Assembly: GCF_007970805.1 (NCBI RefSeq)
Contig: NZ_CP042433.1
Coordinates: 1,116,001 to 1,180,000 of the forward strand
Length of the DNA stretch: 64,000 bases
Origin: Flavisolibacter ginsenosidimutans
GTDB lineage: Bacteria > Bacteroidota > Bacteroidia > Chitinophagales > Chitinophagaceae
Direction of reading: 5' to 3'
Positions 1-64,000 of this stretch are shown piece after piece (position 1 is the stretch's first letter; every line of letters begins with the position of its first letter). A model generated the notes under the pieces. That model saw only the letters and a program-made list of their open reading frames with translations, was not told the origin of the DNA and made no database searches. Both the position numbers and the translations under genes were made by a program.

Positions 1-932
1 CAGCCCTTCGCTCTCACTTGTTGCGGTACCACGCTGGCATCACTTTGACCAGGAATGGTGTTTATTTCCAGCATAAATGCTTTGTTTTCTTTTTCATTAT
101 AAATGAAGTCTATTCTTACCACACCGCTGCAATTAAACACGGTGTAAATTTTTGCAGCGGTTTTTTCCAACACCTCTTTCCATTCGCCGTTAATGTTTGC
201 GGGAGTTGTTTCGGAAGATTTGCCCTCGTACTTTGCTTCGAAATCAAAAAATTCGTTGTGGGCGACCACTTCGGTAATGGGCAGAACCTGAACCGTTCCT
301 TCAGCCTTGAAAACACCCACAGTAAACTCCCTGCCCTGAATCATTTCCTCAACTAAAACCTGGTTATCTTCTTTAAAAGCTTTTTCAAGGGCTGTCCCCA
401 ATTCTTCCGAAGCCTTGTTCACTTTTGACATACCGATACTCGAGCCGCCATTATTGGGCTTTACAAAAACCGGGTATTTCAGACGCAGGGCTTCGTCAGG
501 GTTACTAAACTGACCTTTGATAAATAAAATTGATTGAGCTACCGGAATACCCGCCGCTGCTGCCACAGCAGTTGTGTACCTTTTGTTAAAGGTGAGTGCC
601 GACGTAGCTGCGTTGCACGATGTATAGGGAAGATTGAGCATATCGAAATATCCCTGTAGCTTGCCGTCTTCTCCAGGTGTTCCGTGCATCCCTATAAACA
701 CAGCATCAAAATTGATTTTCTGCCCTTTTGCAATGATCGAAAAATCGTTTTTGTTCACTGCCGTTTTGCTACCACTTTCGTCTTCGTAAAACCACCCAGC
801 GGGTGTTACATCAATTGTGTAAACATCGTAACGTTCTTTGTCCAAATGATTGTAAATGGTTTTGGCAGAGCGGTAAGAGATGACGGCTTCGCCAGAATAG
901 CCGCCGGTAACAAGGGCAATTTTTTTCTTCAT
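1..932 (-). CDS. ddl: D-alanine--D-alanine ligase, 3' end outside window
   Basis: ATP-grasp ligase that joins two D-alanines for the peptidoglycan precursor; cytoplasmic. The reading frame starts at the ATG at 932-930 (MKKKIALVTGGYSGE) and stays open to base 1, so the C-terminus is missing (about 310 residues present). Visible family motifs are the N-terminal GGYSGE loop, MHGTPGEDG, the ATP-binding KPNNGGSSIGMSK, EEMIQGREFTVGV and the metal-binding ...LEINTIPG near the edge. The length and motif order fit Ddl. It is divergent from the small plus-strand gene that follows. The assignment is firm; only the truncation by the window edge is notable. Confidence 0.95.
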   Translation of the reverse strand, partial: MKKKIALVTGGYSGEAVISYRSAKTIYNHLDKERYDVYTIDVTPAGWFYEDESGSKTAVNKNDFSIIAKGQKINFDAVFIGMHGTPGEDGKLQGYFDMLNLPYTSCNAATSALTFNKRYTTAVAAAAGIPVAQSILFIKGQFSNPDEALRLKYPVFVKPNNGGSSIGMSKVNKASEELGTALEKAFKEDNQVLVEEMIQGREFTVGVFKAEGTVQVLPITEVVAHNEFFDFEAKYEGKSSETTPANINGEWKEVLEKTAAKIYTVFNCSGVVRIDFIYNEKENKAFMLEINTIPGQSDASVVPQQVRAKG

Positions 933-1132
933 GGCGGCAAAACTATGTAATAGCATTCTATTAATTTTTGTTGACTTATCTTTAGCCGGTTTCGTTGGTT
1001 GTTGAAGGTTTTGACACGGTCTGGTTTTTTTGTAAAACAAAGGCAAATAGACGCTTAAAAGCGACCGATTTACACAACCAAATGGTGTTTATTTCGTCTT
1101 ATTTATGTATCAGAAAATTTGGAGATTACCGT

Positions 1133-1423
1133 ATGCGAAAAGGAATAACCGAGAGCAGTTCTACCACTCCGCTTACCCTGCAAATGCTTCGTAAAATTGA
1201 AAACGACGGTTACAAATACGTCCAGGTAAAGGGCCTTACGTTTGACAAACATTACGATTACGTAGAGCCGCATTTTTTGGTGTTGGTTCCCATGAAGGAA
1301 TTGCCCACCGCACAGGAACACAAAGACGTTTACGAACCTGTCCCAAGCACGCTTTTACAGAAATGGGCCACGGAAAGCGACGACGCACTCGAGATCGTCA
1401 TTTCAACGAAACAGTTGAGTTAG
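1133..1423 (+). CDS. Small conserved-looking protein of unknown function
   Basis: A 96-residue soluble protein, MRKGITESSSTTPLTLQMLR..., with no signal peptide or membrane segment. I do not recognise the family. The ATG at 1133 is preferred over an upstream in-frame ATG at 995 because GGAG lies 9 nt before it and the extra upstream residues look non-coding. The middle is rich in charged and aromatic residues (KYVQVKGLTFDKHYDYVEPHFLV, here shortened in sense to a beta-rich stretch). It is followed by a strong terminator hairpin, so it is probably a single-gene unit. Confidence 0.6.
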   Translation: MRKGITESSSTTPLTLQMLRKIENDGYKYVQVKGLTFDKHYDYVEPHFLVLVPMKELPTAQEHKDVYEPVPSTLLQKWATESDDALEIVISTKQLS

Positions 1424-1455
1424 GGAAGCTCTTCAAAAAATCTAAATCTCTTCTT

Positions 1456-1495
1456 GCAGCGCAAAAGATTTATGCTTTTGCGCTGCTATTTTAAT
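1456..1495 (+). terminator. Rho-independent terminator
   Basis: A perfect 12-bp stem (GCAGCGCAAAAG at 1456-1467 with CTTTTGCGCTGC at 1475-1486) with a 7-nt loop is followed by a short T-rich tract. It ends the transcript of the 1133-1423 gene. Confidence 0.8.
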
Positions 1496-1522
1496 CCCTT
1501 CCCTTCATCGCGCCTCGCTCCG

Positions 1523-1551
1523 TTTTTTCAAAGCCAAACTCCTTAGCTTTG
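1523..1551 (+). promoter_or_regulatory. Candidate Bacteroidota promoter for the OsmC gene
   Basis: TAGCTTTG at 1544-1551 is a perfect TAnnTTTG -7 box, about 20 nt before the ATG at 1571. A T-rich tract near 1523-1528 is in roughly the right place for the -33 element, but it is not a clean TTTG. Confidence 0.5.
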
Positions 1552-1570
1552 CTTTCTTAAAAAGGCAATT

Positions 1571-1981
1571 ATGATCAGACATGCATCGGCCGTTTGGAAC
1601 GGCTCCGGTAAGGAAGGCAAAGGCACGGTAAGCTCACAAAGCGGTGTGCTCAATCAAACGCAATATTCGTATAACAGTCGTTTTGCCGAAGGAACAGGCA
1701 CAAATCCCGAAGAATTGGTAGCTGCCGCACATGCAGGTTGTTTCACCATGAAGTTGAGTTTTGTGTTGGGCGAAGCGGGTTTCACTCCCGAAAGCCTGGA
1801 AACCAAATGCGAGATTACATTTGAAAACGGTGCTATCACCAAATCACACCTGACAGTAAACGGGAAAGTGCCCGGCATCAGCAAAGAAAAATTTGATGAA
1901 TGCGTGAAGAACGCAGAAGCAAACTGCCCGATCTCAAAATTGCTTAACACCGCTATTTCATCGGAAGCAACGCTTGCTTAA
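1571..1981 (+). CDS. OsmC/Ohr-family thiol peroxidase-like protein
   Basis: A 136-residue OsmC-family protein, normally a cytoplasmic peroxidase that reduces organic hydroperoxides with a two-cysteine active site. Both expected cysteines are present: Cys57 in AAHAGCFTM and Cys119 in ANCPISKL. The length is typical. It is flanked by its own -7 box and its own terminator, so it is probably monocistronic. The family is clear; whether it is OsmC-type (osmotic/peroxide stress) or a related clade cannot be told from this alone. Confidence 0.93.
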   Translation: MIRHASAVWNGSGKEGKGTVSSQSGVLNQTQYSYNSRFAEGTGTNPEELVAAAHAGCFTMKLSFVLGEAGFTPESLETKCEITFENGAITKSHLTVNGKVPGISKEKFDECVKNAEANCPISKLLNTAISSEATLA

Positions 1982-2002
1982 TCACACGAAAAACTTATCA
2001 GA

Positions 2003-2034
2003 GCATTCCGGAGAAACGGAATGCTTTTTTATTT
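2003..2034 (+). terminator. Rho-independent terminator
   Basis: Stem GCATTCCG (2003-2010) / CGGAATGC (2017-2024), 6-nt loop, then TTTTTTATTT. It ends the OsmC transcript. Confidence 0.85.
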
Positions 2035-2128
2035 GCCTTTTGTGGATGAAAACGGTCGTTCACAAGGCAACAAAAACCTTTAACACCTTCTTGGTGGAGG
2101 GTACTGTTTTTGTTGCTAATTTCCTTTA

Positions 2129-2941
2129 GTGAAAAAAATCCTGCTCCTTCTTCTTTCTCTTTATGCACTTGTAGCAGAGGCGCAGGATGTAAGCGGTTTT
2201 TGGAAAGGAGAACTCACCTTTGTGGGCGGTTGCTTTGCCCGTAACAATATTGAACTCCAATTAAAAGTGGTAGGCGATGGTGTTTACGGAAGTTCCTATC
2301 ATTATCTCGACGTAAACAATTACATCCGCAAAGACGCAAGCGGTTATTTTGATGCAAAAAACCGGAAACTGGTAGTGCAGGAAGGTGCAGTCACGGACCA
2401 AAAACTTATTGACCGATGTAGCATCTGTATTAAGAAATTTCAATTTTTGTACAGGAAAGATGGAAACAAAGAGTTTTTAGACGGCTTTTGGACGGGGAAG
2501 CTCCAGGGAACAAACATAGATTGTGGAACCGGCGGTACAATCACATTATCGAGGGCAACAACTCCTACGTTTGCCGAAGAAAAAATTCCTGAAGTAAAAG
2601 TTGATACTGGCGAATTGAAGCTGCGTTTTTACGACAACGCAACCATTGACGGGGATTCAATTACCGTTTTGGTTAACAAGCAGGTCGTGCTCTCTCACCA
2701 CCGGCTTACCGAAGTGCCCGGCGAGGTTAAAGTTCGCATCAGTCTTGAGCAGCCAATGGTAGAAGTGGAAATGATTGCGGAGAACGAAGGTTCGATACCA
2801 CCTAATACGGCTTTTTTGGAAGTTATTGCCGGAAATGTTTACCACCGGCTCTTTATGGTTTCTACAAAAAATAAAAGCGCTAAAGTGCGCTTTGTATATG
2901 ATAAAGAAGCGGCAAAGAAGCCACAAGTGCTTGCTTTTTAA
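2129..2941 (+). CDS. Secreted protein of unknown function
   Basis: A 270-residue exported protein. It starts with a GTG at 2129; residues 1-18 (KKILLLLLSLYALVAEA) form a clear signal peptide cut before Q-D-V-S-G. The mature part begins DVSGFWKGELTF and repeats a similar FWTGKLQGT segment near residue 120, suggesting two related beta-rich modules; four cysteines occur in the first half. The C-terminal third resembles an extracellular beta-sandwich. I do not recognise a named family. No enzymatic motif is visible. It converges on the small minus-strand gene at 2946-3143. Confidence 0.75.
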   Translation: MKKILLLLLSLYALVAEAQDVSGFWKGELTFVGGCFARNNIELQLKVVGDGVYGSSYHYLDVNNYIRKDASGYFDAKNRKLVVQEGAVTDQKLIDRCSICIKKFQFLYRKDGNKEFLDGFWTGKLQGTNIDCGTGGTITLSRATTPTFAEEKIPEVKVDTGELKLRFYDNATIDGDSITVLVNKQVVLSHHRLTEVPGEVKVRISLEQPMVEVEMIAENEGSIPPNTAFLEVIAGNVYHRLFMVSTKNKSAKVRFVYDKEAAKKPQVLAF

Positions 2942-2945
2942 AAAA

Positions 2946-3143
2946 TTACAAACCTCTGTAACTACCACCGTTATCGTCGAAACTATAACGCTTAGGCATA
3001 ATCACGATTTTGGCCGCATTATTCACTGTCTTTTTTACCGGAACTGCGGCTTTCTTTACAGTGCCAAGATTGTTTTCCATTAAAGCGGCTTTGCCTGCGT
3101 TGTTGGCATTAATTGTGACCTGCCAGGGCGTACTATTTGTCAT
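2946..3143 (-). CDS. Small hypothetical protein (65 aa)
   Basis: MTNSTPWQVTINANNAGK... is a short soluble basic protein with no recognisable domain. The ATG at 3143 follows an AT-rich stretch, and the stop lies 4 bp from the stop of the convergent secreted-protein gene, which is a natural packing. Amino-acid composition looks protein-like (K, N and V rich, low Cys). It could still be a chance frame. Confidence 0.45.
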   Translation of the reverse strand: MTNSTPWQVTINANNAGKAALMENNLGTVKKAAVPVKKTVNNAAKIVIMPKRYSFDDNGGSYRGL

Positions 3144-3257
3144 TGTTAAATTTATTTTTAGGTGAGCTATTGATTGACATCATAAAAGTACACCCATTAA
3201 CAAGCCTTCTCTAAGCATATTTACTAAGTGATTACTATCCTTAAATCCTTATAAATT

Positions 3258-3291
3258 TTTTAAAACACTTGCTGGGAAAGGGTTTCAGCGG
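3258..3291 (+). repeat. Direct repeat copy 1, TTTTAAAA-N12-AAGGGTTTCAGCGG
   Basis: This copy ends at AAGGGTTTCAGCGG (3278-3291) and has TTTTAAAA 12 nt before it. The partner, with the same spacing, is at 5020-5053. The pair flanks the 516-aa gene in direct orientation. Confidence 0.6.
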
Positions 3292-3459
3292 ATGCAGAAA
3301 GCGACGACCAAGGCAAAAAACAAAAGAGAAAAATCTTTTATTGATGAGGTTATGAAACTCTTAGGAGGCGTATATCGAAGAATTTTACCAGCCACATTTG
3401 TGCAAGGAATTTATGCCTTCAACGGGCAGCCCTTACAGATTACCATCACTTATGACTAA
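3292..3459 (+). CDS. Possible very small protein (55 aa)
   Basis: A 55-codon frame, MQKATTKAKNKREKSFIDEV..., with a basic N-terminus and a mixed hydrophobic C-terminal half, ends TAA at 3457-3459 and overlaps the stop of the convergent 516-aa gene by 4 bp. It begins inside one copy of a direct repeat (TTTTAAAA-N12-AAGGGTTTCAGCGG). No family is recognised and chance is a real alternative. The rest of the gap 3144-3291 shows nothing else. Confidence 0.3.
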   Translation: MQKATTKAKNKREKSFIDEVMKLLGGVYRRILPATFVQGIYAFNGQPLQITITYD

Positions 3460-5006
3460 GCTCTGCGTTTGCTCTGAAGATACTTTTCCTGAACGATAAC
3501 GGCCATGGGTTTGTGGTAAACTTTGCTTTCCAACCAGGAGAGAACGTCAAGGTAGGCAAAGGCGCGGGTTTCAAAGCGGTTCTTTTCGAGGCCTTTAATT
3601 CGTTGTAGAAGATCAGTAAATTCTTTTTGAAGGCCCTTTGTAGCCGGATTGAAACGGTTCCGCAAAAAGCGAAAAATTTCTTCGTCTACAACGGTCAGGG
3701 TTTCCATCTTGGACATAAAGCGGTAAACCGAGCGGGCCAGGTATTCAATGATACTGAAATTCCCAAGTTCATAATGCGCCATCAAATGGAGCAGACGGGC
3801 ATAGCATTGCAGGTCGTTACGAAGGTCAACCTTCCAATTGATGATTTTTTGTACGTAGTCGATACAGGTTTCATAATCGCCGCTGCCGAAGTAAAGCGAA
3901 GCAATTTTGTAGTAAAAAACCAGTACGCGGTGGCGATCAAGGTACAGAGCATATTCTTCCAGTTTTTCTTCAATCTGCGGCACCAGCACAAGACCTTGCT
4001 TAAATGTGCCCACCATAAAATGATGGTTGATGCGGGCTGTGTTTAGGTAAACAAAAGTCTGAATGTGGTTGTTGTCGTTGACATTGGCCACTTCTGACCG
4101 GCTAAACTTTTCAAACGCTTCCAGCGTGCTTTCAAATTTCTGATAGTGCCGCAAGTCAAACAAAGCATTGAGCAAATTGTGTAGCCCTTTAATGTAGTGC
4201 CCTGTTTCCACCGGCAGCATGTGCGATTGTTCGTGAAAAAGGTCCACCCACTTTTGCGTGTATTTGTAGTACATCAAAAAGTCCTGGCGAATGAAAGCAT
4301 ACCAGCAATAGCACTGGCACAAGTAAAGGTTTTCGTAAAAGCCTGGGTGCAGGCTAATAACTTTCGGAAAGTGTTGTTTAAAGAAAGTTTTTACGCCTTC
4401 CTCGTCTTTCTCGTTGCGGGCATGGCCATTATTTATGTACCAACTATAAAGCTGTAGCGTAAGGTTGGAAAGGTCAGTGATGCGTTTGCGTTTTTCCGCC
4501 ACTTCATCTGCTTCCGCCGAAAGAACTTCAGCCCGGTTCTGCATGCTTCGGGTGATGTAAAGCGTTTCGATCTTTTTTTCTAACGAAATAATTTGAATAA
4601 GAAAGCTATCCTGGTTGTAATGACGGGCTACTTCCTTTGTCTTTTCCAGAATTTTTAGGCTTTGGAGGTAAAGACCTTTGTTGTAAAGGATTTTGGCAAA
4701 ATCAAGCTGCTCGTGAAGTTGAATGTCTATGTTCTCGTCGTTCCGAAGAAGACGCAGGCTAACAAGGATTTGTTTGTACAGGTGTGCTTTAATATTCGAA
4801 AGCTGTTGCTTCTTAATGGAAGGAATCTTTTTTAAAAGTGTGCCTTCATCATATTCGGCCATCTTATCCAAAGCATCAAAAAGCTGGATCATCTTCAAGT
4901 CCTCATTTGACGAATTACGTTTGACGTACAGCTTAAAACTCCGCTTCTCCCCTTTCTGCAGAGAGCGGATTAATTGAAACAAGCTGTCCACGGATCGGTT
5001 AGGCAT
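3456..5006 (-). CDS. Large helical protein of unknown function
   Basis: A 516-residue protein, MPNRSVDSLFQLIRSLQKGEKRSFKL..., with no signal peptide and no membrane segment. It is almost entirely predicted helix, with repeating Leu/Tyr/Phe-rich helix pairs (for example YNKGLYLQSLKILEKTKE and YKIASLYFGSGDYETCIDYV) that look like degenerate TPR-type hairpins, so it is probably a scaffold or interaction protein. I recognise the type as one common in Bacteroidota but know no function. The gene is bracketed by two direct-repeat copies and has no obvious operon partner. Confidence 0.85.
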   Translation of the reverse strand: MPNRSVDSLFQLIRSLQKGEKRSFKLYVKRNSSNEDLKMIQLFDALDKMAEYDEGTLLKKIPSIKKQQLSNIKAHLYKQILVSLRLLRNDENIDIQLHEQLDFAKILYNKGLYLQSLKILEKTKEVARHYNQDSFLIQIISLEKKIETLYITRSMQNRAEVLSAEADEVAEKRKRITDLSNLTLQLYSWYINNGHARNEKDEEGVKTFFKQHFPKVISLHPGFYENLYLCQCYCWYAFIRQDFLMYYKYTQKWVDLFHEQSHMLPVETGHYIKGLHNLLNALFDLRHYQKFESTLEAFEKFSRSEVANVNDNNHIQTFVYLNTARINHHFMVGTFKQGLVLVPQIEEKLEEYALYLDRHRVLVFYYKIASLYFGSGDYETCIDYVQKIINWKVDLRNDLQCYARLLHLMAHYELGNFSIIEYLARSVYRFMSKMETLTVVDEEIFRFLRNRFNPATKGLQKEFTDLLQRIKGLEKNRFETRAFAYLDVLSWLESKVYHKPMAVIVQEKYLQSKRRA

Positions 5007-5019
5007 CGTAACAAAATTA

Positions 5020-5053
5020 TTTTAAAATCCGCCACAGGCAAGGGTTTCAGCGG
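5020..5053 (+). repeat. Direct repeat copy 2, TTTTAAAA-N12-AAGGGTTTCAGCGG
   Basis: TTTTAAAA at 5020-5027, a 12-nt spacer, then AAGGGTTTCAGCGG at 5040-5053, matching copy 1 exactly in both boxes and in spacing. Confidence 0.6.
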
Positions 5054-5097
5054 TGGCATTTTTGCTTTAGCACTGTATTTTAAGCCCAATTTTAATC

Positions 5098-5127
5098 TTG
5101 AACTCCACTGTTGCCTTTTTATCTTCG
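5098..5127 (+). promoter_or_regulatory. Candidate promoter of a small RNA
   Basis: TTG (5098-5100), a 19-bp spacer, then TATCTTCG (5120-5127), one base off the TAnnTTTG -7 consensus. It lies upstream of a strong plus-strand terminator with no convincing gene between. Confidence 0.4.
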
Positions 5128-5132
5128 AACCG

Positions 5133-5237
5133 GGTTACAAAGAAAAGGATTCAATCCGTTATAAATACCTTATTCAAAATAAGTTCATATAGCAAGCAAT
5201 CGTTAGATCACCCGCTGTTTCCACAGCGGGTTTTTTT
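5133..5237 (+). ncRNA. Candidate small RNA, about 105 nt
   Basis: Between the promoter-like boxes at 5098-5127 and the terminator at 5211-5237 there is no credible coding frame, yet the terminator needs a plus-strand transcript. The predicted RNA contains a perfect CTTATT-CAA-AATAAG hairpin near 5170-5185 and ends in the terminator stem. The rest of the 5007-5346 gap holds only the minus-strand terminator at 5275-5310. The class is unknown. Confidence 0.35.
5211..5237 (+). terminator. Rho-independent terminator of an orphan plus-strand transcript
   Basis: CCCGCTGT (5211-5218), loop TTCC, ACAGCGGG (5223-5230), then seven T. The T-run is only on the plus strand, so it does not serve the minus-strand neighbours. 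Confidence 0.85.
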
Positions 5238-5274
5238 ATGCAGTTAAGCCCGATTCTTTGAACAACATGCTTTT

Positions 5275-5310
5275 AAAAAAAACAAAGCACCGTATTACGC
5301 GATGCTTTGT
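5275..5310 (-). terminator. Terminator of the GMC oxidoreductase unit
   Basis: Stem ACAAAGCA (5282-5289) / TGCTTTGT (5303-5310). Read on the minus strand it is followed by eight T. It lies just past the stop of the 173-aa membrane protein. Confidence 0.75.
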
Positions 5311-5346
5311 GAAAAAAGATTTCTAAAACAATTTTGTTTGACGACA

Positions 5347-5868
5347 TCAGGTTCCGACGGCATAGACACCAAAGGTTGAATTTTTCGCCAGTGACTTTAC
5401 AATCCAACCCGAAAGCACAGGATAAAAGCCGTCAATCAAGCTCATGGCAATGATATAAGCGTACGGGCTTTTAATGCCGAGATAACTGTCCATGCTCCAC
5501 GTACCAAGGATCATCTTTTCGGCCACTTTTACAATGAAACTAAGGAAGGCAAAGAAGATAAATTGTTCCAATACCGGCCTTTCATATGTGCAATAGTAAA
5601 GCCAGCAAAGGCAAATGCCCACCCAAACAAAAGAATGCAGAGCATTGTCAAGCCAAGGCAAAAAAGCCATCATGCCTACACGGTAACCAAGGTAATTTCC
5701 ACCAAACATGAGCAAGGCCCAGAACAAAGACAAAAAAAGAAAGGTCGCTTTATAATTGAGTTCGACGATGGGTTTTGGATAACGAATGAAGAGAAACAAC
5801 AAAAAATAAATGAGCACAACAAGTGCATAATCAAAAAGCGTGTTGTTGGCGCCAAGTATTTCGTTCAT
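5347..5868 (-). CDS. Integral membrane protein of unknown function
   Basis: A 173-residue polytopic protein with about five hydrophobic segments (roughly residues 13-30, 42-60, 65-95, 103-120 and 138-160). No family is recognised. It is the downstream partner of the GMC oxidoreductase gene, 103 bp away across a palindromic repeat, and shares the minus-strand terminator. Because the GMC protein itself carries a multi-pass N-terminal domain, a joint role at the inner membrane is possible but is inference. Confidence 0.75.
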   Translation of the reverse strand: MNEILGANNTLFDYALVVLIYFLLFLFIRYPKPIVELNYKATFLFLSLFWALLMFGGNYLGYRVGMMAFLPWLDNALHSFVWVGICLCWLYYCTYERPVLEQFIFFAFLSFIVKVAEKMILGTWSMDSYLGIKSPYAYIIAMSLIDGFYPVLSGWIVKSLAKNSTFGVYAVGT

Positions 5869-5890
5869 AAAAGAAGTTTTAAATGATAAA

Positions 5891-5963
5891 GTGAGACGTA
5901 AGAAGTCAAACGTGAAACCTTTACGAACGCCAATTGTAAAGATTGTGATGCTTCACGTCTCAC
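5891..5963. repeat. GTGAGACGT-type palindromic repeat
   Basis: Inverted arms GTGAGACGT (5891-5899) and ACGTCTCAC (5955-5963), with inner GAAG/CTTC and several internal variants of CGTGAAAC. It is related in sequence to the element at 37745-37825. It sits in the gap between two co-directed genes. Confidence 0.6.
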
Positions 5964-5971
5964 GCTGACGT

Positions 5972-8470
5972 TTACACTTTGCTCAAATCCGGTGTAATGA
6001 CTTTTACGCCGCCGGTTTCTACCGTGTCGGCTACGAAAGGCACGGCATATTCGGCAAAAGTCATTACCGATATTTGCGGGTTCACGCCAATAGCCGTTGG
6101 GAAAACCGATGCATCGGAAATAAACAAATTGTCGTAACCGTAAACCTTCAACTGTTCGTCAACAACCCCAATTTTGCGATTGCGGCTTAAAATATTTCCG
6201 CCTTGCGGATGTCCCGTTCCCAGCGTGATGTCGCTGTTGTCTTTAATATCGTAGCGCATCTTCTTCAATTCTTCTTTTGTCGCGTATTCGTAGTAGCCAA
6301 AGGTGTTCGGCATCACGCATTCGGCGCCTGCTTCAAGGTAAATTTCCCCGGCCAGTTCAATGCCATCAATCAGCGTGTCAAAATCCTTTTTCGTAGGCGT
6401 GTAACGAATGTCTCTTTTCGTTAAACCGCCCACTCGTATTTCCGCGTTTGAATCGCTGCCCACAAGTACACCGGTGCAGGCCATGCGGTTGTAGCGGTGC
6501 ATGTTTTTCCAGTGGTCACTCCACCAACCCGGCATAATGGTGCTTTGAAACATGGGCGGATTAAACCAGGTTTCGAAAATGAACCCGCGACTGGGAGAAA
6601 TTTGAAGAAAATGAGAAATCTGCAAGCCTTTGTATGCATCAATCACATCGGGAAAAACAGATGAAATGGGCGAACCCACGTTAAATGAAAGCCGCTTGCC
6701 CGCACGACCGGTGGCAATGCCCGAACGTTGCAAAAGCAAACTCGAAGAAAGGGCGCCGGCTGAAACCACAAAAGTTTTTCCCCGCACTTCTATCTTTCTG
6801 CCGTTTCTGAATTGGGCAATTAACGAAGTGATTTTTGCGCCTTTTGATTTTAATTTAATCACTTCACAGCCTGCAATGATTTGAAAATTTTCAGCACCGG
6901 CTTTTTCCTGCGCTTGTGGAAGAATGTTGTTCAACATGGAGAGTTTCTTGCCCCATTTACAACCGATGTTGCAATAGCCGCAACCCACGCATTGCTGAAT
7001 GTTGGCTGCCACTGAATCCGCCACGTTCGGCGATTTGTCCAAACCCATTCGTTCAATTCCCAATTTGAATTTTTTTCCGCCGGGATTTAAGTATTCTTCT
7101 CTCGACATAGTGCTTGGCGTATCGTTGATGCGGTGCACGCCAATCATCTCGTTCACCTTTTTGTTGCATTGAATGTAGCGGGCAAGGTCGAGGCCCGCAT
7201 CAATGCCGTTGGTATCGTTCCAACGATCAAGAACAGCATGCGGTGTATCAAAACAAACTGCATTGTTTACCACGCTTGAGCCGCCAACCGTGCTTCCCTG
7301 TATTACCTGAAAACGAAAATCAGCGGCTTGTTGCAAAGCGCCATCGGCATAAAGCCGTGATACCATGTCAATCTCGTCTTCATTAAACTCTGACGGGTCG
7401 GTATGCTCTCCGCGTTCAATCATCAACACCCGCTTGCCTCTTTCCGCCAAACCTTTCGCCATGATAGAAGCGCCGGGACCTGAGCCAATAATCACCACGC
7501 CGTCCCAATCAATTACATCCCCTTTTACATCCTTTTCATTCTGCACTTGCAAAGGCTGGTTGTTTTCGTACGGCAAATCTTTCATTCGCTTTTCCGTATC
7601 GGCGCGTTTGGAGAAAGGCTCGTAGCCAATGGTCGGATGCACACGCGGGTCGTTGTAATAACCCATAAAACAAAGCTGCTTGCCCATTCTTATCATGCCT
7701 TGCACCAACATGCGAATGAATGATGGCGCAAACCGAAGTGATACGTCCTGGTAAAAATGCCGCTCCAAAAAAGCTTTGCGGGCATCGGGCCGCATGTATG
7801 ATGTAGGCGACTTCAAAAACACAAGCGGGTACAACTCAAGGCTTGTTAGCGCCAACTTTGTGACCCACTTATTGGTGGCTTTAAATGAACTCATGTAACG
7901 ATCAACACTTAGCGCTGTCTCTTGGGGTGAAATCGCTTTCTCGTCACCTTCAATCAGGACTTCGGCCAGTGCTTTCAATGCGCGAAACTCCATTGGCGAA
8001 AAATATTGAAGGTTGTACCGGGCCTTCTGCGCTTTGTTATATAATACAATCAGAATGGCGTTCAGCGCAGCGTCGAAAATAGTTGAGTATAAAATCAGCG
8101 TACTCATTTTCAGGCTGCTGTTGGCCATTTGAAGAGTGTAATTGTTCTTTGCAAAAAGAATGAGAATGATACCAGACAACACAGCAAAACACATTACCAC
8201 CATGATGGCTTCTACGGCAATAAGATAACGGCGCACATCGCCGGCGGCCACAAAACAAAGCGCCGCAAACAAGCCCATTTTGATGGTAGAATTGTTGGCA
8301 AAAGCCGGATCGTTAATGAAGGCGTAAGGCTTGAGAAATTCGGGCATTAAACCAATCGGCGGCAGAAGATAAAGCAGCACCCCACCGAGGTAAATGAAAA
8401 ACAAAATGCGCAGGTAAGATTTCAGGTTAAGTTCCTGTGAGGTTAGCGCAGCTCCACTTTTGGTTGACAT
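5972..8470 (-). CDS. Membrane-anchored GMC-family FAD oxidoreductase
   Basis: An 832-residue protein. Residues about 20-150 hold four or five membrane segments. Residues 160-300 form a linker helical region like the N-terminus of long-chain alcohol oxidases. A GMC catalytic domain follows: FAD-binding GSGPGAS at 329-335, IERGE near 351 and the C-terminal block GTGHPQGG...NPQISVMTFAEYA. A four-cysteine motif C494-x2-C-x2-C-x3-C504 interrupts the FAD domain, as seen in the long-chain-alcohol oxidase branch, and may bind a metal or Fe-S cluster. The likely role is oxidation of a lipophilic alcohol or sterol-like substrate at the membrane, with electrons passed to the respiratory chain. The substrate cannot be read from the sequence. 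Confidence 0.88.
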   Translation of the reverse strand: MSTKSGAALTSQELNLKSYLRILFFIYLGGVLLYLLPPIGLMPEFLKPYAFINDPAFANNSTIKMGLFAALCFVAAGDVRRYLIAVEAIMVVMCFAVLSGIILILFAKNNYTLQMANSSLKMSTLILYSTIFDAALNAILIVLYNKAQKARYNLQYFSPMEFRALKALAEVLIEGDEKAISPQETALSVDRYMSSFKATNKWVTKLALTSLELYPLVFLKSPTSYMRPDARKAFLERHFYQDVSLRFAPSFIRMLVQGMIRMGKQLCFMGYYNDPRVHPTIGYEPFSKRADTEKRMKDLPYENNQPLQVQNEKDVKGDVIDWDGVVIIGSGPGASIMAKGLAERGKRVLMIERGEHTDPSEFNEDEIDMVSRLYADGALQQAADFRFQVIQGSTVGGSSVVNNAVCFDTPHAVLDRWNDTNGIDAGLDLARYIQCNKKVNEMIGVHRINDTPSTMSREEYLNPGGKKFKLGIERMGLDKSPNVADSVAANIQQCVGCGYCNIGCKWGKKLSMLNNILPQAQEKAGAENFQIIAGCEVIKLKSKGAKITSLIAQFRNGRKIEVRGKTFVVSAGALSSSLLLQRSGIATGRAGKRLSFNVGSPISSVFPDVIDAYKGLQISHFLQISPSRGFIFETWFNPPMFQSTIMPGWWSDHWKNMHRYNRMACTGVLVGSDSNAEIRVGGLTKRDIRYTPTKKDFDTLIDGIELAGEIYLEAGAECVMPNTFGYYEYATKEELKKMRYDIKDNSDITLGTGHPQGGNILSRNRKIGVVDEQLKVYGYDNLFISDASVFPTAIGVNPQISVMTFAEYAVPFVADTVETGGVKVITPDLSKV

Positions 8471-8648
8471 AAGCTTGCATTGAGAAGTGAAGAAATTATT
8501 GATGCTGTTCTTCGGGAACGAATGAATGCATCATAAGGAAGGATAAATTAAATATAGACCATATTTTGGAAAAACATCCCCGTAAGTTTTGAACGAACAG
8601 CGTACTCCATCCGCTTAATTTTCTTTATAGAAAGAATGAAAAACGTCC

Positions 8649-8679
8649 TTGGCGCAAAGCTTGCTGCCCTTGATCTTTG
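8649..8679 (+). promoter_or_regulatory. Candidate promoter of the truncated haemoglobin gene
   Basis: TTGG (8649-8652), 19-bp spacer, then GATCTTTG (8672-8679), one base off TAnnTTTG. The ATG is 21 nt further on. Confidence 0.45.
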
Positions 8680-8700
8680 CCGCGTTTAAACAAACGGAAA

Positions 8701-9078
8701 ATGACAAAGACCGATATTCAAAACAAGGACGATATTGAAAAGTTTGTAAACGGCTTTTACAACAAGGTGCGCCGCGACGAAATTCTATCGCCGGTGTTTG
8801 AGGCAAAAATTCCCGATGCAGCTTGGCCTGCACATTTGCAACGCATGTATGCTTTTTGGAACGCCATTCTGTTTGCCGAAACCGGTTTTCAGGGCAACCC
8901 AATGCAAAAGCACTTAGGCTTACCCATTGATGAAAAGCACTTCGGCCGCTGGCTTATTTTATTCAACCAAACAATTGACGAAAGCTATAGCGGTCCAAAG
9001 GCAGAAGAAGCAAAAACACGAGCCGCTTCCATTGCCGGCATTATGAATTTCAAGATTGAAAACTTTCGCAAATCCTAA
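8701..9078 (+). CDS. Group III-type truncated haemoglobin
   Basis: A 125-residue single-domain 2-on-2 globin. The ATG at 8701 is preferred over an in-frame ATG at 8677 because the earlier one falls in the promoter and adds unrelated basic residues. The pattern MYAFWNAILF...KHLGLPIDEKHFGRWLILF is that of group III truncated globins, with the proximal histidine in the KHLGLPI region and the conserved RWL-LF helix. Likely roles are nitric oxide or peroxide detoxification or oxygen handling in the cytoplasm. Confidence 0.88.
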   Translation: MTKTDIQNKDDIEKFVNGFYNKVRRDEILSPVFEAKIPDAAWPAHLQRMYAFWNAILFAETGFQGNPMQKHLGLPIDEKHFGRWLILFNQTIDESYSGPKAEEAKTRAASIAGIMNFKIENFRKS

Positions 9079-9218
9079 CCGAGCCAGAGGATTTATCAAA
9101 TTCAACAGAAATTGCTGAGTACGATAAAAGAGTTTAATGTAGAACCATTAACGGCTCTTACTGTTCAGGTGTTGAACAATTGGTACAAAATTTATTCGTG
9201 TATTTTAAACGAAACACT

Positions 9219-9404
9219 ATGGCAGATGACAAAAACGCAAGAGACGGCCGCGACCGCGGACGCGTAGCGGGTGACGAAGAGTACGAGGTTAATTACCTGG
9301 CGCAGAAACTAAACGTGTCTGTGGACGAAGTGAGGCGGGCTGTTGAAAAAGTGGGCAATAGCCGCGAAAAAGTAGAAGAATACCTGCGTAACGGCAGACG
9401 CTAA
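9219..9404 (+). CDS. DUF3606-type small stress protein
   Basis: A 61-residue soluble protein starting MADDKNARDGRDRGR. Its second half (NYLAQKLNVSVDEVRRAV...) forms a helix-turn-helix-like unit of the DUF3606 type, which is found as small stress-associated proteins in many bacteria. The ATG at 9219 is chosen because the residues of the longer frame from 9180 are atypical. A strong terminator follows directly. The function is unknown. Confidence 0.75.
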   Translation: MADDKNARDGRDRGRVAGDEEYEVNYLAQKLNVSVDEVRRAVEKVGNSREKVEEYLRNGRR

Positions 9405-9406
9405 TC

Positions 9407-9437
9407 AAAAATACCCCCGCAAAACGGGGGTATTTTT
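9407..9437 (+). terminator. Strong bidirectional terminator
   Basis: A perfect 13-bp stem (9407-9419 with 9425-9437, core ATACCCCCG/CGGGGGTAT), loop CAAAA, with A- and T-runs on the two sides. Confidence 0.9.
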
Positions 9438-9488
9438 CGACCGTGTTTCCACATTTGTAAAAAAGAATTTTATAGGCACAATAACTGC

Positions 9489-9917
9489 ATGACTAACCTA
9501 AACAACACAACCATGAAACCAGAAGAAATCAAAAATATGCAACCCAATACGGAAGACAACCGCACGGGCGAATACACCGAAAGCAATGACCGGCTAACGT
9601 TTATGAACAACGAAGAAAACCTTATGAAGAAGCTGGAGCAACACGGCTATCGCGAACAGTTTAAAGTACAAAAGGACCGGTTGGTCAGTTTAACCACGGG
9701 CAAAAAATATAAATCAGCCGATGTAAAAGCCGTTAACTTCTACCGCTTTGAAGGCATTTCCGATCCGGATGACATGAGCATTCTTTATGCCATTGAAACC
9801 TGTGACGGTGCAATGGGAACACTCACCGATGCCTACGGCCGCTACTCCGATGAGGACACCGGCACTTTTATGAAGCAAGTGGAAATTGAAAAAAAGCTGC
9901 ACGGCATGAACGGTTAA
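9489..9917 (+). CDS. Conserved protein of unknown function
   Basis: A 142-residue soluble acidic protein. The segment MKKLEQHGYREQFKVQKDRLVSL...KSADVKAVNFYRFEG followed by DDMSILYAIETCDGAMGTLTDAYG matches a small Bacteroidota family of unknown function that is sometimes mislabelled phosphoribosylpyrophosphate synthetase. No enzyme motif supports that name. The start may be at 9489 or at the in-frame ATG 9513. It shares a terminator with the convergent histidine kinase gene. Confidence 0.75.
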   Translation: MTNLNNTTMKPEEIKNMQPNTEDNRTGEYTESNDRLTFMNNEENLMKKLEQHGYREQFKVQKDRLVSLTTGKKYKSADVKAVNFYRFEGISDPDDMSILYAIETCDGAMGTLTDAYGRYSDEDTGTFMKQVEIEKKLHGMNG

Positions 9918-9952
9918 GCAAACCGCAAAAAGTCATTGCATTTTGAAAAAAG

Positions 9953-9988
9953 AAAAAGGAAAACCATTACCGGCGGTTTTCCTTTTTT
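9953..9988. terminator. Bidirectional terminator
   Basis: Stem AAAAAGGAAAACC (9953-9965) / GGTTTTCCTTTTT (9975-9987). It serves both the 142-aa gene and the convergent histidine kinase, whose stop codon is at 9987-9989. Confidence 0.8.
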
Positions 9989-12900
9989 ACTTGTTTTGTT
10001 TCAACGGCAAGATGACGTAAAAGCTTGCACCCTTTTCTTTTTCGCCTTTGGCAAAAATTACCCCGTGATGGTTGGCAACAATGCGGGCACACAAAGCCAG
10101 GCCAATGCCCGTGCCTTCGTAAGCTGCGCGATTGTGTAACCGTTGAAATATTTCAAAAATTTTTTCGCTATAAACCGGATCGAAACCAATGCCGTTATCG
10201 TTGAACGAAATTTTTATAAAGTCTTTATCCGGAAATAAGGAAAGATGTTGTTCTTTTTCAGCGGGCGAAAGGGCTGCAGCTTCGATTCGAATCTCGGGTG
10301 TCTGGTCGGTTGCTGAAAACTTTATTGCATTGCTCAACAGGTTTCCAAACAATTGATTCATTTGTAGCGGAATGGCTTCCACAACAGGCAATTCGGCAGC
10401 GCGAATGACGACGTTTTTTTCCTGTATGACGAGCTCAAAATCGTGCGTTACGTTTTTAAAAATTTCGTTCAAATCAACCGGTACAAATTGTTCGAGTTTG
10501 GTAAGCCGCGAAAAGTTCAGCAGGTCATTAATCAGCGTTGACATGCGCCTGGCGGCTTGCACAACTTTCTCGTAATGCTGCACTGATTTTTCGTCCAGTT
10601 TCTCTGCGTTACGTTCGTACAAAAGCGTGGCAAAGGTTTGAATTTTTCGCAACGGCTCCTGCAAGTCGTGGCTTGTAACAAAAGCATATTGCTCCAGTTC
10701 TTTGTTCGATCGCTCCAGCGCTTCGTTTATCTCTTGCAGTTCTTCGGTTCTTTTTTGCACTTCGCCTTCCAACCGGGCCTCGTTTTGCTCCAGCACCTTT
10801 CGGGCCAATATCATTTCGGTCACATCAACCGCCACCACCATCACCCCGCCGATTGTACCATCAATTTCCAGCATCGGCGTGTAAGCAAAATTGAAGAAGA
10901 CCTTTTCTAATTTTCCCTTGCGTAGTAAGGTTACTTCAAATTCATTTCCATAAAAGGGCACACCCGATGTATAAACGTTGTTAAGCAAATCTTCCACGCC
11001 GGTTCCTTTTAACTCCGGAAAGGCTTCGTGCAAGGTTTTGCCAACAACATCATCCTTGCCGGCAATTTCCAAGTAGCGTTCGTTTGCCAACTCAAAACGT
11101 TGTTCCTTTTTACGCAGAATGGCAATGGCAACCGGCGCGTTCATAAACAAATTGTACAACTGCCGGAAAGCGGTAATGCGGCTCTGTGCAATTTTAATGT
11201 TGCTGTCAATGCGAGATAAAAGTTCCCTGGCAGAAAAAGGTTTTACGAGGTAATCATCGGCACCGGTTTGCAAACCCTCAATGGTCGCCTCTTCCCCTGC
11301 TCTTGCCGACAATAAAACAACCGGTGTGTTTTTGGTTTTTGGATGTTCCTTTAAATGTTTCACCAACTCAAAGCCGCTCATTTCGGGCATCATCACATCG
11401 CTCAGAATCAGGTCTGGTTCAAGGGCAATTGCATTTTCCAAAGCCAGCTTTCCGTTGCTAACGGCAGTAACTTGATAGCTTGTGCTCAACAAACGCTGCA
11501 AGTATTCCCGCATGTCCGTGTTGTCGTCAGCCAGCAACACACTTGGCCTTCGTGTGCTAACACTTGTGGACGGCGGGTCTGCTTCAAAATGATTCTCTGA
11601 CGGAAGCCATTTCATGGCTTCATCAATAAATACGTCGGTGCTGGCAGAAAAGCTTAAAGACGATTGCTCCAGAACAATTTGTTCCGCTGGCAAATGATTC
11701 TTGCCCGCCAAAAGTGTAACGGTGAACGTTGTGCCTTCTTTTAATTTGCTCTGCACATGAATACTTGCCTGATGCAATTTTACCAGTTCCTGAACCAGGG
11801 CCAGGCCAATGCCCGTTCCTTCCTGGCTCCGTCCGCTAGCATTGTGAACGCGATGAAATCGTTCAAACACTTTTTGCAATTCCGTTTCCGGAATGCCTAC
11901 ACCGGTATCGGTTACGGAAAAATAAATGCGGTCAGACTCTTGTTTCAATCGCAAGGTTATAGAACCGCTGTACGTGTATTTAAAGGCGTTGCTCAAGAGA
12001 TTGAGAACAATCTTTTCCCACATGTCCACATCAACGTAGGCTTCAATGTTCTCGCCGCAATCAATGTTTAGTTGCATTCCTGCTTTTTCAACGGTTGCGC
12101 GAAAAGTACTGGCGAGATCCTTTGTTAATGAAGAAACGTTTACACGCTCAAACCGGGCTTGCATCCGGCCGGCTTCAATGCGCGAAAAATCGAGCAACGC
12201 GTTTACCAGCTTTTGCAACCGCTTTACGTTGCTTTGTGCCACCGACAGGCGAAGCCTGTTTTCGGGAACGGTATTCGGGTCGTTCAGTGCGTCTTCGATA
12301 GGCGCAGCCATTAATGTAAGAGGCGTACGAAACTCGTGGCTGATGTTGGAGAAGAAAGCTGTTTTTGCGCGGTTAATTTCGGCCAGAGCCTCGGTACGTT
12401 TGCGCTCTTCTTCAAGTATGTGTACATCAGCAAAAGAAGTGGCAACCTGGTCGGCTATCAACGCAAAAAAGCCCGTGTATTTTTCGTCCAATAAACGGTA
12501 AGGATTCAAACCGACTATCAAAAGACCATAGGGTTCCTTCGAGCCGGTTTGAATGATGGGCAGTACCATCAATTTATTTGGCGATACTTCCCAGGCACCC
12601 CTTGGCATCGGCCCAAACTTTTCATTGAGCCCCTCGAACAGTTGCGGCTTACGCGAAGCAATGGCATTCTTTATTGTGCTTACGACTTCATTATCGGCAG
12701 AAAGATCAACTTCTTTTGAAATAAATTTTTCCGACTCGCCCAGAGGGGTAGAACCGGAAAGTATGGCCTTGGTGTTGGTAACGGTGCGAAACAAAGCAAA
12801 GGGAAAATCATGTGGGTTTTCTTGCAGGGTTGTCATTGTTTCTTCAACAATCTCGGCATTGCTCCGGCAATCGGCAAGGCGTTTGCCCAATTGCGTCAGC

Positions 12901-13430
12901 GTTCGCAGTTGACGTTCGCTGATGATTTTGTCCGTATCATCAGTGTTGGCGCAAAACATACCCTCTGTTTTGCCACTGTCGCTCGGAATAGGTGTGTAAG
13001 AAAACGTATAATAGGTTTCTTCGGGATAACCGTTGCGCTCCATGATGAGCAACTGTGATTCCACGTAAGTGCCTTCGTCCTGCTCCATTACTTGCTTTAG
13101 CATAGGCTCAATGTCACGCCAAATGTCCTTCCACACTACCGAGGCCGGCTTGCCAAGTGCCCAAGGATGCTTGCCTCCTACAATGGCTTTATAGGGATCG
13201 TTGTAGAATTTAATGAGCTCTTTGCCCCAGCCGATCCAAATGGGCTGCCGCGATGTAAGCATGATGCGGATACAGGTGCGCAGGCTGTGCGGCCAGGTTT
13301 CGACAGAACCAAGCGAAGTTTTGCTCCAGTCAAATTCGCGGATGAGCCGTCCCATTTCGCCGCCACCGGATAAAAACTCAGGTATTGATATCGTTTTCTC
13401 CCGCCCTTTTGTTTTCGTGATTTCGTTCAT
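9987..13430 (-). CDS. Hybrid sensor with two histidine kinase modules
   Basis: A 1147-residue signalling protein without membrane segments. In order: PAS-like sensor (about 30-170), GAF-like domain (180-340), first HisKA with H365 in SNISHEFRTP, HATPase (about 465-575), receiver domain (about 628-745, phospho-acceptor D678 in LILSDVMMPEMSG), PAS (about 755-875), second HisKA with H921 in TSHDLQEPLRK, and a second HATPase ending FYVILPLKQNK. The second kinase is of the bacteriophytochrome-like type. It would phosphorylate its own receiver and/or a partner regulator; none is encoded nearby. It borders the pectin locus but is not an HTCS-type PUL regulator. Confidence 0.92.
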   Translation of the reverse strand: MNEITKTKGREKTISIPEFLSGGGEMGRLIREFDWSKTSLGSVETWPHSLRTCIRIMLTSRQPIWIGWGKELIKFYNDPYKAIVGGKHPWALGKPASVVWKDIWRDIEPMLKQVMEQDEGTYVESQLLIMERNGYPEETYYTFSYTPIPSDSGKTEGMFCANTDDTDKIISERQLRTLTQLGKRLADCRSNAEIVEETMTTLQENPHDFPFALFRTVTNTKAILSGSTPLGESEKFISKEVDLSADNEVVSTIKNAIASRKPQLFEGLNEKFGPMPRGAWEVSPNKLMVLPIIQTGSKEPYGLLIVGLNPYRLLDEKYTGFFALIADQVATSFADVHILEEERKRTEALAEINRAKTAFFSNISHEFRTPLTLMAAPIEDALNDPNTVPENRLRLSVAQSNVKRLQKLVNALLDFSRIEAGRMQARFERVNVSSLTKDLASTFRATVEKAGMQLNIDCGENIEAYVDVDMWEKIVLNLLSNAFKYTYSGSITLRLKQESDRIYFSVTDTGVGIPETELQKVFERFHRVHNASGRSQEGTGIGLALVQELVKLHQASIHVQSKLKEGTTFTVTLLAGKNHLPAEQIVLEQSSLSFSASTDVFIDEAMKWLPSENHFEADPPSTSVSTRRPSVLLADDNTDMREYLQRLLSTSYQVTAVSNGKLALENAIALEPDLILSDVMMPEMSGFELVKHLKEHPKTKNTPVVLLSARAGEEATIEGLQTGADDYLVKPFSARELLSRIDSNIKIAQSRITAFRQLYNLFMNAPVAIAILRKKEQRFELANERYLEIAGKDDVVGKTLHEAFPELKGTGVEDLLNNVYTSGVPFYGNEFEVTLLRKGKLEKVFFNFAYTPMLEIDGTIGGVMVVAVDVTEMILARKVLEQNEARLEGEVQKRTEELQEINEALERSNKELEQYAFVTSHDLQEPLRKIQTFATLLYERNAEKLDEKSVQHYEKVVQAARRMSTLINDLLNFSRLTKLEQFVPVDLNEIFKNVTHDFELVIQEKNVVIRAAELPVVEAIPLQMNQLFGNLLSNAIKFSATDQTPEIRIEAAALSPAEKEQHLSLFPDKDFIKISFNDNGIGFDPVYSEKIFEIFQRLHNRAAYEGTGIGLALCARIVANHHGVIFAKGEKEKGASFYVILPLKQNK

Positions 13431-13635
13431 TTTACAAGAAGCTTGTTAACCGTATGGTTGCGATTTTTCTCGCCCCTTATCATAACAATGCGAACGACAG
13501 AATGGTTTTTGGCTTCTTGCAAACGCAGTTTTTTCTGTGGCTTGTTTGTGATAAAAAGGAGAAAGGACCACAAATCTAAAGACTATGGACATTCAAAAGT
13601 CTTGCGCAAAAAATGCTCAGCCTTTCTATCACGAA

Positions 13636-15048
13636 TCATTCCGATGGCATCAGCGGCCAATCCTTGTTCGGAACATAAGCTTCTTTCATCAATGCTTCTA
13701 TCTGCCGTACAACGCCGGGATGTTGTGCGGCAACGTTGGTTTTTTCCTGCGGGTCGGTCTTCAGGTTGTACAATTCTATTGGCGGCGAAGGCGTTTTGCT
13801 TACGTTCAGTTTCACACCTTTCCACTCGCCCATCCGAACGGCTTGTTTGCCGCCTGCTTCGTGCAGTTCCCAATAAAAGTAATCGTGAAGCTTTTGCTTC
13901 TCTCCCTTCAACGCAGGCATGATTGAAATGCCGTCAATATTTTTTGTCGGAGCTGCGCCGGCCTGTTGTAAAAACGTTGGAAGCAAATCCCACAGAGCGG
14001 CGGGTTCAGTATTGATTGTTCCGGCTTTGGTCACTCCTTTTTGATAAGCGATAAAAGGCACGCGAATGCCGCCTTCGTATAAATCCCGTTTGATGCCGCG
14101 CAAACCGCCGTTGCTGTTGAAGAAATCAGGATCGCCGCCGTTCTCCTTGTGCGGTCCGTTATCGCTTGTGAAGATGATGAGCGTATTTTCTTGCAGCCTT
14201 TTTTCTTTTACGGCATTGATTATCTCGCCAACGAATTTGTCAAGCCTGGCTACCATTGCTGCAAAAGCCGCATGTGGATGTGCATCGTAGTGATGCTTCT
14301 CGCCGTCGTTGCCTTTTAGTGTAGGCACAGCGGCTTCGTTGAATTTTTTTACATAGTAATCATAAACCGCGTCGTGCGGCACAATGACATCGGCATGAGG
14401 CAAGGTGTAAGGGAGATAAAGAAAAAAAGGTTTGTTGTGCTTAGCCTTGATAAAGTTCATTGCCTGCTCGTGAATTAAATCGGCGGAGTAAGCAGCATCT
14501 TTTTTTAGGTTTCCCGAAAGATCAATGCGGTTGTGGTTGTGCCACAGATGATCGGGATAATAATTGTGCGCAAGCGTTTGGCAATTGTAACCGTAGAACT
14601 CATCAAAGCCTTTTTTCTGCGGATCACCGGACGAGGTAATAAAACCCAACGACCATTTGCCGAATGCAGCGGTTTCGTAACCCGATTTTTGCAAAAGCAT
14701 GGCAACCGTGATGACCGAATCGGGCAAAGGAACTTGTCCTTCCGGTTGCAGGGTTTTGTTTCCGCGAATGGCGGTATGGCCTGTGTGCTGACCGGTCAGG
14801 AAACTGCTTCGTGAGGGTGCACAGACCGTAGAGCCGGCGTAGAACTGTGTAAACTTCACGCCCATTTTTGCCAGCTTCTCAAGATTGCGTGTTTCTATCT
14901 TTTGTTGTCCGTACGGGCCAATATCGCCGTAGCCCAAATCATCGGCAAGAATAAAAATGATGTTGGGTTTCTTCTGCGGTTTCTGCGCCACTGCTTTATT
15001 TGCGTGAAGTAAAACCAGAAGGACTCCCCAAATAATAAACTGCTTCAT
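13636..15048 (-). CDS. Secreted sulfatase (arylsulfatase-type)
   Basis: A 470-residue type I sulfatase with a signal peptide cut after ...NKAVAQ. The metal-binding PNIIFILADDLGYGD starts near residue 28, and the formylglycine signature is C76-A-P-S-R followed by SSFLTGQHTGH. It would remove sulfate esters from a glycan in the periplasm and needs a maturase encoded elsewhere. It lies 16 bp downstream of the GH105 gene and should be co-transcribed with it. Plant pectin is not sulfated, so its presence is odd and may point to a marine or animal-type substrate, or to a dual-use locus. Confidence 0.93.
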   Translation of the reverse strand: MKQFIIWGVLLVLLHANKAVAQKPQKKPNIIFILADDLGYGDIGPYGQQKIETRNLEKLAKMGVKFTQFYAGSTVCAPSRSSFLTGQHTGHTAIRGNKTLQPEGQVPLPDSVITVAMLLQKSGYETAAFGKWSLGFITSSGDPQKKGFDEFYGYNCQTLAHNYYPDHLWHNHNRIDLSGNLKKDAAYSADLIHEQAMNFIKAKHNKPFFLYLPYTLPHADVIVPHDAVYDYYVKKFNEAAVPTLKGNDGEKHHYDAHPHAAFAAMVARLDKFVGEIINAVKEKRLQENTLIIFTSDNGPHKENGGDPDFFNSNGGLRGIKRDLYEGGIRVPFIAYQKGVTKAGTINTEPAALWDLLPTFLQQAGAAPTKNIDGISIMPALKGEKQKLHDYFYWELHEAGGKQAVRMGEWKGVKLNVSKTPSPPIELYNLKTDPQEKTNVAAQHPGVVRQIEALMKEAYVPNKDWPLMPSE

Positions 15049-15064
15049 GGGTTCGAAATCTTGT

Positions 15065-16186
15065 TTATTTCAGCTTATATACTTCGCTGCCGGCCAGTAA
15101 AAAACAGCCCAGGCCGTAATCTTCAAAATCAGGAACGTTGTTGTAACTCACGGGCTGACCGTCCTTTGGTTCTTTACCGGTGCCTTGAACAAAGCCCAAC
15201 ATTCCGTCGGAATGCACGGCTTCTTTCACCATCGCCTTCCAGGCTTTTGCAACGACGGGCCTATAAATTTTTTTATCCAGAATTCCATTGTTCAATCCCC
15301 AGGCAAAACCGTAGGTAAACAGTGCTGTGCCCGATGTTTCCTTGCCGCCAAAATGCGAAGGATCGTGAAGGCTCACGTTCCAGAAACCGTCGTCACGTTG
15401 CACTTTAATTAAGGCTGCGCACATGTCTTTAAAGTCCTGAAGGTATTCGGTGTAATGAGCATCGTTCTTTGGCAATTGTTCCAGCGTTCTTGCCAAGGCT
15501 GCCAACACCCAACCATTGCCGCGGCTCCAATAACAATCTTCGCCGTTCGGTTCTTTGTACGGCGGCACAAAATCTTTGTCGCGCCACCACAGGTGATCTT
15601 CCGCATGGTACAATCCTTTGCCGCCTTGGTTGTATTTGGCGAAAGCGTAGAGGTCATACATTTTGCGGAAATAAGCCGTGTCGTTGTACACCACACCAAG
15701 CCGCACAAAAACCGGCATTGCCATTTGAATGGCGTCAATCCAACTCCAGTCGTCTTTCTTTTCGCTGTGCACCGTGTTATCTATGCACGCCTTGATGCTT
15801 TTGATGCGCTCTTCTTTTTTAGCAAGCAGGTAAAGATCAATAAAGGTTTGCCCACAACACTGGTCATCGGCATTGCGGGTAGTGATGCCGTTGCGCGGCG
15901 TCCAGTTGTGCTTCTCACCCCACTGCACGGCGTAATCGTAAAACTTTCTTTGCGGATCAATTTTATACAAAGCCATGAGGCCTTCGTAATAAACGGCACG
16001 TGTCCAGATGTTGCTTGGCCGTTCCCGGTTGGTAACAATGGGCTTGCCCGCATCCGGCCACTTGTTCATAAAGTATTCGTTGGCAAGTCGCAAAGGCTTC
16101 AAAATTTTCTTCTTTGAAGGAAGCTTTTGCGCAACCACGTTTGTGGCAATGAATACGATAAGAAGCAAGGAAGAAATGAACTTCAT
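15065..16186 (-). CDS. GH105 unsaturated rhamnogalacturonyl hydrolase
   Basis: A 373-residue enzyme with a signal peptide (cut after VVAQ). It has the (alpha/alpha)6 fold of the YteR/YesR family: SNIWTRAVYYEGLMALY, the NADDQCCG block with the probable catalytic aspartate, and the YWSRGNGWVLAALAR signature. It hydrates and cleaves the unsaturated uronic acid left at the non-reducing end of RG-I oligomers by the PL11 lyase. A copy of the tandem GTCCTG motif lies 52 nt upstream. It is first in a two-gene unit with the sulfatase. Confidence 0.93.
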   Translation of the reverse strand: MKFISSLLLIVFIATNVVAQKLPSKKKILKPLRLANEYFMNKWPDAGKPIVTNRERPSNIWTRAVYYEGLMALYKIDPQRKFYDYAVQWGEKHNWTPRNGITTRNADDQCCGQTFIDLYLLAKKEERIKSIKACIDNTVHSEKKDDWSWIDAIQMAMPVFVRLGVVYNDTAYFRKMYDLYAFAKYNQGGKGLYHAEDHLWWRDKDFVPPYKEPNGEDCYWSRGNGWVLAALARTLEQLPKNDAHYTEYLQDFKDMCAALIKVQRDDGFWNVSLHDPSHFGGKETSGTALFTYGFAWGLNNGILDKKIYRPVVAKAWKAMVKEAVHSDGMLGFVQGTGKEPKDGQPVSYNNVPDFEDYGLGCFLLAGSEVYKLK

Positions 16187-16237
16187 ATAGCGAGGTTAAA
16201 TGAGAAAGCTATGTTAGAGCAAAACGATTTGCGCAGC

Positions 16238-16257
16238 GTCCTGTTGCGTCCTGAAAA
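16238..16257 (-). promoter_or_regulatory. Tandem GTCCTG operator-like motif, site 1
   Basis: GTCCTGTTGCGTCCTGAAAA on the plus strand, two hexamers with 10-bp phasing. Its near edge is 52 nt upstream of the GH105 start codon. The same motif at similar distance precedes the SIAE esterase and the PL22 genes. Confidence 0.6.
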
Positions 16258-16258
16258 T

Positions 16259-17242
16259 TTAATAATGCCCGCGAATGACTGCTTTAATTTTTTCGTCGTA
16301 AAGATTTCGCAGTTTTTTATGTGTTTCGTTTGAGAGCGGCTCAAGTGAAGATGCCGCAACGTTGCTCTTTACCTGCGCAACCGAAGACGCACCTGGAATT
16401 ACCGTTGTAACTTCGGGGTGATCGAGTATCCAGCGCAAAGCCCATTGCGCTGTGCGTTCATCCGGCAATAAAGAAGCAATCTCTTTCGACAACTTCACTC
16501 CTTCTTTGAACTCCACGCCTGAAAATGTTTCCCCTGTGTTGAAGGCTTCGCCGTTTGCATTGTAATTGCGGTGATCAGATGCAGCAAACGTTGTTTGTTC
16601 AGTAAACTTCCCTGTAAGCAAGCCACTGGCTAGCGGCACGCGAACAATAATGGCAACGTTCTTTTCTGCAGCTTTCGCAAACACTTCATCCGCTACGTGC
16701 TGACGAAATAAATTGAAGATGATTTGCAGGGAAGCCAATCCTTCTTGTTCTAAACAAATCAGCGCTTCTTCACTTGTTTCAACGCTGGCACCAAAGTTTT
16801 CAATCAAACTTTCTTCTTTTAGTTTGCGCAGATGATTGAAGACATCTCCCTTTCGCATTTCTTCGGTGGGAATACAGTGCAATTGCTCCAAAAACAATTT
16901 CGAAGCATCAAGATTCCTTAACGAGCTTTCAACTTGTTGCCGCATTGCATCGTAGCCAAAATTTTGCGGCCAGCCATTGTTTCCATCATGTCGGCGTCCA
17001 AGTTTGGTCGCAATAAAAATTTCCTTATCTGTTGCCTTCAAAAAACGACCAATTACTTTTTCACTAATGCCCATGCCATAGACGTCGGCTGTATCAACAA
17101 AATTTCCACCTGCATCAACGAAGGCTTGTAAAATAGCAAAGGCTTTTTCGTCGTCAATCTTGCCCCAATCGGCGCTGCCCAACTGCCATGTTCCCAAACC
17201 AATTTCTGATACCTTGTATTTACCAAACGAACGGTATTGCAT
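16259..17242 (-). CDS. Aldo/keto reductase
   Basis: A 327-residue cytoplasmic (no signal peptide) NAD(P)H-dependent aldo/keto reductase. Visible elements: GLGTWQLG near the N-terminus, FVDTADVYGMGISE (Asp and Tyr of the tetrad), ATKLGRR (Lys), LEQLHCIP (His), and the C-terminal VIPGASSVAQVKSN cofactor loop. It is the last gene of the PL11/CE12 series. It may reduce aldehyde or keto forms of sugars set free by the locus, such as L-rhamnose, galacturonate or ketouronate derivatives; the substrate is inference. Confidence 0.9.
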   Translation of the reverse strand: MQYRSFGKYKVSEIGLGTWQLGSADWGKIDDEKAFAILQAFVDAGGNFVDTADVYGMGISEKVIGRFLKATDKEIFIATKLGRRHDGNNGWPQNFGYDAMRQQVESSLRNLDASKLFLEQLHCIPTEEMRKGDVFNHLRKLKEESLIENFGASVETSEEALICLEQEGLASLQIIFNLFRQHVADEVFAKAAEKNVAIIVRVPLASGLLTGKFTEQTTFAASDHRNYNANGEAFNTGETFSGVEFKEGVKLSKEIASLLPDERTAQWALRWILDHPEVTTVIPGASSVAQVKSNVAASSLEPLSNETHKKLRNLYDEKIKAVIRGHY

Positions 17243-17305
17243 ACGAATGAAATTTTAAAATGAAGAATGCCAAAGTTCAGGCTTGCGAAGCAAATTTGAA
17301 ACGGT

Positions 17306-18301
17306 TTATTTCACGGCAGGCCAGCCGTTTTCGTCCCAAACAAGTTCTTCGATACGAAGCTTTGAGCGGCCGCCATCTTTTGCGTCATAACCGTGAAAGA
17401 TGAGGTAATCTTTTCCGTTGTCGGTAAACACCGCGTTATGTCCAACACCGTTCCAGTCGGCATTGCCTTGCAACAATAAACTGCCGCCGTTGCTGTCCAT
17501 GCGAACGCCGTCTTTGTCAACGTAAAGACCTTGCAGCACTTTGCTTCTTCCGACGACTATTTTGTAAGTACTCTGTTCGCCTATGCAGCAATAATCAAAT
17601 GAAACAAAGAGATAATAATAATCTCCCTTCCTGAAGATGAACGGCGCTTCAATAGCTGCGCCGCCTGCAGAAGAATCCGGCGTGTTGTAAGGCCTCGGTC
17701 TTCGCGCAAGCGTGTACCATTGTTGCGGCTCCGCAATCTTCATTTGCCGATCAAGCTTTACCAGTTTTATTCCACTCCAAAAAGAACCGAATGTTAACCA
17801 CGGCTCGTTCTTTTCGTCAACAACCAGGTTTGGATCAATGGCATTCCACAAATCGCGTCCAAGAACGGATTGCACCACCTTTCCTAAATCAATCCATTTG
17901 TAATCTGGAGATAAAGGATGCAAGGTTTTATTCACCGCAACACCGATGCAGGACGTGTTTTTTCCAAACTGCGAAACAGCATAAAACAAGTAATAGCTGC
18001 CGTTATAAAAATGGATATCTGGCGCCCAGATGTGGCCCTTAAAACCGGGCACTGCATCTACCGCCCATTGCGGTGGGTTTGCAAAAACAGGCGCTTCTTT
18101 TTTCCATTCTTTTAAATTGCTTGACGACCAAACAGCGATGCCGTTGCCGGTGCAAAAGATGTAGTAAACGCTGTCTTCTTTGATGATGACGGGATCGTGA
18201 ACCGGTGTTTGTCTTGTTGAGAGAACAGTGCCGGCCGCAATTTGCTGGCAATGACTTTTTACGAAAGCGAACGAAAGCAAAAAGGAAAACAGGAAGCGCA
18301 T
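17306..18301 (-). CDS. GH43 endo-arabinanase-like enzyme
   Basis: A 331-residue secreted five-bladed propeller enzyme. The catalytic base is D36 in PVHDPVII, a second Asp lies in NAIDPNLVVD and the acid Glu in AAIEAPFIFRKGDYYYLF. HIWAPDIHFYNGSYYLFYAVS and the overall layout match the arabinan endo-1,5-alpha-L-arabinosidase branch of GH43. It would cut the arabinan side chains of RG-I. The stop lies 63 bp from the AKR gene, and the start is 9 bp after the stop of the 716-aa glycosidase-like gene, so all three are probably co-transcribed. Confidence 0.9.
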   Translation of the reverse strand: MRFLFSFLLSFAFVKSHCQQIAAGTVLSTRQTPVHDPVIIKEDSVYYIFCTGNGIAVWSSSNLKEWKKEAPVFANPPQWAVDAVPGFKGHIWAPDIHFYNGSYYLFYAVSQFGKNTSCIGVAVNKTLHPLSPDYKWIDLGKVVQSVLGRDLWNAIDPNLVVDEKNEPWLTFGSFWSGIKLVKLDRQMKIAEPQQWYTLARRPRPYNTPDSSAGGAAIEAPFIFRKGDYYYLFVSFDYCCIGEQSTYKIVVGRSKVLQGLYVDKDGVRMDSNGGSLLLQGNADWNGVGHNAVFTDNGKDYLIFHGYDAKDGGRSKLRIEELVWDENGWPAVK

Positions 18302-18310
18302 GTTCGTGAA

Positions 18311-20461
18311 TTAAGGCATTCGTTCTAATCCTTCAAACTTTACTTTCCACTTTCCATCTTTCGGAATACCGGGAAGTTCTTTGCTGCCGTCGTAACCGGC
18401 CACCATCATTACGATTGCCGTGAGTATTCCACCGTTACCGGGCATGTAAAGCCGCAGACGTTCGTCCTGGTAGTTGTGACCGTTAATTAAATACGTGTTG
18501 GTTTGAATCGGCATCAGAAAACTTTGAATTGCTTTTTCCGGCATGCCCAATCGCGTTGCCGTCATGGCCGTCATTAGAAAATCCCAGCCCCAGGTATCAC
18601 GCCACGTCCAGTTCTTCCAAATCCAATCAAACGTGTTTTGCATGATTGCTTTATCGGCTTGCCCGGTCAATGGCATCACACCCAATGCAGCAAGAACGGA
18701 AGGATGATCCGTCCTGTATTCGGGATTGGTGTAAGAGTCCGTTGCACTTTCCGCAAACAAATATTTTTTCTCCTGAACCGGCAACGGTGAGAGGCTGTTT
18801 AGCACATCATCCCATTTTTTATTGCGCGATAAACGCAAGCGTTCGCGCCATTGCTGCGCAACGTTCAACGCCCACTTCCAGTAAACCAATTCGTATGTTG
18901 GATTGAATGTTTCTTCGGACTTAAAACGTTCCTGTGCCGGTATCAATCCTTTGCCCAAAACGTATCGCTTTGTAAGTGGATCGTAATGCGCAAACGACGC
19001 CATGAAATCCGCTGTCGCAAACACAAGGTCTTTGTATTTGTTCAGCGTTTTTTCATCCTTGTAATGACGGTAAACTTCTTCTGCAAAATAGATGCAATGC
19101 GGTTGTTGCCAGATAAGCATGGCGCCAACAGAAGAAGGTGCTTCGTCGCCGTTGTTGTCGGTCATCTTTTGCCAGCGCACACCATCAAAGCCTTGTCGTT
19201 GCGCAATAACTTTTGCGTTGTTAAAAACCGAAGCGTACCAACTCAATAACTTTTCGGTGTATTCTACTCGTCCCCACAAAGCCCAATGCGCTGCGTGCCA
19301 CCAGGTCATTTCAAGGTGTGGCTTGCCAAACCAACTGTTGTACGTAAGTCCTGTTTCCTGTGGTGGAAAACTGCCCGCCTCCTGTGTTTTCATCAGGTAT
19401 TGCGAAAGCACGATACGCCGCTCAATTTCGAAGGCTCTTTTGTCGGTGCTGCCCGAAAAATCTATTGCACCGCCGCTTTGCCAGAAATCTTTCCAACCTT
19501 CTTCGCTGCTGCTTTGCGTTTCAGCATAATCAGGTAATGAACGAAAATCTTTTACAGCGGTAAACTTGGCTGAAAACGAAAAGTTGTTGCTCTTGGTAGA
19601 AGGCGTTATTATAAAATAATGCGGTTCTTTTTCATTGATGGAAGCGCCTTGGTCCCATTTCAGGCCAACGTAATATTTTGTTGTGTCGAGTTGATGGCGC
19701 AGCACGGCTCCTTCATCGTGACTGAGCAACATTGTTGACTGATGCTTATTTGCGCTAGCGTAATTTGTTCCTTCGTCGGACCACGCACCGGTTGGATAAG
19801 GAAAGAGGAGTTTAATTTTCAGTCGCTTCTCCAACAACAAGGGCGAACGCACGTTTACTGCGATTACATCCTCGCTGTTGTGGCAATAAGTTATTGCGTC
19901 AACCGGTAAACCCTCGATGGTGAAATGCGATTTAATTTCACCCGTCCACAAGTTCAATTCCTGATGAATGTTCTTCACATCATCAATGCTTGCATGCGAA
20001 CCGTCTTTCCGAAAAATTTCAAATCCAAGATTGCCCAATTGCAAACGATGCGGATTTTGCCGAAACCAATCCGCTGCTTTTTTCGCATGGTCGGGTTCTT
20101 TTACCTGCACGGAATAAGTTACGTCTCTCCCGTATTGATGATAAACCCTTAATGCTTCTTCGCGTTTGTAATTAGCGGTATCAATAAAGTTGTGCCAGCC
20201 CCACACCGACTCCGTCCCCAACGGAATGCCCTTTTGATAGGCAATCGGAAAACTTTGTAAACCCGTTGCATCAACGGTGAAAGCAAAGCTTCCGTTGCCG
20301 ACGGTAAGCGAAGACAAGGAGTCGGCTTTCGTTACAACAACGTTGTGTCGTTGAACCAATGCCCTGCGATCGATTTTTTGCGCAAGCAATGGAAAGGAAA
20401 AGAAAAGAAAAACAGAAAAAGCAAGCGGATAGAATCTAAAACGTGCAATCATTACCGGCAA
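18311..20461 (-). CDS. Secreted six-hairpin glycosidase-like protein, family unassigned
   Basis: A 716-residue exported protein. The signal peptide ends around FPLLAQ (residue 28). An N-terminal beta-sandwich (about 35-320) precedes an (alpha/alpha)6-type catalytic-looking region with LEMTWWHAAHWALWGR near residue 400 and TWRDTWGWDFLMTAMTATRLG near residue 630. This architecture resembles the GH65/GH95-type clan, but I cannot place it in a family. Its position between CE12 and GH43 genes points to a role in RG-I side chains. The gene starts 1 bp before the CE12 stop region and is tightly packed. Confidence 0.75.
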   Translation of the reverse strand: MPVMIARFRFYPLAFSVFLFFSFPLLAQKIDRRALVQRHNVVVTKADSLSSLTVGNGSFAFTVDATGLQSFPIAYQKGIPLGTESVWGWHNFIDTANYKREEALRVYHQYGRDVTYSVQVKEPDHAKKAADWFRQNPHRLQLGNLGFEIFRKDGSHASIDDVKNIHQELNLWTGEIKSHFTIEGLPVDAITYCHNSEDVIAVNVRSPLLLEKRLKIKLLFPYPTGAWSDEGTNYASANKHQSTMLLSHDEGAVLRHQLDTTKYYVGLKWDQGASINEKEPHYFIITPSTKSNNFSFSAKFTAVKDFRSLPDYAETQSSSEEGWKDFWQSGGAIDFSGSTDKRAFEIERRIVLSQYLMKTQEAGSFPPQETGLTYNSWFGKPHLEMTWWHAAHWALWGRVEYTEKLLSWYASVFNNAKVIAQRQGFDGVRWQKMTDNNGDEAPSSVGAMLIWQQPHCIYFAEEVYRHYKDEKTLNKYKDLVFATADFMASFAHYDPLTKRYVLGKGLIPAQERFKSEETFNPTYELVYWKWALNVAQQWRERLRLSRNKKWDDVLNSLSPLPVQEKKYLFAESATDSYTNPEYRTDHPSVLAALGVMPLTGQADKAIMQNTFDWIWKNWTWRDTWGWDFLMTAMTATRLGMPEKAIQSFLMPIQTNTYLINGHNYQDERLRLYMPGNGGILTAIVMMVAGYDGSKELPGIPKDGKWKVKFEGLERMP

Positions 20462-20462
20462 G

Positions 20463-21242
20463 TTACTTCATGTACTTCTTCAATCCTTCGGACTTAATTT
20501 CTTTCAATTGCGCAGCCACAATTTCTGCGTTCAATTTTGCGCCGTCAATGTTTGTGTGCGTGTGATCGCCGGGAAAGAAAGGCTTCACAGCGTCGGCGCC
20601 TAAAGCCTCATACTTTGTTGCCACGAGATTGTTCAGGTCAATGAAATAAGCGCCTTCTTCTTTTGCCACTTGCTGCGCCCAGCCCGCATAACTTTCAACC
20701 GAACGAGTGACTTTGCCTTCTTTCCAGTCATTGCGCGGAATTGGCGAACAAACAATCGCTACCGCTCCTTTCGCTTTTGCATCTCGAATGTATTGCCGCA
20801 TATAATGGCCATAAGTATAGACTACTTCCTGCTTCTTCATGATCGGGTTGTAAACCTCTTTCGATTCTTCGCCAATGCCTTTCATGGTTCCTCTTGCTCT
20901 TGCCGTATCGTCGAGTGGGCCGCTATCATTGTGGCCAAACTGCATAATCACGTAATCGCCCTTCTTCAATTTCGACAAAACTTTTTCCCAACGGCCTTCA
21001 GTGATGAAGGTGCGACTGCTTCGTCCACCCAATGCATCGTTTTCAATCCTAATTTTTGTCGTGTCGAAATAGGGCGCAATAAAATCTCCCCAACCCCAGA
21101 GACTTCCTTTGCCCGTGCCGTCGCCGTTCTTCACCGTCGAATCACCAATGACGTAAAAAACAGGTTTGTCTTTTTGCAAAAACGCAAACGAACTCAAAGC
21201 CGTTACAATTAAAATAGCTGCAAATATTTTTTGAGAATGCAT
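20463..21242 (-). CDS. CE12 rhamnogalacturonan acetylesterase A
   Basis: A 259-residue SGNH hydrolase with an N-terminal hydrophobic export signal. Catalytic Ser35 lies in VIGDSTVKNGD, the oxyanion residues are in ALGGRSSRTF and QFGHNDSGP, and the Asp-His pair in FFPGDHTHTN. It removes acetyl groups from the galacturonate residues of RG-I so that lyases can act. It is a paralogue of the next gene upstream, only 10 bp away. Confidence 0.93.
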   Translation of the reverse strand: MHSQKIFAAILIVTALSSFAFLQKDKPVFYVIGDSTVKNGDGTGKGSLWGWGDFIAPYFDTTKIRIENDALGGRSSRTFITEGRWEKVLSKLKKGDYVIMQFGHNDSGPLDDTARARGTMKGIGEESKEVYNPIMKKQEVVYTYGHYMRQYIRDAKAKGAVAIVCSPIPRNDWKEGKVTRSVESYAGWAQQVAKEEGAYFIDLNNLVATKYEALGADAVKPFFPGDHTHTNIDGAKLNAEIVAAQLKEIKSEGLKKYMK

Positions 21243-21252
21243 AACAATGAGT

Positions 21253-22026
21253 TTATGATTTAAGCAAGTATTTATTCAACGGATTCTTTTTCTCTGCTTT
21301 GATACCGTCCACAATAGAAGCTGCGTTTACTTCTGCGCCTTCATGATTGGTATGCGTATGATCGCCGGGAAAAAATGTTTTTACTTTTTCAGCACCCCAG
21401 GCATCGTACTTATCGGCGGTGATGGCGTTGAGGTCAATGAACATCACGCCTTCTGCGTCGGCAATTTCTTTGGCCCACTTGCCGTAATCTTTATCGGCAC
21501 GCAAAACTTTTCCCTCCCTGAATTCGTTTCGCGGAATCATGGAAAGAACGATTGGCGTAGCGCCTTTAGCTTTTGCATCGCGAACGAATTTTCGAATGTA
21601 CCAACCGTAGGTATGCACGGTTTCAATGTTGCCGTTTGGCCACGTAAGTTGTACCGAATCTTCACCGGTGCCTTTGAGTACACCGCGATAACCTGCTCTT
21701 GATGTATCGGGTTTCGAGCCTTCGTTGTGCCCGAATTGCATCAACACAAAATCGCCTTTTTTCAACGTTGATAGAACCCTGTCCCAACGGCCTTCTTTGA
21801 TGAAAGTTCTTGTGCTGCGACCGGCCATGGCCTGGTTGGAGATGGAAATTTTTGTGCTGTCGAAAAATTCCGGAAGCAAAGAGCCCCAACCCCATTGTTC
21901 CTTATCGCTGTTGTGCACCGTTGAGTCGCCGATGAGATAAATGATTGGCTTTTCTTTTGGAAGAAAAAGAAACGACGAGCAGAGGATGAAAATGAATGCA
22001 AAAATTATCGTGAGCTTTTTATTCAT
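21253..22026 (-). CDS. CE12 rhamnogalacturonan acetylesterase B
   Basis: A 257-residue SGNH esterase, paralogue of the neighbour. The start at 22026 is chosen because it gives a clean signal peptide (MNKKLTIIFAFIFILCSSF); upstream in-frame codons run into a palindromic repeat. Motifs: LIGDSTVHNSDK, AMAGRSTRTFIKEG, MQFGHNEGSKP (His-Asn-Glu instead of His-Asn-Asp), FFPGDHTHTNHEG. It deacetylates RG-I. The pair may differ in acetyl position. Confidence 0.92.
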   Translation of the reverse strand: MNKKLTIIFAFIFILCSSFLFLPKEKPIIYLIGDSTVHNSDKEQWGWGSLLPEFFDSTKISISNQAMAGRSTRTFIKEGRWDRVLSTLKKGDFVLMQFGHNEGSKPDTSRAGYRGVLKGTGEDSVQLTWPNGNIETVHTYGWYIRKFVRDAKAKGATPIVLSMIPRNEFREGKVLRADKDYGKWAKEIADAEGVMFIDLNAITADKYDAWGAEKVKTFFPGDHTHTNHEGAEVNAASIVDGIKAEKKNPLNKYLLKS

Positions 22027-22085
22027 GTTTGTGAATGTTTGTGTTTTTATTTTGTACTTAGCTTTTGTAATTCTGTTCAGCTTTT

Positions 22086-22240
22086 GTTGCGTCGCACACT
22101 TGTACGCTTTGTTCACTATTGAGCAAAAGGCTTTCACGCAACGACAGCAGCGAAGCAACGGCGCTGCGTCGTTTAATCGTTGCGCCACTGCGTGAAAAAA
22201 TACAGAGCATTGTTCAGAACGCACAAGAGTGCGACGCAAC
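22086..22240. repeat. Compound palindrome of the GTTGCGTCGCAC repeat family
   Basis: Outer arms GTTGCGTCGCAC (22086-22097) and GTGCGACGCAAC (22229-22240) are a perfect 12-bp inverted pair and extend imperfectly to about 24 bp. Inner arms are TTTCACGCA (22132-22140) and TGCGTGAAA (22189-22197), with a further GC-rich nested palindrome in the centre. It fills most of the 258-bp gap between PL11 and CE12. A related single arm is at 47391-47414 and a degenerate one at 24260-24280. It looks like a REP/MITE-type element. Confidence 0.75.
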
Positions 22241-22284
22241 GAATGTCTAATAGTAGCACTGGTTTCTGGCTCATCATTCTAAAC

Positions 22285-24195
22285 TCATTTTAACGCCGTC
22301 TCCACTTTCTTTTTTGTCTGCACCAACGCAATGTTTGGCTTCGGCGGATTGCTCATGCCTTCACCAAAATAAAAGCTTGTGTGCGGCGGTTGGTTGTACG
22401 CCACATTCTGCCACGCAATGCTTAACCGGTACTGCGGGTCGTGCATCAGCGTGTAAAACTTTTTATCCGTCGGAATCGAAGTGGTGAAAATGCGCAACTC
22501 GTTGTTGTCGGCCGTGCGGTAAATCACTTCTTCGCGCCAGTCGCCCCAAATGTCCGCCGACAAAACCGGATTGGATTTGGTGCCGTTGTTCTTTACACAA
22601 TTGTAATCGCCAGCGCTTAACAAACGCGACGTCTTGTTGTTCACGTAATCCCACTTCATAATATTCGTTCCGTCGAGCAATTCGGCCAACACGTCGCCGT
22701 CCCAAAAGATGCCCATGTTGCAGGATGGCGGTGACTGTGCATTAATGAGATTTCCCTTGCAATCGTATAAACCGGTAATGCCCGCACCAAAGCTCCAGCA
22801 TTCGTAACCCGGATAGCGGGGGTCAATGTCAAGCGCCAATCCACGGCCGGGACCTTCGCCGTCTGCGCCGGCTTTTACTGATGCTTTTTTCCAAAGCACT
22901 TCGCCGGTTCGTGCGTCAAACATGTGCGAACCCGCATCGTCAAACCTTTCTTGAATCCCAAAAACTTCCAGGCCGGGACGTGAGGGATCAAGGTCGGTTA
23001 CGTGTTGCGCATCGCCATGACCAAAGCCGGTTGAATAAAGTCCTTTGCCGTTGTCGTCAATGCACATGGCACCGTAAACAATTTCGTCTTTGCCGTCACC
23101 GTCAACATCAGCAACGGTGAGATTGTGATTGCCTTGTCCGCGAAAGGGTTTGTTCTCGGGATGGGCGGGATCGTCGCTGTCAAACGTCCATTGACGTTGG
23201 AGCTTCCCGTTTTTAAAATTCCACGCGGTGATAAACGTGCGAGTATAATAACCGCGGCTCATGATCAGGCTTGGCGTTTTGCCATCGAGATAAGCGATTG
23301 CAGCAAGAAAACGATCCATGCGGTTGCCGTAACCGTCGCCCCATTCCGCTTTTAGTTCATCGGGTGTTGGATTCAACTTTGCGTGACGCGGCGGAACAAA
23401 ATCGGTTGTGTACAAAGCTTTGCCGGTGAGGCCATCAAACACCGTTAAATATTCGGGGCCCGATAAAATATAGCCTTTGTCGTTGCGCCAGTCTTTTGTT
23501 GAATCACCAATGACGTTGCCTTTGCCGTCAATGGAACCGTCGGCTGTTTTCATGGCGACTTCGGCACGGCCGTCGCCGTCCAAATCAAACACCATGAATT
23601 GCGTGTAGTGTGCGCCTTCGCGAATGTTCTTTCCGAGATTGATCGTCCAGAGCAACGTGCCGTCAAGTTTGTAAGCTTGAATAATCGGCGGATCGGTAAA
23701 ACCGGCCTGTGAATTGTCGTGACCGCGGCCGGTTTGGTGCAAGATGATTTCGTATTGACCATCGCCATCTAAATCGCCAACGGAAGCATCATTCGGAGCA
23801 TAGCCTTTCGGTGTTTGCAACGCAATAGAAAAGTAAGGCGCATTGCCCGCTTTCAAAACAAATGGCTTACTTGATGCACCTTCTTTGCCGCTTGATATTG
23901 GCTTGACAACATAGCTTGCTGTTGTTACAGTATCGACACTGTTGTCTAAAAAATTTGTCGTTTTGCTGATGGGTTCTTTGTTCAGCTTTTCCGTTTTACC
24001 ATTAACAGTGCGGTAAAGATTAAACGTTAAATCAGTTGATTCAGTGCCCAGCAATCTCCAACTAACAAAAGCTTTTCCTTCGCTGTTTCGCACGGCCACG
24101 ACGCCTCTATCCAGTGTTTCCATTTGCCGTTGCGCCGAAGCATGAATGCCCGCAAACAAAAAAAGAGAAGCAAGAATTTTTTTTGTGGTTTTCAT
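22285..24195 (-). CDS. PL11 rhamnogalacturonan endolyase
   Basis: A 636-residue secreted lyase with a signal peptide cut after HASAQ. It has the eight-bladed propeller of the YesW/YesX family with calcium-binding repeats of the DxDGDGxxE kind (DLDGDGQYEI, DLDGDGRAEV, DVDGDGKDEI), METLDRGVVAV at the mature N-terminus and LHQTGRGHDNSQAGFTDPP. It cuts the Rha-GalA backbone of RG-I by beta-elimination, producing the unsaturated ends that GH105 removes. It is the defining enzyme for the substrate of this locus. Confidence 0.96.
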   Translation of the reverse strand: MKTTKKILASLFLFAGIHASAQRQMETLDRGVVAVRNSEGKAFVSWRLLGTESTDLTFNLYRTVNGKTEKLNKEPISKTTNFLDNSVDTVTTASYVVKPISSGKEGASSKPFVLKAGNAPYFSIALQTPKGYAPNDASVGDLDGDGQYEIILHQTGRGHDNSQAGFTDPPIIQAYKLDGTLLWTINLGKNIREGAHYTQFMVFDLDGDGRAEVAMKTADGSIDGKGNVIGDSTKDWRNDKGYILSGPEYLTVFDGLTGKALYTTDFVPPRHAKLNPTPDELKAEWGDGYGNRMDRFLAAIAYLDGKTPSLIMSRGYYTRTFITAWNFKNGKLQRQWTFDSDDPAHPENKPFRGQGNHNLTVADVDGDGKDEIVYGAMCIDDNGKGLYSTGFGHGDAQHVTDLDPSRPGLEVFGIQERFDDAGSHMFDARTGEVLWKKASVKAGADGEGPGRGLALDIDPRYPGYECWSFGAGITGLYDCKGNLINAQSPPSCNMGIFWDGDVLAELLDGTNIMKWDYVNNKTSRLLSAGDYNCVKNNGTKSNPVLSADIWGDWREEVIYRTADNNELRIFTTSIPTDKKFYTLMHDPQYRLSIAWQNVAYNQPPHTSFYFGEGMSNPPKPNIALVQTKKKVETALK

Positions 24196-24259
24196 CCGTT
24201 GATGGTTGTTTTGTTTCTGCTTAGTGAAACATGAATCTTGTTTTGCTGCGTGATGTTCC

Positions 24260-24280
24260 GAACGTACAAGTGAGTGTTGC
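24260..24280. repeat. Degenerate GTTGCGTCGCAC-family arm
   Basis: GAACGTACAAGTGAGTGTTGC is the reverse complement of a diverged repeat arm (compare GCACTCTTGTACGTTC at 47399-47414). It lies in the 151-bp gap between PL11 and GH2. Confidence 0.4.
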
Positions 24281-24346
24281 TTCGGCGGTGCTCAGCATAA
24301 ACTCCAAGAACGGTAATAGTGGCAACGCTACCTGTTACAAAACATT

Positions 24347-26683
24347 TCATTTCTTTTCGCTTGTTGCATCCACGGCAATGCTTGCGCCTTTTAAATTTTC
24401 TGCATTCGCCGTTAGTGTGATCTTGCCGTTGTTTCCTGATGCCTTGATGATGGCAACGCACTTTCCTTTGTATGACCAACGGCTCGTTGCCTGGTAAGGT
24501 TCGCTGCTTGCGTTGTCGCCGTTGTCAACAGCCGCTATAACTCCCGGCCCGCTGATCGAAAAATTAATCTTTGTATCTGCTCCTGATACAAGATTGCCTT
24601 CGTCGTCGGTAACACTGGCGGTTACGTAAACCACATCATCCCAACTATTTTGCAACGATGTCTTGTCGGCTTTCAAAACAATCTTCGAGGCTTTACCGGC
24701 TGTTTTCAATTCCTGTTGCGCCACGTCTTTGCCGCCGTTGCGGCCAACGGCTTTCAGTGTTCCTTTTTCAAACGGAATCGTCCACGTTCTCGACGATGCG
24801 TTGTCGGGTGTGCGGCCTTTTGCGCCTACTGATTTACCGTTGACAAACAATTCCACTTCGTCGCAGTTGCTAAACACCTGCAGGTCGGCGGTGGTGTAAA
24901 TGTCCGGATCGTCAGGCGTCCAATCGGGGTTCCAGGTAACGCCGTTCGCATTCGTTTCTTTGCGGGTAACGTAAACCATTGGCTTATCGTCCCACCAACT
25001 TTGCCGTTGATAGCCAGCCAGTTTTTCTTCGCCGGTTTTATCAAACAAACCCGCGCCGTTTGCAATGCGCGGCCAGTCGGCTTCGCCCAGATAATCATAG
25101 CCGGTCCAAAGAAATTGTCCACTCATGTAAGGTTTGTCGCGCAGGGCAAGCCACATGCTGATGACGTGTGTGTTTTCGGTACCGATCACTTTCCAATCAG
25201 GATGCTTTTCGTGTGCGGCAATAAGTTCGTTCTCGCGGTAATTCTGTCCCACAACGTCCATCATTGCGGCAAATCCGTTTTCGTAAACTTTTGAAAGTCC
25301 AGGCCGGAAAAGTGCCATCGTCACGGGCCGTGTTGAATCGAGCGAATGAATCAGATCCTGCTGCATTTTGTATTTATGAAAGCCGGATGAGTCGTTGAGG
25401 TTGTCGTGAATTTCGTTTCCGATACTGTAGATAACAATCGAGGGATGGTTGCAATCACGCGTCACAATGTCACGGGTATCTCTCTCCCACCAATCGCTGA
25501 AATAAAGGTTGTATCCTTTTTCAGCATTGGGCTTTGCGGCGTTCCATGTGTCGAAGGTTTCGTCCATGACCAGGAAGCCAAGTTTGTCGCAGAGATCAAG
25601 AAATTCGGGAGAGGGTTCGTTGTGCGACGTACGAATGCCGTTCACGCCAATGTCTTTTAATGATTGCAATCGTTTTGTCCAAACACGCAAAGGCACGGCC
25701 GCACCAAAAGCACCGCCGTCGTGGTGCAAACAAACGCCTTCGATTTTGATGTTTTTCCCGTTGAGCCAAAAGCCGGTTGCCGCTTCAAAATGCGCATCGC
25801 GAATGCCGAAAGAAGTTGTGTATTCGTCCACCGGTTGTTTGTTGACAATGATGGTTGTAATTGCTTTGTAGAGTTGTGGTTTGTCTATATCCCAAAGCGC
25901 AGGATTTTTTACCGGTGCGATTTGCGTAAAGGTTTGACTTTTTCCCGCATCCAGCTTTGCGTTGCTTTGAACCATCCTCGCTTCTTTTCCGTCCGGTGCA
26001 AGAAAGCGGGTGCGCAGTACAAAGCTTTGCGACGAAGAGCCGTTGTTTGTTACCGTTGTTTGTGACTGAACCTTTGCGCTTTGCGCAGATACGTTCGAAG
26101 AAGACACAAAGCTTCCGGCTTCATCAACGTGAACCGGATTTACACTTACCAACCGTACATGGCGATAAATACCGGCGCCGGTGTACCAACGCGAAGCCGG
26201 TTGAATTGTGTTATCCGCACGAACGGCCAGGACATTTTTTTCAGCACCGAATTTTAAGTAAGGCGATAGTTCGTAATGCAGACTGATGTAACCGCTTGGA
26301 CGTTTACCCAAATGATGACCGTTGATCCAAACATCGCTGGCCGCCATGATGCCGTCGAATTCAACAAAAAAATTTTTTGAAGCATCGATGCCGGGTAATG
26401 AAAAAATTTTGCGGTACCAGCCAACGCCAGCGGGCAGATAGCCACCGCCGCGGCTTGTCGGGTTGGCACGGTCGTAAGGCCCTTCTATGCTCCAGTCGTG
26501 CGGCACGTTCAACGAACGCCACGATGCATCGTTGAACGAAACGGCTTCGGCGCCGCTTGCATCCCCTTTGTAAAATTTCCAGTCGTTGTCAAATGAAGTA
26601 ATGGTTCTTTCGTTCTGCGCAAAAACAGAAAAGTAGAAAAGGAGCAAAAAAGTCAGCAGCGTTGTTCGGCAATTGTTGTGCAT
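24347..26683 (-). CDS. GH2 beta-galactosidase-like enzyme (778 aa)
   Basis: A secreted GH2 enzyme (signal peptide cut after VFAQ). Layout: sugar-binding jelly roll (about 25-185), Ig-like domain (190-300), TIM barrel (300-600) and C-terminal Ig-like domains of the DUF4982/Big type. The acid/base is E424 in IGNEIHDN and the nucleophile E503 in GTENTHVIS. It probably removes beta-galactosyl residues from RG-I galactan side chains. The stop of GH28 upstream is 3 bp away, so it is in the SIAE-GH28-GH2 unit. Confidence 0.92.
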   Translation of the reverse strand: MHNNCRTTLLTFLLLFYFSVFAQNERTITSFDNDWKFYKGDASGAEAVSFNDASWRSLNVPHDWSIEGPYDRANPTSRGGGYLPAGVGWYRKIFSLPGIDASKNFFVEFDGIMAASDVWINGHHLGKRPSGYISLHYELSPYLKFGAEKNVLAVRADNTIQPASRWYTGAGIYRHVRLVSVNPVHVDEAGSFVSSSNVSAQSAKVQSQTTVTNNGSSSQSFVLRTRFLAPDGKEARMVQSNAKLDAGKSQTFTQIAPVKNPALWDIDKPQLYKAITTIIVNKQPVDEYTTSFGIRDAHFEAATGFWLNGKNIKIEGVCLHHDGGAFGAAVPLRVWTKRLQSLKDIGVNGIRTSHNEPSPEFLDLCDKLGFLVMDETFDTWNAAKPNAEKGYNLYFSDWWERDTRDIVTRDCNHPSIVIYSIGNEIHDNLNDSSGFHKYKMQQDLIHSLDSTRPVTMALFRPGLSKVYENGFAAMMDVVGQNYRENELIAAHEKHPDWKVIGTENTHVISMWLALRDKPYMSGQFLWTGYDYLGEADWPRIANGAGLFDKTGEEKLAGYQRQSWWDDKPMVYVTRKETNANGVTWNPDWTPDDPDIYTTADLQVFSNCDEVELFVNGKSVGAKGRTPDNASSRTWTIPFEKGTLKAVGRNGGKDVAQQELKTAGKASKIVLKADKTSLQNSWDDVVYVTASVTDDEGNLVSGADTKINFSISGPGVIAAVDNGDNASSEPYQATSRWSYKGKCVAIIKASGNNGKITLTANAENLKGASIAVDATSEKK

Positions 26684-26686
26684 GTT

Positions 26687-28096
26687 TTAGAGGCTTACGC
26701 CGTTTGAATTTTTAACGCTTACCGTGCTTTTATCGGTTGTATTGATCGAGACGTTTTTCCACGTCCAGCCTTGCGCATAACTGACTTCACCTGCATTGGC
26801 TGCGTTGATGTTTACGTTTTCGAAATTGAAATTTTGGAGAAAAGATTTATTCAATCCTGCACCGCTGATGGCTTTCTTTGCATACTTCACTTTTACGTTT
26901 GAAACATAAATGTCTTTGAAATGCGGGATGCCTTTTTCTTCGGGTTCAACTTTTGTCAGCATCACTTTCCAATGCTTTGGCAGTGTTTCCCAGGTATAGC
27001 CTTCCGGAAGTTTTGAGTAACTGTACGAAGGATTCCAGTTCATCGTGTACATAAAGGCATTGCCCACACTGTCCATCGTGATGTTTTGAAAGTGGATGTC
27101 TTCAATTGTTCCGCCGCGTGTTGTGGCAGACTTGATGTGAAAGCCGTTGCCCGTGCCTTTGGCCGTTAAATCAGTTGCCAGCACGTGACGAATGCCGCCC
27201 GATGTTTCGCTGCCAAGTGTCAACAAACCGCCGCCTTTTCTTGCCGTGCACTTTCGAATGACAACGTATTCCGTTGGCTTGTTCACCCGAAGTCCGTCAG
27301 CGTCTCTGCCGGCTTTTAAACAGAAATCATCATCGTTGCAGTCAATGTCGCAATTCTCTACCAAAACCCATGTTGAAGAGTCAATGTCAATGCCGTCGGT
27401 GCTCGGGCCTTTGCCGTCTTCGTTGTTGCGAACCGTTACTCCATCAACGGTTAAGTGATCGGAATAAAGAAGTTGTATTGTCCAGAAACCCGCGTTGGAA
27501 AACGTCAATCCTTTTAACGTTACATCAGAAGATGATTGCACCAAAAACGTGCGAACACGTTTTGCATCATAATCCACAATCCAGCGCAAACCTTTTGCGT
27601 CGTATTCTTTGCGCATGGTCCAGTATTTATCCCAACAAAATTTTCCCTGTGCGTTTACTTTTCCGTCACCGCTCACCATTACGTTTTTCTGGTCAATGAT
27701 GTTGATGAGAGCCGCAGGCCAGCGCATTTCAATGCCTGCGATACGGGTATCAATTTCAGGGTAATCATCAAAGCTTTGACTGCCTTTGATCAACACGCCT
27801 TTGTCAATTTTGAGATGAACGCCGCTCTTTAAAAAGATAGAACCGGTTAAGTAAATTCCGGGTTTGAAGGCAATCGTTCCTCCGCCGTCTTTGGCGCATT
27901 TGTCTATTGCTTGCTGAATGATCTTCGTTACCACTTTAGCGGTATCATTTGTTGCGCCGAAATCATTCACCCAATAAACTTTTTTCGAAGACGGAATTTT
28001 TCGTGCGCCAACGTTTTTCGTCCAGGATAAATCCGTTTGTCTGTTGGCAAATCCGAATGCGAGCAGCGAAACAAAAATGAAAAGAATTTTTTTCAT
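26687..28096 (-). CDS. GH28 polygalacturonase/rhamnogalacturonase-type enzyme
   Basis: A 469-residue secreted right-handed beta-helix. The start at 28096 gives a signal peptide (MKKILFIFVSLLAFGFAN); earlier in-frame codons overlap the upstream gene. Motifs: STDGIDIDSS and CNDDDFCLK (the three catalytic Asp), GLLTLGSETSGG (variant of GHGxSIGS) and FHIKSATTRGG. It hydrolyses galacturonate linkages in homogalacturonan or RG-I. It is 4 bp downstream of the SIAE-type esterase. Confidence 0.94.
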   Translation of the reverse strand: MKKILFIFVSLLAFGFANRQTDLSWTKNVGARKIPSSKKVYWVNDFGATNDTAKVVTKIIQQAIDKCAKDGGGTIAFKPGIYLTGSIFLKSGVHLKIDKGVLIKGSQSFDDYPEIDTRIAGIEMRWPAALINIIDQKNVMVSGDGKVNAQGKFCWDKYWTMRKEYDAKGLRWIVDYDAKRVRTFLVQSSSDVTLKGLTFSNAGFWTIQLLYSDHLTVDGVTVRNNEDGKGPSTDGIDIDSSTWVLVENCDIDCNDDDFCLKAGRDADGLRVNKPTEYVVIRKCTARKGGGLLTLGSETSGGIRHVLATDLTAKGTGNGFHIKSATTRGGTIEDIHFQNITMDSVGNAFMYTMNWNPSYSYSKLPEGYTWETLPKHWKVMLTKVEPEEKGIPHFKDIYVSNVKVKYAKKAISGAGLNKSFLQNFNFENVNINAANAGEVSYAQGWTWKNVSINTTDKSTVSVKNSNGVSL

Positions 28097-28100
28097 GGTA

Positions 28101-29630
28101 TCAATTGAGTCCTTGTGTGGTGAGCTTCCAATCGTCCGTGCGGAAGGGCGAAGCAGGCAAACCGGCTCCGTTGTATAAATTCGGATGCGGTACGTTCTTC
28201 CATGCAAAGCGAACCGCTTTCGGTGCTTTCACGGCAGTGCTCCAAACAACCACCGTATTGCCTTCAATCTTTGCATTTGCCGGAACAAAGTTCTGATCGT
28301 CGCCGGCAATGGTGAATTCCTTCAACTCGCTTCCGTCTTTCGTCATCAAGCCTTTGTCGTAATCAAAGGAAATACGAAACTTATCGCCTTCAATCTTTGC
28401 AGATTTATACAAAGGCCCTGAAACAACAAGGTCTTTTTTGCCGTATTCGTTTTGCAAAGCCCAAAGCGATAACCTTTTTCCAACCAGTTCTTTGTTGCGA
28501 GGATGAATGTCCAGCGAATCGCCGTTGTCGATCGTTACGGCCATGCCCGTATTGGGCGTATTGCGGTAAACGTAAAGTTGTGCGTCTCGTATCTCGGGAT
28601 TCTGGCTGCGGTGCGGTGAGATTTGAACGAAGTAAAAAGGAAGCTTTGGTGCATTCCAATCGTCCCGCCAGTTCTTAATCATGGCCGGAAACAACTTTCG
28701 GTACTGGTAAGCTCTGTCAGCGTTTGATTCGCCCTGGTACCAAATTGCGCCGCGCAACGTATACGGCTCAATCGGCACAATCATGCCGTTGTACAATTTT
28801 GCAGGAGATTGATTGCTGTTCGCACCCATTGGTCCGCGTGGCTGTGCGCCTTTTGTTTTGCTTGTGTCTTCTTTCCATTTTGCCAAAGCCGCCTTGTATT
28901 TTTCGTTCGCCTGCGGAAAAGCGTCCATTGCTTTTTGATAGCGAACCAAAATTTGATTCAGGTCTGCATCGCTTTGCAAGACTTCTTTTTTCGTCCAGGC
29001 CTCTGCCGGCGTACCGCCCCAGGTTGAATTAATAATGCCGACAGGATAACCCGTTGCTTTGTTGATCTCTTTTGCAAAAAAATACGCAACGGCAGAAAAT
29101 GTATCAATCGTTTGTGCCGTGCAAATTTTCCAGTCGCCTTTGAAATCGGCTTGCGGTTCATCGGCTACTTTGTTGGGCACGTCAATCATTCGTATGTCGG
29201 GATGCTCTGCGTCTTTCATTACTTCATCGTGATTGATGACACCCGTGTACGACGGATTGGATTTTTTGCCGATAAAAAATTCCATGTTGGATTGACCTGA
29301 TGAAAGCCACACTTCGCCCAGCAAAATATTGTCAACATCAATTGTGTTTGAAGCTTTGAACGTAAGCTTGTACGGTCCACCGGCTTTGGTTGTGGTTACA
29401 TACGTTAACCATTTACCGGACGCATCGGCGGTAACGGTTGTGGCGCGGCGGTTCCAACTGTTGGTAACGGTCACTTGCTCACCCGGTTTTGCCCAACCCC
29501 ACAACGCCACTTTGGCGTTTTGCTGCAACACCATGTTGTTGCTTATAATGGCCGGAAGTTTTACCTGTGCGTGAAGAAAGCCAAAGGCGAAGAACGATAG
29601 GCAGGAAGCAAATTTTTGAATGCGGTTCAT
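28101..29630 (-). CDS. SIAE-type (sialate O-acetylesterase family) carbohydrate esterase
   Basis: A 509-residue secreted SGNH esterase with a signal peptide ending FLHAQ. The serine is in WLSSGQSNMEF; GTPAEAWTKKE and GAIWYQGESNADRAYQYRKLFP are family blocks. Bacteroidota members in plant-polysaccharide loci remove acetyl groups from hemicellulose or pectin, so sialic acid is an unlikely target here. It heads the unit SIAE-GH28-GH2 and has a tandem GTCCTG motif 49 nt upstream. Confidence 0.9.
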   Translation of the reverse strand: MNRIQKFASCLSFFAFGFLHAQVKLPAIISNNMVLQQNAKVALWGWAKPGEQVTVTNSWNRRATTVTADASGKWLTYVTTTKAGGPYKLTFKASNTIDVDNILLGEVWLSSGQSNMEFFIGKKSNPSYTGVINHDEVMKDAEHPDIRMIDVPNKVADEPQADFKGDWKICTAQTIDTFSAVAYFFAKEINKATGYPVGIINSTWGGTPAEAWTKKEVLQSDADLNQILVRYQKAMDAFPQANEKYKAALAKWKEDTSKTKGAQPRGPMGANSNQSPAKLYNGMIVPIEPYTLRGAIWYQGESNADRAYQYRKLFPAMIKNWRDDWNAPKLPFYFVQISPHRSQNPEIRDAQLYVYRNTPNTGMAVTIDNGDSLDIHPRNKELVGKRLSLWALQNEYGKKDLVVSGPLYKSAKIEGDKFRISFDYDKGLMTKDGSELKEFTIAGDDQNFVPANAKIEGNTVVVWSTAVKAPKAVRFAWKNVPHPNLYNGAGLPASPFRTDDWKLTTQGLN

Positions 29631-29678
29631 AGCTCACAATCTATTAGAGCGAAAATTAGAAAGACGTTGCCGCTTACC

Positions 29679-29698
29679 GTCCTGTTGCATCCTGAAAA
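29679..29698. promoter_or_regulatory. Tandem GTCCTG operator-like motif, site 2
   Basis: GTCCTGTTGCATCCTGAAAA (one base different from site 1). It is 49 nt upstream of the minus-strand SIAE gene and 67 nt upstream of the plus-strand esterase, so one site may serve both divergent genes. A TTAGAGCRAAA block lies between motif and SIAE start, as it does at site 1. Confidence 0.6.
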
Positions 29699-29764
29699 CA
29701 GAAAGCATTGAACTTCCTTCGCTACTTTAGGCAAAACCTTTTAACCTCGCTTAACTTTCGCTGT

Positions 29765-30685
29765 ATGAAAATCATTGCTTGCTTCCTGTTTTCTTTTCTT
29801 CTTCAACACAATTTAATGGCGCAGGAAATAACGCTTCCGCTTTGGCCGGCCGGCAAGGTTCCCAATTATCAAAAAACCGACGAAACGGAAAAACGCGACA
29901 CAACCGAAACCATCCATGTCAGCCACGTGCAAATGCCGGACATGACGGTATTTCTTCCTTCAAAACGGAACGCAACAGGCCAGGCCGTGATTGTTTGTCC
30001 CGGTGGTGGATACGTTACGCTGTCGTACAGTTGGGAAGGCACCGACGTAGCCAAACTCCTAAACGCAAAAGGCATCATCGCCATTGTTTTAAAATACCGT
30101 TTGCCCAATTCGAAAAGCAACGTCACGCCGCATCTTTCGCCGCTGATGGACGCCAAACGGGCCATCCGCCTTGTTCGTGCCAACGCAGCCAAATGGGGCA
30201 TTAACAAGGCAAGAGTTGGCATCATGGGTTTTTCTGCCGGTGGTCACCTTGCTTCAACGCTTGAAACGCATTTTGACGAAGGCGACGCGGCTTCAACCGA
30301 CAGCGTTGAACGGCAATCGTCGCGACCGGATTTTGCGGTGCTGGTGTACCCGGTTATTTCCATGAGCAAGCCCATTATGCACGCAGGTTCGCGCAACAAT
30401 TTAATCGGCGCCAACGCCGACAGCAGCCTTGCCAAATATTATTCCGGAGAGTTGCAGGTAACAAATCAAACACCGCCAACTTTCTTGGTTCACGCAACGG
30501 ATGATAAAACCGTTCCGGTTGAAAACAGTTTGCTGATGTACCAGGCATTGCGGGGCGCCGGCGTGCCCGTTGAAATGCACATTTATCCTACCGGTGGCCA
30601 TGGCTTTGGCCTGGCGATTGGCAAGTATTATTTGGAAACCTGGACGGACCGGTTGGTAGATTGGCTGCGGGGGTTGAAGCAATAG
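29765..30685 (+). CDS. Secreted alpha/beta-hydrolase, acetyl-esterase type
   Basis: A 306-residue esterase of the BD-FAE/acetyl-esterase kind. The ATG at 29765 gives a signal peptide (cut after NLMAQ). The oxyanion region is VIVCPGGGYVTLS, the nucleophile lies in GIMGFSAGGHLAS, the Asp in VHATDDKTVP and the His in PTGGHGFG. It probably removes acetyl or related groups from pectin or hemicellulose. It is the only long-standing plus-strand enzyme gene of the locus and is divergent from SIAE. Confidence 0.9.
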   Translation: MKIIACFLFSFLLQHNLMAQEITLPLWPAGKVPNYQKTDETEKRDTTETIHVSHVQMPDMTVFLPSKRNATGQAVIVCPGGGYVTLSYSWEGTDVAKLLNAKGIIAIVLKYRLPNSKSNVTPHLSPLMDAKRAIRLVRANAAKWGINKARVGIMGFSAGGHLASTLETHFDEGDAASTDSVERQSSRPDFAVLVYPVISMSKPIMHAGSRNNLIGANADSSLAKYYSGELQVTNQTPPTFLVHATDDKTVPVENSLLMYQALRGAGVPVEMHIYPTGGHGFGLAIGKYYLETWTDRLVDWLRGLKQ

Positions 30686-30686
30686 C

Positions 30687-30929
30687 CTAAAATGGCAAAA
30701 GATAGATAGGTTGCCGTATGATGCGGTCGGTTTTGACGAGGCCTTTCTTAAGCTGCCGATAGCTAACGAGCCGGCGGGTTTTGGGTATGCGGTAAACAAG
30801 GCTGCCACGATGTACAGTCGCGATAAGTTGCAACGGTTCGCCAGTCAACAGCCAGGCTGATTTTAAGTCCGCAAGTCCAATGTTAAAGCCGGGATGAAAC
30901 CACCGCAAACGGATTTCGGTATAAATCAT
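30687..30929 (-). CDS. Small conserved-looking protein (80 aa)
   Basis: MIYTEIRLRWFHPGFNIGLADLKSAWLL... is a basic soluble protein with balanced composition and no shadowing by a larger gene. It is convergent with the esterase gene (1 bp apart). No function is known to me. Confidence 0.55.
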   Translation of the reverse strand: MIYTEIRLRWFHPGFNIGLADLKSAWLLTGEPLQLIATVHRGSLVYRIPKTRRLVSYRQLKKGLVKTDRIIRQPIYLLPF

Positions 30930-31091
30930 AACAATGATTTTTTAAGGAAGCGGATACAAATTTAGTTTGATAATCAGCTAAAAGCTGTAGGAGGAGTAGC
31001 GTATATTAGCGTGTTAGCGGCAAGCTTCGGATACCCCCTAAATTGAAAAAGTGGACACCTTAAAACAACCAAGACCTTAATTAGACTTAAA

Positions 31092-31421
31092 ATGATTTCA
31101 TTTTTTGACACACCTTATAATTCACCTATTCTTATCGGATTAGCTATTGCTTATGGAATAGTGGCTGCAATAACGACTTTTGACATACGGCTCATACAAG
31201 CAAAAAAAAGCGGATTGCTGCCAGCTGATGAAGCTATGCTTCCAAGTTGGGTTGGCATTTTTCACTGGTTAGAGTGGTTAATATTTATTGCAATGTTTCT
31301 TTTAAACTGGAAATTTGCTTTAATTGCTTTTGTTGTAAAATTCATTTTTAAAGTCCTTCCAGTTTTAGAAATCGTGGGCAACATTTTAATGTCACCTTTC
31401 AAACAAAAGACAAGGTATTAA
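31092..31421 (+). CDS. Cassette gene 1: small membrane protein
   Basis: A 109-residue protein with about three membrane segments (roughly residues 12-32, 56-72 and 74-92) and a short basic C-terminus. I know no family. It is 12 bp upstream of the second cassette gene, so the two are probably co-expressed. The AT-rich codon use differs from the surrounding enzyme genes. Confidence 0.75.
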   Translation: MISFFDTPYNSPILIGLAIAYGIVAAITTFDIRLIQAKKSGLLPADEAMLPSWVGIFHWLEWLIFIAMFLLNWKFALIAFVVKFIFKVLPVLEIVGNILMSPFKQKTRY

Positions 31422-31433
31422 ATCAGTTGTAAA

Positions 31434-31919
31434 ATGCTTAAAGGATTAAAAACTTTTCTCCAAGACCGAAAAACAAAAAAGCGTTTAGATAGAGTTCTGC
31501 GATTACTTTATTCAGACACAAGATTTCAAACCGACGAGTTGATAAACGCATTAAATATAAAGGATGAAATAGACAGATTAGAATACTATGTTATTATTAA
31601 TATTGCTGCTCAACTTAAACGTCCCTATACCGATGATGACATTTCCCTCATTTACGAAGAACAAGTAGAAGCACTTGAAAATTATGTGGCTTCAAAAGAG
31701 TTAAGAGAAAACACAATTGAACTAACAAAAACGCAAGCCGATTTAGCCTTGTTACAATTCAACGCAAGAATGGACACTCTTAGGCGTGCATTTGAGTATA
31801 GCAAAAGCTCTCCTGGCGCTCTAATGCTAAATAAATTAAAAGCTAAAGGGCAACCACTTACTGAAGATGAAGAAAAGGATATAAGGAAACAATTCGACAA
31901 TAAAAAAAGCAATGATTGA
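31434..31919 (+). CDS. Cassette gene 2: helical soluble protein
   Basis: A 161-residue, mostly helical, charged protein, MLKGLKTFLQDRKTKKRLDR..., with a predicted coiled-coil-like centre (residues about 80-130). No motif or family is recognised. It ends 16 bp before the attC-like palindrome. The pairing with a small membrane protein is reminiscent of two-component effector/anchor modules, but that is speculation. Confidence 0.75.
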   Translation: MLKGLKTFLQDRKTKKRLDRVLRLLYSDTRFQTDELINALNIKDEIDRLEYYVIINIAAQLKRPYTDDDISLIYEEQVEALENYVASKELRENTIELTKTQADLALLQFNARMDTLRRAFEYSKSSPGALMLNKLKAKGQPLTEDEEKDIRKQFDNKKSND

Positions 31920-31935
31920 ACGCTAATAATTGCCA

Positions 31936-32138
31936 TGCCGCTAACAGCGGTTTTGCGTCAGCGGGGCGTGACGAATAAACCATCGGCTAATTGCAAGCAT
32001 CATCTTCAGTTCCGGCTAACCGAACACATATGGGCTTTTGAAAAAGTTCTGTACTTTGGCTTTCCAAGCGGCTACAGTTCCGGGCTGGACGTTCGCTGAA
32101 TGCCCCGCCGAACGCAAAGCCGTTTAACGTTAGCTTCA
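31936..32138 (+). repeat. attC-like imperfect palindrome
   Basis: Outer GCTAAC (31940-31945) pairs with GTTAGC (32129-32134). An 11-bp stem follows (CGGTTTTGCGT 31948-31958 with ACGCAAAGCCG 32112-32122, one G-T pair), then a 7-bp GC stem (GCGGGGC 31961-31967 with GCCCCGC 32102-32108), then a variable region of about 130 nt. Interior asymmetric loops (2 versus 6 nt) are like the unpaired spacer of attC. At about 195 bp it is longer than most attC sites. The gap 32139-32326 that follows shows nothing further. Confidence 0.6.
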
Positions 32139-32326
32139 CCTTTTCTTCCGCAAGTATTCATAAACTGCCATTTTTTAGTTGCTTAATGTACTCGCTTTCG
32201 CCAGTGAAGCTTCTACGCTGCTACAAAACCAGTGATTCTTGCATCGAATATTTTTGAGGCAGGTTACCGGCACAGGCGATTGCAGCGGAAGTACACCAAT
32301 TAAAGCAAGCGATAACAAAGCCCCTG

Positions 32327-33259
32327 TCACTTTCTAATCATTTTCTCAAACTCTTTCTTCGAAACTTTGAACGCCGTTCCGTGCCGGATGCCTTTCGGAA
32401 ATTCCACTTTGTCGGAAACATCCGTCCAATGCGCTAAATCCGTTGACGTAACCGCGCCGTATTTGTGATCGCGGTACTTGTCAAAATAAATCATCCATTG
32501 GCCGTTAATCTTTAACGCTGTTGGCCCTTCAGCCCAGTAGTTCCCGGTAATGGGCAGCCCGGCTTGCGAGTATGGCCCTTCGATGTTTTTTGCATACGCC
32601 ACGCGAATGTTTTTTTCCACCGGCGACCGCGTCTCATTTTTCAAAAACATCACGTATTCATTTCCATTCGGAACAATCGTCGCATCAATCACGCTGAACC
32701 CCGGCTCGTACAAAGTCTTTGTTTTGCTCCAGGTTTTAAAATCTTTTGTGGTTGTGTAGTAAATGCGGTGATTGTTCTTCTGTCCTTCCGCCGACGTGTC
32801 CTTTTGCGGAAAACGGCCCGCGATTGTTGTGGCCCAATAAACGATATATTCTTTATTCTTTGGATTGTAATTAATCTCCGGCGCCCAGGCATTGCGTGCC
32901 GAATCCTCGTGCGTCATCACCGGAATGAATTGCTGTTCGCTCCAGTGAATTAAATCGGTTGACGAAGCATAACCAATACCCCTGTCGGCCCAGCTCACCG
33001 TCCACACCATGCGGTATTTTCCATCAGCGTCTTTGGTGATGCAGGGGTCGCGAAAAAGCTTGTCCTTGCTAACCGCCGGCTTTAAGACTATGCTGTCGTT
33101 AAAGAGTGCTTTCCACTTGTAGCCATCATCGCTGTAAGCGTAATGCAAACCGTCGCCATTGCCTTTGAAATAACAGAACAGGTACACGCTGTTGCTTTGC
33201 TGTGCAAACAAGCAAGGGCTGATGAGCAATAAAACAAAGCCGCAATATTTTTTCATCAT
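32327..33259 (-). CDS. GH43-type secreted glycosidase
   Basis: A 310-residue five-bladed propeller enzyme with a signal peptide (cut after LFAQ). Expected catalytic positions: D71 in LFRDPCITKD, an Asp in SVIDATIVPN and the Glu in YWAEGPTALK. NAWAPEINYNPKNKEYIVYWAT supports the fold. The activity may be arabinofuranosidase, xylosidase or exo-galactanase; the subfamily cannot be told. It is the last gene of the PL22-GH106... series, 8 bp after the 1150-aa gene. Confidence 0.82.
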   Translation of the reverse strand: MMKKYCGFVLLLISPCLFAQQSNSVYLFCYFKGNGDGLHYAYSDDGYKWKALFNDSIVLKPAVSKDKLFRDPCITKDADGKYRMVWTVSWADRGIGYASSTDLIHWSEQQFIPVMTHEDSARNAWAPEINYNPKNKEYIVYWATTIAGRFPQKDTSAEGQKNNHRIYYTTTKDFKTWSKTKTLYEPGFSVIDATIVPNGNEYVMFLKNETRSPVEKNIRVAYAKNIEGPYSQAGLPITGNYWAEGPTALKINGQWMIYFDKYRDHKYGAVTSTDLAHWTDVSDKVEFPKGIRHGTAFKVSKKEFEKMIRK

Positions 33260-33267
33260 CCTTTAAT

Positions 33268-36200
33268 TTAACGAACGAGGGTTAAAGCCATCAAGCCGAT
33301 GACCACATCGTTGGCAACGGCTCTTACCGTTAACGACGACAATTCTTTTTTATCGTTCAGCGGCATTTCTAACACCGTTGCCGCGCCGCCGTCAATGCCG
33401 CGATTGCTAAAGCCTTTTATCGTGATAAATTGCTGAAATGTCTTTGTGTCTTCGCCTGATTTTAAATAAACACGAAGCGGCTTTGGCGCACCGGTGGTAA
33501 ACGCAAAACCGTCTTCGTAATAATCCTGTTCAACGGGCCACCAGTTATCGGGATTTTTTAATTGCAAGGTATCGCTGCTGCCGTCTTTGTATCGAACAAT
33601 GACTTCTCCGTTCGTCATCCGGCTTTGCATCGGATTGGTAGAACCGGCCATCAGCAGACAGGCTCGTGAAGATTGGCCTTGTAAAGGAACCGTGATTGTT
33701 TTTGGATAAACATCCCATTGCGATGCGAAGGCAATGTTTTTTGCACCGGCTCCCGATGGTGTGGCGAACGGTATTTTATTTTCCGTGATGATTTCGTTTT
33801 TCTCTCCTGCCCTTTTGCGCAAGCCCTCATCATCAATGTTTGCGGCTGTCAACGGATATGCCCAATTGCCGATGCCTTGCGTGGGCAATTGCAGCGTAGT
33901 GGTTTTGGGCCGCGGCGAGAAATATTGATTGCGAAAAATATTTTTTACGTCATCGTTGAAGAAAGGCGCAAGGTCAACCTTTTCGTAATTGCGCAGAATG
34001 TTCGCTTCTAGTATTGTTGCCTTTCGTATCGTTCCTTCCGCCTTGAAAACAACCGGAAGCCAGTAGCGAAAATCACCTTGCCTGACCTGGAGAAAAAAAG
34101 TTTTTGTTCCGCCCTTTGCGTTTACCGTTGCATGAAAATTTTGCGACGAAAACTTTTGGTTTCCCAATGCGTTTTGTGGATCGAAACAAGCAACGAATCT
34201 TGCGTTTTTCGTCGTAAAATTGATTGATTCGCCTTCATTATAAACTGCCTTTGTAACGAAGTGTTCTAACTTGTTGCCTTTCCAATTTAGCTGAATAAGA
34301 AATGCTTTCGCGGCTGGCGCATTTACCTGCAACAGCGGTTGTTCAACTGCCGTTGAATCCAATGTCCACGCGACTTTTTTGCCGTTTACCAAAACTGATT
34401 CAATGCCGTCAAGTCTCGCTTTTACCTGCAACGAAAGCTGTAGCGGTTTGGCAAATTTTGTTTTGAAAGAATAGCTGTCTACATCGCCTTTGCGCTGAAA
34501 CGAATAATCAATATCCGGCGTAGTCAACGAAGCCTGATTCCAGGCAGAAGGAAAGCCCGGCTTAATCACCAATTTGTTGCGCAGCAAATCGGGTTCGATG
34601 CCGAACAATCCTTCCACCAAACTTCTACCGGCCATGCCGATTGGGTCAGCGAAATCACGGTACAATTCTCCGCGCACCGCATCGTAAAAAGAAAGCTGTT
34701 GAAAGTTGCCGGGGCTTGCACCGAAATACATGCTTTCCACCAACGAACTTTTCCAAAGTTTGAACGCTTCTTCATTTTGTCCGCCTTGCCAATAAGCCAG
34801 CGATGTATGCAGCAATTCAGCCAAAGCAACGTTGTTGAGCGACCATGTGTAGGGTTGCCAGTTTGTCGTTGACAATGTATAAAGCGAAGTGTCGGTGAAA
34901 CCCTTTGCACGAACCGGAATGTGCGGGATTTCATTGTTCACGTATTGCAACAATTGGTACGTTTCAAACGCATCGGGCACGTGCGAATCAACCGCGTGAT
35001 AGACTGTCCACAAACCGGCAGAAGGGTGAACAAGCTTTTCGCCCAGTAAATCTTTGTATTCGGCAAACCAACCTTTGTCTTTTAACCACAATTCTTTTTG
35101 CATTGCAGCCAAAATTTTATCCGCTTCTTTTTGATAGGGTTCGCTGTTTTCGCCAATCAGTTTTGCCAACGCTGCTGCTGCCTTGTTTGCCCGGTAATTA
35201 TAAGCCGACGAATGCGCCACACCGCCGCCGCTGTATTGCAATGCATCGCTTGCCCAAATGGCTGCGTATGCGTCGTACAAGCCATCGCCGTCGCGATCAA
35301 AATTTCGCTTTTCCCAATCCAAATGACGCACGAGCAAAGGCCACATTTGTCGCACGTAAGCCGTGTCGCCCGTCCAGTTAAAATGATTGAGCAGTTCATC
35401 CACGAAAACAAGGTTCATGTCGTAGTGATGAGCGACCTTGTTATTGCCAGGGTTGCGAGAAATGTAGCCGCTGCTAAAAAGCGATGTGCCCATTTTCTCT
35501 GCACCGCGCCCCAAATGCAAGGCTGTGTCCATCACCACCGGCCCATCAGCCGGCGACGTTACTTGCGATAAAGCATAGGAGCTAAAATGCTGTCTTGCCC
35601 GGTCGTGCCAGCCCAAAACATCCGCTACATAAGGCCCGCGCCAGCCGTTAAGCCGCATGCGCCAGGCCACGGCACCATGCAGGTAAGAAGGCGCTTCCCA
35701 AATTGCGTCGGCGGCCATGCTTAATGCACCGCCCAACGTATTAATGTAAGCGTCGGGTGTTGAAACCTTTATTCGTTTTGCCAATTGTTCACGAGCCATT
35801 TCGGCTTTCGTAAATACATCTTCAAGATTTTGTTTCGATGATTCTGTTTTCCCGTTACGAACCAGGAAATACAACGGAGCACGTGAAAAAAAAACTTGTG
35901 CTGCCAATGCCGGTGTTGCAGAAGATACTGATGTAAAAAAAGAAAGTGGCGAGTCTTGTTGCGCAGCGTCTGAAACTTTCAATTGTGCGCTTCGTGGAAA
36001 CTCGCCGCTGATAAATTTTACACTGCTTTTTTTGTTTGCCGTATCCGCATTTTGTCGGGGTAGATGCTGTATTTCGTAACGTTCTTCTTCGCTTACGGCT
36101 TTTGCGCCAAATTGAAGAAAGAAAGCATTCTTGCTGAGAGCGTAAACGTTGTTTTTGCAGTATTCCGGCTTCAGATAAAATGATGATTCCGGGTCGGCGC

Positions 36201-36720
36201 CAATGTCACCGTCGCGTGAAAATTTTGTGCCGGTCGCACCGCCGAAGGCAACGATCAGTTTTATATCAGAAGAAAGATTTTTCCCTTCTGCTTTTACAAC
36301 CATTCCTTCGTCATCGTTCAAAGCAAGTACGGTAAGAAGAAGCTGTCCGCTGCCGAGCAAAGGGTCCTCAATTTTATAAAGCATGGAGCCGGCGCGATAA
36401 CGCGATTCAATTTTTGTTGCGTTGATGATCCATTTGCTGTTGTTGTCTTTTACGAAACCAAATTTCAAATTACCGCCCATGCCGGGCAAATACATAGCAA
36501 ACTCGGGAAGGTCGCCGGCTTCTACGCGAAATGCCGTATTGCTTCCATACAGGGCCCGGTTAAAGCGCCGCGTGCCTTTTACCAAAACAAAATCTTCACC
36601 CTCGGGTTTGTAATGCACTTCTCGTTCGATGCCGTGCCACAAGCTTGCTTGCGACTGCGCAAGCAAGCCGTCGCAAACAAAAAGTAAGCAGGACAATAAT
36701 GCCAAACTTCTACTGTTCAT
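33268..36720 (-). CDS. Giant secreted putative glycosidase (DUF4450-like)
   Basis: A 1150-residue exported protein. The ATG at 36720 is chosen because it overlaps the upstream TGA (ATGA) and starts a signal peptide (MNSRSLALLSCLLFVCDGLLAQ in sense, cut after LLAQ). The N-terminal beta-domain (about 25-320) resembles DUF4450; the centre (about 330-740) is an (alpha/alpha)6-type region with YLHGAVAWRMRLNGWRGPY and FDRDGDGLYDAYAAIWASD; the C-terminal part (about 760-1150) is beta-sandwich. The family is not firmly known to me. Its place between GH2/dehydrogenase and GH43 suggests side-chain removal. Confidence 0.78.
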   Translation of the reverse strand: MNSRSLALLSCLLFVCDGLLAQSQASLWHGIEREVHYKPEGEDFVLVKGTRRFNRALYGSNTAFRVEAGDLPEFAMYLPGMGGNLKFGFVKDNNSKWIINATKIESRYRAGSMLYKIEDPLLGSGQLLLTVLALNDDEGMVVKAEGKNLSSDIKLIVAFGGATGTKFSRDGDIGADPESSFYLKPEYCKNNVYALSKNAFFLQFGAKAVSEEERYEIQHLPRQNADTANKKSSVKFISGEFPRSAQLKVSDAAQQDSPLSFFTSVSSATPALAAQVFFSRAPLYFLVRNGKTESSKQNLEDVFTKAEMAREQLAKRIKVSTPDAYINTLGGALSMAADAIWEAPSYLHGAVAWRMRLNGWRGPYVADVLGWHDRARQHFSSYALSQVTSPADGPVVMDTALHLGRGAEKMGTSLFSSGYISRNPGNNKVAHHYDMNLVFVDELLNHFNWTGDTAYVRQMWPLLVRHLDWEKRNFDRDGDGLYDAYAAIWASDALQYSGGGVAHSSAYNYRANKAAAALAKLIGENSEPYQKEADKILAAMQKELWLKDKGWFAEYKDLLGEKLVHPSAGLWTVYHAVDSHVPDAFETYQLLQYVNNEIPHIPVRAKGFTDTSLYTLSTTNWQPYTWSLNNVALAELLHTSLAYWQGGQNEEAFKLWKSSLVESMYFGASPGNFQQLSFYDAVRGELYRDFADPIGMAGRSLVEGLFGIEPDLLRNKLVIKPGFPSAWNQASLTTPDIDYSFQRKGDVDSYSFKTKFAKPLQLSLQVKARLDGIESVLVNGKKVAWTLDSTAVEQPLLQVNAPAAKAFLIQLNWKGNKLEHFVTKAVYNEGESINFTTKNARFVACFDPQNALGNQKFSSQNFHATVNAKGGTKTFFLQVRQGDFRYWLPVVFKAEGTIRKATILEANILRNYEKVDLAPFFNDDVKNIFRNQYFSPRPKTTTLQLPTQGIGNWAYPLTAANIDDEGLRKRAGEKNEIITENKIPFATPSGAGAKNIAFASQWDVYPKTITVPLQGQSSRACLLMAGSTNPMQSRMTNGEVIVRYKDGSSDTLQLKNPDNWWPVEQDYYEDGFAFTTGAPKPLRVYLKSGEDTKTFQQFITIKGFSNRGIDGGAATVLEMPLNDKKELSSLTVRAVANDVVIGLMALTLVR

Positions 36721-37733
36721 GCGTTTAAATTGAGAACGGCCTGCCACGCCGTTTTTAAGACAGGAACGCCGTTTTGCAAATTTTCTTTTCGCGTTTGCAC
36801 CAGGCGTTCGCCGGGATAGTGAATCTTTTTTCCTTTCGTCTTCGATTGATGAAAATCGTTTATAATAGAAGAAAGAGTCTGCGCAATCATGGAGGCATTA
36901 CCAATCTTGCCAAGATCAATGCAAATAAACACCTGCGACAAGCCGTGTTCTTTTTCTTGCTTTGTGATTTCGTTTACCGACAACCCACCCGAGAACACAG
37001 CCGCCAAAATATCGAGAAGCAAGGAAAGCCCTGCGCCTTTCCAATAGCCAATGGGAAGCGGCCTTCGCGATTCCAAAATGGCCGAAGGATCGTCTGTTAA
37101 ATTTCCTTCTTTGTCGTAACCGCTCACTACCTGAAGCTTCTCTCCTTTTGCTTTTGCTTGTTCCATTGCGCCAAAAGAATATTGGCTCATTGCCGTATCA
37201 AGCACAATGGCTTCATTCTCGTAAGGCAAAGCCATCATCAAAGGATTGTTGCCAAGCTTTGCATCTACGGCACCCCATGCGGGCATGAGGGCTGTAGTGT
37301 TTGTCCATGCGATTAGCGCAAAGCCTTTCCTGGCCGCTTGCCAACCGTAATAACCGGCACGCATCCAGTGATTGGTGTGTGCAAGCGCAACACAGCCAAT
37401 GCCGAATTGCTGCGCCAATTGCATCGCTCTTTCCGTTGCTGCAATGGCGTTCAACGGGCCCGCACCGAGATTGCCGTTCCATTGTTCCATGCCGTTGAAT
37501 GCCGATTGCAAATCCAGCTTTGCTTCTTTCTTTACAAAGCCTTCTTTTACGTATTGCATAAAAACAGGAAAGCGGTTGACGCCATGCGTATAAACACCGT
37601 CAACGCTGTTTGTTGTAAAGACTTCGGCCAACGCTTCTGCTCTTTCGTTTGTAAACCCTTCGCTCAAAAGAATCGAGAGAAAGATTTGCTTCATTTCACC
37701 TGCTGGTACAAGGATGGTTTCTGTCATTTGCAA
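36717..37733 (-). CDS. Malate/L-lactate dehydrogenase-family oxidoreductase (YiaK/DlgD-like)
   Basis: A 338-residue cytoplasmic NAD(P)H-dependent enzyme of the LDH2/MDH2 family. Blocks: NSVDGVYTHGVNRFP (catalytic His region), GPLNAIAATERAMQLAQQFGIGCVALAHTNHWM and GYWKGAGLSLLLDILAAVFSGG. Relatives reduce 2,3-diketo-L-gulonate or other 2-keto acids. In this locus it may act on keto acids derived from galacturonate or unsaturated uronates. It overlaps the next gene by 4 bp (translational coupling). Confidence 0.88.
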   Translation of the reverse strand: MQMTETILVPAGEMKQIFLSILLSEGFTNERAEALAEVFTTNSVDGVYTHGVNRFPVFMQYVKEGFVKKEAKLDLQSAFNGMEQWNGNLGAGPLNAIAATERAMQLAQQFGIGCVALAHTNHWMRAGYYGWQAARKGFALIAWTNTTALMPAWGAVDAKLGNNPLMMALPYENEAIVLDTAMSQYSFGAMEQAKAKGEKLQVVSGYDKEGNLTDDPSAILESRRPLPIGYWKGAGLSLLLDILAAVFSGGLSVNEITKQEKEHGLSQVFICIDLGKIGNASMIAQTLSSIINDFHQSKTKGKKIHYPGERLVQTRKENLQNGVPVLKTAWQAVLNLNA

Positions 37734-37744
37734 TTCTATGAATA

Positions 37745-37825
37745 GTGAAACGTCAAACGTAAGACGTGGAAACGTGAAGTTTTTTCAATTTTAAACGTCC
37801 GGCAGTTTCACCTTTGACGTTTCAC
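37745..37825. repeat. GTGAAACGTCAAA palindromic repeat
   Basis: Perfect 13-bp inverted arms, GTGAAACGTCAAA (37745-37757) and TTTGACGTTTCAC (37813-37825), enclose several CGTGAA/ACGTC variants. It fills the gap between GH2 and the dehydrogenase. It is related to the element at 5891-5963. Confidence 0.7.
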
Positions 37826-37829
37826 CTTA

Positions 37830-40679
37830 TTAAAAAACCTGGTCTATGGCGGGCCGGCTGTATTGCTCTTTTGTATTGGATGTTTTTGGTAAACCAAAAT
37901 AGAAATACAAAGTGTGCTTAACGGGACCGTTGAATTTTGCCAGTTCCGATTGGGGTCCAAGTGAAGCCGTGTTGTTGTTGATGCCAAGCGCCAGTTTTGT
38001 ACCGATGGGTGGGATGGCATCCAAAAATGAAATGTTTCCAACGGGCAGTTCGGGATAAGATTTTGGACCGGTTAACCCGTAAAAATCAAACAAGCGTACG
38101 TACAAACCCGTGTCTTTGCTCGCCACGTAAAACTTGCCCTCAACGGTATTGAATTCCATCCAACTTATGTCGCCGTAATAACCTTTGAACTCAGGATACA
38201 CAATCGGGTTGTAACTCGTTTGCGTATTGTTGTAAAGGTTTTGCCAAACGTTCACCGGCGTGCCTTGCGAACGGTTTTTCCATTGGCGATACGGGCCTTT
38301 ACCAAGCCATTTTGCACCCAGAACATAATTCTCGGGATAGCTGAAACTCACGCCGGCAAAAGGATAGGAACCGTTTAATGAATATTCATATTCAAGACTT
38401 GCCCAACCGCTGCCGAGCATTTTCCAGCGAACGGTTTTCATCGCACCGTCGTATGAGAATTCAACCACTTCATTCTTGCCGTCTTTGTAATGTTTGCTAC
38501 CCGTGAGCGTTGATGTTCCTTGTACAAAAACCGGCCCTTTGGCAAAGGAAAGATTGTCACTTGCCGCGTTTTTTGCGCTTTGCAACAAACCCGTTTTTTT
38601 ATTCAAAACAATTGTATTCTCTCCTCCCTTCAACGTGTAGGTCGAATCACTTTCTGCAAAGGTTGTTGTGCTGTCATTCGTTGTCAGTACACCCGCAAGC
38701 AAAGTCTCATTGCTCTTTATTTTCCACGTCCATTTATAAATTTCTTTTTTGAACGGATCGAAAACGGCAAGAATCAACGCATCATAATTTTTAAAATCCG
38801 GCGTTAAGCCGAGTTGCAAAACACCGTTAGCACCCGGAGCGATAGAGGGCGAAGAAGTAATGCCTCTCTTCTCCACAACGTAGCCCGCTACCGGTTCCCA
38901 AGGCTTGCGAAAATTCACCAAGGCCCATTGAAAACTGCATTGCGAAAGATTGGTGAAGTGATAACGATTTTGCACACCAACGTTGCCGGTAAAATCATCC
39001 GGTAAACTTTTCATGGCAATGTGCACCGGTGAAAAAATTTCTTTTAACGCAAAGAAACTTCCCTCCTTTTCGCGGTGCGGACCAAGAATGCCGTCGTTGG
39101 CATTAAGGCCGTCAGCGTCCAAAACGTTGTTGTAATCCGTTCTTGCAACGGCTTCATCCAACAATGCCCAGATAAAGCCACCGCCACTGCGTTTGGCATT
39201 CCAGTGCAGTTCCCAAAAATCGGCCATGCCGCTACCAGCGCCGCCATCATCTTGCGAATGCAAAAACTCGGTTGGCATGTAAATGAGCGAATCGTTCAGG
39301 ATATTTTTTGTGCTGTAGTAATCTTCGTAGTGGTTGCAATCAATTCCGTTGAATGCATTGCCCGGACGATGATGCGGATGAATAACAGGACGGGCAGAGA
39401 AATCGCATTTCGGAAAGTCTGCATCAAGTTCTTTGTTTGTTCCGCCTTCGTTGCCGTTGTCCCAAAAAATAATGCTTGGATGATTGAGGTCTCTTGTCAC
39501 CATCTCTTTTACCAAAGGCCTACCGGCTTTTGTACTGTAAAATTTTTGCCAGCCCGAAAGTTCATCCAATACATAAAGGCCAAGCGAATCGCAAAGATTT
39601 AAAAAGTTCACATCGGGAGGATAGTGCGAACAACGAACGGCGTTCATGTTCATTTCTTTCATCAGCGAAACATCCATCAAATCAATTTCAGGATTGACCG
39701 TGCGGCCGGTTTCCGGCCAGAACACGTGACGGTTTGCGCCTTTCATTTTTATCTGTACGCCGTTCAAATAAATGCCGTCTCCGTGACGAATTTCTATCGT
39801 GCGGAAACCAAATTTTTCACTTGTTTGATAAATTGTTTTTGCGCCTTCTTTCAAGGACACGATGACTTTATAAAGATTGGGGGTTTCAGAAGTCCATTGC
39901 GAGGCATTGGAAATTTTTGTGTGCATTTCAACAACCGAATCTTTTGGAGATGCAGTTGTTGAAACGGTTTCAACCTTCACTCCTTTTGCATCAAAAATTT
40001 CTGCGGCAACGTTTTTATTTGTTGAAAGTCCTTTTACAAAAGCCTTCATGGCAAACGCACCATCAGCCTTTGCATCAACGGCGATGTAGTCAACAAATTC
40101 AGTCGGCACGGCCTCCAAATACACCGGTCGAAAGATGCCGCCGAACACCCAATAATCAGCCAAACGTTCAGCATTGTTCACGCTGGCATCGGCACTCATC
40201 TTGCTCACCATTACTTCCAATAAATTGTTTGCACCAAAATTTATTTTGTCGCTCACGTCAAACTTGAAACGATAGAACGCACCTTGATGAACAGCACCTG
40301 CACTCTTGCCGTTGATCTTTACATCGGTATCGGTCATTGAGCCTTCAAACACCAAAAATATTTTCTTTCCTTTCCATGATGCGGGCACAGCAAACGAATG
40401 CTTGTACATTCCTTTCTCATCCCAAAAGCGTGCATTCTTTCCGTAGGTTTTGTAATCGCGACCATAGTTGTAACTGCCGAAACCTTGTTGCTCCCAACAG
40501 GAAGGAACTTGTATCGTCGTCCAATAACCGCTGTTGCGGCCGCCGGTGCAAAAGAAATCCCATGCAACGGTATGTTTGTTGTCGGTGCCGGAGAGGTATT
40601 GAATTTGTTTCTGCTGCGCAAAGAGTAAAACGTTGAGGAATAAAAGAAGAATAATGAGAGGGATTGTTTTGCGTTGCAT
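37830..40679 (-). CDS. GH2 beta-galactosidase-like enzyme (949 aa)
   Basis: A long secreted GH2 enzyme with signal peptide (cut after LFAQ). Layout: jelly-roll sugar-binding domain, Ig-like domain, TIM barrel, then a LacZ-like small-chain beta domain at the C-terminus. MNMNAVRCSHYPPDVNFLNLCDSLGLYVLDE and IIFWDNGNEGGTNKE carry the barrel motifs; the acid/base Glu is in GNEGG. It is larger and differently built than the other GH2 here, so the two are not a recent duplication. Likely target: beta-galactan or galactose-capped side chains. Confidence 0.9.
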   Translation of the reverse strand: MQRKTIPLIILLLFLNVLLFAQQKQIQYLSGTDNKHTVAWDFFCTGGRNSGYWTTIQVPSCWEQQGFGSYNYGRDYKTYGKNARFWDEKGMYKHSFAVPASWKGKKIFLVFEGSMTDTDVKINGKSAGAVHQGAFYRFKFDVSDKINFGANNLLEVMVSKMSADASVNNAERLADYWVFGGIFRPVYLEAVPTEFVDYIAVDAKADGAFAMKAFVKGLSTNKNVAAEIFDAKGVKVETVSTTASPKDSVVEMHTKISNASQWTSETPNLYKVIVSLKEGAKTIYQTSEKFGFRTIEIRHGDGIYLNGVQIKMKGANRHVFWPETGRTVNPEIDLMDVSLMKEMNMNAVRCSHYPPDVNFLNLCDSLGLYVLDELSGWQKFYSTKAGRPLVKEMVTRDLNHPSIIFWDNGNEGGTNKELDADFPKCDFSARPVIHPHHRPGNAFNGIDCNHYEDYYSTKNILNDSLIYMPTEFLHSQDDGGAGSGMADFWELHWNAKRSGGGFIWALLDEAVARTDYNNVLDADGLNANDGILGPHREKEGSFFALKEIFSPVHIAMKSLPDDFTGNVGVQNRYHFTNLSQCSFQWALVNFRKPWEPVAGYVVEKRGITSSPSIAPGANGVLQLGLTPDFKNYDALILAVFDPFKKEIYKWTWKIKSNETLLAGVLTTNDSTTTFAESDSTYTLKGGENTIVLNKKTGLLQSAKNAASDNLSFAKGPVFVQGTSTLTGSKHYKDGKNEVVEFSYDGAMKTVRWKMLGSGWASLEYEYSLNGSYPFAGVSFSYPENYVLGAKWLGKGPYRQWKNRSQGTPVNVWQNLYNNTQTSYNPIVYPEFKGYYGDISWMEFNTVEGKFYVASKDTGLYVRLFDFYGLTGPKSYPELPVGNISFLDAIPPIGTKLALGINNNTASLGPQSELAKFNGPVKHTLYFYFGLPKTSNTKEQYSRPAIDQVF

Positions 40680-40717
40680 GTGCTGTTGAAATGTATTACT
40701 GTTAAAACTGTAGAAAA

Positions 40718-42754
40718 TTATTTCGGCCGGCTTCCTTCTTTGTTGTCAACCGTAATGACATCAACGTCCTTCACCCTGCTCGGAAACCAAATCATCATTT
40801 CGCCTTCGCCTCTGTTTGCCCAGGCATAATAAGGTATTAAGATTACCGGCTTGTTCACAGTAGCCACTGACGTTTCATTCTTTACCTCTAACACCGGTGC
40901 TGTCGTTTTCAATACCGTTACACCGTTCAATAAATTATTTTCAAATTCCGCTTGAAATGATGAGGAAGCCGGCAGCAAAATGTTTGCGGCTTTGCCGTCG
41001 TTGTCTTTTCCTTCGGCGCAATAAACCAACGGCCCGCGTTCAACGGCAACTTTGCCCGCATCTTCTTTCAAGTTTGCGGTTGCTTGTATCAACTTTGTTT
41101 TCATCGGAAGCTGCACTTCCACCGCGTCGCCTTTTTCCCATTTGCGGTTTAAAAGGGCATAGCCTTTTTGCACGGTGTAATCAATCGCTTGCCCGTTTAT
41201 TTTAATTACGGGTTTTGTCACATCGGCAGTAGAAAAACGGTAAAGGTCAGAAGCCAATACTTCGTTCTGTGCCCAGCCCGGAACGCGAACGAGAAGATTG
41301 AAAGCATCGGAAGTTTTTGGCGAGACAATAAATTTTAAATCACCGTCCCAGGGATAATTGTTTTGCTGCTCGATGCTCACAGGCTTGTTGTGAACATTGA
41401 ATGTGGTTGTACTGGACGCAAAAAGATTCACGTAAACGTCGTTGCCCTTTTGTGCGTACATATAACCCGGCACCGATGGCAGCAAACGAACAAGATTGGT
41501 GGGACAGCAAGAACATTCAAACCAGCCCGCACGGCTTCTCTCCAAAGCAGTGTGCGAAAAGTTATCTTTCACCTGCATGGCGTTGCTGTAAAAAAAACTT
41601 TTTCCGTCGAGGCCAATGCCAGAAAGCACCGCGTTGTACAAACTTTTTTCCAACACGTCAACGTATTTCGCATCGCCGTGCAAAAGAAACATGCGTTCGT
41701 TCCAAAACACGTTCGCAATCGCAGCACAGGTTTCGTTGTAAGCGGTTGCGTTGGGCAATTCGTAATCATCGCCAAAGCGTTCGCCGCTTGGCACAGCACC
41801 AATGCCGCCGTTTACGTAAATCTTTTTCGACACCATGTTCTCCCAAATGGAATCAATGGCGTTCAACAAATCCCTGTCACCCGTAAGCGCAGCCACGTCT
41901 GCCACACCGGAGTAGAGATAACAGGCCCGCACCGCATGGCCAATGGCTTCGTCTTGTTGTACAACCGGTATGTTGTCTTGCCAATAAGCGCCGTTCTTCC
42001 ATTCGTCTTTACTTTTTGGATCGTAGTGCGTGTCGTGTCCGCGTTCTTCAATAAAGAATTTTGCGGTTTGCAAGTATTCAGGCTTGGCCGCAATGCGGTA
42101 AAGTTTTACCAAACCCATTTCTACGATCTCGTGTCCGGGTGCCGTGTGTTTTTTGTCGGGACCAAACGTTGCACACACTAAATCAGCATTTTTCAACGCA
42201 ACGTTGAGCAAGGATTTTTTGCCTGTTGCGTAGTAATGTGCGGCCGCCGCTTCGTACAAATGACCGGAATTGTATAACTCGTGGCTTAACTCTCTTTCCT
42301 TTTCCCAGCGTTGCATGCCCGACCAGGGATGCGGATGCGCAGGGTCGATTGTTCGGGCGGTGTAGAGATAGCCATCAGGCTCTTGTGCGGCAGCAATTTT
42401 TTGAATCAGTGTATCAATATAGGCTGCTAACTTTTTATCTGGAAAGAGCGAAAGCGAATACGATGCACCTTCAATGGTTTTGTATATGTCGGTATCGTCG
42501 AAGGGGAATTTGGTGCAAAACTTTCCGCTGCGTGCCGCGGCCATTTCAAAATTTTTGACGCGGCCCGTGTTTTCGCAACGGGCAAATGACGCAGAGATCG
42601 TGACGCTGTGGTTTGTTTTCAACCGCGGCAACCAAAATTTGTCCGTTAGTTTCACCTTGGTGAAGTTCACGGCTTGAATGCCGTAATCACTTTGTTGCGC
42701 TGAAGCGAGAAGCATGCTCCCGTTCAATAATGCAATCAGAAAGATTTTTTTCAT
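40718..42754 (-). CDS. GH127 beta-L-arabinofuranosidase
   Basis: A 678-residue secreted enzyme (start at 42754 gives signal peptide MKKIFLIALLNGSMLLASA). It has the zinc-thiolate active site of GH127: E341 and C343 in AYNETCAAI, C416 and C417 in FECSCCPTNLVR, which match the Glu/Cys positions of characterised bifidobacterial HypBA1 closely in number and spacing. It would release beta-L-arabinofuranose from arabinan ends or RG-type side chains in the periplasm. Downstream GH2 is 38 bp away. Confidence 0.94.
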   Translation of the reverse strand: MKKIFLIALLNGSMLLASAQQSDYGIQAVNFTKVKLTDKFWLPRLKTNHSVTISASFARCENTGRVKNFEMAAARSGKFCTKFPFDDTDIYKTIEGASYSLSLFPDKKLAAYIDTLIQKIAAAQEPDGYLYTARTIDPAHPHPWSGMQRWEKERELSHELYNSGHLYEAAAAHYYATGKKSLLNVALKNADLVCATFGPDKKHTAPGHEIVEMGLVKLYRIAAKPEYLQTAKFFIEERGHDTHYDPKSKDEWKNGAYWQDNIPVVQQDEAIGHAVRACYLYSGVADVAALTGDRDLLNAIDSIWENMVSKKIYVNGGIGAVPSGERFGDDYELPNATAYNETCAAIANVFWNERMFLLHGDAKYVDVLEKSLYNAVLSGIGLDGKSFFYSNAMQVKDNFSHTALERSRAGWFECSCCPTNLVRLLPSVPGYMYAQKGNDVYVNLFASSTTTFNVHNKPVSIEQQNNYPWDGDLKFIVSPKTSDAFNLLVRVPGWAQNEVLASDLYRFSTADVTKPVIKINGQAIDYTVQKGYALLNRKWEKGDAVEVQLPMKTKLIQATANLKEDAGKVAVERGPLVYCAEGKDNDGKAANILLPASSSFQAEFENNLLNGVTVLKTTAPVLEVKNETSVATVNKPVILIPYYAWANRGEGEMMIWFPSRVKDVDVITVDNKEGSRPK

Positions 42755-42769
42755 TGCTAATGATTTGCG

Positions 42770-42955
42770 GCCCATCCCGACCTTCCCGGTGGGAAGGCCA
42801 TCAACACACAGGCCTCGCTTTTCAATGAGTCAACTTTTTATTTCAATCAACTTGAAAGCAGAATGCTTTCTTTCTCTTTAGAGTCGTTCTACCCTTCCCA
42901 CCGGGAGGGGCTTTAGCACCATCCACTGCATTCGGAAAAGATTGTTGGGATGGGC
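42770..42955. repeat. CCTTCCCGGTGGGAAGG palindrome pair
   Basis: The 203-bp gap between GH51 and GH127 is bracketed by GCCCATCCC (42770-42778) and GGGATGGGC (42947-42955). Inside are the hairpins CCTTCCC-GGT-GGGAAGG (42781-42797) and CCCTTCCCACCGGGAGGG (42892-42909), inverted copies of one unit. It looks like a REP-type element. Confidence 0.65.
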
Positions 42956-42957
42956 TT

Positions 42958-44499
42958 CTATCTCAACTCCAACGTCACGATGCTTTTCGCCGGCAACTCG
43001 ATGCTTAATTTATTGGCCGAAAGCTTTGCACCGTTAAACGCCGCTGCAATCACTTTCTTCTGCTGCTCAAACGTGTTAATGTCGGTAAGTTTTTCCGACG
43101 TGATGATTCGCCCGGATACATTTTTCCAAGCACCGTCCAACGATGTTTGCAGTGAAATGTTTTTGGCTGGATCAAGGTTCACCAACGAAATGTGCAAAGC
43201 ACCCGTTGAATCTTTCGATGCTGAAACGTTGAGCGCCGGAATTTTTGCATCGCCGTTTGTATAATCAGGACTTTCAAATTTCACCGGAACCAACTTCGCG
43301 TCCTGATGCACTTTGTACAAATCAAACACGTAGTAAGTCGGCGTAAGCAACATCTGTGAGCCTTTAGTTAACACCAATGCCTGCAATACGTTAACCGTTT
43401 GGGCAAGGTTGGCAAGACGAACCCTGTCAGCATGGTTATTAAAAATGTTCAGTGTTGTCGCCGCTACCAAAGCATCGCGCAAACTGTTTTGCTGGTAAAG
43501 AAAAGCGGGATTGGTGCCGGGTTCAACATCCGTCCAGATGCCCCATTCGTCAACGGCCAGCGCCACTCTTTTTGCGCTGTCGTATTTGTCCATAATGGCG
43601 GAATGCTTGCTCACGAGTTCTTCCATGCGCAAACAATTTTTCATGGTGCTGAAATATTCTTTCTCGTCAAACTTTGTTGCGGAGCCTTTATTGCGCCAAC
43701 TGCCAGTTGGGATTGTGTAATAATGCAAACCAACACCCCACATCATGCCGTGCGGAACATTTTTCATCAGCGTTTCCGTCCAATGATAATCGCCGGAGTT
43801 GGCGCCGCTGGCTACTTTGCTCAACCGTGCGTTCGGATAGTTTTTACAATAGGACGCATAACGTCTGAAAACATCAGAATAATATTCAGCCGTCATGTTG
43901 CCACCGCAGCCCCAGGCTTCGTTGCCAATGCCCCAGAAGTGAACGTTGTACGGCTTTGGATGGCCGTTCGCTTTGCGTTCGTTCGCCATCGGGCTTTCGC
44001 CGTCGAAGTTGAGATATTCCACCCACTTGTCCATTTCTTCAACGGTGCCGCTGCCTACGTTGCCAGAGATGTAAGGCTCGCAATTCAAAAGAGAACAGAG
44101 TTCCAAAAATTCATTCGTACCAAAGCTGTTGTCTTCCGTTACGCCGCCCCAGTTTGTGTTTACCATCTTTGGTCGTTTTGCTCTTGGGCCAACGCCGTCG
44201 CGCCAATGGTATTCGTCGGCAAAGCAACCGCCAGGCCAGCGAAGAACGGGTATCTGAATGCGCTTTAATGCATCAACGATGTCTAAACGAATGCGGTCTT
44301 TTTTCGGAACCTTCACCGAATCGCCAACCCAGAAACCGTCATAAATGCATCGGCCCAAATGCTCGGAAAAATGACCGTAAATGAAACGACTGATGGTGAT
44401 TTTGTTATCGGCGGTGTTTAATGTCAGTTGAACTTGTTGCGCCCAAACAGCGGAAGAAAAACAGAAGGACAAAAAGAGAGCAGAGAGAATTTTATTCAT
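42958..44499 (-). CDS. GH51 alpha-L-arabinofuranosidase
   Basis: A 513-residue exported enzyme (signal peptide cut after VWAQ). [17 protein letters not shown] near the N-terminus, the [22 protein letters not shown] block, the acid/base Glu in [12 protein letters not shown] and the nucleophile Glu in [12 protein letters not shown] are diagnostic of GH51. It removes alpha-L-arabinofuranose branches from arabinan. It is 23 bp after the GH106 stop, so it is co-transcribed with it. Confidence 0.96.
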
Positions 44500-44522
44500 G
44501 TGTAGAAGTTACTAAAATTCAA

Positions 44523-47342
44523 TTATTCGCTCACGACTGGCGTTACCGTTACAGGCCCCAATAACCCCGAAGGCAAAGGCTTCCACGAAGACGCATCAAA
44601 CAAACCATTCTTCACGTTTTCGCGTTTGCGTGCGGGCATGTTGGTGTTGTAAAAAATCTTCCAGGAAAGATTGTTCTTGTCCATGTAACTGATGCGGTTC
44701 GCCATCAGGTTGGCTACAACAATTTCCAATGTGTTCGTTGCTTTTAAATCCGTTGCTAAAATGATTGTTTGAAACAATGGACCGATCAACGTAGCCAATT
44801 TCTTTCCGTTCAAAAATACTTCAGCGGTTTCGTGCACGGTGCCTAAATCAAGTAAGTACGTCTTTGCGTTACCCGAAGGTTTTGCAAACGTTGTTGTGTA
44901 TTTAGCCGTACCGGAAAAAGCTTTTGCGGCGTCACTCAATTCCGTCCACGAATCAAGTTTGCTCAGCGTTGCTTTCGCGGGAAGCGTCGGGCCACCATTT
45001 AAGAATTCCAGCGTCCACGATGAGCCGATTGTTTGTGCATCGCCGGCTGTTTTGAGATAGGGAAATTTTGCACCTGCTTTTGAAGCATTGTAAGTTTGAA
45101 CAATGACCGATTCGGAAGGTTGCAGTTGCACCAGCACCTCAATGCCGTTGTTCGCTTTGCGCCATTGCGCCAAACCTGTTTTGCCAAACATGGGTTCGAA
45201 CAAAGCAACCGCTGAAGCAGTTGCGCTTAACGGAATCCATTCGTTCACGGCTTTGGCCCCGCGGTTGTCAATAAAGTAAATCGTTCCATCGTTGTTCTTT
45301 CTGCGAATGAGCGACAGGCCTTTCTCATCAAGATGTTCGCGTCTTACTTTGCCTGCTTCCATCAACGCTTCCATATCATCGCTCACAACGAAAGCGCCTT
45401 TGCCGATGGCGGCCTTTTTTATTTTGCCACTATCCTTAAAAGACAATTGGGACAGAAGCGACTGAAACGTTTTTCTTCTTGCATCCAATTTGTTCCAACC
45501 GGGAATATCAGCAGGCATGTTCTTATAAACTAAAACCGTTGCGCCGCTTTTTGCTAACGCAATTATTTTTTCAAAGGAAGCGTCGGCAATTAATTTATTC
45601 GCGGGAAGCAAAATTGTTTGATAGTTGTTACCGCCGGTTTGCACGGCCGAACCCGCGCTGGTAAACTTTTGCAGTTGTCTATCGGAAAAAAAATCAAAAC
45701 CGTAACCCTTTTCCATCATCCACTCCGATACTTTTTCAAAATCGGTGCCGGTGAAATTTCTTTCCATGCCGTCGAAGTGCTGCAACAATTCGCCACCGGT
45801 TTGCGAATAGCGATCAATGATGGGATAATACAACAACACGTCGTTGTCGGGCTTTCCTTTTTGCAGGAAAGATTGCACTCTTGCAATGTACTGATTTAGC
45901 GTACCAAAATCTTTCCATTGCGGATTGACCGGTTGAAAATGAACGGCCGCATAAAACAGCCATCCCGGCCAAGGCGCATCTTTTGGTGAGTAAGCCGTGC
46001 CATGATAAAAAATATGATTCACGCCACCGAGAAAATAAAGGTCAATTGCTTTTTTCACATCGGCCCACGACGACAAAAAATGTTCGTTTAACCACGTACA
46101 GGATTCAGACGAAGCCAACGGTTTACCGCCCACGTTTGCAACCGATGTGGCAAACTTGAAACGCAAAATATCGGTGCCTTCGGTTTCGGGAATATCAACG
46201 GCGTTGTACAAATCAAGCGTGTTGGCCGGCGATCCGTGTGATTGGTTGCGTACCATCGCCCCTTTTGAAGCGCCCCACTTCTTCCATTCTTCGGTAAAGT
46301 TTTGCAGGAGCAATTCGTCTATCGTTGCGCGGTAATCGTACAATACTCTTGCGTTCTTTTCCTTATCGTCTTTTCCGAACAAAGCCGGCAATTGCTCACG
46401 CAGGTCGTAGCCTCTGCGCTTTTTAAATTCTTCAAAGAAGAGTGGCGTCCAATTGGCTTGACCGCGTGCATCGTCTACTTCATAAGAGTCGTTGAAGAAG
46501 GCACGAAGGCCGGAAAGATTTAGTCCTTTAAAAGCATCGTCAAATTTTTGGAAATAATCTTTTGCCGCTTTCGCAGAGAAATGGTCAATGGCATAACCTT
46601 CACCCCCAGGTGCGGCACGTTCAACCATTTTGCCGTGCAAGCCCACAAACAAAGCATACAATGTCCACTTGCCTTGCGGCGCAGTCCAGTTCAATTTTCC
46701 ATTTTTGTCAACCTTGCTTGTCAAATCAATCGCTGTTGCCTTTTCATCGTAAGCCATCAATGCCTGCAACGGAAGAAGACCGGGATAAACGATTTGGTCA
46801 AGCGCAAGGTCTTGCAAATTTTTATTGGCCGAAACGGGTTGTTTAATGTTATCAATGTTTGCCGGTTTGTTGTTGGCCGTGCGCACCAAGGCTTCTTGCT
46901 TGTATTGAATTAGATCGTTCAAACTTTCACCGGCGTTCAACGAATACGTTTTGTAATAAACCGTTTTGCTCGCGTCTTCGTCCTTCACCCAAGGCCCACC
47001 GAAAGGCCAGCCGGTTGCATTGGCCAAATCAACGCCAAGGCCCAAACGCTTGGCTTCAGTTAGCGTGTGTTTAAACACGTCCATCCATTGCGGCGAAAGG
47101 AAATTGATTGACTCGGCTTCGTGACCGTAGACTTGGTAGATTGGCGTTACTTCCACACCGCCTAAACCGGCCTTTTGGTATTGTTCCAAATTCCAGGTGA
47201 GGTCTTTTTTGTTTACTGCACTTCCCTCCCACCACCAGCGTGTCCAGGGTTTGGTGGTAGTTGTAATCGAAGGCCATTGCAGTTGAGCATTTGTTTGGAG
47301 AAAGAAAATTGTTGAAGCGAAAAAGAAGATTCGTTTAAGCAT
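44523..47342 (-). CDS. GH106 alpha-L-rhamnosidase
   Basis: A 939-residue secreted enzyme with signal peptide ending QTNAQ. The N-terminal KPWTRWWWEGSAVNKKDLTW and GLGGVEVTPIYQVYG blocks, DLANATGWPFGGPWV and the long TIM-barrel plus C-terminal beta-sandwich design are typical of GH106. It cleaves terminal alpha-L-rhamnose, here most likely from RG-I oligomers after GH105 has removed the unsaturated uronate. It lies downstream of PL22 across a gap that holds a palindromic repeat arm. Confidence 0.94.
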   Translation of the reverse strand: MLKRIFFFASTIFFLQTNAQLQWPSITTTTKPWTRWWWEGSAVNKKDLTWNLEQYQKAGLGGVEVTPIYQVYGHEAESINFLSPQWMDVFKHTLTEAKRLGLGVDLANATGWPFGGPWVKDEDASKTVYYKTYSLNAGESLNDLIQYKQEALVRTANNKPANIDNIKQPVSANKNLQDLALDQIVYPGLLPLQALMAYDEKATAIDLTSKVDKNGKLNWTAPQGKWTLYALFVGLHGKMVERAAPGGEGYAIDHFSAKAAKDYFQKFDDAFKGLNLSGLRAFFNDSYEVDDARGQANWTPLFFEEFKKRRGYDLREQLPALFGKDDKEKNARVLYDYRATIDELLLQNFTEEWKKWGASKGAMVRNQSHGSPANTLDLYNAVDIPETEGTDILRFKFATSVANVGGKPLASSESCTWLNEHFLSSWADVKKAIDLYFLGGVNHIFYHGTAYSPKDAPWPGWLFYAAVHFQPVNPQWKDFGTLNQYIARVQSFLQKGKPDNDVLLYYPIIDRYSQTGGELLQHFDGMERNFTGTDFEKVSEWMMEKGYGFDFFSDRQLQKFTSAGSAVQTGGNNYQTILLPANKLIADASFEKIIALAKSGATVLVYKNMPADIPGWNKLDARRKTFQSLLSQLSFKDSGKIKKAAIGKGAFVVSDDMEALMEAGKVRREHLDEKGLSLIRRKNNDGTIYFIDNRGAKAVNEWIPLSATASAVALFEPMFGKTGLAQWRKANNGIEVLVQLQPSESVIVQTYNASKAGAKFPYLKTAGDAQTIGSSWTLEFLNGGPTLPAKATLSKLDSWTELSDAAKAFSGTAKYTTTFAKPSGNAKTYLLDLGTVHETAEVFLNGKKLATLIGPLFQTIILATDLKATNTLEIVVANLMANRISYMDKNNLSWKIFYNTNMPARKRENVKNGLFDASSWKPLPSGLLGPVTVTPVVSE

Positions 47343-47390
47343 TGTGTAAGTTAATTATGAACCAGAGTTCTTTCTATCCATGAAGCCATC

Positions 47391-47414
47391 GTTGCGTCGC
47401 ACTCTTGTACGTTC
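47391..47414. repeat. GTTGCGTCGCAC-family repeat arm
   Basis: GTTGCGTCGCACTCTTGTAC and the next four bases match the right arm of the compound palindrome at 22217-22240 in 23 of 24 positions. Similarity continues weakly to about 47440 (ATTCAACAAAAGG versus ATTGAGCAAAAGG). Confidence 0.6.
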
Positions 47415-47480
47415 GGTAAATCTATTCAACAAAAGGAATTGTCTTTCCTTTTCGCAACCATTCGTTATTGTGTCATCGCT

Positions 47481-48731
47481 TTATTTGTGTTCCGCAATCT
47501 CCGCGGCATACACATTTTCAATGCCCTCAAAATTGGCGCGGAAAATTATCCATTTGCCATCTGGACTAAAATGCACATTCGGTTCCAAATGATAATTGTG
47601 GTGCTTCATGTTCACCAACCGCGTCGAAGCAAAATGATCGCCTTCGGGTTTGAAAAAATAAATCCACATGCCGTCTTTTGCCTTGGCTACTTGCGTGTCG
47701 TTGCCGCCGTCACCACAAAAGAATTTTTCATCCGGCGAAATGTTGTAGTGAATAGACCATTCATCGCGTGTTAGTTCGTACTTTTTTTCGTCGCCTGTTT
47801 TCACATCCGTTCCGGCCACAAAAAACTTTGTGCTGCGGGGCTGTTGCAAATCAAACCAAATGCGTTTGCCATCGGGTTCAAACCATTCGTGACCCGCAAT
47901 CTCCATGTTCATCGTGCGTTTGTGCATCAACCTTTTTTCTTTGGTGTTGATGTTGATGGTCCAGATGCGGTCAACCTTGTGCCAGGGCCCTTCGTGACAA
48001 AACATAAGCAGCGAAGGATCGGTAGACGAAAATTGTACGTGATTGAGCCAGGCACTGTCGGTAAAAATCTTTTTTAGTTCGCCCGTTTTTATGTTCACAG
48101 TGAACAAGGTTCGCGGCAGCCTTGCTTCGTAAATCACGTTGAAGTAATCGCTCTTGTTCGGATGCTCTTTAAAAAGTTCCTTTTCCTTGTCTTCGTTCCA
48201 AACACCCGCAAGCAACGTGTTGTCGGCATTTACAGTGGTAATGCCGGCCTGGAAATTTTTGGGGAAAACATACACCAGTCTGTTCGTCTTTGTCAAAGCG
48301 TTCACGCACCAAACGCTGTCTTTGATTTGGTAGTAAACATCGCCGCTTTTGTTGTTCACAATCTCGCCGTTCATGGGCGATGCCTGAAAAGTCAATTGCT
48401 CCATTTTTTTGGAATCCAGGTCGAGCAGCCATAATTGCTTGTTCCGCGAGAGCGCAGCATCGTAAGATTCCAGCTTTTGATCTGTTTTTGCAGCGTTGGC
48501 GTTGCTGCTGTAATAAACCATTTTATTGCCCACAAAGGGATTGTTGTGAAAGTAAAAGCTCATGTTGCTTCCACCGTTGCGTGTAAGTCTCACAACTTTG
48601 TGGTGCGTGTCTTTGTCGGTCCACTCATCCGGCATTTTCTGTCCGCCGGTTTCCAATACGGGTTGTGCAAACACAGTATTCGAACAAAGGAAAATACAAA
48701 AAAGACTCGCGGGAAATAGAGAGCATTTCAT
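47481..48731 (-). CDS. PL22 oligogalacturonide lyase, exported form
   Basis: A 416-residue beta-propeller lyase. HHKVVRLTRNGGSNMSFYFHNNPF at the mature N-terminus, FCHEGPWHKVDRIW and NMEIAGHEWFEPDGKRIWFD are PL22 blocks with the metal-binding histidines. It splits short oligogalacturonides into unsaturated monomers. Characterised PL22 enzymes are often cytoplasmic, but this one has a clear signal peptide cut after TVFAQ, so final depolymerisation may occur in the periplasm. It is the first gene of the right-hand series, with the tandem GTCCTG motif 48 nt upstream. Confidence 0.94.
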   Translation of the reverse strand: MKCSLFPASLFCIFLCSNTVFAQPVLETGGQKMPDEWTDKDTHHKVVRLTRNGGSNMSFYFHNNPFVGNKMVYYSSNANAAKTDQKLESYDAALSRNKQLWLLDLDSKKMEQLTFQASPMNGEIVNNKSGDVYYQIKDSVWCVNALTKTNRLVYVFPKNFQAGITTVNADNTLLAGVWNEDKEKELFKEHPNKSDYFNVIYEARLPRTLFTVNIKTGELKKIFTDSAWLNHVQFSSTDPSLLMFCHEGPWHKVDRIWTININTKEKRLMHKRTMNMEIAGHEWFEPDGKRIWFDLQQPRSTKFFVAGTDVKTGDEKKYELTRDEWSIHYNISPDEKFFCGDGGNDTQVAKAKDGMWIYFFKPEGDHFASTRLVNMKHHNYHLEPNVHFSPDGKWIIFRANFEGIENVYAAEIAEHK

Positions 48732-48778
48732 ACACCAAGCTTAGGTGGATAAAGTAAGGATGAAGCCCCTCATTTTGT

Positions 48779-48798
48779 GTCCTGAACTGTCCTGAAAA
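48779..48798 (-). promoter_or_regulatory. Tandem GTCCTG operator-like motif, site 3
   Basis: GTCCTGAACTGTCCTGAAAA, with the same 10-bp hexamer phasing and A-tract as sites 1 and 2 but a different N4 spacer, 48 nt upstream of the PL22 start. A weak TACTTTAT -7-like box lies between motif and start on the minus strand. Confidence 0.55.
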
Positions 48799-48971
48799 AC
48801 TGGCGTAAATTTCGTGCGGCAACGCAAATGGATACGGCCGGCCTAAACGAAATAAACGCAGTCTGGCCTTCTTCTTCCTGTTACTTGTGCAAATGCCTTC
48901 AGCCTTTGTTGCCGATATAAATCGGCAACAAAGGCTTCTTAAAACAACAAAGTGCAAGGCAAAAGGTGAAA

Positions 48972-49280
48972 TCAGTTTTTCTTAAACCGGTAGGGATTAA
49001 TGGAGCCGCCGCCTACTTTATACGAACCTCTTTTTTGTTCTTTCGGCTCTGCTTCCTGTACGGTAATTTGATAACTGCTTACGGTCGTTTGATCCAATGC
49101 AGCAATTGCCGTTCTGGCTTGTTCGTCGTCGGGCATTTCCACGTAGCCAAATCCCCGGGACTTGTCCGTAAAAGCATCCATTTCAATGGCGGCTGATTTG
49201 ACCTCGCCAAACGGTGTAAAAAGTGTTTCGAGATCCTTGTTTTTCCATTCTATGTCGAAGCGGGCAACGTAAATATTCAT
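48972..49280 (-). CDS. RRM RNA-binding protein 1
   Basis: A 102-residue single-RRM protein. The start at 49280 gives the standard opening MNIYVARFDIEWKNKDLE; the longer upstream frame is not RRM-like. RNP2 is IYVARF (3-8) and RNP1 is KSRGFGYVEM (40-49). A short basic Gly/Ser tail follows. Such proteins bind RNA in the cytoplasm and are often cold-induced in Bacteroidota and cyanobacteria. It is divergent from the DEAD-box helicase gene. Confidence 0.93.
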   Translation of the reverse strand: MNIYVARFDIEWKNKDLETLFTPFGEVKSAAIEMDAFTDKSRGFGYVEMPDDEQARTAIAALDQTTVSSYQITVQEAEPKEQKRGSYKVGGGSINPYRFKKN

Positions 49281-49585
49281 TAAAAAAAGTTTGAAATAAG
49301 AGAATGTGTCTGAGAGAAGCAGGAGCAAGAAAACGAGAAGATGCGGAATTTCGATACCGGTGCCAAGCTCAAATCGCAGTGAAGGTAATCGTTTACGTTG
49401 CGTCGTTATGAAATAATTTAGGAAGGACCTCTTTCTTTACCGTTGTCTTCACAACGAAAGATTTATCTTCACGTTTCTTATTCAATGTGACTTAGATAAA
49501 TTTCTTCCTTATTCCGTAGAAGCTCATCTGGTCCTTCTGGTGAGACCCTTGCTCTGCAAGAGCTTTTTAAACAAAACGAAATTTC
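49281..49585. promoter_or_regulatory. Long divergent leader between RRM1 and DEAD-box helicase
   Basis: This 305-bp gap holds no gene. The helicase side ends with two mutually exclusive small hairpins, CTTGC-TCT-GCAAG (49548-49560) and GCTCT-GCA-AGAGC (49551-49563); the latter is followed by TTTTT and lies 22 nt before the ATG. Long structured leaders are usual for cold-shock genes. Confidence 0.35.
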
Positions 49586-50719
49586 ATGTTATTCGATCAA
49601 ATTGGTTTGACGCCGCCCTTACTGAAGGCGCTCAAACAAGAGGGTTATACAACACCCACACCCATTCAGCATCAAGCCATACCCCATGCGTTAGCTGGAA
49701 AGGATATTTTAGGCCTTGCGCAAACAGGTACCGGAAAAACAGCGGCCTTTGCGCTACCCATCCTGCAAAAACTAAGTGCACAGGCATTGGGCAACGGCTA
49801 TAGGTACACGAGAGCCTTGATTCTTACGCCCACTCGCGAACTGGCGCTTCAGATAAGCGAAAGTTTTGCAAGCTATGGCCGCTATACTGGCCTGAAGCAC
49901 GAAGTGATCTTTGGCGGTGTTCCGCAAACCCCACAAACGCTTGCCCTGCGCGACGGTGTTGACGTGTTGATTGCAACACCCGGCCGCCTTCTCGACCTGA
50001 TGAATCAAGGTTATGTTTACCTTGATTACCTGGAAACTTTCGTCCTCGACGAAGCTGACCGCATGTTAGACATGGGCTTTATTCACGACGTAAAAAGAAT
50101 CATCAAAATCCTGCCGGCGCAAAGACAGACAATGTTGTTCTCGGCCACCATGCCGCCGCAGATTACACAACTGGCTTCCTCGCTTTTGCATCAACCGGTG
50201 AGAGTAGAAGTAACGCCTGTTTCGTCAACAGCCGAAAAAATTGAGCAGTCGGTTTACTTTATTCCGAAGCAATACAAGCAATCATTGTTGGTGCATCTGC
50301 TGAGCGAAAAAAACATTCAGCGGACGCTGGTGTTTACCCGTACAAAGCACGGTGCCGACAAGATTGCAAAACAATTAAAGAAGGCAAATATTCAGGCCGA
50401 TGCCATTCACGGCAACAAGTCGCAGGCGGCCCGACAAAATGCCCTGGTAAACTTCAAAAGAGGAAAATTGAAAGTATTGGTGGCAACTGATATCGCAGCA
50501 AGAGGCATTGACGTGGATGCACTGGAACACGTTATTAATTATGATTTGCCCGATGTAGCGGAAACTTATGTGCATCGCATTGGCAGAACCGGACGAGCCG
50601 GCGCCAGCGGCACAGCAATCTCTTTCTGCGACGGAAAAGAAGAAATGAGCAACCTCCGAAGCATCAACAAACTTATTGGTTTAAAAATACCTGCGGTGGC
50701 GCATCCTTTCGAAGGCTAA
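49586..50719 (+). CDS. DEAD-box RNA helicase, RhlE-like
   Basis: A 377-residue core helicase. The Q-motif region [14 protein letters not shown], motif I AQTGTGKT (45-52), motif [13 protein letters not shown], motif III SAT and motif [10 protein letters not shown] are all present. The usual C-terminal basic extension is almost absent, so this is a near-minimal core. It unwinds RNA duplexes in ribosome assembly or mRNA decay, often at low temperature. Its divergent neighbour encodes an RRM protein. Confidence 0.95.
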
Positions 50720-50735
50720 GAAAACGAATGTTTCA

Positions 50736-50767
50736 AATAAAAAGCCCTCGGTTGAGGGCTTTTTATT
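50736..50767. terminator. Strong bidirectional terminator
   Basis: A perfect 14-bp stem AATAAAAAGCCCTC (50736-50749) / GAGGGCTTTTTATT (50754-50767) with loop GGTT. It separates the convergent helicase and acyl-ACP desaturase genes. Confidence 0.9.
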
Positions 50768-50788
50768 GCATATGATTATTGAACAATT

Positions 50789-51790
50789 TCAGGAGACGAG
50801 CCAAGCCAGCTTTACCGTTTCCGGCTCCTTCATGCGTTCGGCAATTTTTCGGTAGCGTTCGGCTAAATCACTAAGATAATCTTGTGCTTTTGCCGCATAA
50901 TCGGTGAGTCCGGTTAATGTTTCCACCTTCCATAACTGCGTCAGGTGTTTGATGATGGCAGCATAGTCGAAGGTTGTGTAAATACCCATTTTCTGCGTAA
51001 TGGCAGAGAACCGTGTAAAGAGATTGTCAACAGGCGCAGTATCCATCATGATAGCGGGCATGGCAATTTGCTTTTTCATCATCTTTTCAAAAGCCAGCAA
51101 CGCACCGTTTGGATCAATTTCAAAAATCTTTGCCATGAACGTCTTGTAGGCTTTCTCGTGGCGTGCCTCGTCGCCGGCAATGGTTTTGCAAATTCTCGAC
51201 AAGACGGCATCGCCATCTTTGTCGGCCAGTTTGCCCGTATTCACGTGCGAAATTTTCGTCGCCCTTTCCTGAAACGATGTATAAATGAAAGCCTGGTAAG
51301 GATCGCCTTCGGTACGCGGATCAAAACCGTTGGCCAACAGGTTGTGAATGGTAATCTCCACTTGCTTCATGTCGGCACGGCCGGAGAGATAGAGATATTT
51401 GTTTAAAAGGTCACCGTGACGGTTTTCTTCAGCCGTCCAGCGGCGCGACCATTTTACCCAACCTTTGTCCGATGCAATGTTTCCTTCATCGTTCACGCCT
51501 TTGATAAGGTTAAAGTAAGTCGTATAAGTTGGCAAAGCTTCTTCGGTAATCATGTTGCCAACTAAGGAAGTAATGACTTCAGGGGGTAAGCCGGAAGCTC
51601 TTTCCTGCAATTCCCGGATTTCTTTTATCGCATCCGGCGAACTCATTTCCGGCAAAAAATCAGACGGTTGCCAAGCTGTTTCGGCCTCAACAAGATATGA
51701 ATCTACGGCTTCGGAAGCCATTGCTTCCATGGCCGAAATGACTTCGATGTTTTTTTGAAGTTCGTTCGATGTGGGTGTATAATGTGTCAT
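50789..51790 (-). CDS. Acyl-ACP desaturase (soluble di-iron type)
   Basis: A 333-residue soluble ferritin-like di-iron enzyme of the stearoyl-ACP desaturase family. Iron ligands: E83/E84 in MITEEALPTY, EENRH at 121-125, E175 in SFQERATK and DEARH at 207-211. It introduces a double bond into acyl-ACP, raising membrane fluidity. It is in the cytoplasm and would need ferredoxin or another donor. Its place among RNA-binding and cold-shock genes suggests cold-linked control. Confidence 0.93.
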   Translation of the reverse strand: MTHYTPTSNELQKNIEVISAMEAMASEAVDSYLVEAETAWQPSDFLPEMSSPDAIKEIRELQERASGLPPEVITSLVGNMITEEALPTYTTYFNLIKGVNDEGNIASDKGWVKWSRRWTAEENRHGDLLNKYLYLSGRADMKQVEITIHNLLANGFDPRTEGDPYQAFIYTSFQERATKISHVNTGKLADKDGDAVLSRICKTIAGDEARHEKAYKTFMAKIFEIDPNGALLAFEKMMKKQIAMPAIMMDTAPVDNLFTRFSAITQKMGIYTTFDYAAIIKHLTQLWKVETLTGLTDYAAKAQDYLSDLAERYRKIAERMKEPETVKLAWLVS

Positions 51791-51904
51791 TGATTAAACA
51801 GTCCGTGCAATTAAAAAAGCAAGGCCAGCTAAAGTTTAAGTGTCAATAAATATGCCCGTATCAGCGAATGCCGTCTTTACCTGCCAGAAAAAGAAAATTG
51901 ACTC

Positions 51905-52120
51905 TCAGCAATAAGCTTTGTCAATGGCTTCTCCCAACTCTTTTTCGAGTTTCTTAATCCAGGAAGGAACCTGTTGCCAGATTTCCCAGTTACCGTTGTC
52001 GCCAATGATCATTTTGAAATTCTGGTTGTCAACCGACACCCTGCATACTTCGTCCGTGCCCTCAAAAAAGCCCTGAAAATTAAACTCAATGCCGTTGATT
52101 GTTTTTGAAAACTGTTCCAT
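51905..52120 (-). CDS. Small hypothetical protein
   Basis: About 71 residues from the ATG at 52120 (MEQFSKTINGIEFNFQGFFEG...); an ATG at 52138 would add six residues. It is acidic and beta-rich at the start and helical at the end, ending CysTer. No family is recognised. It lies between the desaturase gene and the 118-aa gene, on the same strand, with 33-52 bp gaps. Confidence 0.6.
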   Translation of the reverse strand: MEQFSKTINGIEFNFQGFFEGTDEVCRVSVDNQNFKMIIGDNGNWEIWQQVPSWIKKLEKELGEAIDKAYC

Positions 52121-52171
52121 GTACGTCTTTTGCTTCAAAAGAAAAGCAGTTATTTTTTAAATGAATTTTTT

Positions 52172-52528
52172 CTATGCTTCTTCTACATCTGCAGCCTGCA
52201 ATTGCTCCTGATGATGCGGAATGTGCTTAATGGTCAATTGATATTTGGCGTTCATGCTAATGTGAAACTCGTTTGCAGCCACCATTTCTTTTATGGCCGC
52301 ATCTTCCAGCAAAGCCGTGGCCAGGCTCGACGCAATGGGCATATCAACAATAACATTACTTAACCTGCCGTCTCTTAATTTGATAAGAAACTTGTAGCCT
52401 GATTTTCGCTTGTGACCGGCCCGTTCAAAATCAGGGGCGTTCAACGTAAACTGCTGCTCAGCGGCCAGCGAGCGTTTCAACACGATGCGAAGAACGGGCA
52501 AATATTTTACCCAAACGTTTGTAAACAT
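52172..52528 (-). CDS. Hypothetical protein (118 aa)
   Basis: MFTNVWVKYLPVLRIVLKRSL... is a soluble protein with a basic first half and an acidic end (LQAADVEEA). The phrase NAPDFERAGHKRKSGYKFLIKLRDGRLSN is well-formed beta structure. I do not recognise the family. It is the middle of a same-strand row between two desaturase genes. Confidence 0.65.
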   Translation of the reverse strand: MFTNVWVKYLPVLRIVLKRSLAAEQQFTLNAPDFERAGHKRKSGYKFLIKLRDGRLSNVIVDMPIASSLATALLEDAAIKEMVAANEFHISMNAKYQLTIKHIPHHQEQLQAADVEEA

Positions 52529-52664
52529 AAAATGATTTGTAGAATGAAAAATATCGTTGCGGCTGGTGAAGTAGGCACAAAGGTCGTCATTTAAAAGCCA
52601 ACAAGAGGATAATCTTTTCTTCGTTTCAAAAGTAAATCACTTTCGCTTTGTTTACTTAATATGC

Positions 52665-53696
52665 TCATATTCTTACTGCCTCTTGTTTCGCCATATATTT
52701 TCGCAGGAAATCCTGCTTGGAATCGCGGTAAGATGAGACGGCTCCCAATTTGTACAAAGTATAAATGTAAATCCACGGAAGATCCAATTGATACGAAAGA
52801 AAACCTGCTCTTGCCGAACCCGGATAAAGGTGGTGATTATTGTGCCACTCACCCGCGAAAAGGCCGGGGCGTAATTGGTTTACCGAAAGATTGCTGCGAT
52901 CAAAATCCACGCCTTCCACGTGCTTCTTCTCTCCTTTGCCGTGCCCCGTATAATTAAACGCACGAACAAGTACAAACCAGAAAAGCGCTGCGCTGAACAA
53001 AGCACAAACCAGCCCAAGACCTCCGATAAGGTAAAAAGCTGCAAACCAAAACGTCCAGTTTAAAAACCAAACAGAAACTGTATAGAAAGGCGATGCGACC
53101 GACGCCCATTTTTTATACTGATTATAGGTATTGGCTTTGACGCCAGTATGGTTCATAAAATGAAGCACTTTCTGATAATCTTCTTTCGAAAGATCGGTTG
53201 AAATGCGCTGATGATTGAACTCGGCCAACATGCAGTACAAAAAACCCGCTTGTGCATTGTACGGATCGCCGGGTTCATCGGACTTTGAATGATGAACATG
53301 GTGCGACACGACGTAAATTTCTTCGGCCAATGTTTTTATCACAAGGTTTTGTGTAAGCACTCGCCATAAAGGATGGCTAAAACGGAAGGCCTTGTGCGTA
53401 CAGTACCGGTGAAACCAGATGGTGCCGTGTGTTCCCATAAAAATCATGGCGTAAACCAAAAACGCAAGAAGGAGTTTCCATGAAAAATAATGAAACAGGA
53501 AGGCGTACAAAAAAGGCAACAGGCAAACAATCATCATCAGGCTGCTGAACGAAATCCAATTTTTTTTAGAACTGAAAATATTCATGCGGTTAAGCGCTTC
53601 GCGCCAAAGACGTTTTGAATCTGGTTTTACAAGAGTACCGTTCCCGGTCTTCCATCCGTAGGAGGGTTGTTGCAATACATCGTCAATAAAAGCCAT
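52665..53696 (-). CDS. Membrane fatty acid desaturase (acyl-CoA delta-9 type)
   Basis: A 343-residue integral membrane desaturase. The three histidine boxes are H96-RYCT-H101, H132-H-V-H-H136 and HNNHH at 285-289. Four membrane segments are seen around 48-70, 72-90, 205-222 and 225-245. It desaturates acyl chains of membrane lipids or acyl-CoA. Together with the soluble acyl-ACP desaturase nearby it gives two independent routes to unsaturated lipids. Confidence 0.94.
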   Translation of the reverse strand: MAFIDDVLQQPSYGWKTGNGTLVKPDSKRLWREALNRMNIFSSKKNWISFSSLMMIVCLLPFLYAFLFHYFSWKLLLAFLVYAMIFMGTHGTIWFHRYCTHKAFRFSHPLWRVLTQNLVIKTLAEEIYVVSHHVHHSKSDEPGDPYNAQAGFLYCMLAEFNHQRISTDLSKEDYQKVLHFMNHTGVKANTYNQYKKWASVASPFYTVSVWFLNWTFWFAAFYLIGGLGLVCALFSAALFWFVLVRAFNYTGHGKGEKKHVEGVDFDRSNLSVNQLRPGLFAGEWHNNHHLYPGSARAGFLSYQLDLPWIYIYTLYKLGAVSSYRDSKQDFLRKYMAKQEAVRI

Positions 53697-53818
53697 AGGA
53701 TAATAAAGGATTTAGAAAATCACTTAGCGATACCGTTGCATAAAAAATGTTCTTTGCGAATTTTGTATTCGTTGGTTACGCAAACGGAATGCAAAAAAAT
53801 TCAGGAGTTAAATTTACC

Positions 53819-54088
53819 TTAGTTAAAGCTCTCTTCGTATGTCGCTAGCTTTGAAAACTCAGCACCGTTGAAAACCCTTGCCAGGTTTGGATTTTTTGTT
53901 GTCTTGTAAGCTTCCAATTGGCTCTGCGGCACGATGCGCCAGAAGTTCTTTGCTTTTAAATAACCGTAATCGGCGTCTTTTAAAAACAAACCGTAAATCG
54001 CTTCTCGTTGTTTAAAGGTAATCTTGACGTAATCTTCGTTAATGATTGCTTTTTTTTCAAAAAACTTTTCAATGTCTTCAATGTTCAT
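53819..54088 (-). CDS. Small hypothetical protein (89 aa)
   Basis: MNIEDIEKFFEKKAIINEDYVKITFKQREAIYGLF in outline: an acidic/aromatic soluble protein with helical N-terminus. No family is recognised. It has an AT-rich upstream region and stands alone. Confidence 0.6.
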   Translation of the reverse strand: MNIEDIEKFFEKKAIINEDYVKITFKQREAIYGLFLKDADYGYLKAKNFWRIVPQSQLEAYKTTKNPNLARVFNGAEFSKLATYEESFN

Positions 54089-54257
54089 AATTCAGATTTA
54101 GAAATGAAGCGGCCGCTGATTTAGTACAGCGATAAAAGCAGGCAGAAGACATCAAAGGGTGGAAAAAAGATGAAGACTGGATGCTAACAGTTCAACGCAA
54201 CTCTTCAAATGTAATCTTTATTGTCCGAGTAAGGCAAGTTGCAAAAATGCTTTGTGA

Positions 54258-54265
54258 TAGTTTTG
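54258..54265 (+). promoter_or_regulatory. Candidate -7 box and long leader of RRM2
   Basis: TAGTTTTG is a perfect TAnnTTTG box 143 nt before the RRM2 start, implying a leader of about 135 nt. A second near-match, TAGTTCTG, lies at 54333-54340. The gap 54089-54408 otherwise shows no convincing gene. Confidence 0.35.
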
Positions 54266-54408
54266 GCAGAATGTACGTAAAGAAAACATACCTTCACCGG
54301 GTTAATTTGAGCCTTGCATTTGTAATCGTTAATAGTTCTGCTTTGCATGATTCATTATCCCTTACCATTGCCTTCCTCAAGTATTCCTAAATTTTAATTG
54401 AAAAGAAC

Positions 54409-54729
54409 ATGAACATTTATGTTTCGAATTTAAGCTTCGATGTAAAGGACGAAGACTTAAGAGAATTTTTTACACCCTACGGTGAAGTTACCTCGGCCAA
54501 AATCATCAACGACAAATTCACCGGCAAAAGTCGTGGCTTTGGCTTTGTAGAAATGACCGACGCAGCCGCCGCCAGCAAAGCAATCCAGGAACTGAACGAT
54601 GCAACGGTTGACGGCAGAAACATCAAGGTCATGGAAGCCAAGCCAAAAGAAGACCGGCCTGCCCGCAGCAACAGCGGCGGCGGTTTCCGCAACAACGGCG
54701 GCGGTGGTTACAACAAAAGCAGGTGGTAA
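54409..54729 (+). CDS. RRM RNA-binding protein 2 with Gly-rich tail
   Basis: A 106-residue protein: MNIYVSNLSFDVKDEDLRE with RNP2 IYVSNL and RNP1 KSRGFGFVEM (40-49), then a flexible Gly/Asn/Arg tail (SGGGFRNNGGGGYNKSRW). The layout is the classic cold-inducible glycine-rich RNA-binding protein. A very strong palindromic terminator follows. Confidence 0.95.
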   Translation: MNIYVSNLSFDVKDEDLREFFTPYGEVTSAKIINDKFTGKSRGFGFVEMTDAAAASKAIQELNDATVDGRNIKVMEAKPKEDRPARSNSGGGFRNNGGGGYNKSRW

Positions 54730-54747
54730 TTCCAACAATAAATGAAC

Positions 54748-54778
54748 AAAAGCCTTTGGAATTCCAAAGGCTTTTCTT
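54748..54778 (+). terminator. Palindromic terminator of RRM2
   Basis: A fully symmetric 28-nt palindrome (54748-54775; core GCCTTTGGAATTCCAAAGGC) with flanking A4 and T4. It folds as a hairpin with T-run on the plus strand. Confidence 0.75.
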
Positions 54779-54825
54779 TCTCACAACTTCAGACGATTAA
54801 AAAACAATTTATTCCACAACGTTTC

Positions 54826-54842
54826 TGACTTTTGTTAAGTCA
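54826..54842 (+). promoter_or_regulatory. Leader hairpin of the cold-shock-domain gene
   Basis: TGACTT (54826-54831), loop TTGTT, AAGTCA (54837-54842), 29 nt before the ATG. Two AACGTTTC copies flank it. A role in temperature-dependent translation is possible but not shown. Confidence 0.25.
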
Positions 54843-54871
54843 AGAACGTTTCATCTTTAACGATAAAAGCA

Positions 54872-55324
54872 ATGGCGAGATCGCAACAGTCCTTCAGTAA
54901 AAGAGAAAAAGAAAAACAACGGGCAAAAGAAAAACAAGAGAAAAAAGAAAAGATGGCTGAACGCAAAGCCACAAAAAAGGAACAGTCTTTAGAAGACATG
55001 ATGGCCTACATTGACGAGAACGGCAACCTTTCTTCTACCCCGCCCGATCCATCAAAAATGAAATCGTTCAACGCCGATGAAATTGAGATTGGTGTGCCGC
55101 AGCAAAAGCCGCTGAGCCCGGAAGAGTTAATCCGGCAGGGTTCTGTCAGCTTTTTTAATTCGGCAAAAGGCTTTGGTTTTATTAAAGACAGCCAGACCGG
55201 TGAAAGCGTCTTCTTTCATCAAAAAAACTTATCCTTTCTGGTTAAAGAAGGCGATCGCCTGATCTTTGAAACGGAAATGGGCGATAGAGGCCCCGTGGCG
55301 ATTAACGTAAAAAAACAACCATAA
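54872..55324 (+). CDS. Cold-shock-domain protein with charged N-terminal extension
   Basis: A 150-residue protein. Residues 1-45 are highly charged and Lys/Glu/Arg rich (likely a helical or disordered RNA-binding extension). The cold-shock domain occupies about 87-150 with the RNP-like GSVSFFNSAKGFGFIKD and VFFHQKNL motifs. It binds single-stranded RNA or DNA in the cytoplasm and may act as an RNA chaperone. It is downstream of RRM2 and convergent with RRM3. Confidence 0.93.
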   Translation: MARSQQSFSKREKEKQRAKEKQEKKEKMAERKATKKEQSLEDMMAYIDENGNLSSTPPDPSKMKSFNADEIEIGVPQQKPLSPEELIRQGSVSFFNSAKGFGFIKDSQTGESVFFHQKNLSFLVKEGDRLIFETEMGDRGPVAINVKKQP

Positions 55325-55335
55325 CGCAGGCTTGT

Positions 55336-55596
55336 TTAATTGTTGAATTCGCCCGGTTTGTAAGCAACCTCCTGCACCACAATCTTTTTGCCGTCAAGCA
55401 GCATGCGATTGAGAGCTAAAATCGCTTGCTCTGCTTCGGCTTCGTGCGGCATCTCCAAAAAAGCACTGCCTTTGGAGCGGCCGCTAATTTTATCACGCAC
55501 AACAGCAGCATAACTTACTTCGCCGTAAGCAGAAAACAATTGCACAAGATCGCTGCCAATAATGTTTACACTTAAATTAAATACCAAAATATTCAT
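55336..55596 (-). CDS. RRM RNA-binding protein 3, divergent RNP1
   Basis: An 86-residue single-RRM protein. The start at 55596 gives MNILVFNLSVNIIGSDLVQLF; the longer frame upstream (to 55839) is not RRM-like. RNP1 is RSKGSAFLEM, lacking the usual first aromatic (G-F-G-F is replaced by G-S-A-F), so RNA contacts may differ. It lacks a Gly-rich tail. It is divergent from the frameshifted RRM copy. Confidence 0.88.
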   Translation of the reverse strand: MNILVFNLSVNIIGSDLVQLFSAYGEVSYAAVVRDKISGRSKGSAFLEMPHEAEAEQAILALNRMLLDGKKIVVQEVAYKPGEFNN

Positions 55597-55806
55597 GGCC
55601 ACCGTTAACCTTGGAACAAAACAATACGGTTGAAGGTACGCTTGTTTCAAGCATCTTCCGGTAAAGAAAAGTGTCTCCACATCTCCGGTGAAAAGGCTAT
55701 CTCTATTCTGATCTTGCCTTAAGCACCACAGTAGCTGACTTAATCTTGCGTTCTTCGCTAAATATCTTGCTCTTCTTTCGAGTTTTTCTTTATCCTTTCT
55801 TTTGGT

Positions 55807-56087
55807 ATGCACATTCATGTTTCCAATTTTAAACAGCAACCTGATTGAGTCTGACCTGCAACGAATGTTTTCAAAATATGAAGTATCATCGGTAGAACTG
55901 GTGCGGGGGCAAATTGAACAACCGGTCGCTTTGCCACGGATTTATCAATATGCCCGTGCGCCGGGACCCAGAGCAGACAGTTACCTGTTTGGACAGAACT
56001 GATATAAAAGGAAAGCGCATTAACCTTGCAGAAGTAGTTTACGATGCTTCGCCACATGCATCGTCGTCACACAGCCTGAAGGCGTAA
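55807..56087 (+). pseudogene. Frameshifted RRM gene
   Basis: A fourth RRM gene with two one-base insertions. It begins MHIHVSNF, shifts in the TTTTAAA run (about 55827-55833), continues NSNLIESDLQRMFSKYEVSSVELVR, shifts again in the GGGGG run (about 55905-55909), and then reads KLNNRSLCHGFINMP and LDRTDIKGKRINLAEVVYDA to TAA at 56085-56087. Each piece aligns to the RRM order in the neighbours, and the RNP1 site is degraded (LCHGFINM). Both shifts are in homopolymers, so sequencing error is the main alternative. Confidence 0.75.
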
Positions 56088-56256
56088 TTCTTTCTGTCAA
56101 AAGGCTCCCGCTTTAAAAGGCGTTCGGTTGATTTTCTAACGGAACAAAGTGATAAGCCGTTCAAGAAATGTGGAACCATCATCAGCGGGCTACCAGGGAC
56201 AGCTTTCGAACTTTTTTGTTCAGGATTTAAAAGAAATAATTGCATTTATAAATGAA

Positions 56257-56700
56257 TTAAGAAGGCACTAATTTCTTTGTTGTGTTCATGACGCTAGCAT
56301 TCTTGAACCGGGAGTTCTCAGCCACTTTTAATTTATAAGGCCGGTTAAATGCTTCCTGCGACACTTTAAAATACTTAGACAACTTACGAAGCACGTCTTT
56401 TGATAGCCCCTTTTTATAATGCAGGATTTCGGAAACATACCCTTTGCTGACATCTAAAAGATGGACTAAATCTTTTGGCTTGATGTTGTGCTCTTCCATT
56501 AATGAATGAAGAAGTCGAATGGGGTCTACCTCATCAAAACTATTGTGTTCACTGTCCCACTTTTCAATTAATAGGGTCAATAGGTCGATCTCATCCTGCA
56601 TTCGCTTACCTCCTTCTTTTTCCAAAAGGTTTTCCAACTCCTTACAATATTGATTGTACTGCGTTTTCGTTTTAATGACTCTGTATTTAAGCGTTTCCAT
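56257..56700 (-). CDS. higA: HigA-type antitoxin (HTH)
   Basis: A 147-residue protein: acidic N-terminal part (1-65) and an XRE-type helix-turn-helix (about 70-125; LMEEHNIKPKDLVHLLDVSKGYVSEIL). It would neutralise HigB and repress the operon through the inverted repeat at 57057-57077. It is 2 bp downstream of higB, the usual reversed toxin-first order of HigBA. Confidence 0.9.
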   Translation of the reverse strand: METLKYRVIKTKTQYNQYCKELENLLEKEGGKRMQDEIDLLTLLIEKWDSEHNSFDEVDPIRLLHSLMEEHNIKPKDLVHLLDVSKGYVSEILHYKKGLSKDVLRKLSKYFKVSQEAFNRPYKLKVAENSRFKNASVMNTTKKLVPS

Positions 56701-56702
56701 AA

Positions 56703-57035
56703 TTAATAAATGTTTACTGTGTATTGTTCATTCTTCTTGCACAGCTTATCATAGGCGGCATGACTGCCAATCCAACATACAAATAAATGCACCTGCTTCT
56801 CTCCAAAAACATATTTGCAAATCATTCTGTAGTTATTGCCTGCGATATCAAAGACTACTCTGTTAGAACCATTACCCAATAAATCTGCAGAACCAAAAGT
56901 GTCTTGCATATCTTCTGGTAAGTTCCAACCCGCATATCTTACCTTTTCCAGCCAGTCTTCGAGAGAACGCCTGCTTTGAGCATTTGCCTTTACAAAATCT
57001 TCGATGGTTTGCCTTTTGATAAGATGAACCTTCAT
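56703..57035 (-). CDS. higB: HigB-type mRNA interferase toxin
   Basis: A 110-residue RelE/HigB-fold toxin, MKVHLIKRQTIEDFV..., with GNGSNRVVFDIAGNNYRMICKYVFG and the C-terminal HLFVCWIGSHAAYDKL block (conserved His and Tyr). It cuts mRNA on the ribosome when the antitoxin is lost. The transcription start predicted from the -7 box is only a few bases from its ATG, so the message may be leaderless. Confidence 0.92.
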   Translation of the reverse strand: MKVHLIKRQTIEDFVKANAQSRRSLEDWLEKVRYAGWNLPEDMQDTFGSADLLGNGSNRVVFDIAGNNYRMICKYVFGEKQVHLFVCWIGSHAAYDKLCKKNEQYTVNIY

Positions 57036-57043
57036 GGATACAG

Positions 57044-57077
57044 CAAATATATTACCAAGTTCTCAAAAAGAGAACTT
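57044..57077 (-). promoter_or_regulatory. higBA promoter with HigA operator
   Basis: On the minus strand TATATTTG (57044-57051) is a perfect -7 box. Directly upstream is a perfect inverted repeat, AAGTTCTC (57057-57064), loop AAAAA, GAGAACTT (57070-57077), placed to block the -33 region when bound by HigA. Confidence 0.65.
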
Positions 57078-57135
57078 CTGTATGCAAATTTTTGAATTCT
57101 TTAAAGAGGGAAGTGAAAGGGACATTTCGAACGAC

Positions 57136-57160
57136 AAAAGCCGCTCAGGAAGCGGCTTTT
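57136..57160. terminator. Bidirectional terminator
   Basis: AAAAGCCGCT (57136-57145), loop CAGGA, AGCGGCTTTT (57151-57160). It separates higBA from the 379-aa gene upstream. Confidence 0.85.
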
Positions 57161-57252
57161 ATTAATCTGCGGGCAGTTGTTTACAACTTTCGAACTTTTT
57201 AGGTGACTTAAACGCGATAAATCAGTTCATCAAGATTCACCTGTAGCTAACT

Positions 57253-58392
57253 CTAATAACCCCAAACGTACCCGTATGGCTTTTTAGGAAACTCTAAAGT
57301 ATTCTGGTCGACATCAGCCAATAGCTCGTCAGGGCTTTCAATGAACGGATCATACCAATCGGCCTTTCTTTTTGCCCATGCCAGCCATTCCTGAGTCTCA
57401 GGAGACCGGTTCTTTTCAGCCCTGACTTCCAGTTCATGAATATACCTGCGCAGGTTTTCAGCCTTATGCCACCTATCTGAATCAATGAGCAACTTCTTAA
57501 AGTTAATAAGATCTTGTTGCTTTCTTTCCTGCAGCTCTTTTGCCAGCCGCTCCCTTTCTGCACGCTCTATTCTGGCTTTTTCATATGCCAAATCTCGTTC
57601 TGTGCGTTGTGCTGCGGATAACTCCAGACCAGCAATGATTTTGGCCAATTGCTCTTCCAACCTGATGCTCCCGTCTTTATACTCTCGGCCATACCAGCCC
57701 CCTACCTGCAAGGCTAAAATTCCTTTGGGATGAAATATTTGCCTCGTCCAGGTTCTTTCCTGAACTGTTTCTTTTCGCATTTTTTCCCTTAGAAATAGCT
57801 CAAAATCGTGACCGCTAACAATCACCAAAGTTTTCCTATTTCTGATTTCAACGGTATGTCCCCGTGCTTTAAATGCTTTGATCAATGTATCAAAGAACAG
57901 AAGTGCACGATCTACATTTGTTTTAGCCACCCGTATATCCAAACCATCATAGCTGGATGACACAATGCCTATGTAATTATATCCATCTGGCTTTTGCTTT
58001 GAAAGAATGATTTTTGTTTGTGCAATTAATGGATCTGGTTTCAACAACTTTTCTGGAATTTGCAAAGAAAGTGATCCATCCCTCTCCACTTCCTGAATTT
58101 TCAATGTTCTAAGTGAAGGTGAATTACGATCAGCCGCAGGATTGTTTTCATCCCTCAATCGTAACTTGGCGGTTTCTTCTCCTTTATAATTTGCAGAAAG
58201 AGCAGTTTTCTTAACCTTTTTCCCAAATTGAACTTTCGTCCAATACCCTGCTGGCGGAACAGGTATTTCCATGCGGATACACATCTTACGAAGGCCAACA
58301 TCCGATATATTATATCGCTTGGAAAGTGATAGCATTGACTCCTGCCAAACCAATTCATAAAGCTCTTTCCGTGATAATACGATAGGATCCAT
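57253..58392 (-). CDS. Island-type protein with N-terminal HTH, function unknown
   Basis: A 379-residue soluble protein. Residues 5-60 (LSRKELYELVWQESMLSLSKRYNISDVGL...PVPPAGYWTKVQFGK) match the start of a protein family common in mobile islands, with a helix-turn-helix-like region and a PPxGYW signature. A long charged helical stretch (about 245-310, rich in Arg/Glu/Lys) and a WYDPFIESPDELL tail follow. The biochemical function is not known to me. It sits alone between two toxin-antitoxin systems. Confidence 0.75.
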   Translation of the reverse strand: MDPIVLSRKELYELVWQESMLSLSKRYNISDVGLRKMCIRMEIPVPPAGYWTKVQFGKKVKKTALSANYKGEETAKLRLRDENNPAADRNSPSLRTLKIQEVERDGSLSLQIPEKLLKPDPLIAQTKIILSKQKPDGYNYIGIVSSSYDGLDIRVAKTNVDRALLFFDTLIKAFKARGHTVEIRNRKTLVIVSGHDFELFLREKMRKETVQERTWTRQIFHPKGILALQVGGWYGREYKDGSIRLEEQLAKIIAGLELSAAQRTERDLAYEKARIERAERERLAKELQERKQQDLINFKKLLIDSDRWHKAENLRRYIHELEVRAEKNRSPETQEWLAWAKRKADWYDPFIESPDELLADVDQNTLEFPKKPYGYVWGY

Positions 58393-58509
58393 CTTCCTAA
58401 TTTAATACACCTGAATAGATATTTATGAAACCCAAAGTCTTGTATATGCCCTAAACAGCTTAAAGGCACTCTTATGAGCGTTGAAAATGGTTATTGCATT
58501 AAATGAAGT

Positions 58510-59466
58510 CTATAGTCTATTTAAATTATCCCTGATCCGAGCAAGTACTTCCTCAAAATTGGGTTGCCCTTGATAATAAAGGTTCTTTGTTGCTTCATAG
58601 CGTTTTGTAAAGTCTGCGCGGATCTCAGGATCAGACAATAAAAACGCTTCATTTTCTAAAAGCGGAACCTGTAAATCTGCTTTTGGAAAGCGCTTTTGCT
58701 TGTGAGTCTCATATTCTGCTGTGCCTATAAAGCTTTGCACTTCGGGATGGTTCAGCAAGCAATAAATATCATAATACTGACGCATGTAGTTTAGCTGCTT
58801 GGCAGCACCTTCCTGCTCCTTGCGAAACTTAGTGGCAATGGTTTGCAGCTTTTCCACAAAAGTATACCCCGGATGATAGCAAGCTATCGCTATTGCCTGG
58901 TTATTGATCAATCCCGGCACTTCGCTTTCCAAGGCATAGTCTAGTGCCCAGGAGGATATGGTAAGTTCCTTATTAGGTGTGACGGTATCAAACCCTGCTT
59001 CCAGTAAAATTCCGGATTTTACCCCTGTGATTGGTTCTGTTAGTGAATCATATAAAAGGCGAATTCCCCCACTTCGATAAGCATCCTCATCGTCAAATGC
59101 TGTGTCTCGCTCAGCTTTTTCAATCCCATCGATTTGAAGGTTAGCGGCCAGCCAGTCATAAAAACTTTTTCGTGAAAGAACATGTTGTTCTTTGGTTTTC
59201 TTCGGGTTTACCTCAACGCCCAGCTCCGCTGGCGGGTGTATATGAATATCGATGTCTTCTGAAAACCGGTGAATAATGCCATACCCTTTTGATAGAGAAG
59301 TTCCGCCTTTGAGTTCAAATTTCAGCGCCTGTTTCTTTAGACCATGCAATACATGCATGATCCAATAATCTTTTTCTACCAGCGTGGGTAGTATCCCTTT
59401 TGCTTCCGCAACAATAGCTAACAAATCGGCAAATTGGGAATGTTCGTGCAGGTAAATAGAGGCCAT
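58510..59466 (-). CDS. abiEii: AbiEii-type nucleotidyltransferase toxin
   Basis: A 318-residue nucleotidyltransferase of the AbiEii (DUF1814) family, toxin of the AbiE phage-abortive system. Motif I is GGTSLSK (54-60), followed by the metal pair D71-x-D73 in SEDIDIHIH; a Lys/Asp-containing helix (KLQTIATKFRKEQ) supplies the later motif. It modifies an RNA target to stop growth on phage infection. Its ATG overlaps the antitoxin stop (TAATG), indicating coupling. Confidence 0.92.
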   Translation of the reverse strand: MASIYLHEHSQFADLLAIVAEAKGILPTLVEKDYWIMHVLHGLKKQALKFELKGGTSLSKGYGIIHRFSEDIDIHIHPPAELGVEVNPKKTKEQHVLSRKSFYDWLAANLQIDGIEKAERDTAFDDEDAYRSGGIRLLYDSLTEPITGVKSGILLEAGFDTVTPNKELTISSWALDYALESEVPGLINNQAIAIACYHPGYTFVEKLQTIATKFRKEQEGAAKQLNYMRQYYDIYCLLNHPEVQSFIGTAEYETHKQKRFPKADLQVPLLENEAFLLSDPEIRADFTKRYEATKNLYYQGQPNFEEVLARIRDNLNRL

Positions 59467-60047
59467 TAGGGAGTATTCTGCAAAAAGGATGAAAACAACT
59501 TTTGTGTACGCACATTACCATACTGCCGTACAGCAGCTCGCAATTTTGGACCGTCCATCTCTTTTGCCTTATCTGCCGCTCTAGCTAATACCTCTTCTCC
59601 ATTCTCTGCTAGTTGAGCTAGATTATTTACCAGGTCTACCAGCAGGAACTCCTCAGTTACTTGCTTTGGGAAGTGTGGCTTTACTCGGAAACTATAAGAG
59701 CGGTTCCCGAGCTTAAAAGTGCCATGACGCTTGTGATTATAAACGACAGGCTGGTTATAAAGCTGGGTAGTGCCTACGCCAAGGCTATTATACGCATTTG
59801 GTGAGGTAAGCAGGAAACGATTGTCTTTTAAAAACCCTCGTACCAATTCCTTATCCTCAGGAGGAGCTTGGCCGAAAGCCGTTTTTCGAGGAACGTAATA
59901 AACGCCCCGAGCTGCTTTACGTAGTGCACCTTCCTGCACCAAGTTACTAAGGTCACGGTCAACAGAAGAGGAATACTGTTCCAGGTCCTCCCGACGGTAC
60001 ACCTTGCCAGGTCTCAGTTTTTCCCTTATTTGTTCTGTTTGTGCCAT
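59466..60047 (-). CDS. abiEi: AbiEi-type antitoxin
   Basis: A 193-residue protein with an N-terminal winged helix (KVYRREDLEQYSSSVDRDLSNLVQEGALRKAARGVYYVP) and a C-terminal AbiEi domain (TTQLYNQPVVYNHKRHGTFKLGNRSYSFRVKPHFP). It represses the operon and opposes AbiEii without direct binding, as known for type IV toxin-antitoxins. A 7-bp inverted repeat lies just upstream of its start. Confidence 0.9.
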   Translation of the reverse strand: MAQTEQIREKLRPGKVYRREDLEQYSSSVDRDLSNLVQEGALRKAARGVYYVPRKTAFGQAPPEDKELVRGFLKDNRFLLTSPNAYNSLGVGTTQLYNQPVVYNHKRHGTFKLGNRSYSFRVKPHFPKQVTEEFLLVDLVNNLAQLAENGEEVLARAADKAKEMDGPKLRAAVRQYGNVRTQKLFSSFLQNTP

Positions 60048-60060
60048 TAGATACTCTTCT

Positions 60061-60090
60061 ACTTATTACTACGAAATAACAAAAATAAGT
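60061..60090 (-). promoter_or_regulatory. abiE promoter with AbiEi operator-like repeat
   Basis: ACTTATT (60061-60067) and AATAAGT (60084-60090) form a perfect 7-bp inverted repeat. Inside it, on the minus strand, TATTTTTG (60080-60087) is a perfect -7 box, so repressor binding would cover it. No clear -33 TTTG is seen. The rest of 60048-60225 shows nothing. Confidence 0.5.
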
Positions 60091-60225
60091 CCAGATTTCA
60101 GATTCTTCATTAAAGTTTCATTCAAAAAATATCCATAACTCGTTAATAAATAGCAAATTATCTAAGCAGCGTCGGCATAACCACAAATAAATTTACTACT
60201 ATAGTTTCCTTCAACTCTAAAAAGC

Positions 60226-63200
60226 CTAACTCTCAAATTTTCTCAACTGAATATCAATAGCACCTTCATTTGCCTTAATAAAATATTTCATCTCTATTTG
60301 CCCAAATACATTCACGTTATCATGGCCGGTTATATAACTGTTCTTCTCTATAAAATCCTTTTGGCCAAAAATATGTTTCTCGAAATCTGAAGATTTCCGG
60401 ATAACCGGGTGCTCGAAATATTTGTCATAAGATGAACAAACGGAGTTGATAAAAGTATTTGCCTTGATGCTTTCAAATGGGTGCAAAATAACCAGGTAAT
60501 CTCTTGCTCTGCTAATAGCTACATTATAGATGTACTCTTTCGACAAGAGGCACCGGGGGTGACCAGTGTAGTAATAATTATTGGGATTGGAAATGAAGAA
60601 TACAATGTCACACTCGTCGCCCTGGAAACCGTGTACTGTATCCGAATACACTTTCAGCTTTTCTGATAAACCATATGATGTTACCAGTTTATTGAGCAAG
60701 ATTGCTTGTGCTTTGTAAGGAGCAATCAACCCAACTGTCCAACTTTCCTTGGCATCTAACAATGAATCCAAGTACTTTAAAAGCTCCGCTACGAATATTG
60801 CGCTGTAAATATGGTAAGAACTGTATAGTAGCTTACTTATTTTAAAGATGGAGTTATCCACGTTTAGCGGTATATCAATAAACGTCACGTTTTTATTGAG
60901 AAGTTTAGCAAAACTGGCAGGTAGGATTTTTGCCTTGTCGTTCTGTTGCTCCCGGTCATGTTTCAACAACCCACTATAAGACAACGAGCTAAAGAGTTGG
61001 CCAATATGTTTTACACTCCTATACTGGGTTTCTAGGTTAGTTATCTTATCAATTCCACGCAGCACTTGTTCTGAACGCTTAAAGCTGTTCACAGACATCA
61101 TTGTATACACGTTTTCATCCTGTATATCCAGCTCCTCCAAGTCTTTATCATTCACATCTACGACCGGTGGTATTTGTTTAGGATCGCCAGCCACGATAAA
61201 TTTTGCATTAGGATTAAATTTGTAAATAGACAATATAGCAAAAACCAAGTAGGGTAAGTTGATCATCGACGACTCGTCGAAAATGACGTAATCCCAGTGG
61301 TTAGGTAGTTCGAAAAGCCTCAAACTTTCATCATTGTCCTCGTCAAACACTTCGAAATAGGGAACGCGGTGTATCGTAGAAGCGATGACATTGGTACAGT
61401 CCAGCAGCTTCATATCCACTGAATCGCTATAAACACTTTCTTGTAGGGCTTCGAGCTCGGGGTCAGTTGGCTTACCCACCCTCGTGATAGAGACATGTTT
61501 ACTAGCCTTGGCTAATTCCTTTAGTTTTATTCCCACTTTATCATTGGGATTAGCAGCAGGTATTAACAGCTTCTTACACAGCACGTCGGCTGCTTTATTG
61601 GTAGGGGTCAATATTAGGTATCTCGCATTGTACTTCTCCTTTATGCCATTTATTATCGAACAGCAAAGCGTTGTTGTCTTACCTGTACCTGGGGGTCCAT
61701 ATATAAAGTGCAAGCTTGGTAGCACATCTTTGATCTCCTCCCATGTTTCCAAGTAATGCCTATTAGTAAAGGCATTATAAAGGCGTTGTAGCAAGTCAAT
61801 TACTGGTGAAAAGCTAATCTTGACCTGTATGACATCCTTGAATAAACGTATAGTGGCCTGCGTAATAGGTTCCCTGCAGTAGATCAAGAGGTCTTGCCCT
61901 TTTTTGGAGACACCCTCAACTATGATGGTCTCGTTCTGCTTGTTTTTAATAACAAGCGTAATCTTAAAATCTTCGAAATCCTCAATGTTTAAAGGAATCA
62001 TGGAGCTGGCACCGCAAAGCAAAAAATACCTATTGGATATTTCATCATTGATAAGGTACTGTTTGATCGCTTGGAAGGAGATAGACTTTTGTTTGGTAGT
62101 ATCTTGCTTACTTTCAAAAGTCAACAGAAACTTTAAATACGAATCAAACCACTCATAGGAATAGTCATTGTTGGATTTAATTTCTTCAATAAGCTCATTT
62201 CTTTCTTGCTTCAGGTTTTCCTCCTTGAACGCAGCTTGTAGAGCTTCCAAATGTGCGTTGTTAACTTCACCTTTTCCTGCAGCATTTAAAGTATTATAAA
62301 TGCTTGCCAACATTACATTACGCCTATGTATCAAATCGTCTATAGACTCCGAAAGCTCTTCGTAATCATCACCCAAGTCTTCACGCAAATTTTCTAGCGT
62401 GCTATTCTGTAAATAATGGATCTTAGAAATATCGTCTCGTTCGTCCACGTAAAATGAACCATCTGCTATTCTTGCAACTTTTACATCTTTGTCTTCAGTT
62501 TCAATATACACATCATAAAGGATTTCTTTTTCCTTATATAATTCAATCTCGTGTTCTTCCTTCCATTGACGATAAAAGGGTTCGTCATGTTCTACACGAT
62601 CTTCTTGTAAGACAAAACGCATTTCAAACTCTAGTTCAATACTATTTTCTACAATCTTTTCGTTGAGTGAGGGTGTCAACCGCAACAACGGGTATGCAGC
62701 GTATACTTGTTCCAGATTGTTTCTTTCAAATAGTTTCAACTTGTTGTACAGGTCTTCCTTTATGTAGTAGACACTGTTCTCATGCGAGTCTAGTATCCTG
62801 AAACTGTTATCGGTTTTATGAATGACTACGGGGTACTGGCCAACCTCAGAATCCACTAGCGAATTCACAATTTGCTCAAGTAATGCTAATCGTTCTTTGT
62901 CATGTTCTTGGAAGATTAATGGTACAGCTTTCAAGTGTAGAAAGGACCCAGCAACCCCGTTCAAAGTGTTCAAAAGCAGTTGGTCGCTAAATTTACCAAC
63001 TTCAATTTCTTTTGGCAGTTGTTTTAGTTCCCCAATAAGGTACCTTCTTAGCTTTTGTAGCGGGCTTTCATTAACATGAATACCTATTGCTATGAAGAAA
63101 TCGTCCTTCTTCTTTTCATTGTTGTGCCAAGCAAGGAACTCCTCTGGTAATTGTTCCCCTGCTATGCAAATCCCATTCAATAAGTACTCTTGCGGCCGTA

Positions 63201-64000
63201 TGCCGAGGTATTCCTCCCAGTCTTGGCCTCGCTTATAGTGCCTATTCTGCGGCAATGTGTTAGCCCAACCCTTGTATAAATAAGTAAGTTTATCATGAAT
63301 ATTTGCATCACTCTCTAGCACTTCCGGATTACAACCTCCTACGAAAAGGAACCTCGGTGCCATTAAGTCATCTTCATTCTCACCATAGTTAAAAGCCTCG
63401 AAGTCATTTAACTGTAACAATGATTGAAGATCACTGTAATCATCACTTAATACATGAACGTGATCAACAAATTCACGGTTCTCTTCTGTAGGGAAAAAGA
63501 CTTGGTCCTCCAAAGTATACCATGTATTAGTAAAGGATTTGAGGCTATAATCTTTCAGATCTTCCTTCTTGAAATATCCAGATAGTAAAACAAAAAGCAG
63601 TTGGTGCGAGTTTTCAAGTTTGTTTTCTTCCAGCCTATCTTTGAACCTTTCAACCAACTCTTCGGTAATCCCTGTACTGGATAGTTTGAAAAGCTTGTCA
63701 GCGGTTGTTTGGTTAACCAAGTCCCGCTTCTTAGCCTCGTCGTGGAACGACTGTATAAGCTTTATATTATCCGCACTTTCAAGGTTCAAAACTTGTGACT
63801 GTGACAAAGTTATCATCTTGTCTACTCTTGTTACTTCTATAGAGTCATGGGCACTATCAATCTCGCCAATGATAATCTGCTGCTCACCCATGAAGATTGA
63901 AATCTTGTTATGGATCTCTTGTAATTCAGTTGGCGTAATCTCGCCCTCAATAACTGCCTTTAATAACTTGATATAAAGTTCATTTTGCCGTTCTTCGATC
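60226..64000 (-). CDS. Giant SF1 helicase, N-terminus beyond window
   Basis: At least 1257 residues. The first ATG inside the window is at 63891, but the same frame stays open upstream to base 64000 (reads IEERQNELYIKLLKAVIEGE...), so the true start is probably outside. Counting from the internal ATG: a large region of unknown fold (1-690), then an SF1 (UPF1/Dna2-like) core with Walker A GPPGTGKTT (732-740), Walker B FDESS (871-875), GDPKQIPP (902-909) and the late motifs VHGFQGDE and YNVAISRARDYLVIL. It is next to AbiE and probably belongs to a defence island. The N-terminal role is unknown. Confidence 0.85.
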   Translation of the reverse strand, partial: IEERQNELYIKLLKAVIEGEITPTELQEIHNKISIFMGEQQIIIGEIDSAHDSIEVTRVDKMITLSQSQVLNLESADNIKLIQSFHDEAKKRDLVNQTTADKLFKLSSTGITEELVERFKDRLEENKLENSHQLLFVLLSGYFKKEDLKDYSLKSFTNTWYTLEDQVFFPTEENREFVDHVHVLSDDYSDLQSLLQLNDFEAFNYGENEDDLMAPRFLFVGGCNPEVLESDANIHDKLTYLYKGWANTLPQNRHYKRGQDWEEYLGIRPQEYLLNGICIAGEQLPEEFLAWHNNEKKKDDFFIAIGIHVNESPLQKLRRYLIGELKQLPKEIEVGKFSDQLLLNTLNGVAGSFLHLKAVPLIFQEHDKERLALLEQIVNSLVDSEVGQYPVVIHKTDNSFRILDSHENSVYYIKEDLYNKLKLFERNNLEQVYAAYPLLRLTPSLNEKIVENSIELEFEMRFVLQEDRVEHDEPFYRQWKEEHEIELYKEKEILYDVYIETEDKDVKVARIADGSFYVDERDDISKIHYLQNSTLENLREDLGDDYEELSESIDDLIHRRNVMLASIYNTLNAAGKGEVNNAHLEALQAAFKEENLKQERNELIEEIKSNNDYSYEWFDSYLKFLLTFESKQDTTKQKSISFQAIKQYLINDEISNRYFLLCGASSMIPLNIEDFEDFKITLVIKNKQNETIIVEGVSKKGQDLLIYCREPITQATIRLFKDVIQVKISFSPVIDLLQRLYNAFTNRHYLETWEEIKDVLPSLHFIYGPPGTGKTTTLCCSIINGIKEKYNARYLILTPTNKAADVLCKKLLIPAANPNDKVGIKLKELAKASKHVSITRVGKPTDPELEALQESVYSDSVDMKLLDCTNVIASTIHRVPYFEVFDEDNDESLRLFELPNHWDYVIFDESSMINLPYLVFAILSIYKFNPNAKFIVAGDPKQIPPVVDVNDKDLEELDIQDENVYTMMSVNSFKRSEQVLRGIDKITNLETQYRSVKHIGQLFSSLSYSGLLKHDREQQNDKAKILPASFAKLLNKNVTFIDIPLNVDNSIFKISKLLYSSYHIYSAIFVAELLKYLDSLLDAKESWTVGLIAPYKAQAILLNKLVTSYGLSEKLKVYSDTVHGFQGDECDIVFFISNPNNYYYTGHPRCLLSKEYIYNVAISRARDYLVILHPFESIKANTFINSVCSSYDKYFEHPVIRKSSDFEKHIFGQKDFIEKNSYITGHDNVNVFGQIEMKYFIKANEGAIDIQLRKFES

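Follow-up and report, generated by a model that had tools for sequence, protein, structure and literature searches.

Several described defence systems share parts with the protein analysed here. Tiamat, reportedly described by Millman et al. in 2022, is represented by TmtA, in which an N-terminal GHKL ATPase precedes a long scaffold; the portions of the literature available name it in lists, and no explanation of its working was found in them. Mokosh, which has a UPF1-like SF1 helicase core, is defined by a PLD nuclease domain located in the same chain or in a neighbouring gene. PrrC guards EcoprrI, and guards of the PrrC type lie between hsdS and hsdR. Further precedents come from GHKL ATPases: those of the MORC/paraMORC type found in R-M neighbourhoods are linked with helicases and R-M genes, and the available part of that work proposes that the GHKL and helicase pairs of R-M operons loop and unwind DNA (PMC2292703). 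According to the available part of a report on VcSduA, a GHKL-Shedu protein, the GHKL head is proposed to govern the C-terminal effector of the same chain, and defence is lost in ATPase mutants as well as in nuclease mutants (PMC12137116). No literature was found on PDC-S68, a phage-defence candidate of PADLOC, nor on an architecture joining a GHKL/Hsp90-like head to a helicase beside BREX.

The window analysed here is a stretch of 64,000 nucleotides (positions 1116001-1180000 of NZ_CP042433.1, hereafter C1) from the single-contig genome of Flavisolibacter ginsenosidimutans (5,079,621 bases). A minus-strand frame (60226-63999) is open at its right edge, as the first-pass annotation had pointed out, and extension to the right gave one ORF without stops coding for 2,307 aa, of which only the C-terminal half had been visible (60226-67149 minus in extended window coordinates; L002:2227-9150 minus in the extended locus; C1:1176226-1183149 in the genome). 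The ATG at 63891, formerly taken as the start, is internal and corresponds to residue 1087. Since full-length homologues align end to end with the product at 31-73% identity and, in 5/5 pairs tested, nonsynonymous change falls well short of synonymous change, which is saturated, this ORF does not owe its existence to chance. The TmtA-helicase gene, as we call it, is real, intact, sporadic and of the defence type; its features within the window are listed with its downstream neighbours in Table 1.

Table 1. Position of the TmtA-helicase gene, its parts and its downstream neighbours in the window.
Feature	Coordinates	Strand	Basis
TmtA-helicase gene, in-window part (residues 1051-2307)	60226..64000	-	ORF extension beyond the window
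C-terminal part of the scaffold (residues 1051-1638), together with the beginning of the stalk helices; fast-evolving; most of the region left unplaced by the first-pass annotation	62236..63999	-	Sequence comparison and predicted model
UPF1/Sen1/Dna2-type SF1 helicase module (residues ~1639-2269)	60343..62235	-	Pfam AAA_11/AAA_12; VIA-align Z 17-19 vs Ighmbp2, Sen1, Upf1, Dna2
Helicase motif I GPPGTGKTT (residues 1818-1826), invariant in 19/19 aligned homologues	61672..61698	-	Alignment
AbiEi-like antitoxin, 178 bp downstream of the TmtA-helicase gene	59466..60047	-	PDLC02234 1.1e-88
AbiEii nucleotidyltransferase toxin	58510..59466	-	PF08843 7.2e-29, PDLC02289 9.2e-73
379-aa protein without assigned function	57253..58392	-	44% identical homologue near the G409 TmtA-helicase gene
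HigB toxin (PD-Lambda-2_A-like)	56703..57035	-	PF09907 1.4e-22, PDLC03981 1.1e-22
HTH antitoxin partner (PD-Lambda-2_B-like)	56257..56700	-	HTH_26 1.6e-6, PDLC03982 3.3e-23

The protein begins with a GHKL ATPase (residues ~35-576) recognized by Pfam SACS (2.5e-11) and HATPase_c_3 (8e-8) as well as by NCBIfam NF047352 (P_loop_sacsin, 62.8 bits vs. a cut-off of 50). Both the Bergerat-fold motifs and an S5-type second domain were found, and the predicted model gives this part a MORC/TopoVI-B/Hsp90 fold. Nearly all positions of the motifs ExxQN (81-85), NNG (113-115) and GKFGIGFK (142-149) are invariant or more than 90% conserved in 33 sequences, and sacsin was the sole match of a profile of 33 relatives against the PDB (E <= 0.01). 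The model of residues 1-1190 (pLDDT 86.5, pTM 0.57) aligns with sacsin SR1 (Z 12.1, 187 aligned residues, 4.4 A) and MORC3 (Z 12.0, 292 aligned residues, 5.4 A), and its fold also matches topoisomerase VI-B and TRAP1/Hsp90. The suggestion that a GHKL ATPase or sensor domain might be present thus proved right for the part lying outside the window, and no standard repair domain occurs at the N-terminus. The head is followed by the scaffold (~580-1590), a part hardly covered by the fold comparison, which gave no fold match there. Scaffold identity (residues 641-1590) is below that of both head and helicase in 18/18 full-length pairs formed with the F. ginsenosidimutans protein, and scaffold dN is 1.5-2.0 times head dN in 5/5 pairs. 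Evolution at this pace fits relaxed constraint too; dS being saturated in 5/5 pairs, dN/dS was dropped as a measure of selection.

The chain ends with an SF1 helicase, whose UPF1/Dna2-like core, already recognized at first reading, is corroborated by Pfam (AAA_12, 1.3e-21; AAA_11, 6.6e-15) and by the predicted model of residues 1130-2307 (pLDDT 77.4, pTM 0.57), the matching folds being the four helicases given in Table 1. Besides motif I, the motifs DESS (1958-1961), GDPKQIPP (1988-1995), HGFQGDE (2173-2179) and NVAISRARD (2209-2217) are invariant or nearly so across 19 aligned homologues, with the key residues kept in 19/19. The secondary structure of the model places stalk helices and a 1B barrel at about 1594-1757; hence, residues 1087-1776, formerly described as a 690-residue unknown region, consist of the end of the scaffold and of accessory domains that belong to the helicase itself. 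Pfam (E <= 0.1) detected no nuclease in the chain, and an IGHMBP2-type helicase was rejected on the NCBIfam model TIGR00376 (75.5 bits vs. a cut-off of 348.9). Rather than a giant helicase, as it was formerly labelled, the protein should be seen as a TmtA-like scaffold protein that ends in a helicase.

Indeed, the PADLOC TmtA model PDLC03970 covers residues 1-1702 (3.9e-170, model positions 1-1451 of 1552). The succession of N-terminal GHKL ATPase and long scaffold is that of Tiamat, but the last 101 positions of this best TmtA model are unaligned and an SF1 helicase, about 670 residues long, is added after the scaffold. A chain ending as the TmtA model does, with no extra enzymatic domain, was not what we found: the helicase (~1639-2269) lies beyond the model match, which makes the protein a TmtA-like fusion and not Tiamat proper. 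Resemblance to Mokosh is confined to the helicase (MkoA, 7.4e-36, residues 1807-2230; MkoC, 1.3e-20), whereas no PLD nuclease (E <= 0.1) or kinase domain was matched in the chain, and the adjoining genes code for AbiEi and QatD. MORC/paraMORC proteins likewise tie a GHKL ATPase to helicases and R-M genes, and the predicted head resembles MORC in fold; however, as far as the available part of the source describes them, their helicase belongs to SF2 and is encoded separately, unlike the fused SF1 helicase reported here (PMC2292703). VcSduA, in what is available of its description, also unites a GHKL head with a C-terminal effector, but that effector is a PD-(D/E)xK nuclease in place of a helicase and the scaffold seen here is far longer (PMC12137116).

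The locus runs on one strand in the order BrxA-BrxB-BrxC-PglX-PglZ-BrxL, QatA-D, TmtA-helicase gene, AbiE and HigBA. Immediately upstream of the TmtA-helicase gene lie QatD, QatC, QatB (a weak match, 5.1e-7) and QatA, then BrxL, PglZ type A, PglX, BrxC, BrxB and BrxA; beyond BREX are found an RmuC-family gene, a WYL regulator and, encoded in the opposite direction, a serine recombinase. The defence island postulated from AbiE and HigBA is therefore confirmed for both and is larger than it had seemed, comprising a complete QatABCD and BREX-1 upstream. GC content is 0.394 in the TmtA-helicase gene and 0.359 in Qat vs. 0.457 in window positions 1-54000. No exact empty site came to light; synteny at the nucleotide level with three genus mates extends over window ~49-55 kb only, and the right-flank gene is present in 1/9 genus mates.

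A housekeeping gene kept in place by all relatives is not what distribution reveals: the gene occurs in 2/17 genus mates (G409, 73% identity; G408, 33%), the F. ginsenosidimutans genome alone gave a full-length match among 395 phylum genomes, and the C-terminal half was detected in 2/395 class genomes, F. ginsenosidimutans included (E <= 1e-100). An N-terminal alignment scan of 84,980 species genomes, which relied on short peptide patterns and so is not exhaustive, returned 65 loci, 16 of them with the full-length helicase form (2,225-2,318 aa) in records titled as Bacteroidota, except one titled only "bacterium." Together with F. ginsenosidimutans, G408 and G409, these make up the 19 full-length members considered below, from which broken frames (L042, L050), short or cut copies (L049, L057) and a shorter relative of 1,783 aa (L078) were left out. 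A phage-borne origin was rejected: viral contigs gave 41 pattern matches and none confirmed, phage records a single helicase-only match, and none of 94 plasmid records covered 80% of the query.

Two features of the neighbourhoods are new. PDC-S68, a separate RecD-like helicase called by profile match in two cases and by homology in the remainder, adjoins 9/19 members with gaps of -4 to 17 bp (L039, L041, L043, L044, L048, L051, L055, L056, G408); it also lies beside L057, which is cut, and fragments of it occur close to the broken L050. Furthermore, 5/19 members (L039, L044, L055, L056, L051) are located between hsdM-hsdS and hsdR of a type I R-M system, Hsd identities being assigned against the PDB for HsdR and HsdS of L039 and for HsdR of L044. 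PDC-S68 is missing from the F. ginsenosidimutans genome and G409, and 8/395 phylum genomes carry it somewhere (E <= 1e-100) beside other partners, in one case with a different GHKL gene adjoining; no full-length family member was seen in these eight stretches, one of which (L140) starts within a cut helicase-like ORF. An obligate two-gene system was accordingly rejected.

Type I genes are near L045, L046 and L047, and DrmMI-, DpdE/DrmD- and DruE-like genes lie upstream in G409. The shorter relative of Balneola (L078, the G297 locus) lies in the interval from PglX to PglZ-BrxL, which also holds two small genes, and two plasmid relatives with another scaffold come directly downstream of methyltransferase and DEAD/DEAH helicase genes. 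BREX genes accompany helicase-tailed loci only in F. ginsenosidimutans and at this Balneola locus, the others being found by type I R-M or by neither, and the protein was accordingly rejected as a part of BREX. In about half of the 19 loci no modification system was recognized in the stretch examined. With PADLOC, 80 genes neighbouring 19 helicase-tailed loci (including L078, G408 and G409 but not the F. ginsenosidimutans locus) matched 208 families, PDC-S68 being represented by 9 proteins and MTase_I models by 7-11 each. For 18 non-helicase relatives (Aureispira, Saprospira, Cytophagales and others), 90 neighbours matched 44 families, none with more than two proteins. The defence setting thus goes with the helicase-tailed form and not with every bearer of the head.

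Heads and tails have also been exchanged, which is likewise new. On the one hand, the same head occurs with other tails. The proteins exceeding 1,100 aa numbered 62, including four that do not come from the 65 loci; clustering by their last 500 residues yielded groups of 35, 20, 4, 2 and 1, the group of 20 being helicase-tailed; among 10 tail representatives searched with Pfam, three matched NOV_C, one DarT and six gave no match. The group of two (G373, L099) carries DarT (4.9e-20, 5.2e-21) with a DarG-like macro gene adjoining. A Dolichospermum record (L074) has its scaffold divided in two (1,138 + 789 aa), and a short gene, read by eye as DarT-like, is separate there and has a DarG-like gene after it. 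On the other hand, the same helicase module is found on a different TmtA scaffold: the G079 helicase is 56% identical to that of F. ginsenosidimutans and falls inside a 15-row group of the helicase tree with support 100/100, while the N-termini align over 125 residues only (29.6%) and the scaffolds do not match. In six loci (L059, L065, L071, L081, L102, L072) the next gene codes for a separate UPF1-like helicase, with a PIN domain in 2/3 of those scanned (L071 and L102, not L072); the pairing of scaffold and helicase therefore exists both fused and unfused.

An Hsp90-like head joined to a helicase, a cluster of defence genes and a family with differing tails together indicate a protein that is probably anti-phage and of a kind already known, though not explained. 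Based on its domains, intact catalytic motifs, defence-island context, tail exchange and hsdS-hsdR placement, we consider it likely, with a probability of roughly two in three, that the TmtA-helicase protein unites sensor and effector in a single chain and serves as an accessory factor against phages (mobile DNA), acting beside modification-based defence; a role in defence is well supported, and actual defence activity is inferred. The scaffold, some 1,000 residues long and evolving fast, might meet and recognize a cue of phage infection, upon which the ATP-bound head, judging from GHKL relatives, could shut as a dimer clamp or chaperone-like switch, as the available part of the VcSduA report suggests by precedent (PMC12137116). 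The helicase, presumably of 5'-3' polarity by analogy with UPF1/Dna2 relatives, would then be released or loaded and would unwind or strip foreign nucleic acid, its putative substrate, or load a partner on it, and R-M, BREX or PDC-S68, where present, may do the rest. The protein would thereby work beside methylation-based systems of self/non-self discrimination, i.e., type I R-M and BREX, with DISARM/Dpd-like genes in one genus mate, and often beside PDC-S68.

The placement of five members in the PrrC-type position between hsdS and hsdR also suits a guard that monitors R-M/BREX machinery, or the DNA processed by it, and is triggered once this machinery is inhibited by a phage, the helicase arresting host or phage replication or transcription in abortive infection. 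Two further placements point the same way: that of the relative sharing this head, which is found in BREX between PglX and PglZ, and that of the two plasmid relatives, which immediately follow methyltransferase and helicase genes. However, partners vary and several members have no recognized modification system in the stretch examined, which means that no specific guard relation has been conserved, and in F. ginsenosidimutans QatABCD lies between the TmtA-helicase gene and BREX; we regard a guard as possible at odds clearly below even. Still less probable is that the protein serves as a DNA-processing helper and not as an effector, clearing ends, stalled forks or R-loops left by neighbouring restriction or exclusion systems and thus protecting the chromosome or completing degradation. 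Its UPF1/Sen1/Dna2-like helicase, the RecD-like nature of PDC-S68 as a second helicase and the looping and unwinding proposed for GHKL and helicase pairs in the available part of PMC2292703 are consistent with such a task, but the sporadic distribution and, in relatives, a DarT toxin tail with adjoining DarG point to attack, not repair. An ordinary chromosomal helicase or repair protein devoid of any defence role, to which the resemblance of the core to the IGHMBP2/RecD families might lead, is disfavoured as very improbable given the low IGHMBP2 score, the two carriers among 17 genus mates and the defence neighbours.

Returning to the TmtA-helicase protein as sensor and effector, we tentatively extend this reading, at less than even odds, to the family: TmtA-like proteins may form a sensor platform with a logic like that of NLR/Avs, in which one head and scaffold, built on an Hsp90/MORC-type ATPase, carries exchangeable effectors, i.e., an SF1 helicase, DarT ADP-ribosyltransferase (fused, or separate with DarG), NOV_C or other tails, and enters defence operons based on methylation in the manner of a cassette. 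The hypervariable scaffold would then be the part that recognizes the pathogen. The occurrence of the same head with different tails and of the same helicase with different heads tells the likely switch from the likely effector and, should the sensor reading be true, a class of Hsp90/MORC-like sensors would be added to bacterial immunity.

Where relatives of the TmtA-helicase gene, the GHKL ATPase/SF1 helicase fusion, encode a shorter chain (loci L071, L065, L081, L102, L059 and L072), a similar, separate UPF1-like helicase gene comes next, which in L071 and L102 bears a PIN domain at its C-terminus. The Aureispira, Saprospira and Cytophagales relatives (L075-L097) are mostly 1,780-2,003 aa long; defence neighbours are nearly absent around them, and three of their tails were scanned without a Pfam match. 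In Dolichospermum (L074), two genes make up the scaffold, the DarT-like gene is separate and a DarG-like macro gene is present, an arrangement that looks like the same system as in the DarT-fused relatives G373 and L099.

An RmuC-family gene is found both at the own locus and near the TmtA-helicase gene of a relative (L040). The 379-aa gene adjoining AbiE, whose product matched no family when one was sought, has a homologue (44% identity) close to the TmtA-helicase gene of the genus mate G409. TmtA-like genes are adjoined by a UG19-type reverse transcriptase in L064 (profile match) and L060 (RVT_1), the latter also with a VWA-NOV_C protein; in the genus mate G408, a VWA gene of similar appearance on reading adjoins the TmtA-helicase gene.

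Coordinates of genes and loci discussed in the text
Feature	Position	Context
RmuC-family gene	L033:9303-10853	adjoins own BREX operon
RmuC-family gene	L040:411-1682	213 bp from TmtA-helicase gene
379-aa gene	window 57253-58392	
Homologue of 379-aa gene	L106:3728-4849	
Separate UPF1-like helicase gene	L071:14692-17034	
Dolichospermum locus	L074:10001-17900	
PDC-S68 beside a different GHKL protein	L139:5635-12491	G141

The RecD-like helicase PDC-S68, a phage-defence candidate, is directly adjoined by a different GHKL protein in G141, and in L142 and L143 it lies directly beside SMC/RecF-like ATPases, identified by eye. From the neighbours in these three loci, it is as if various large ATPases pair with PDC-S68.
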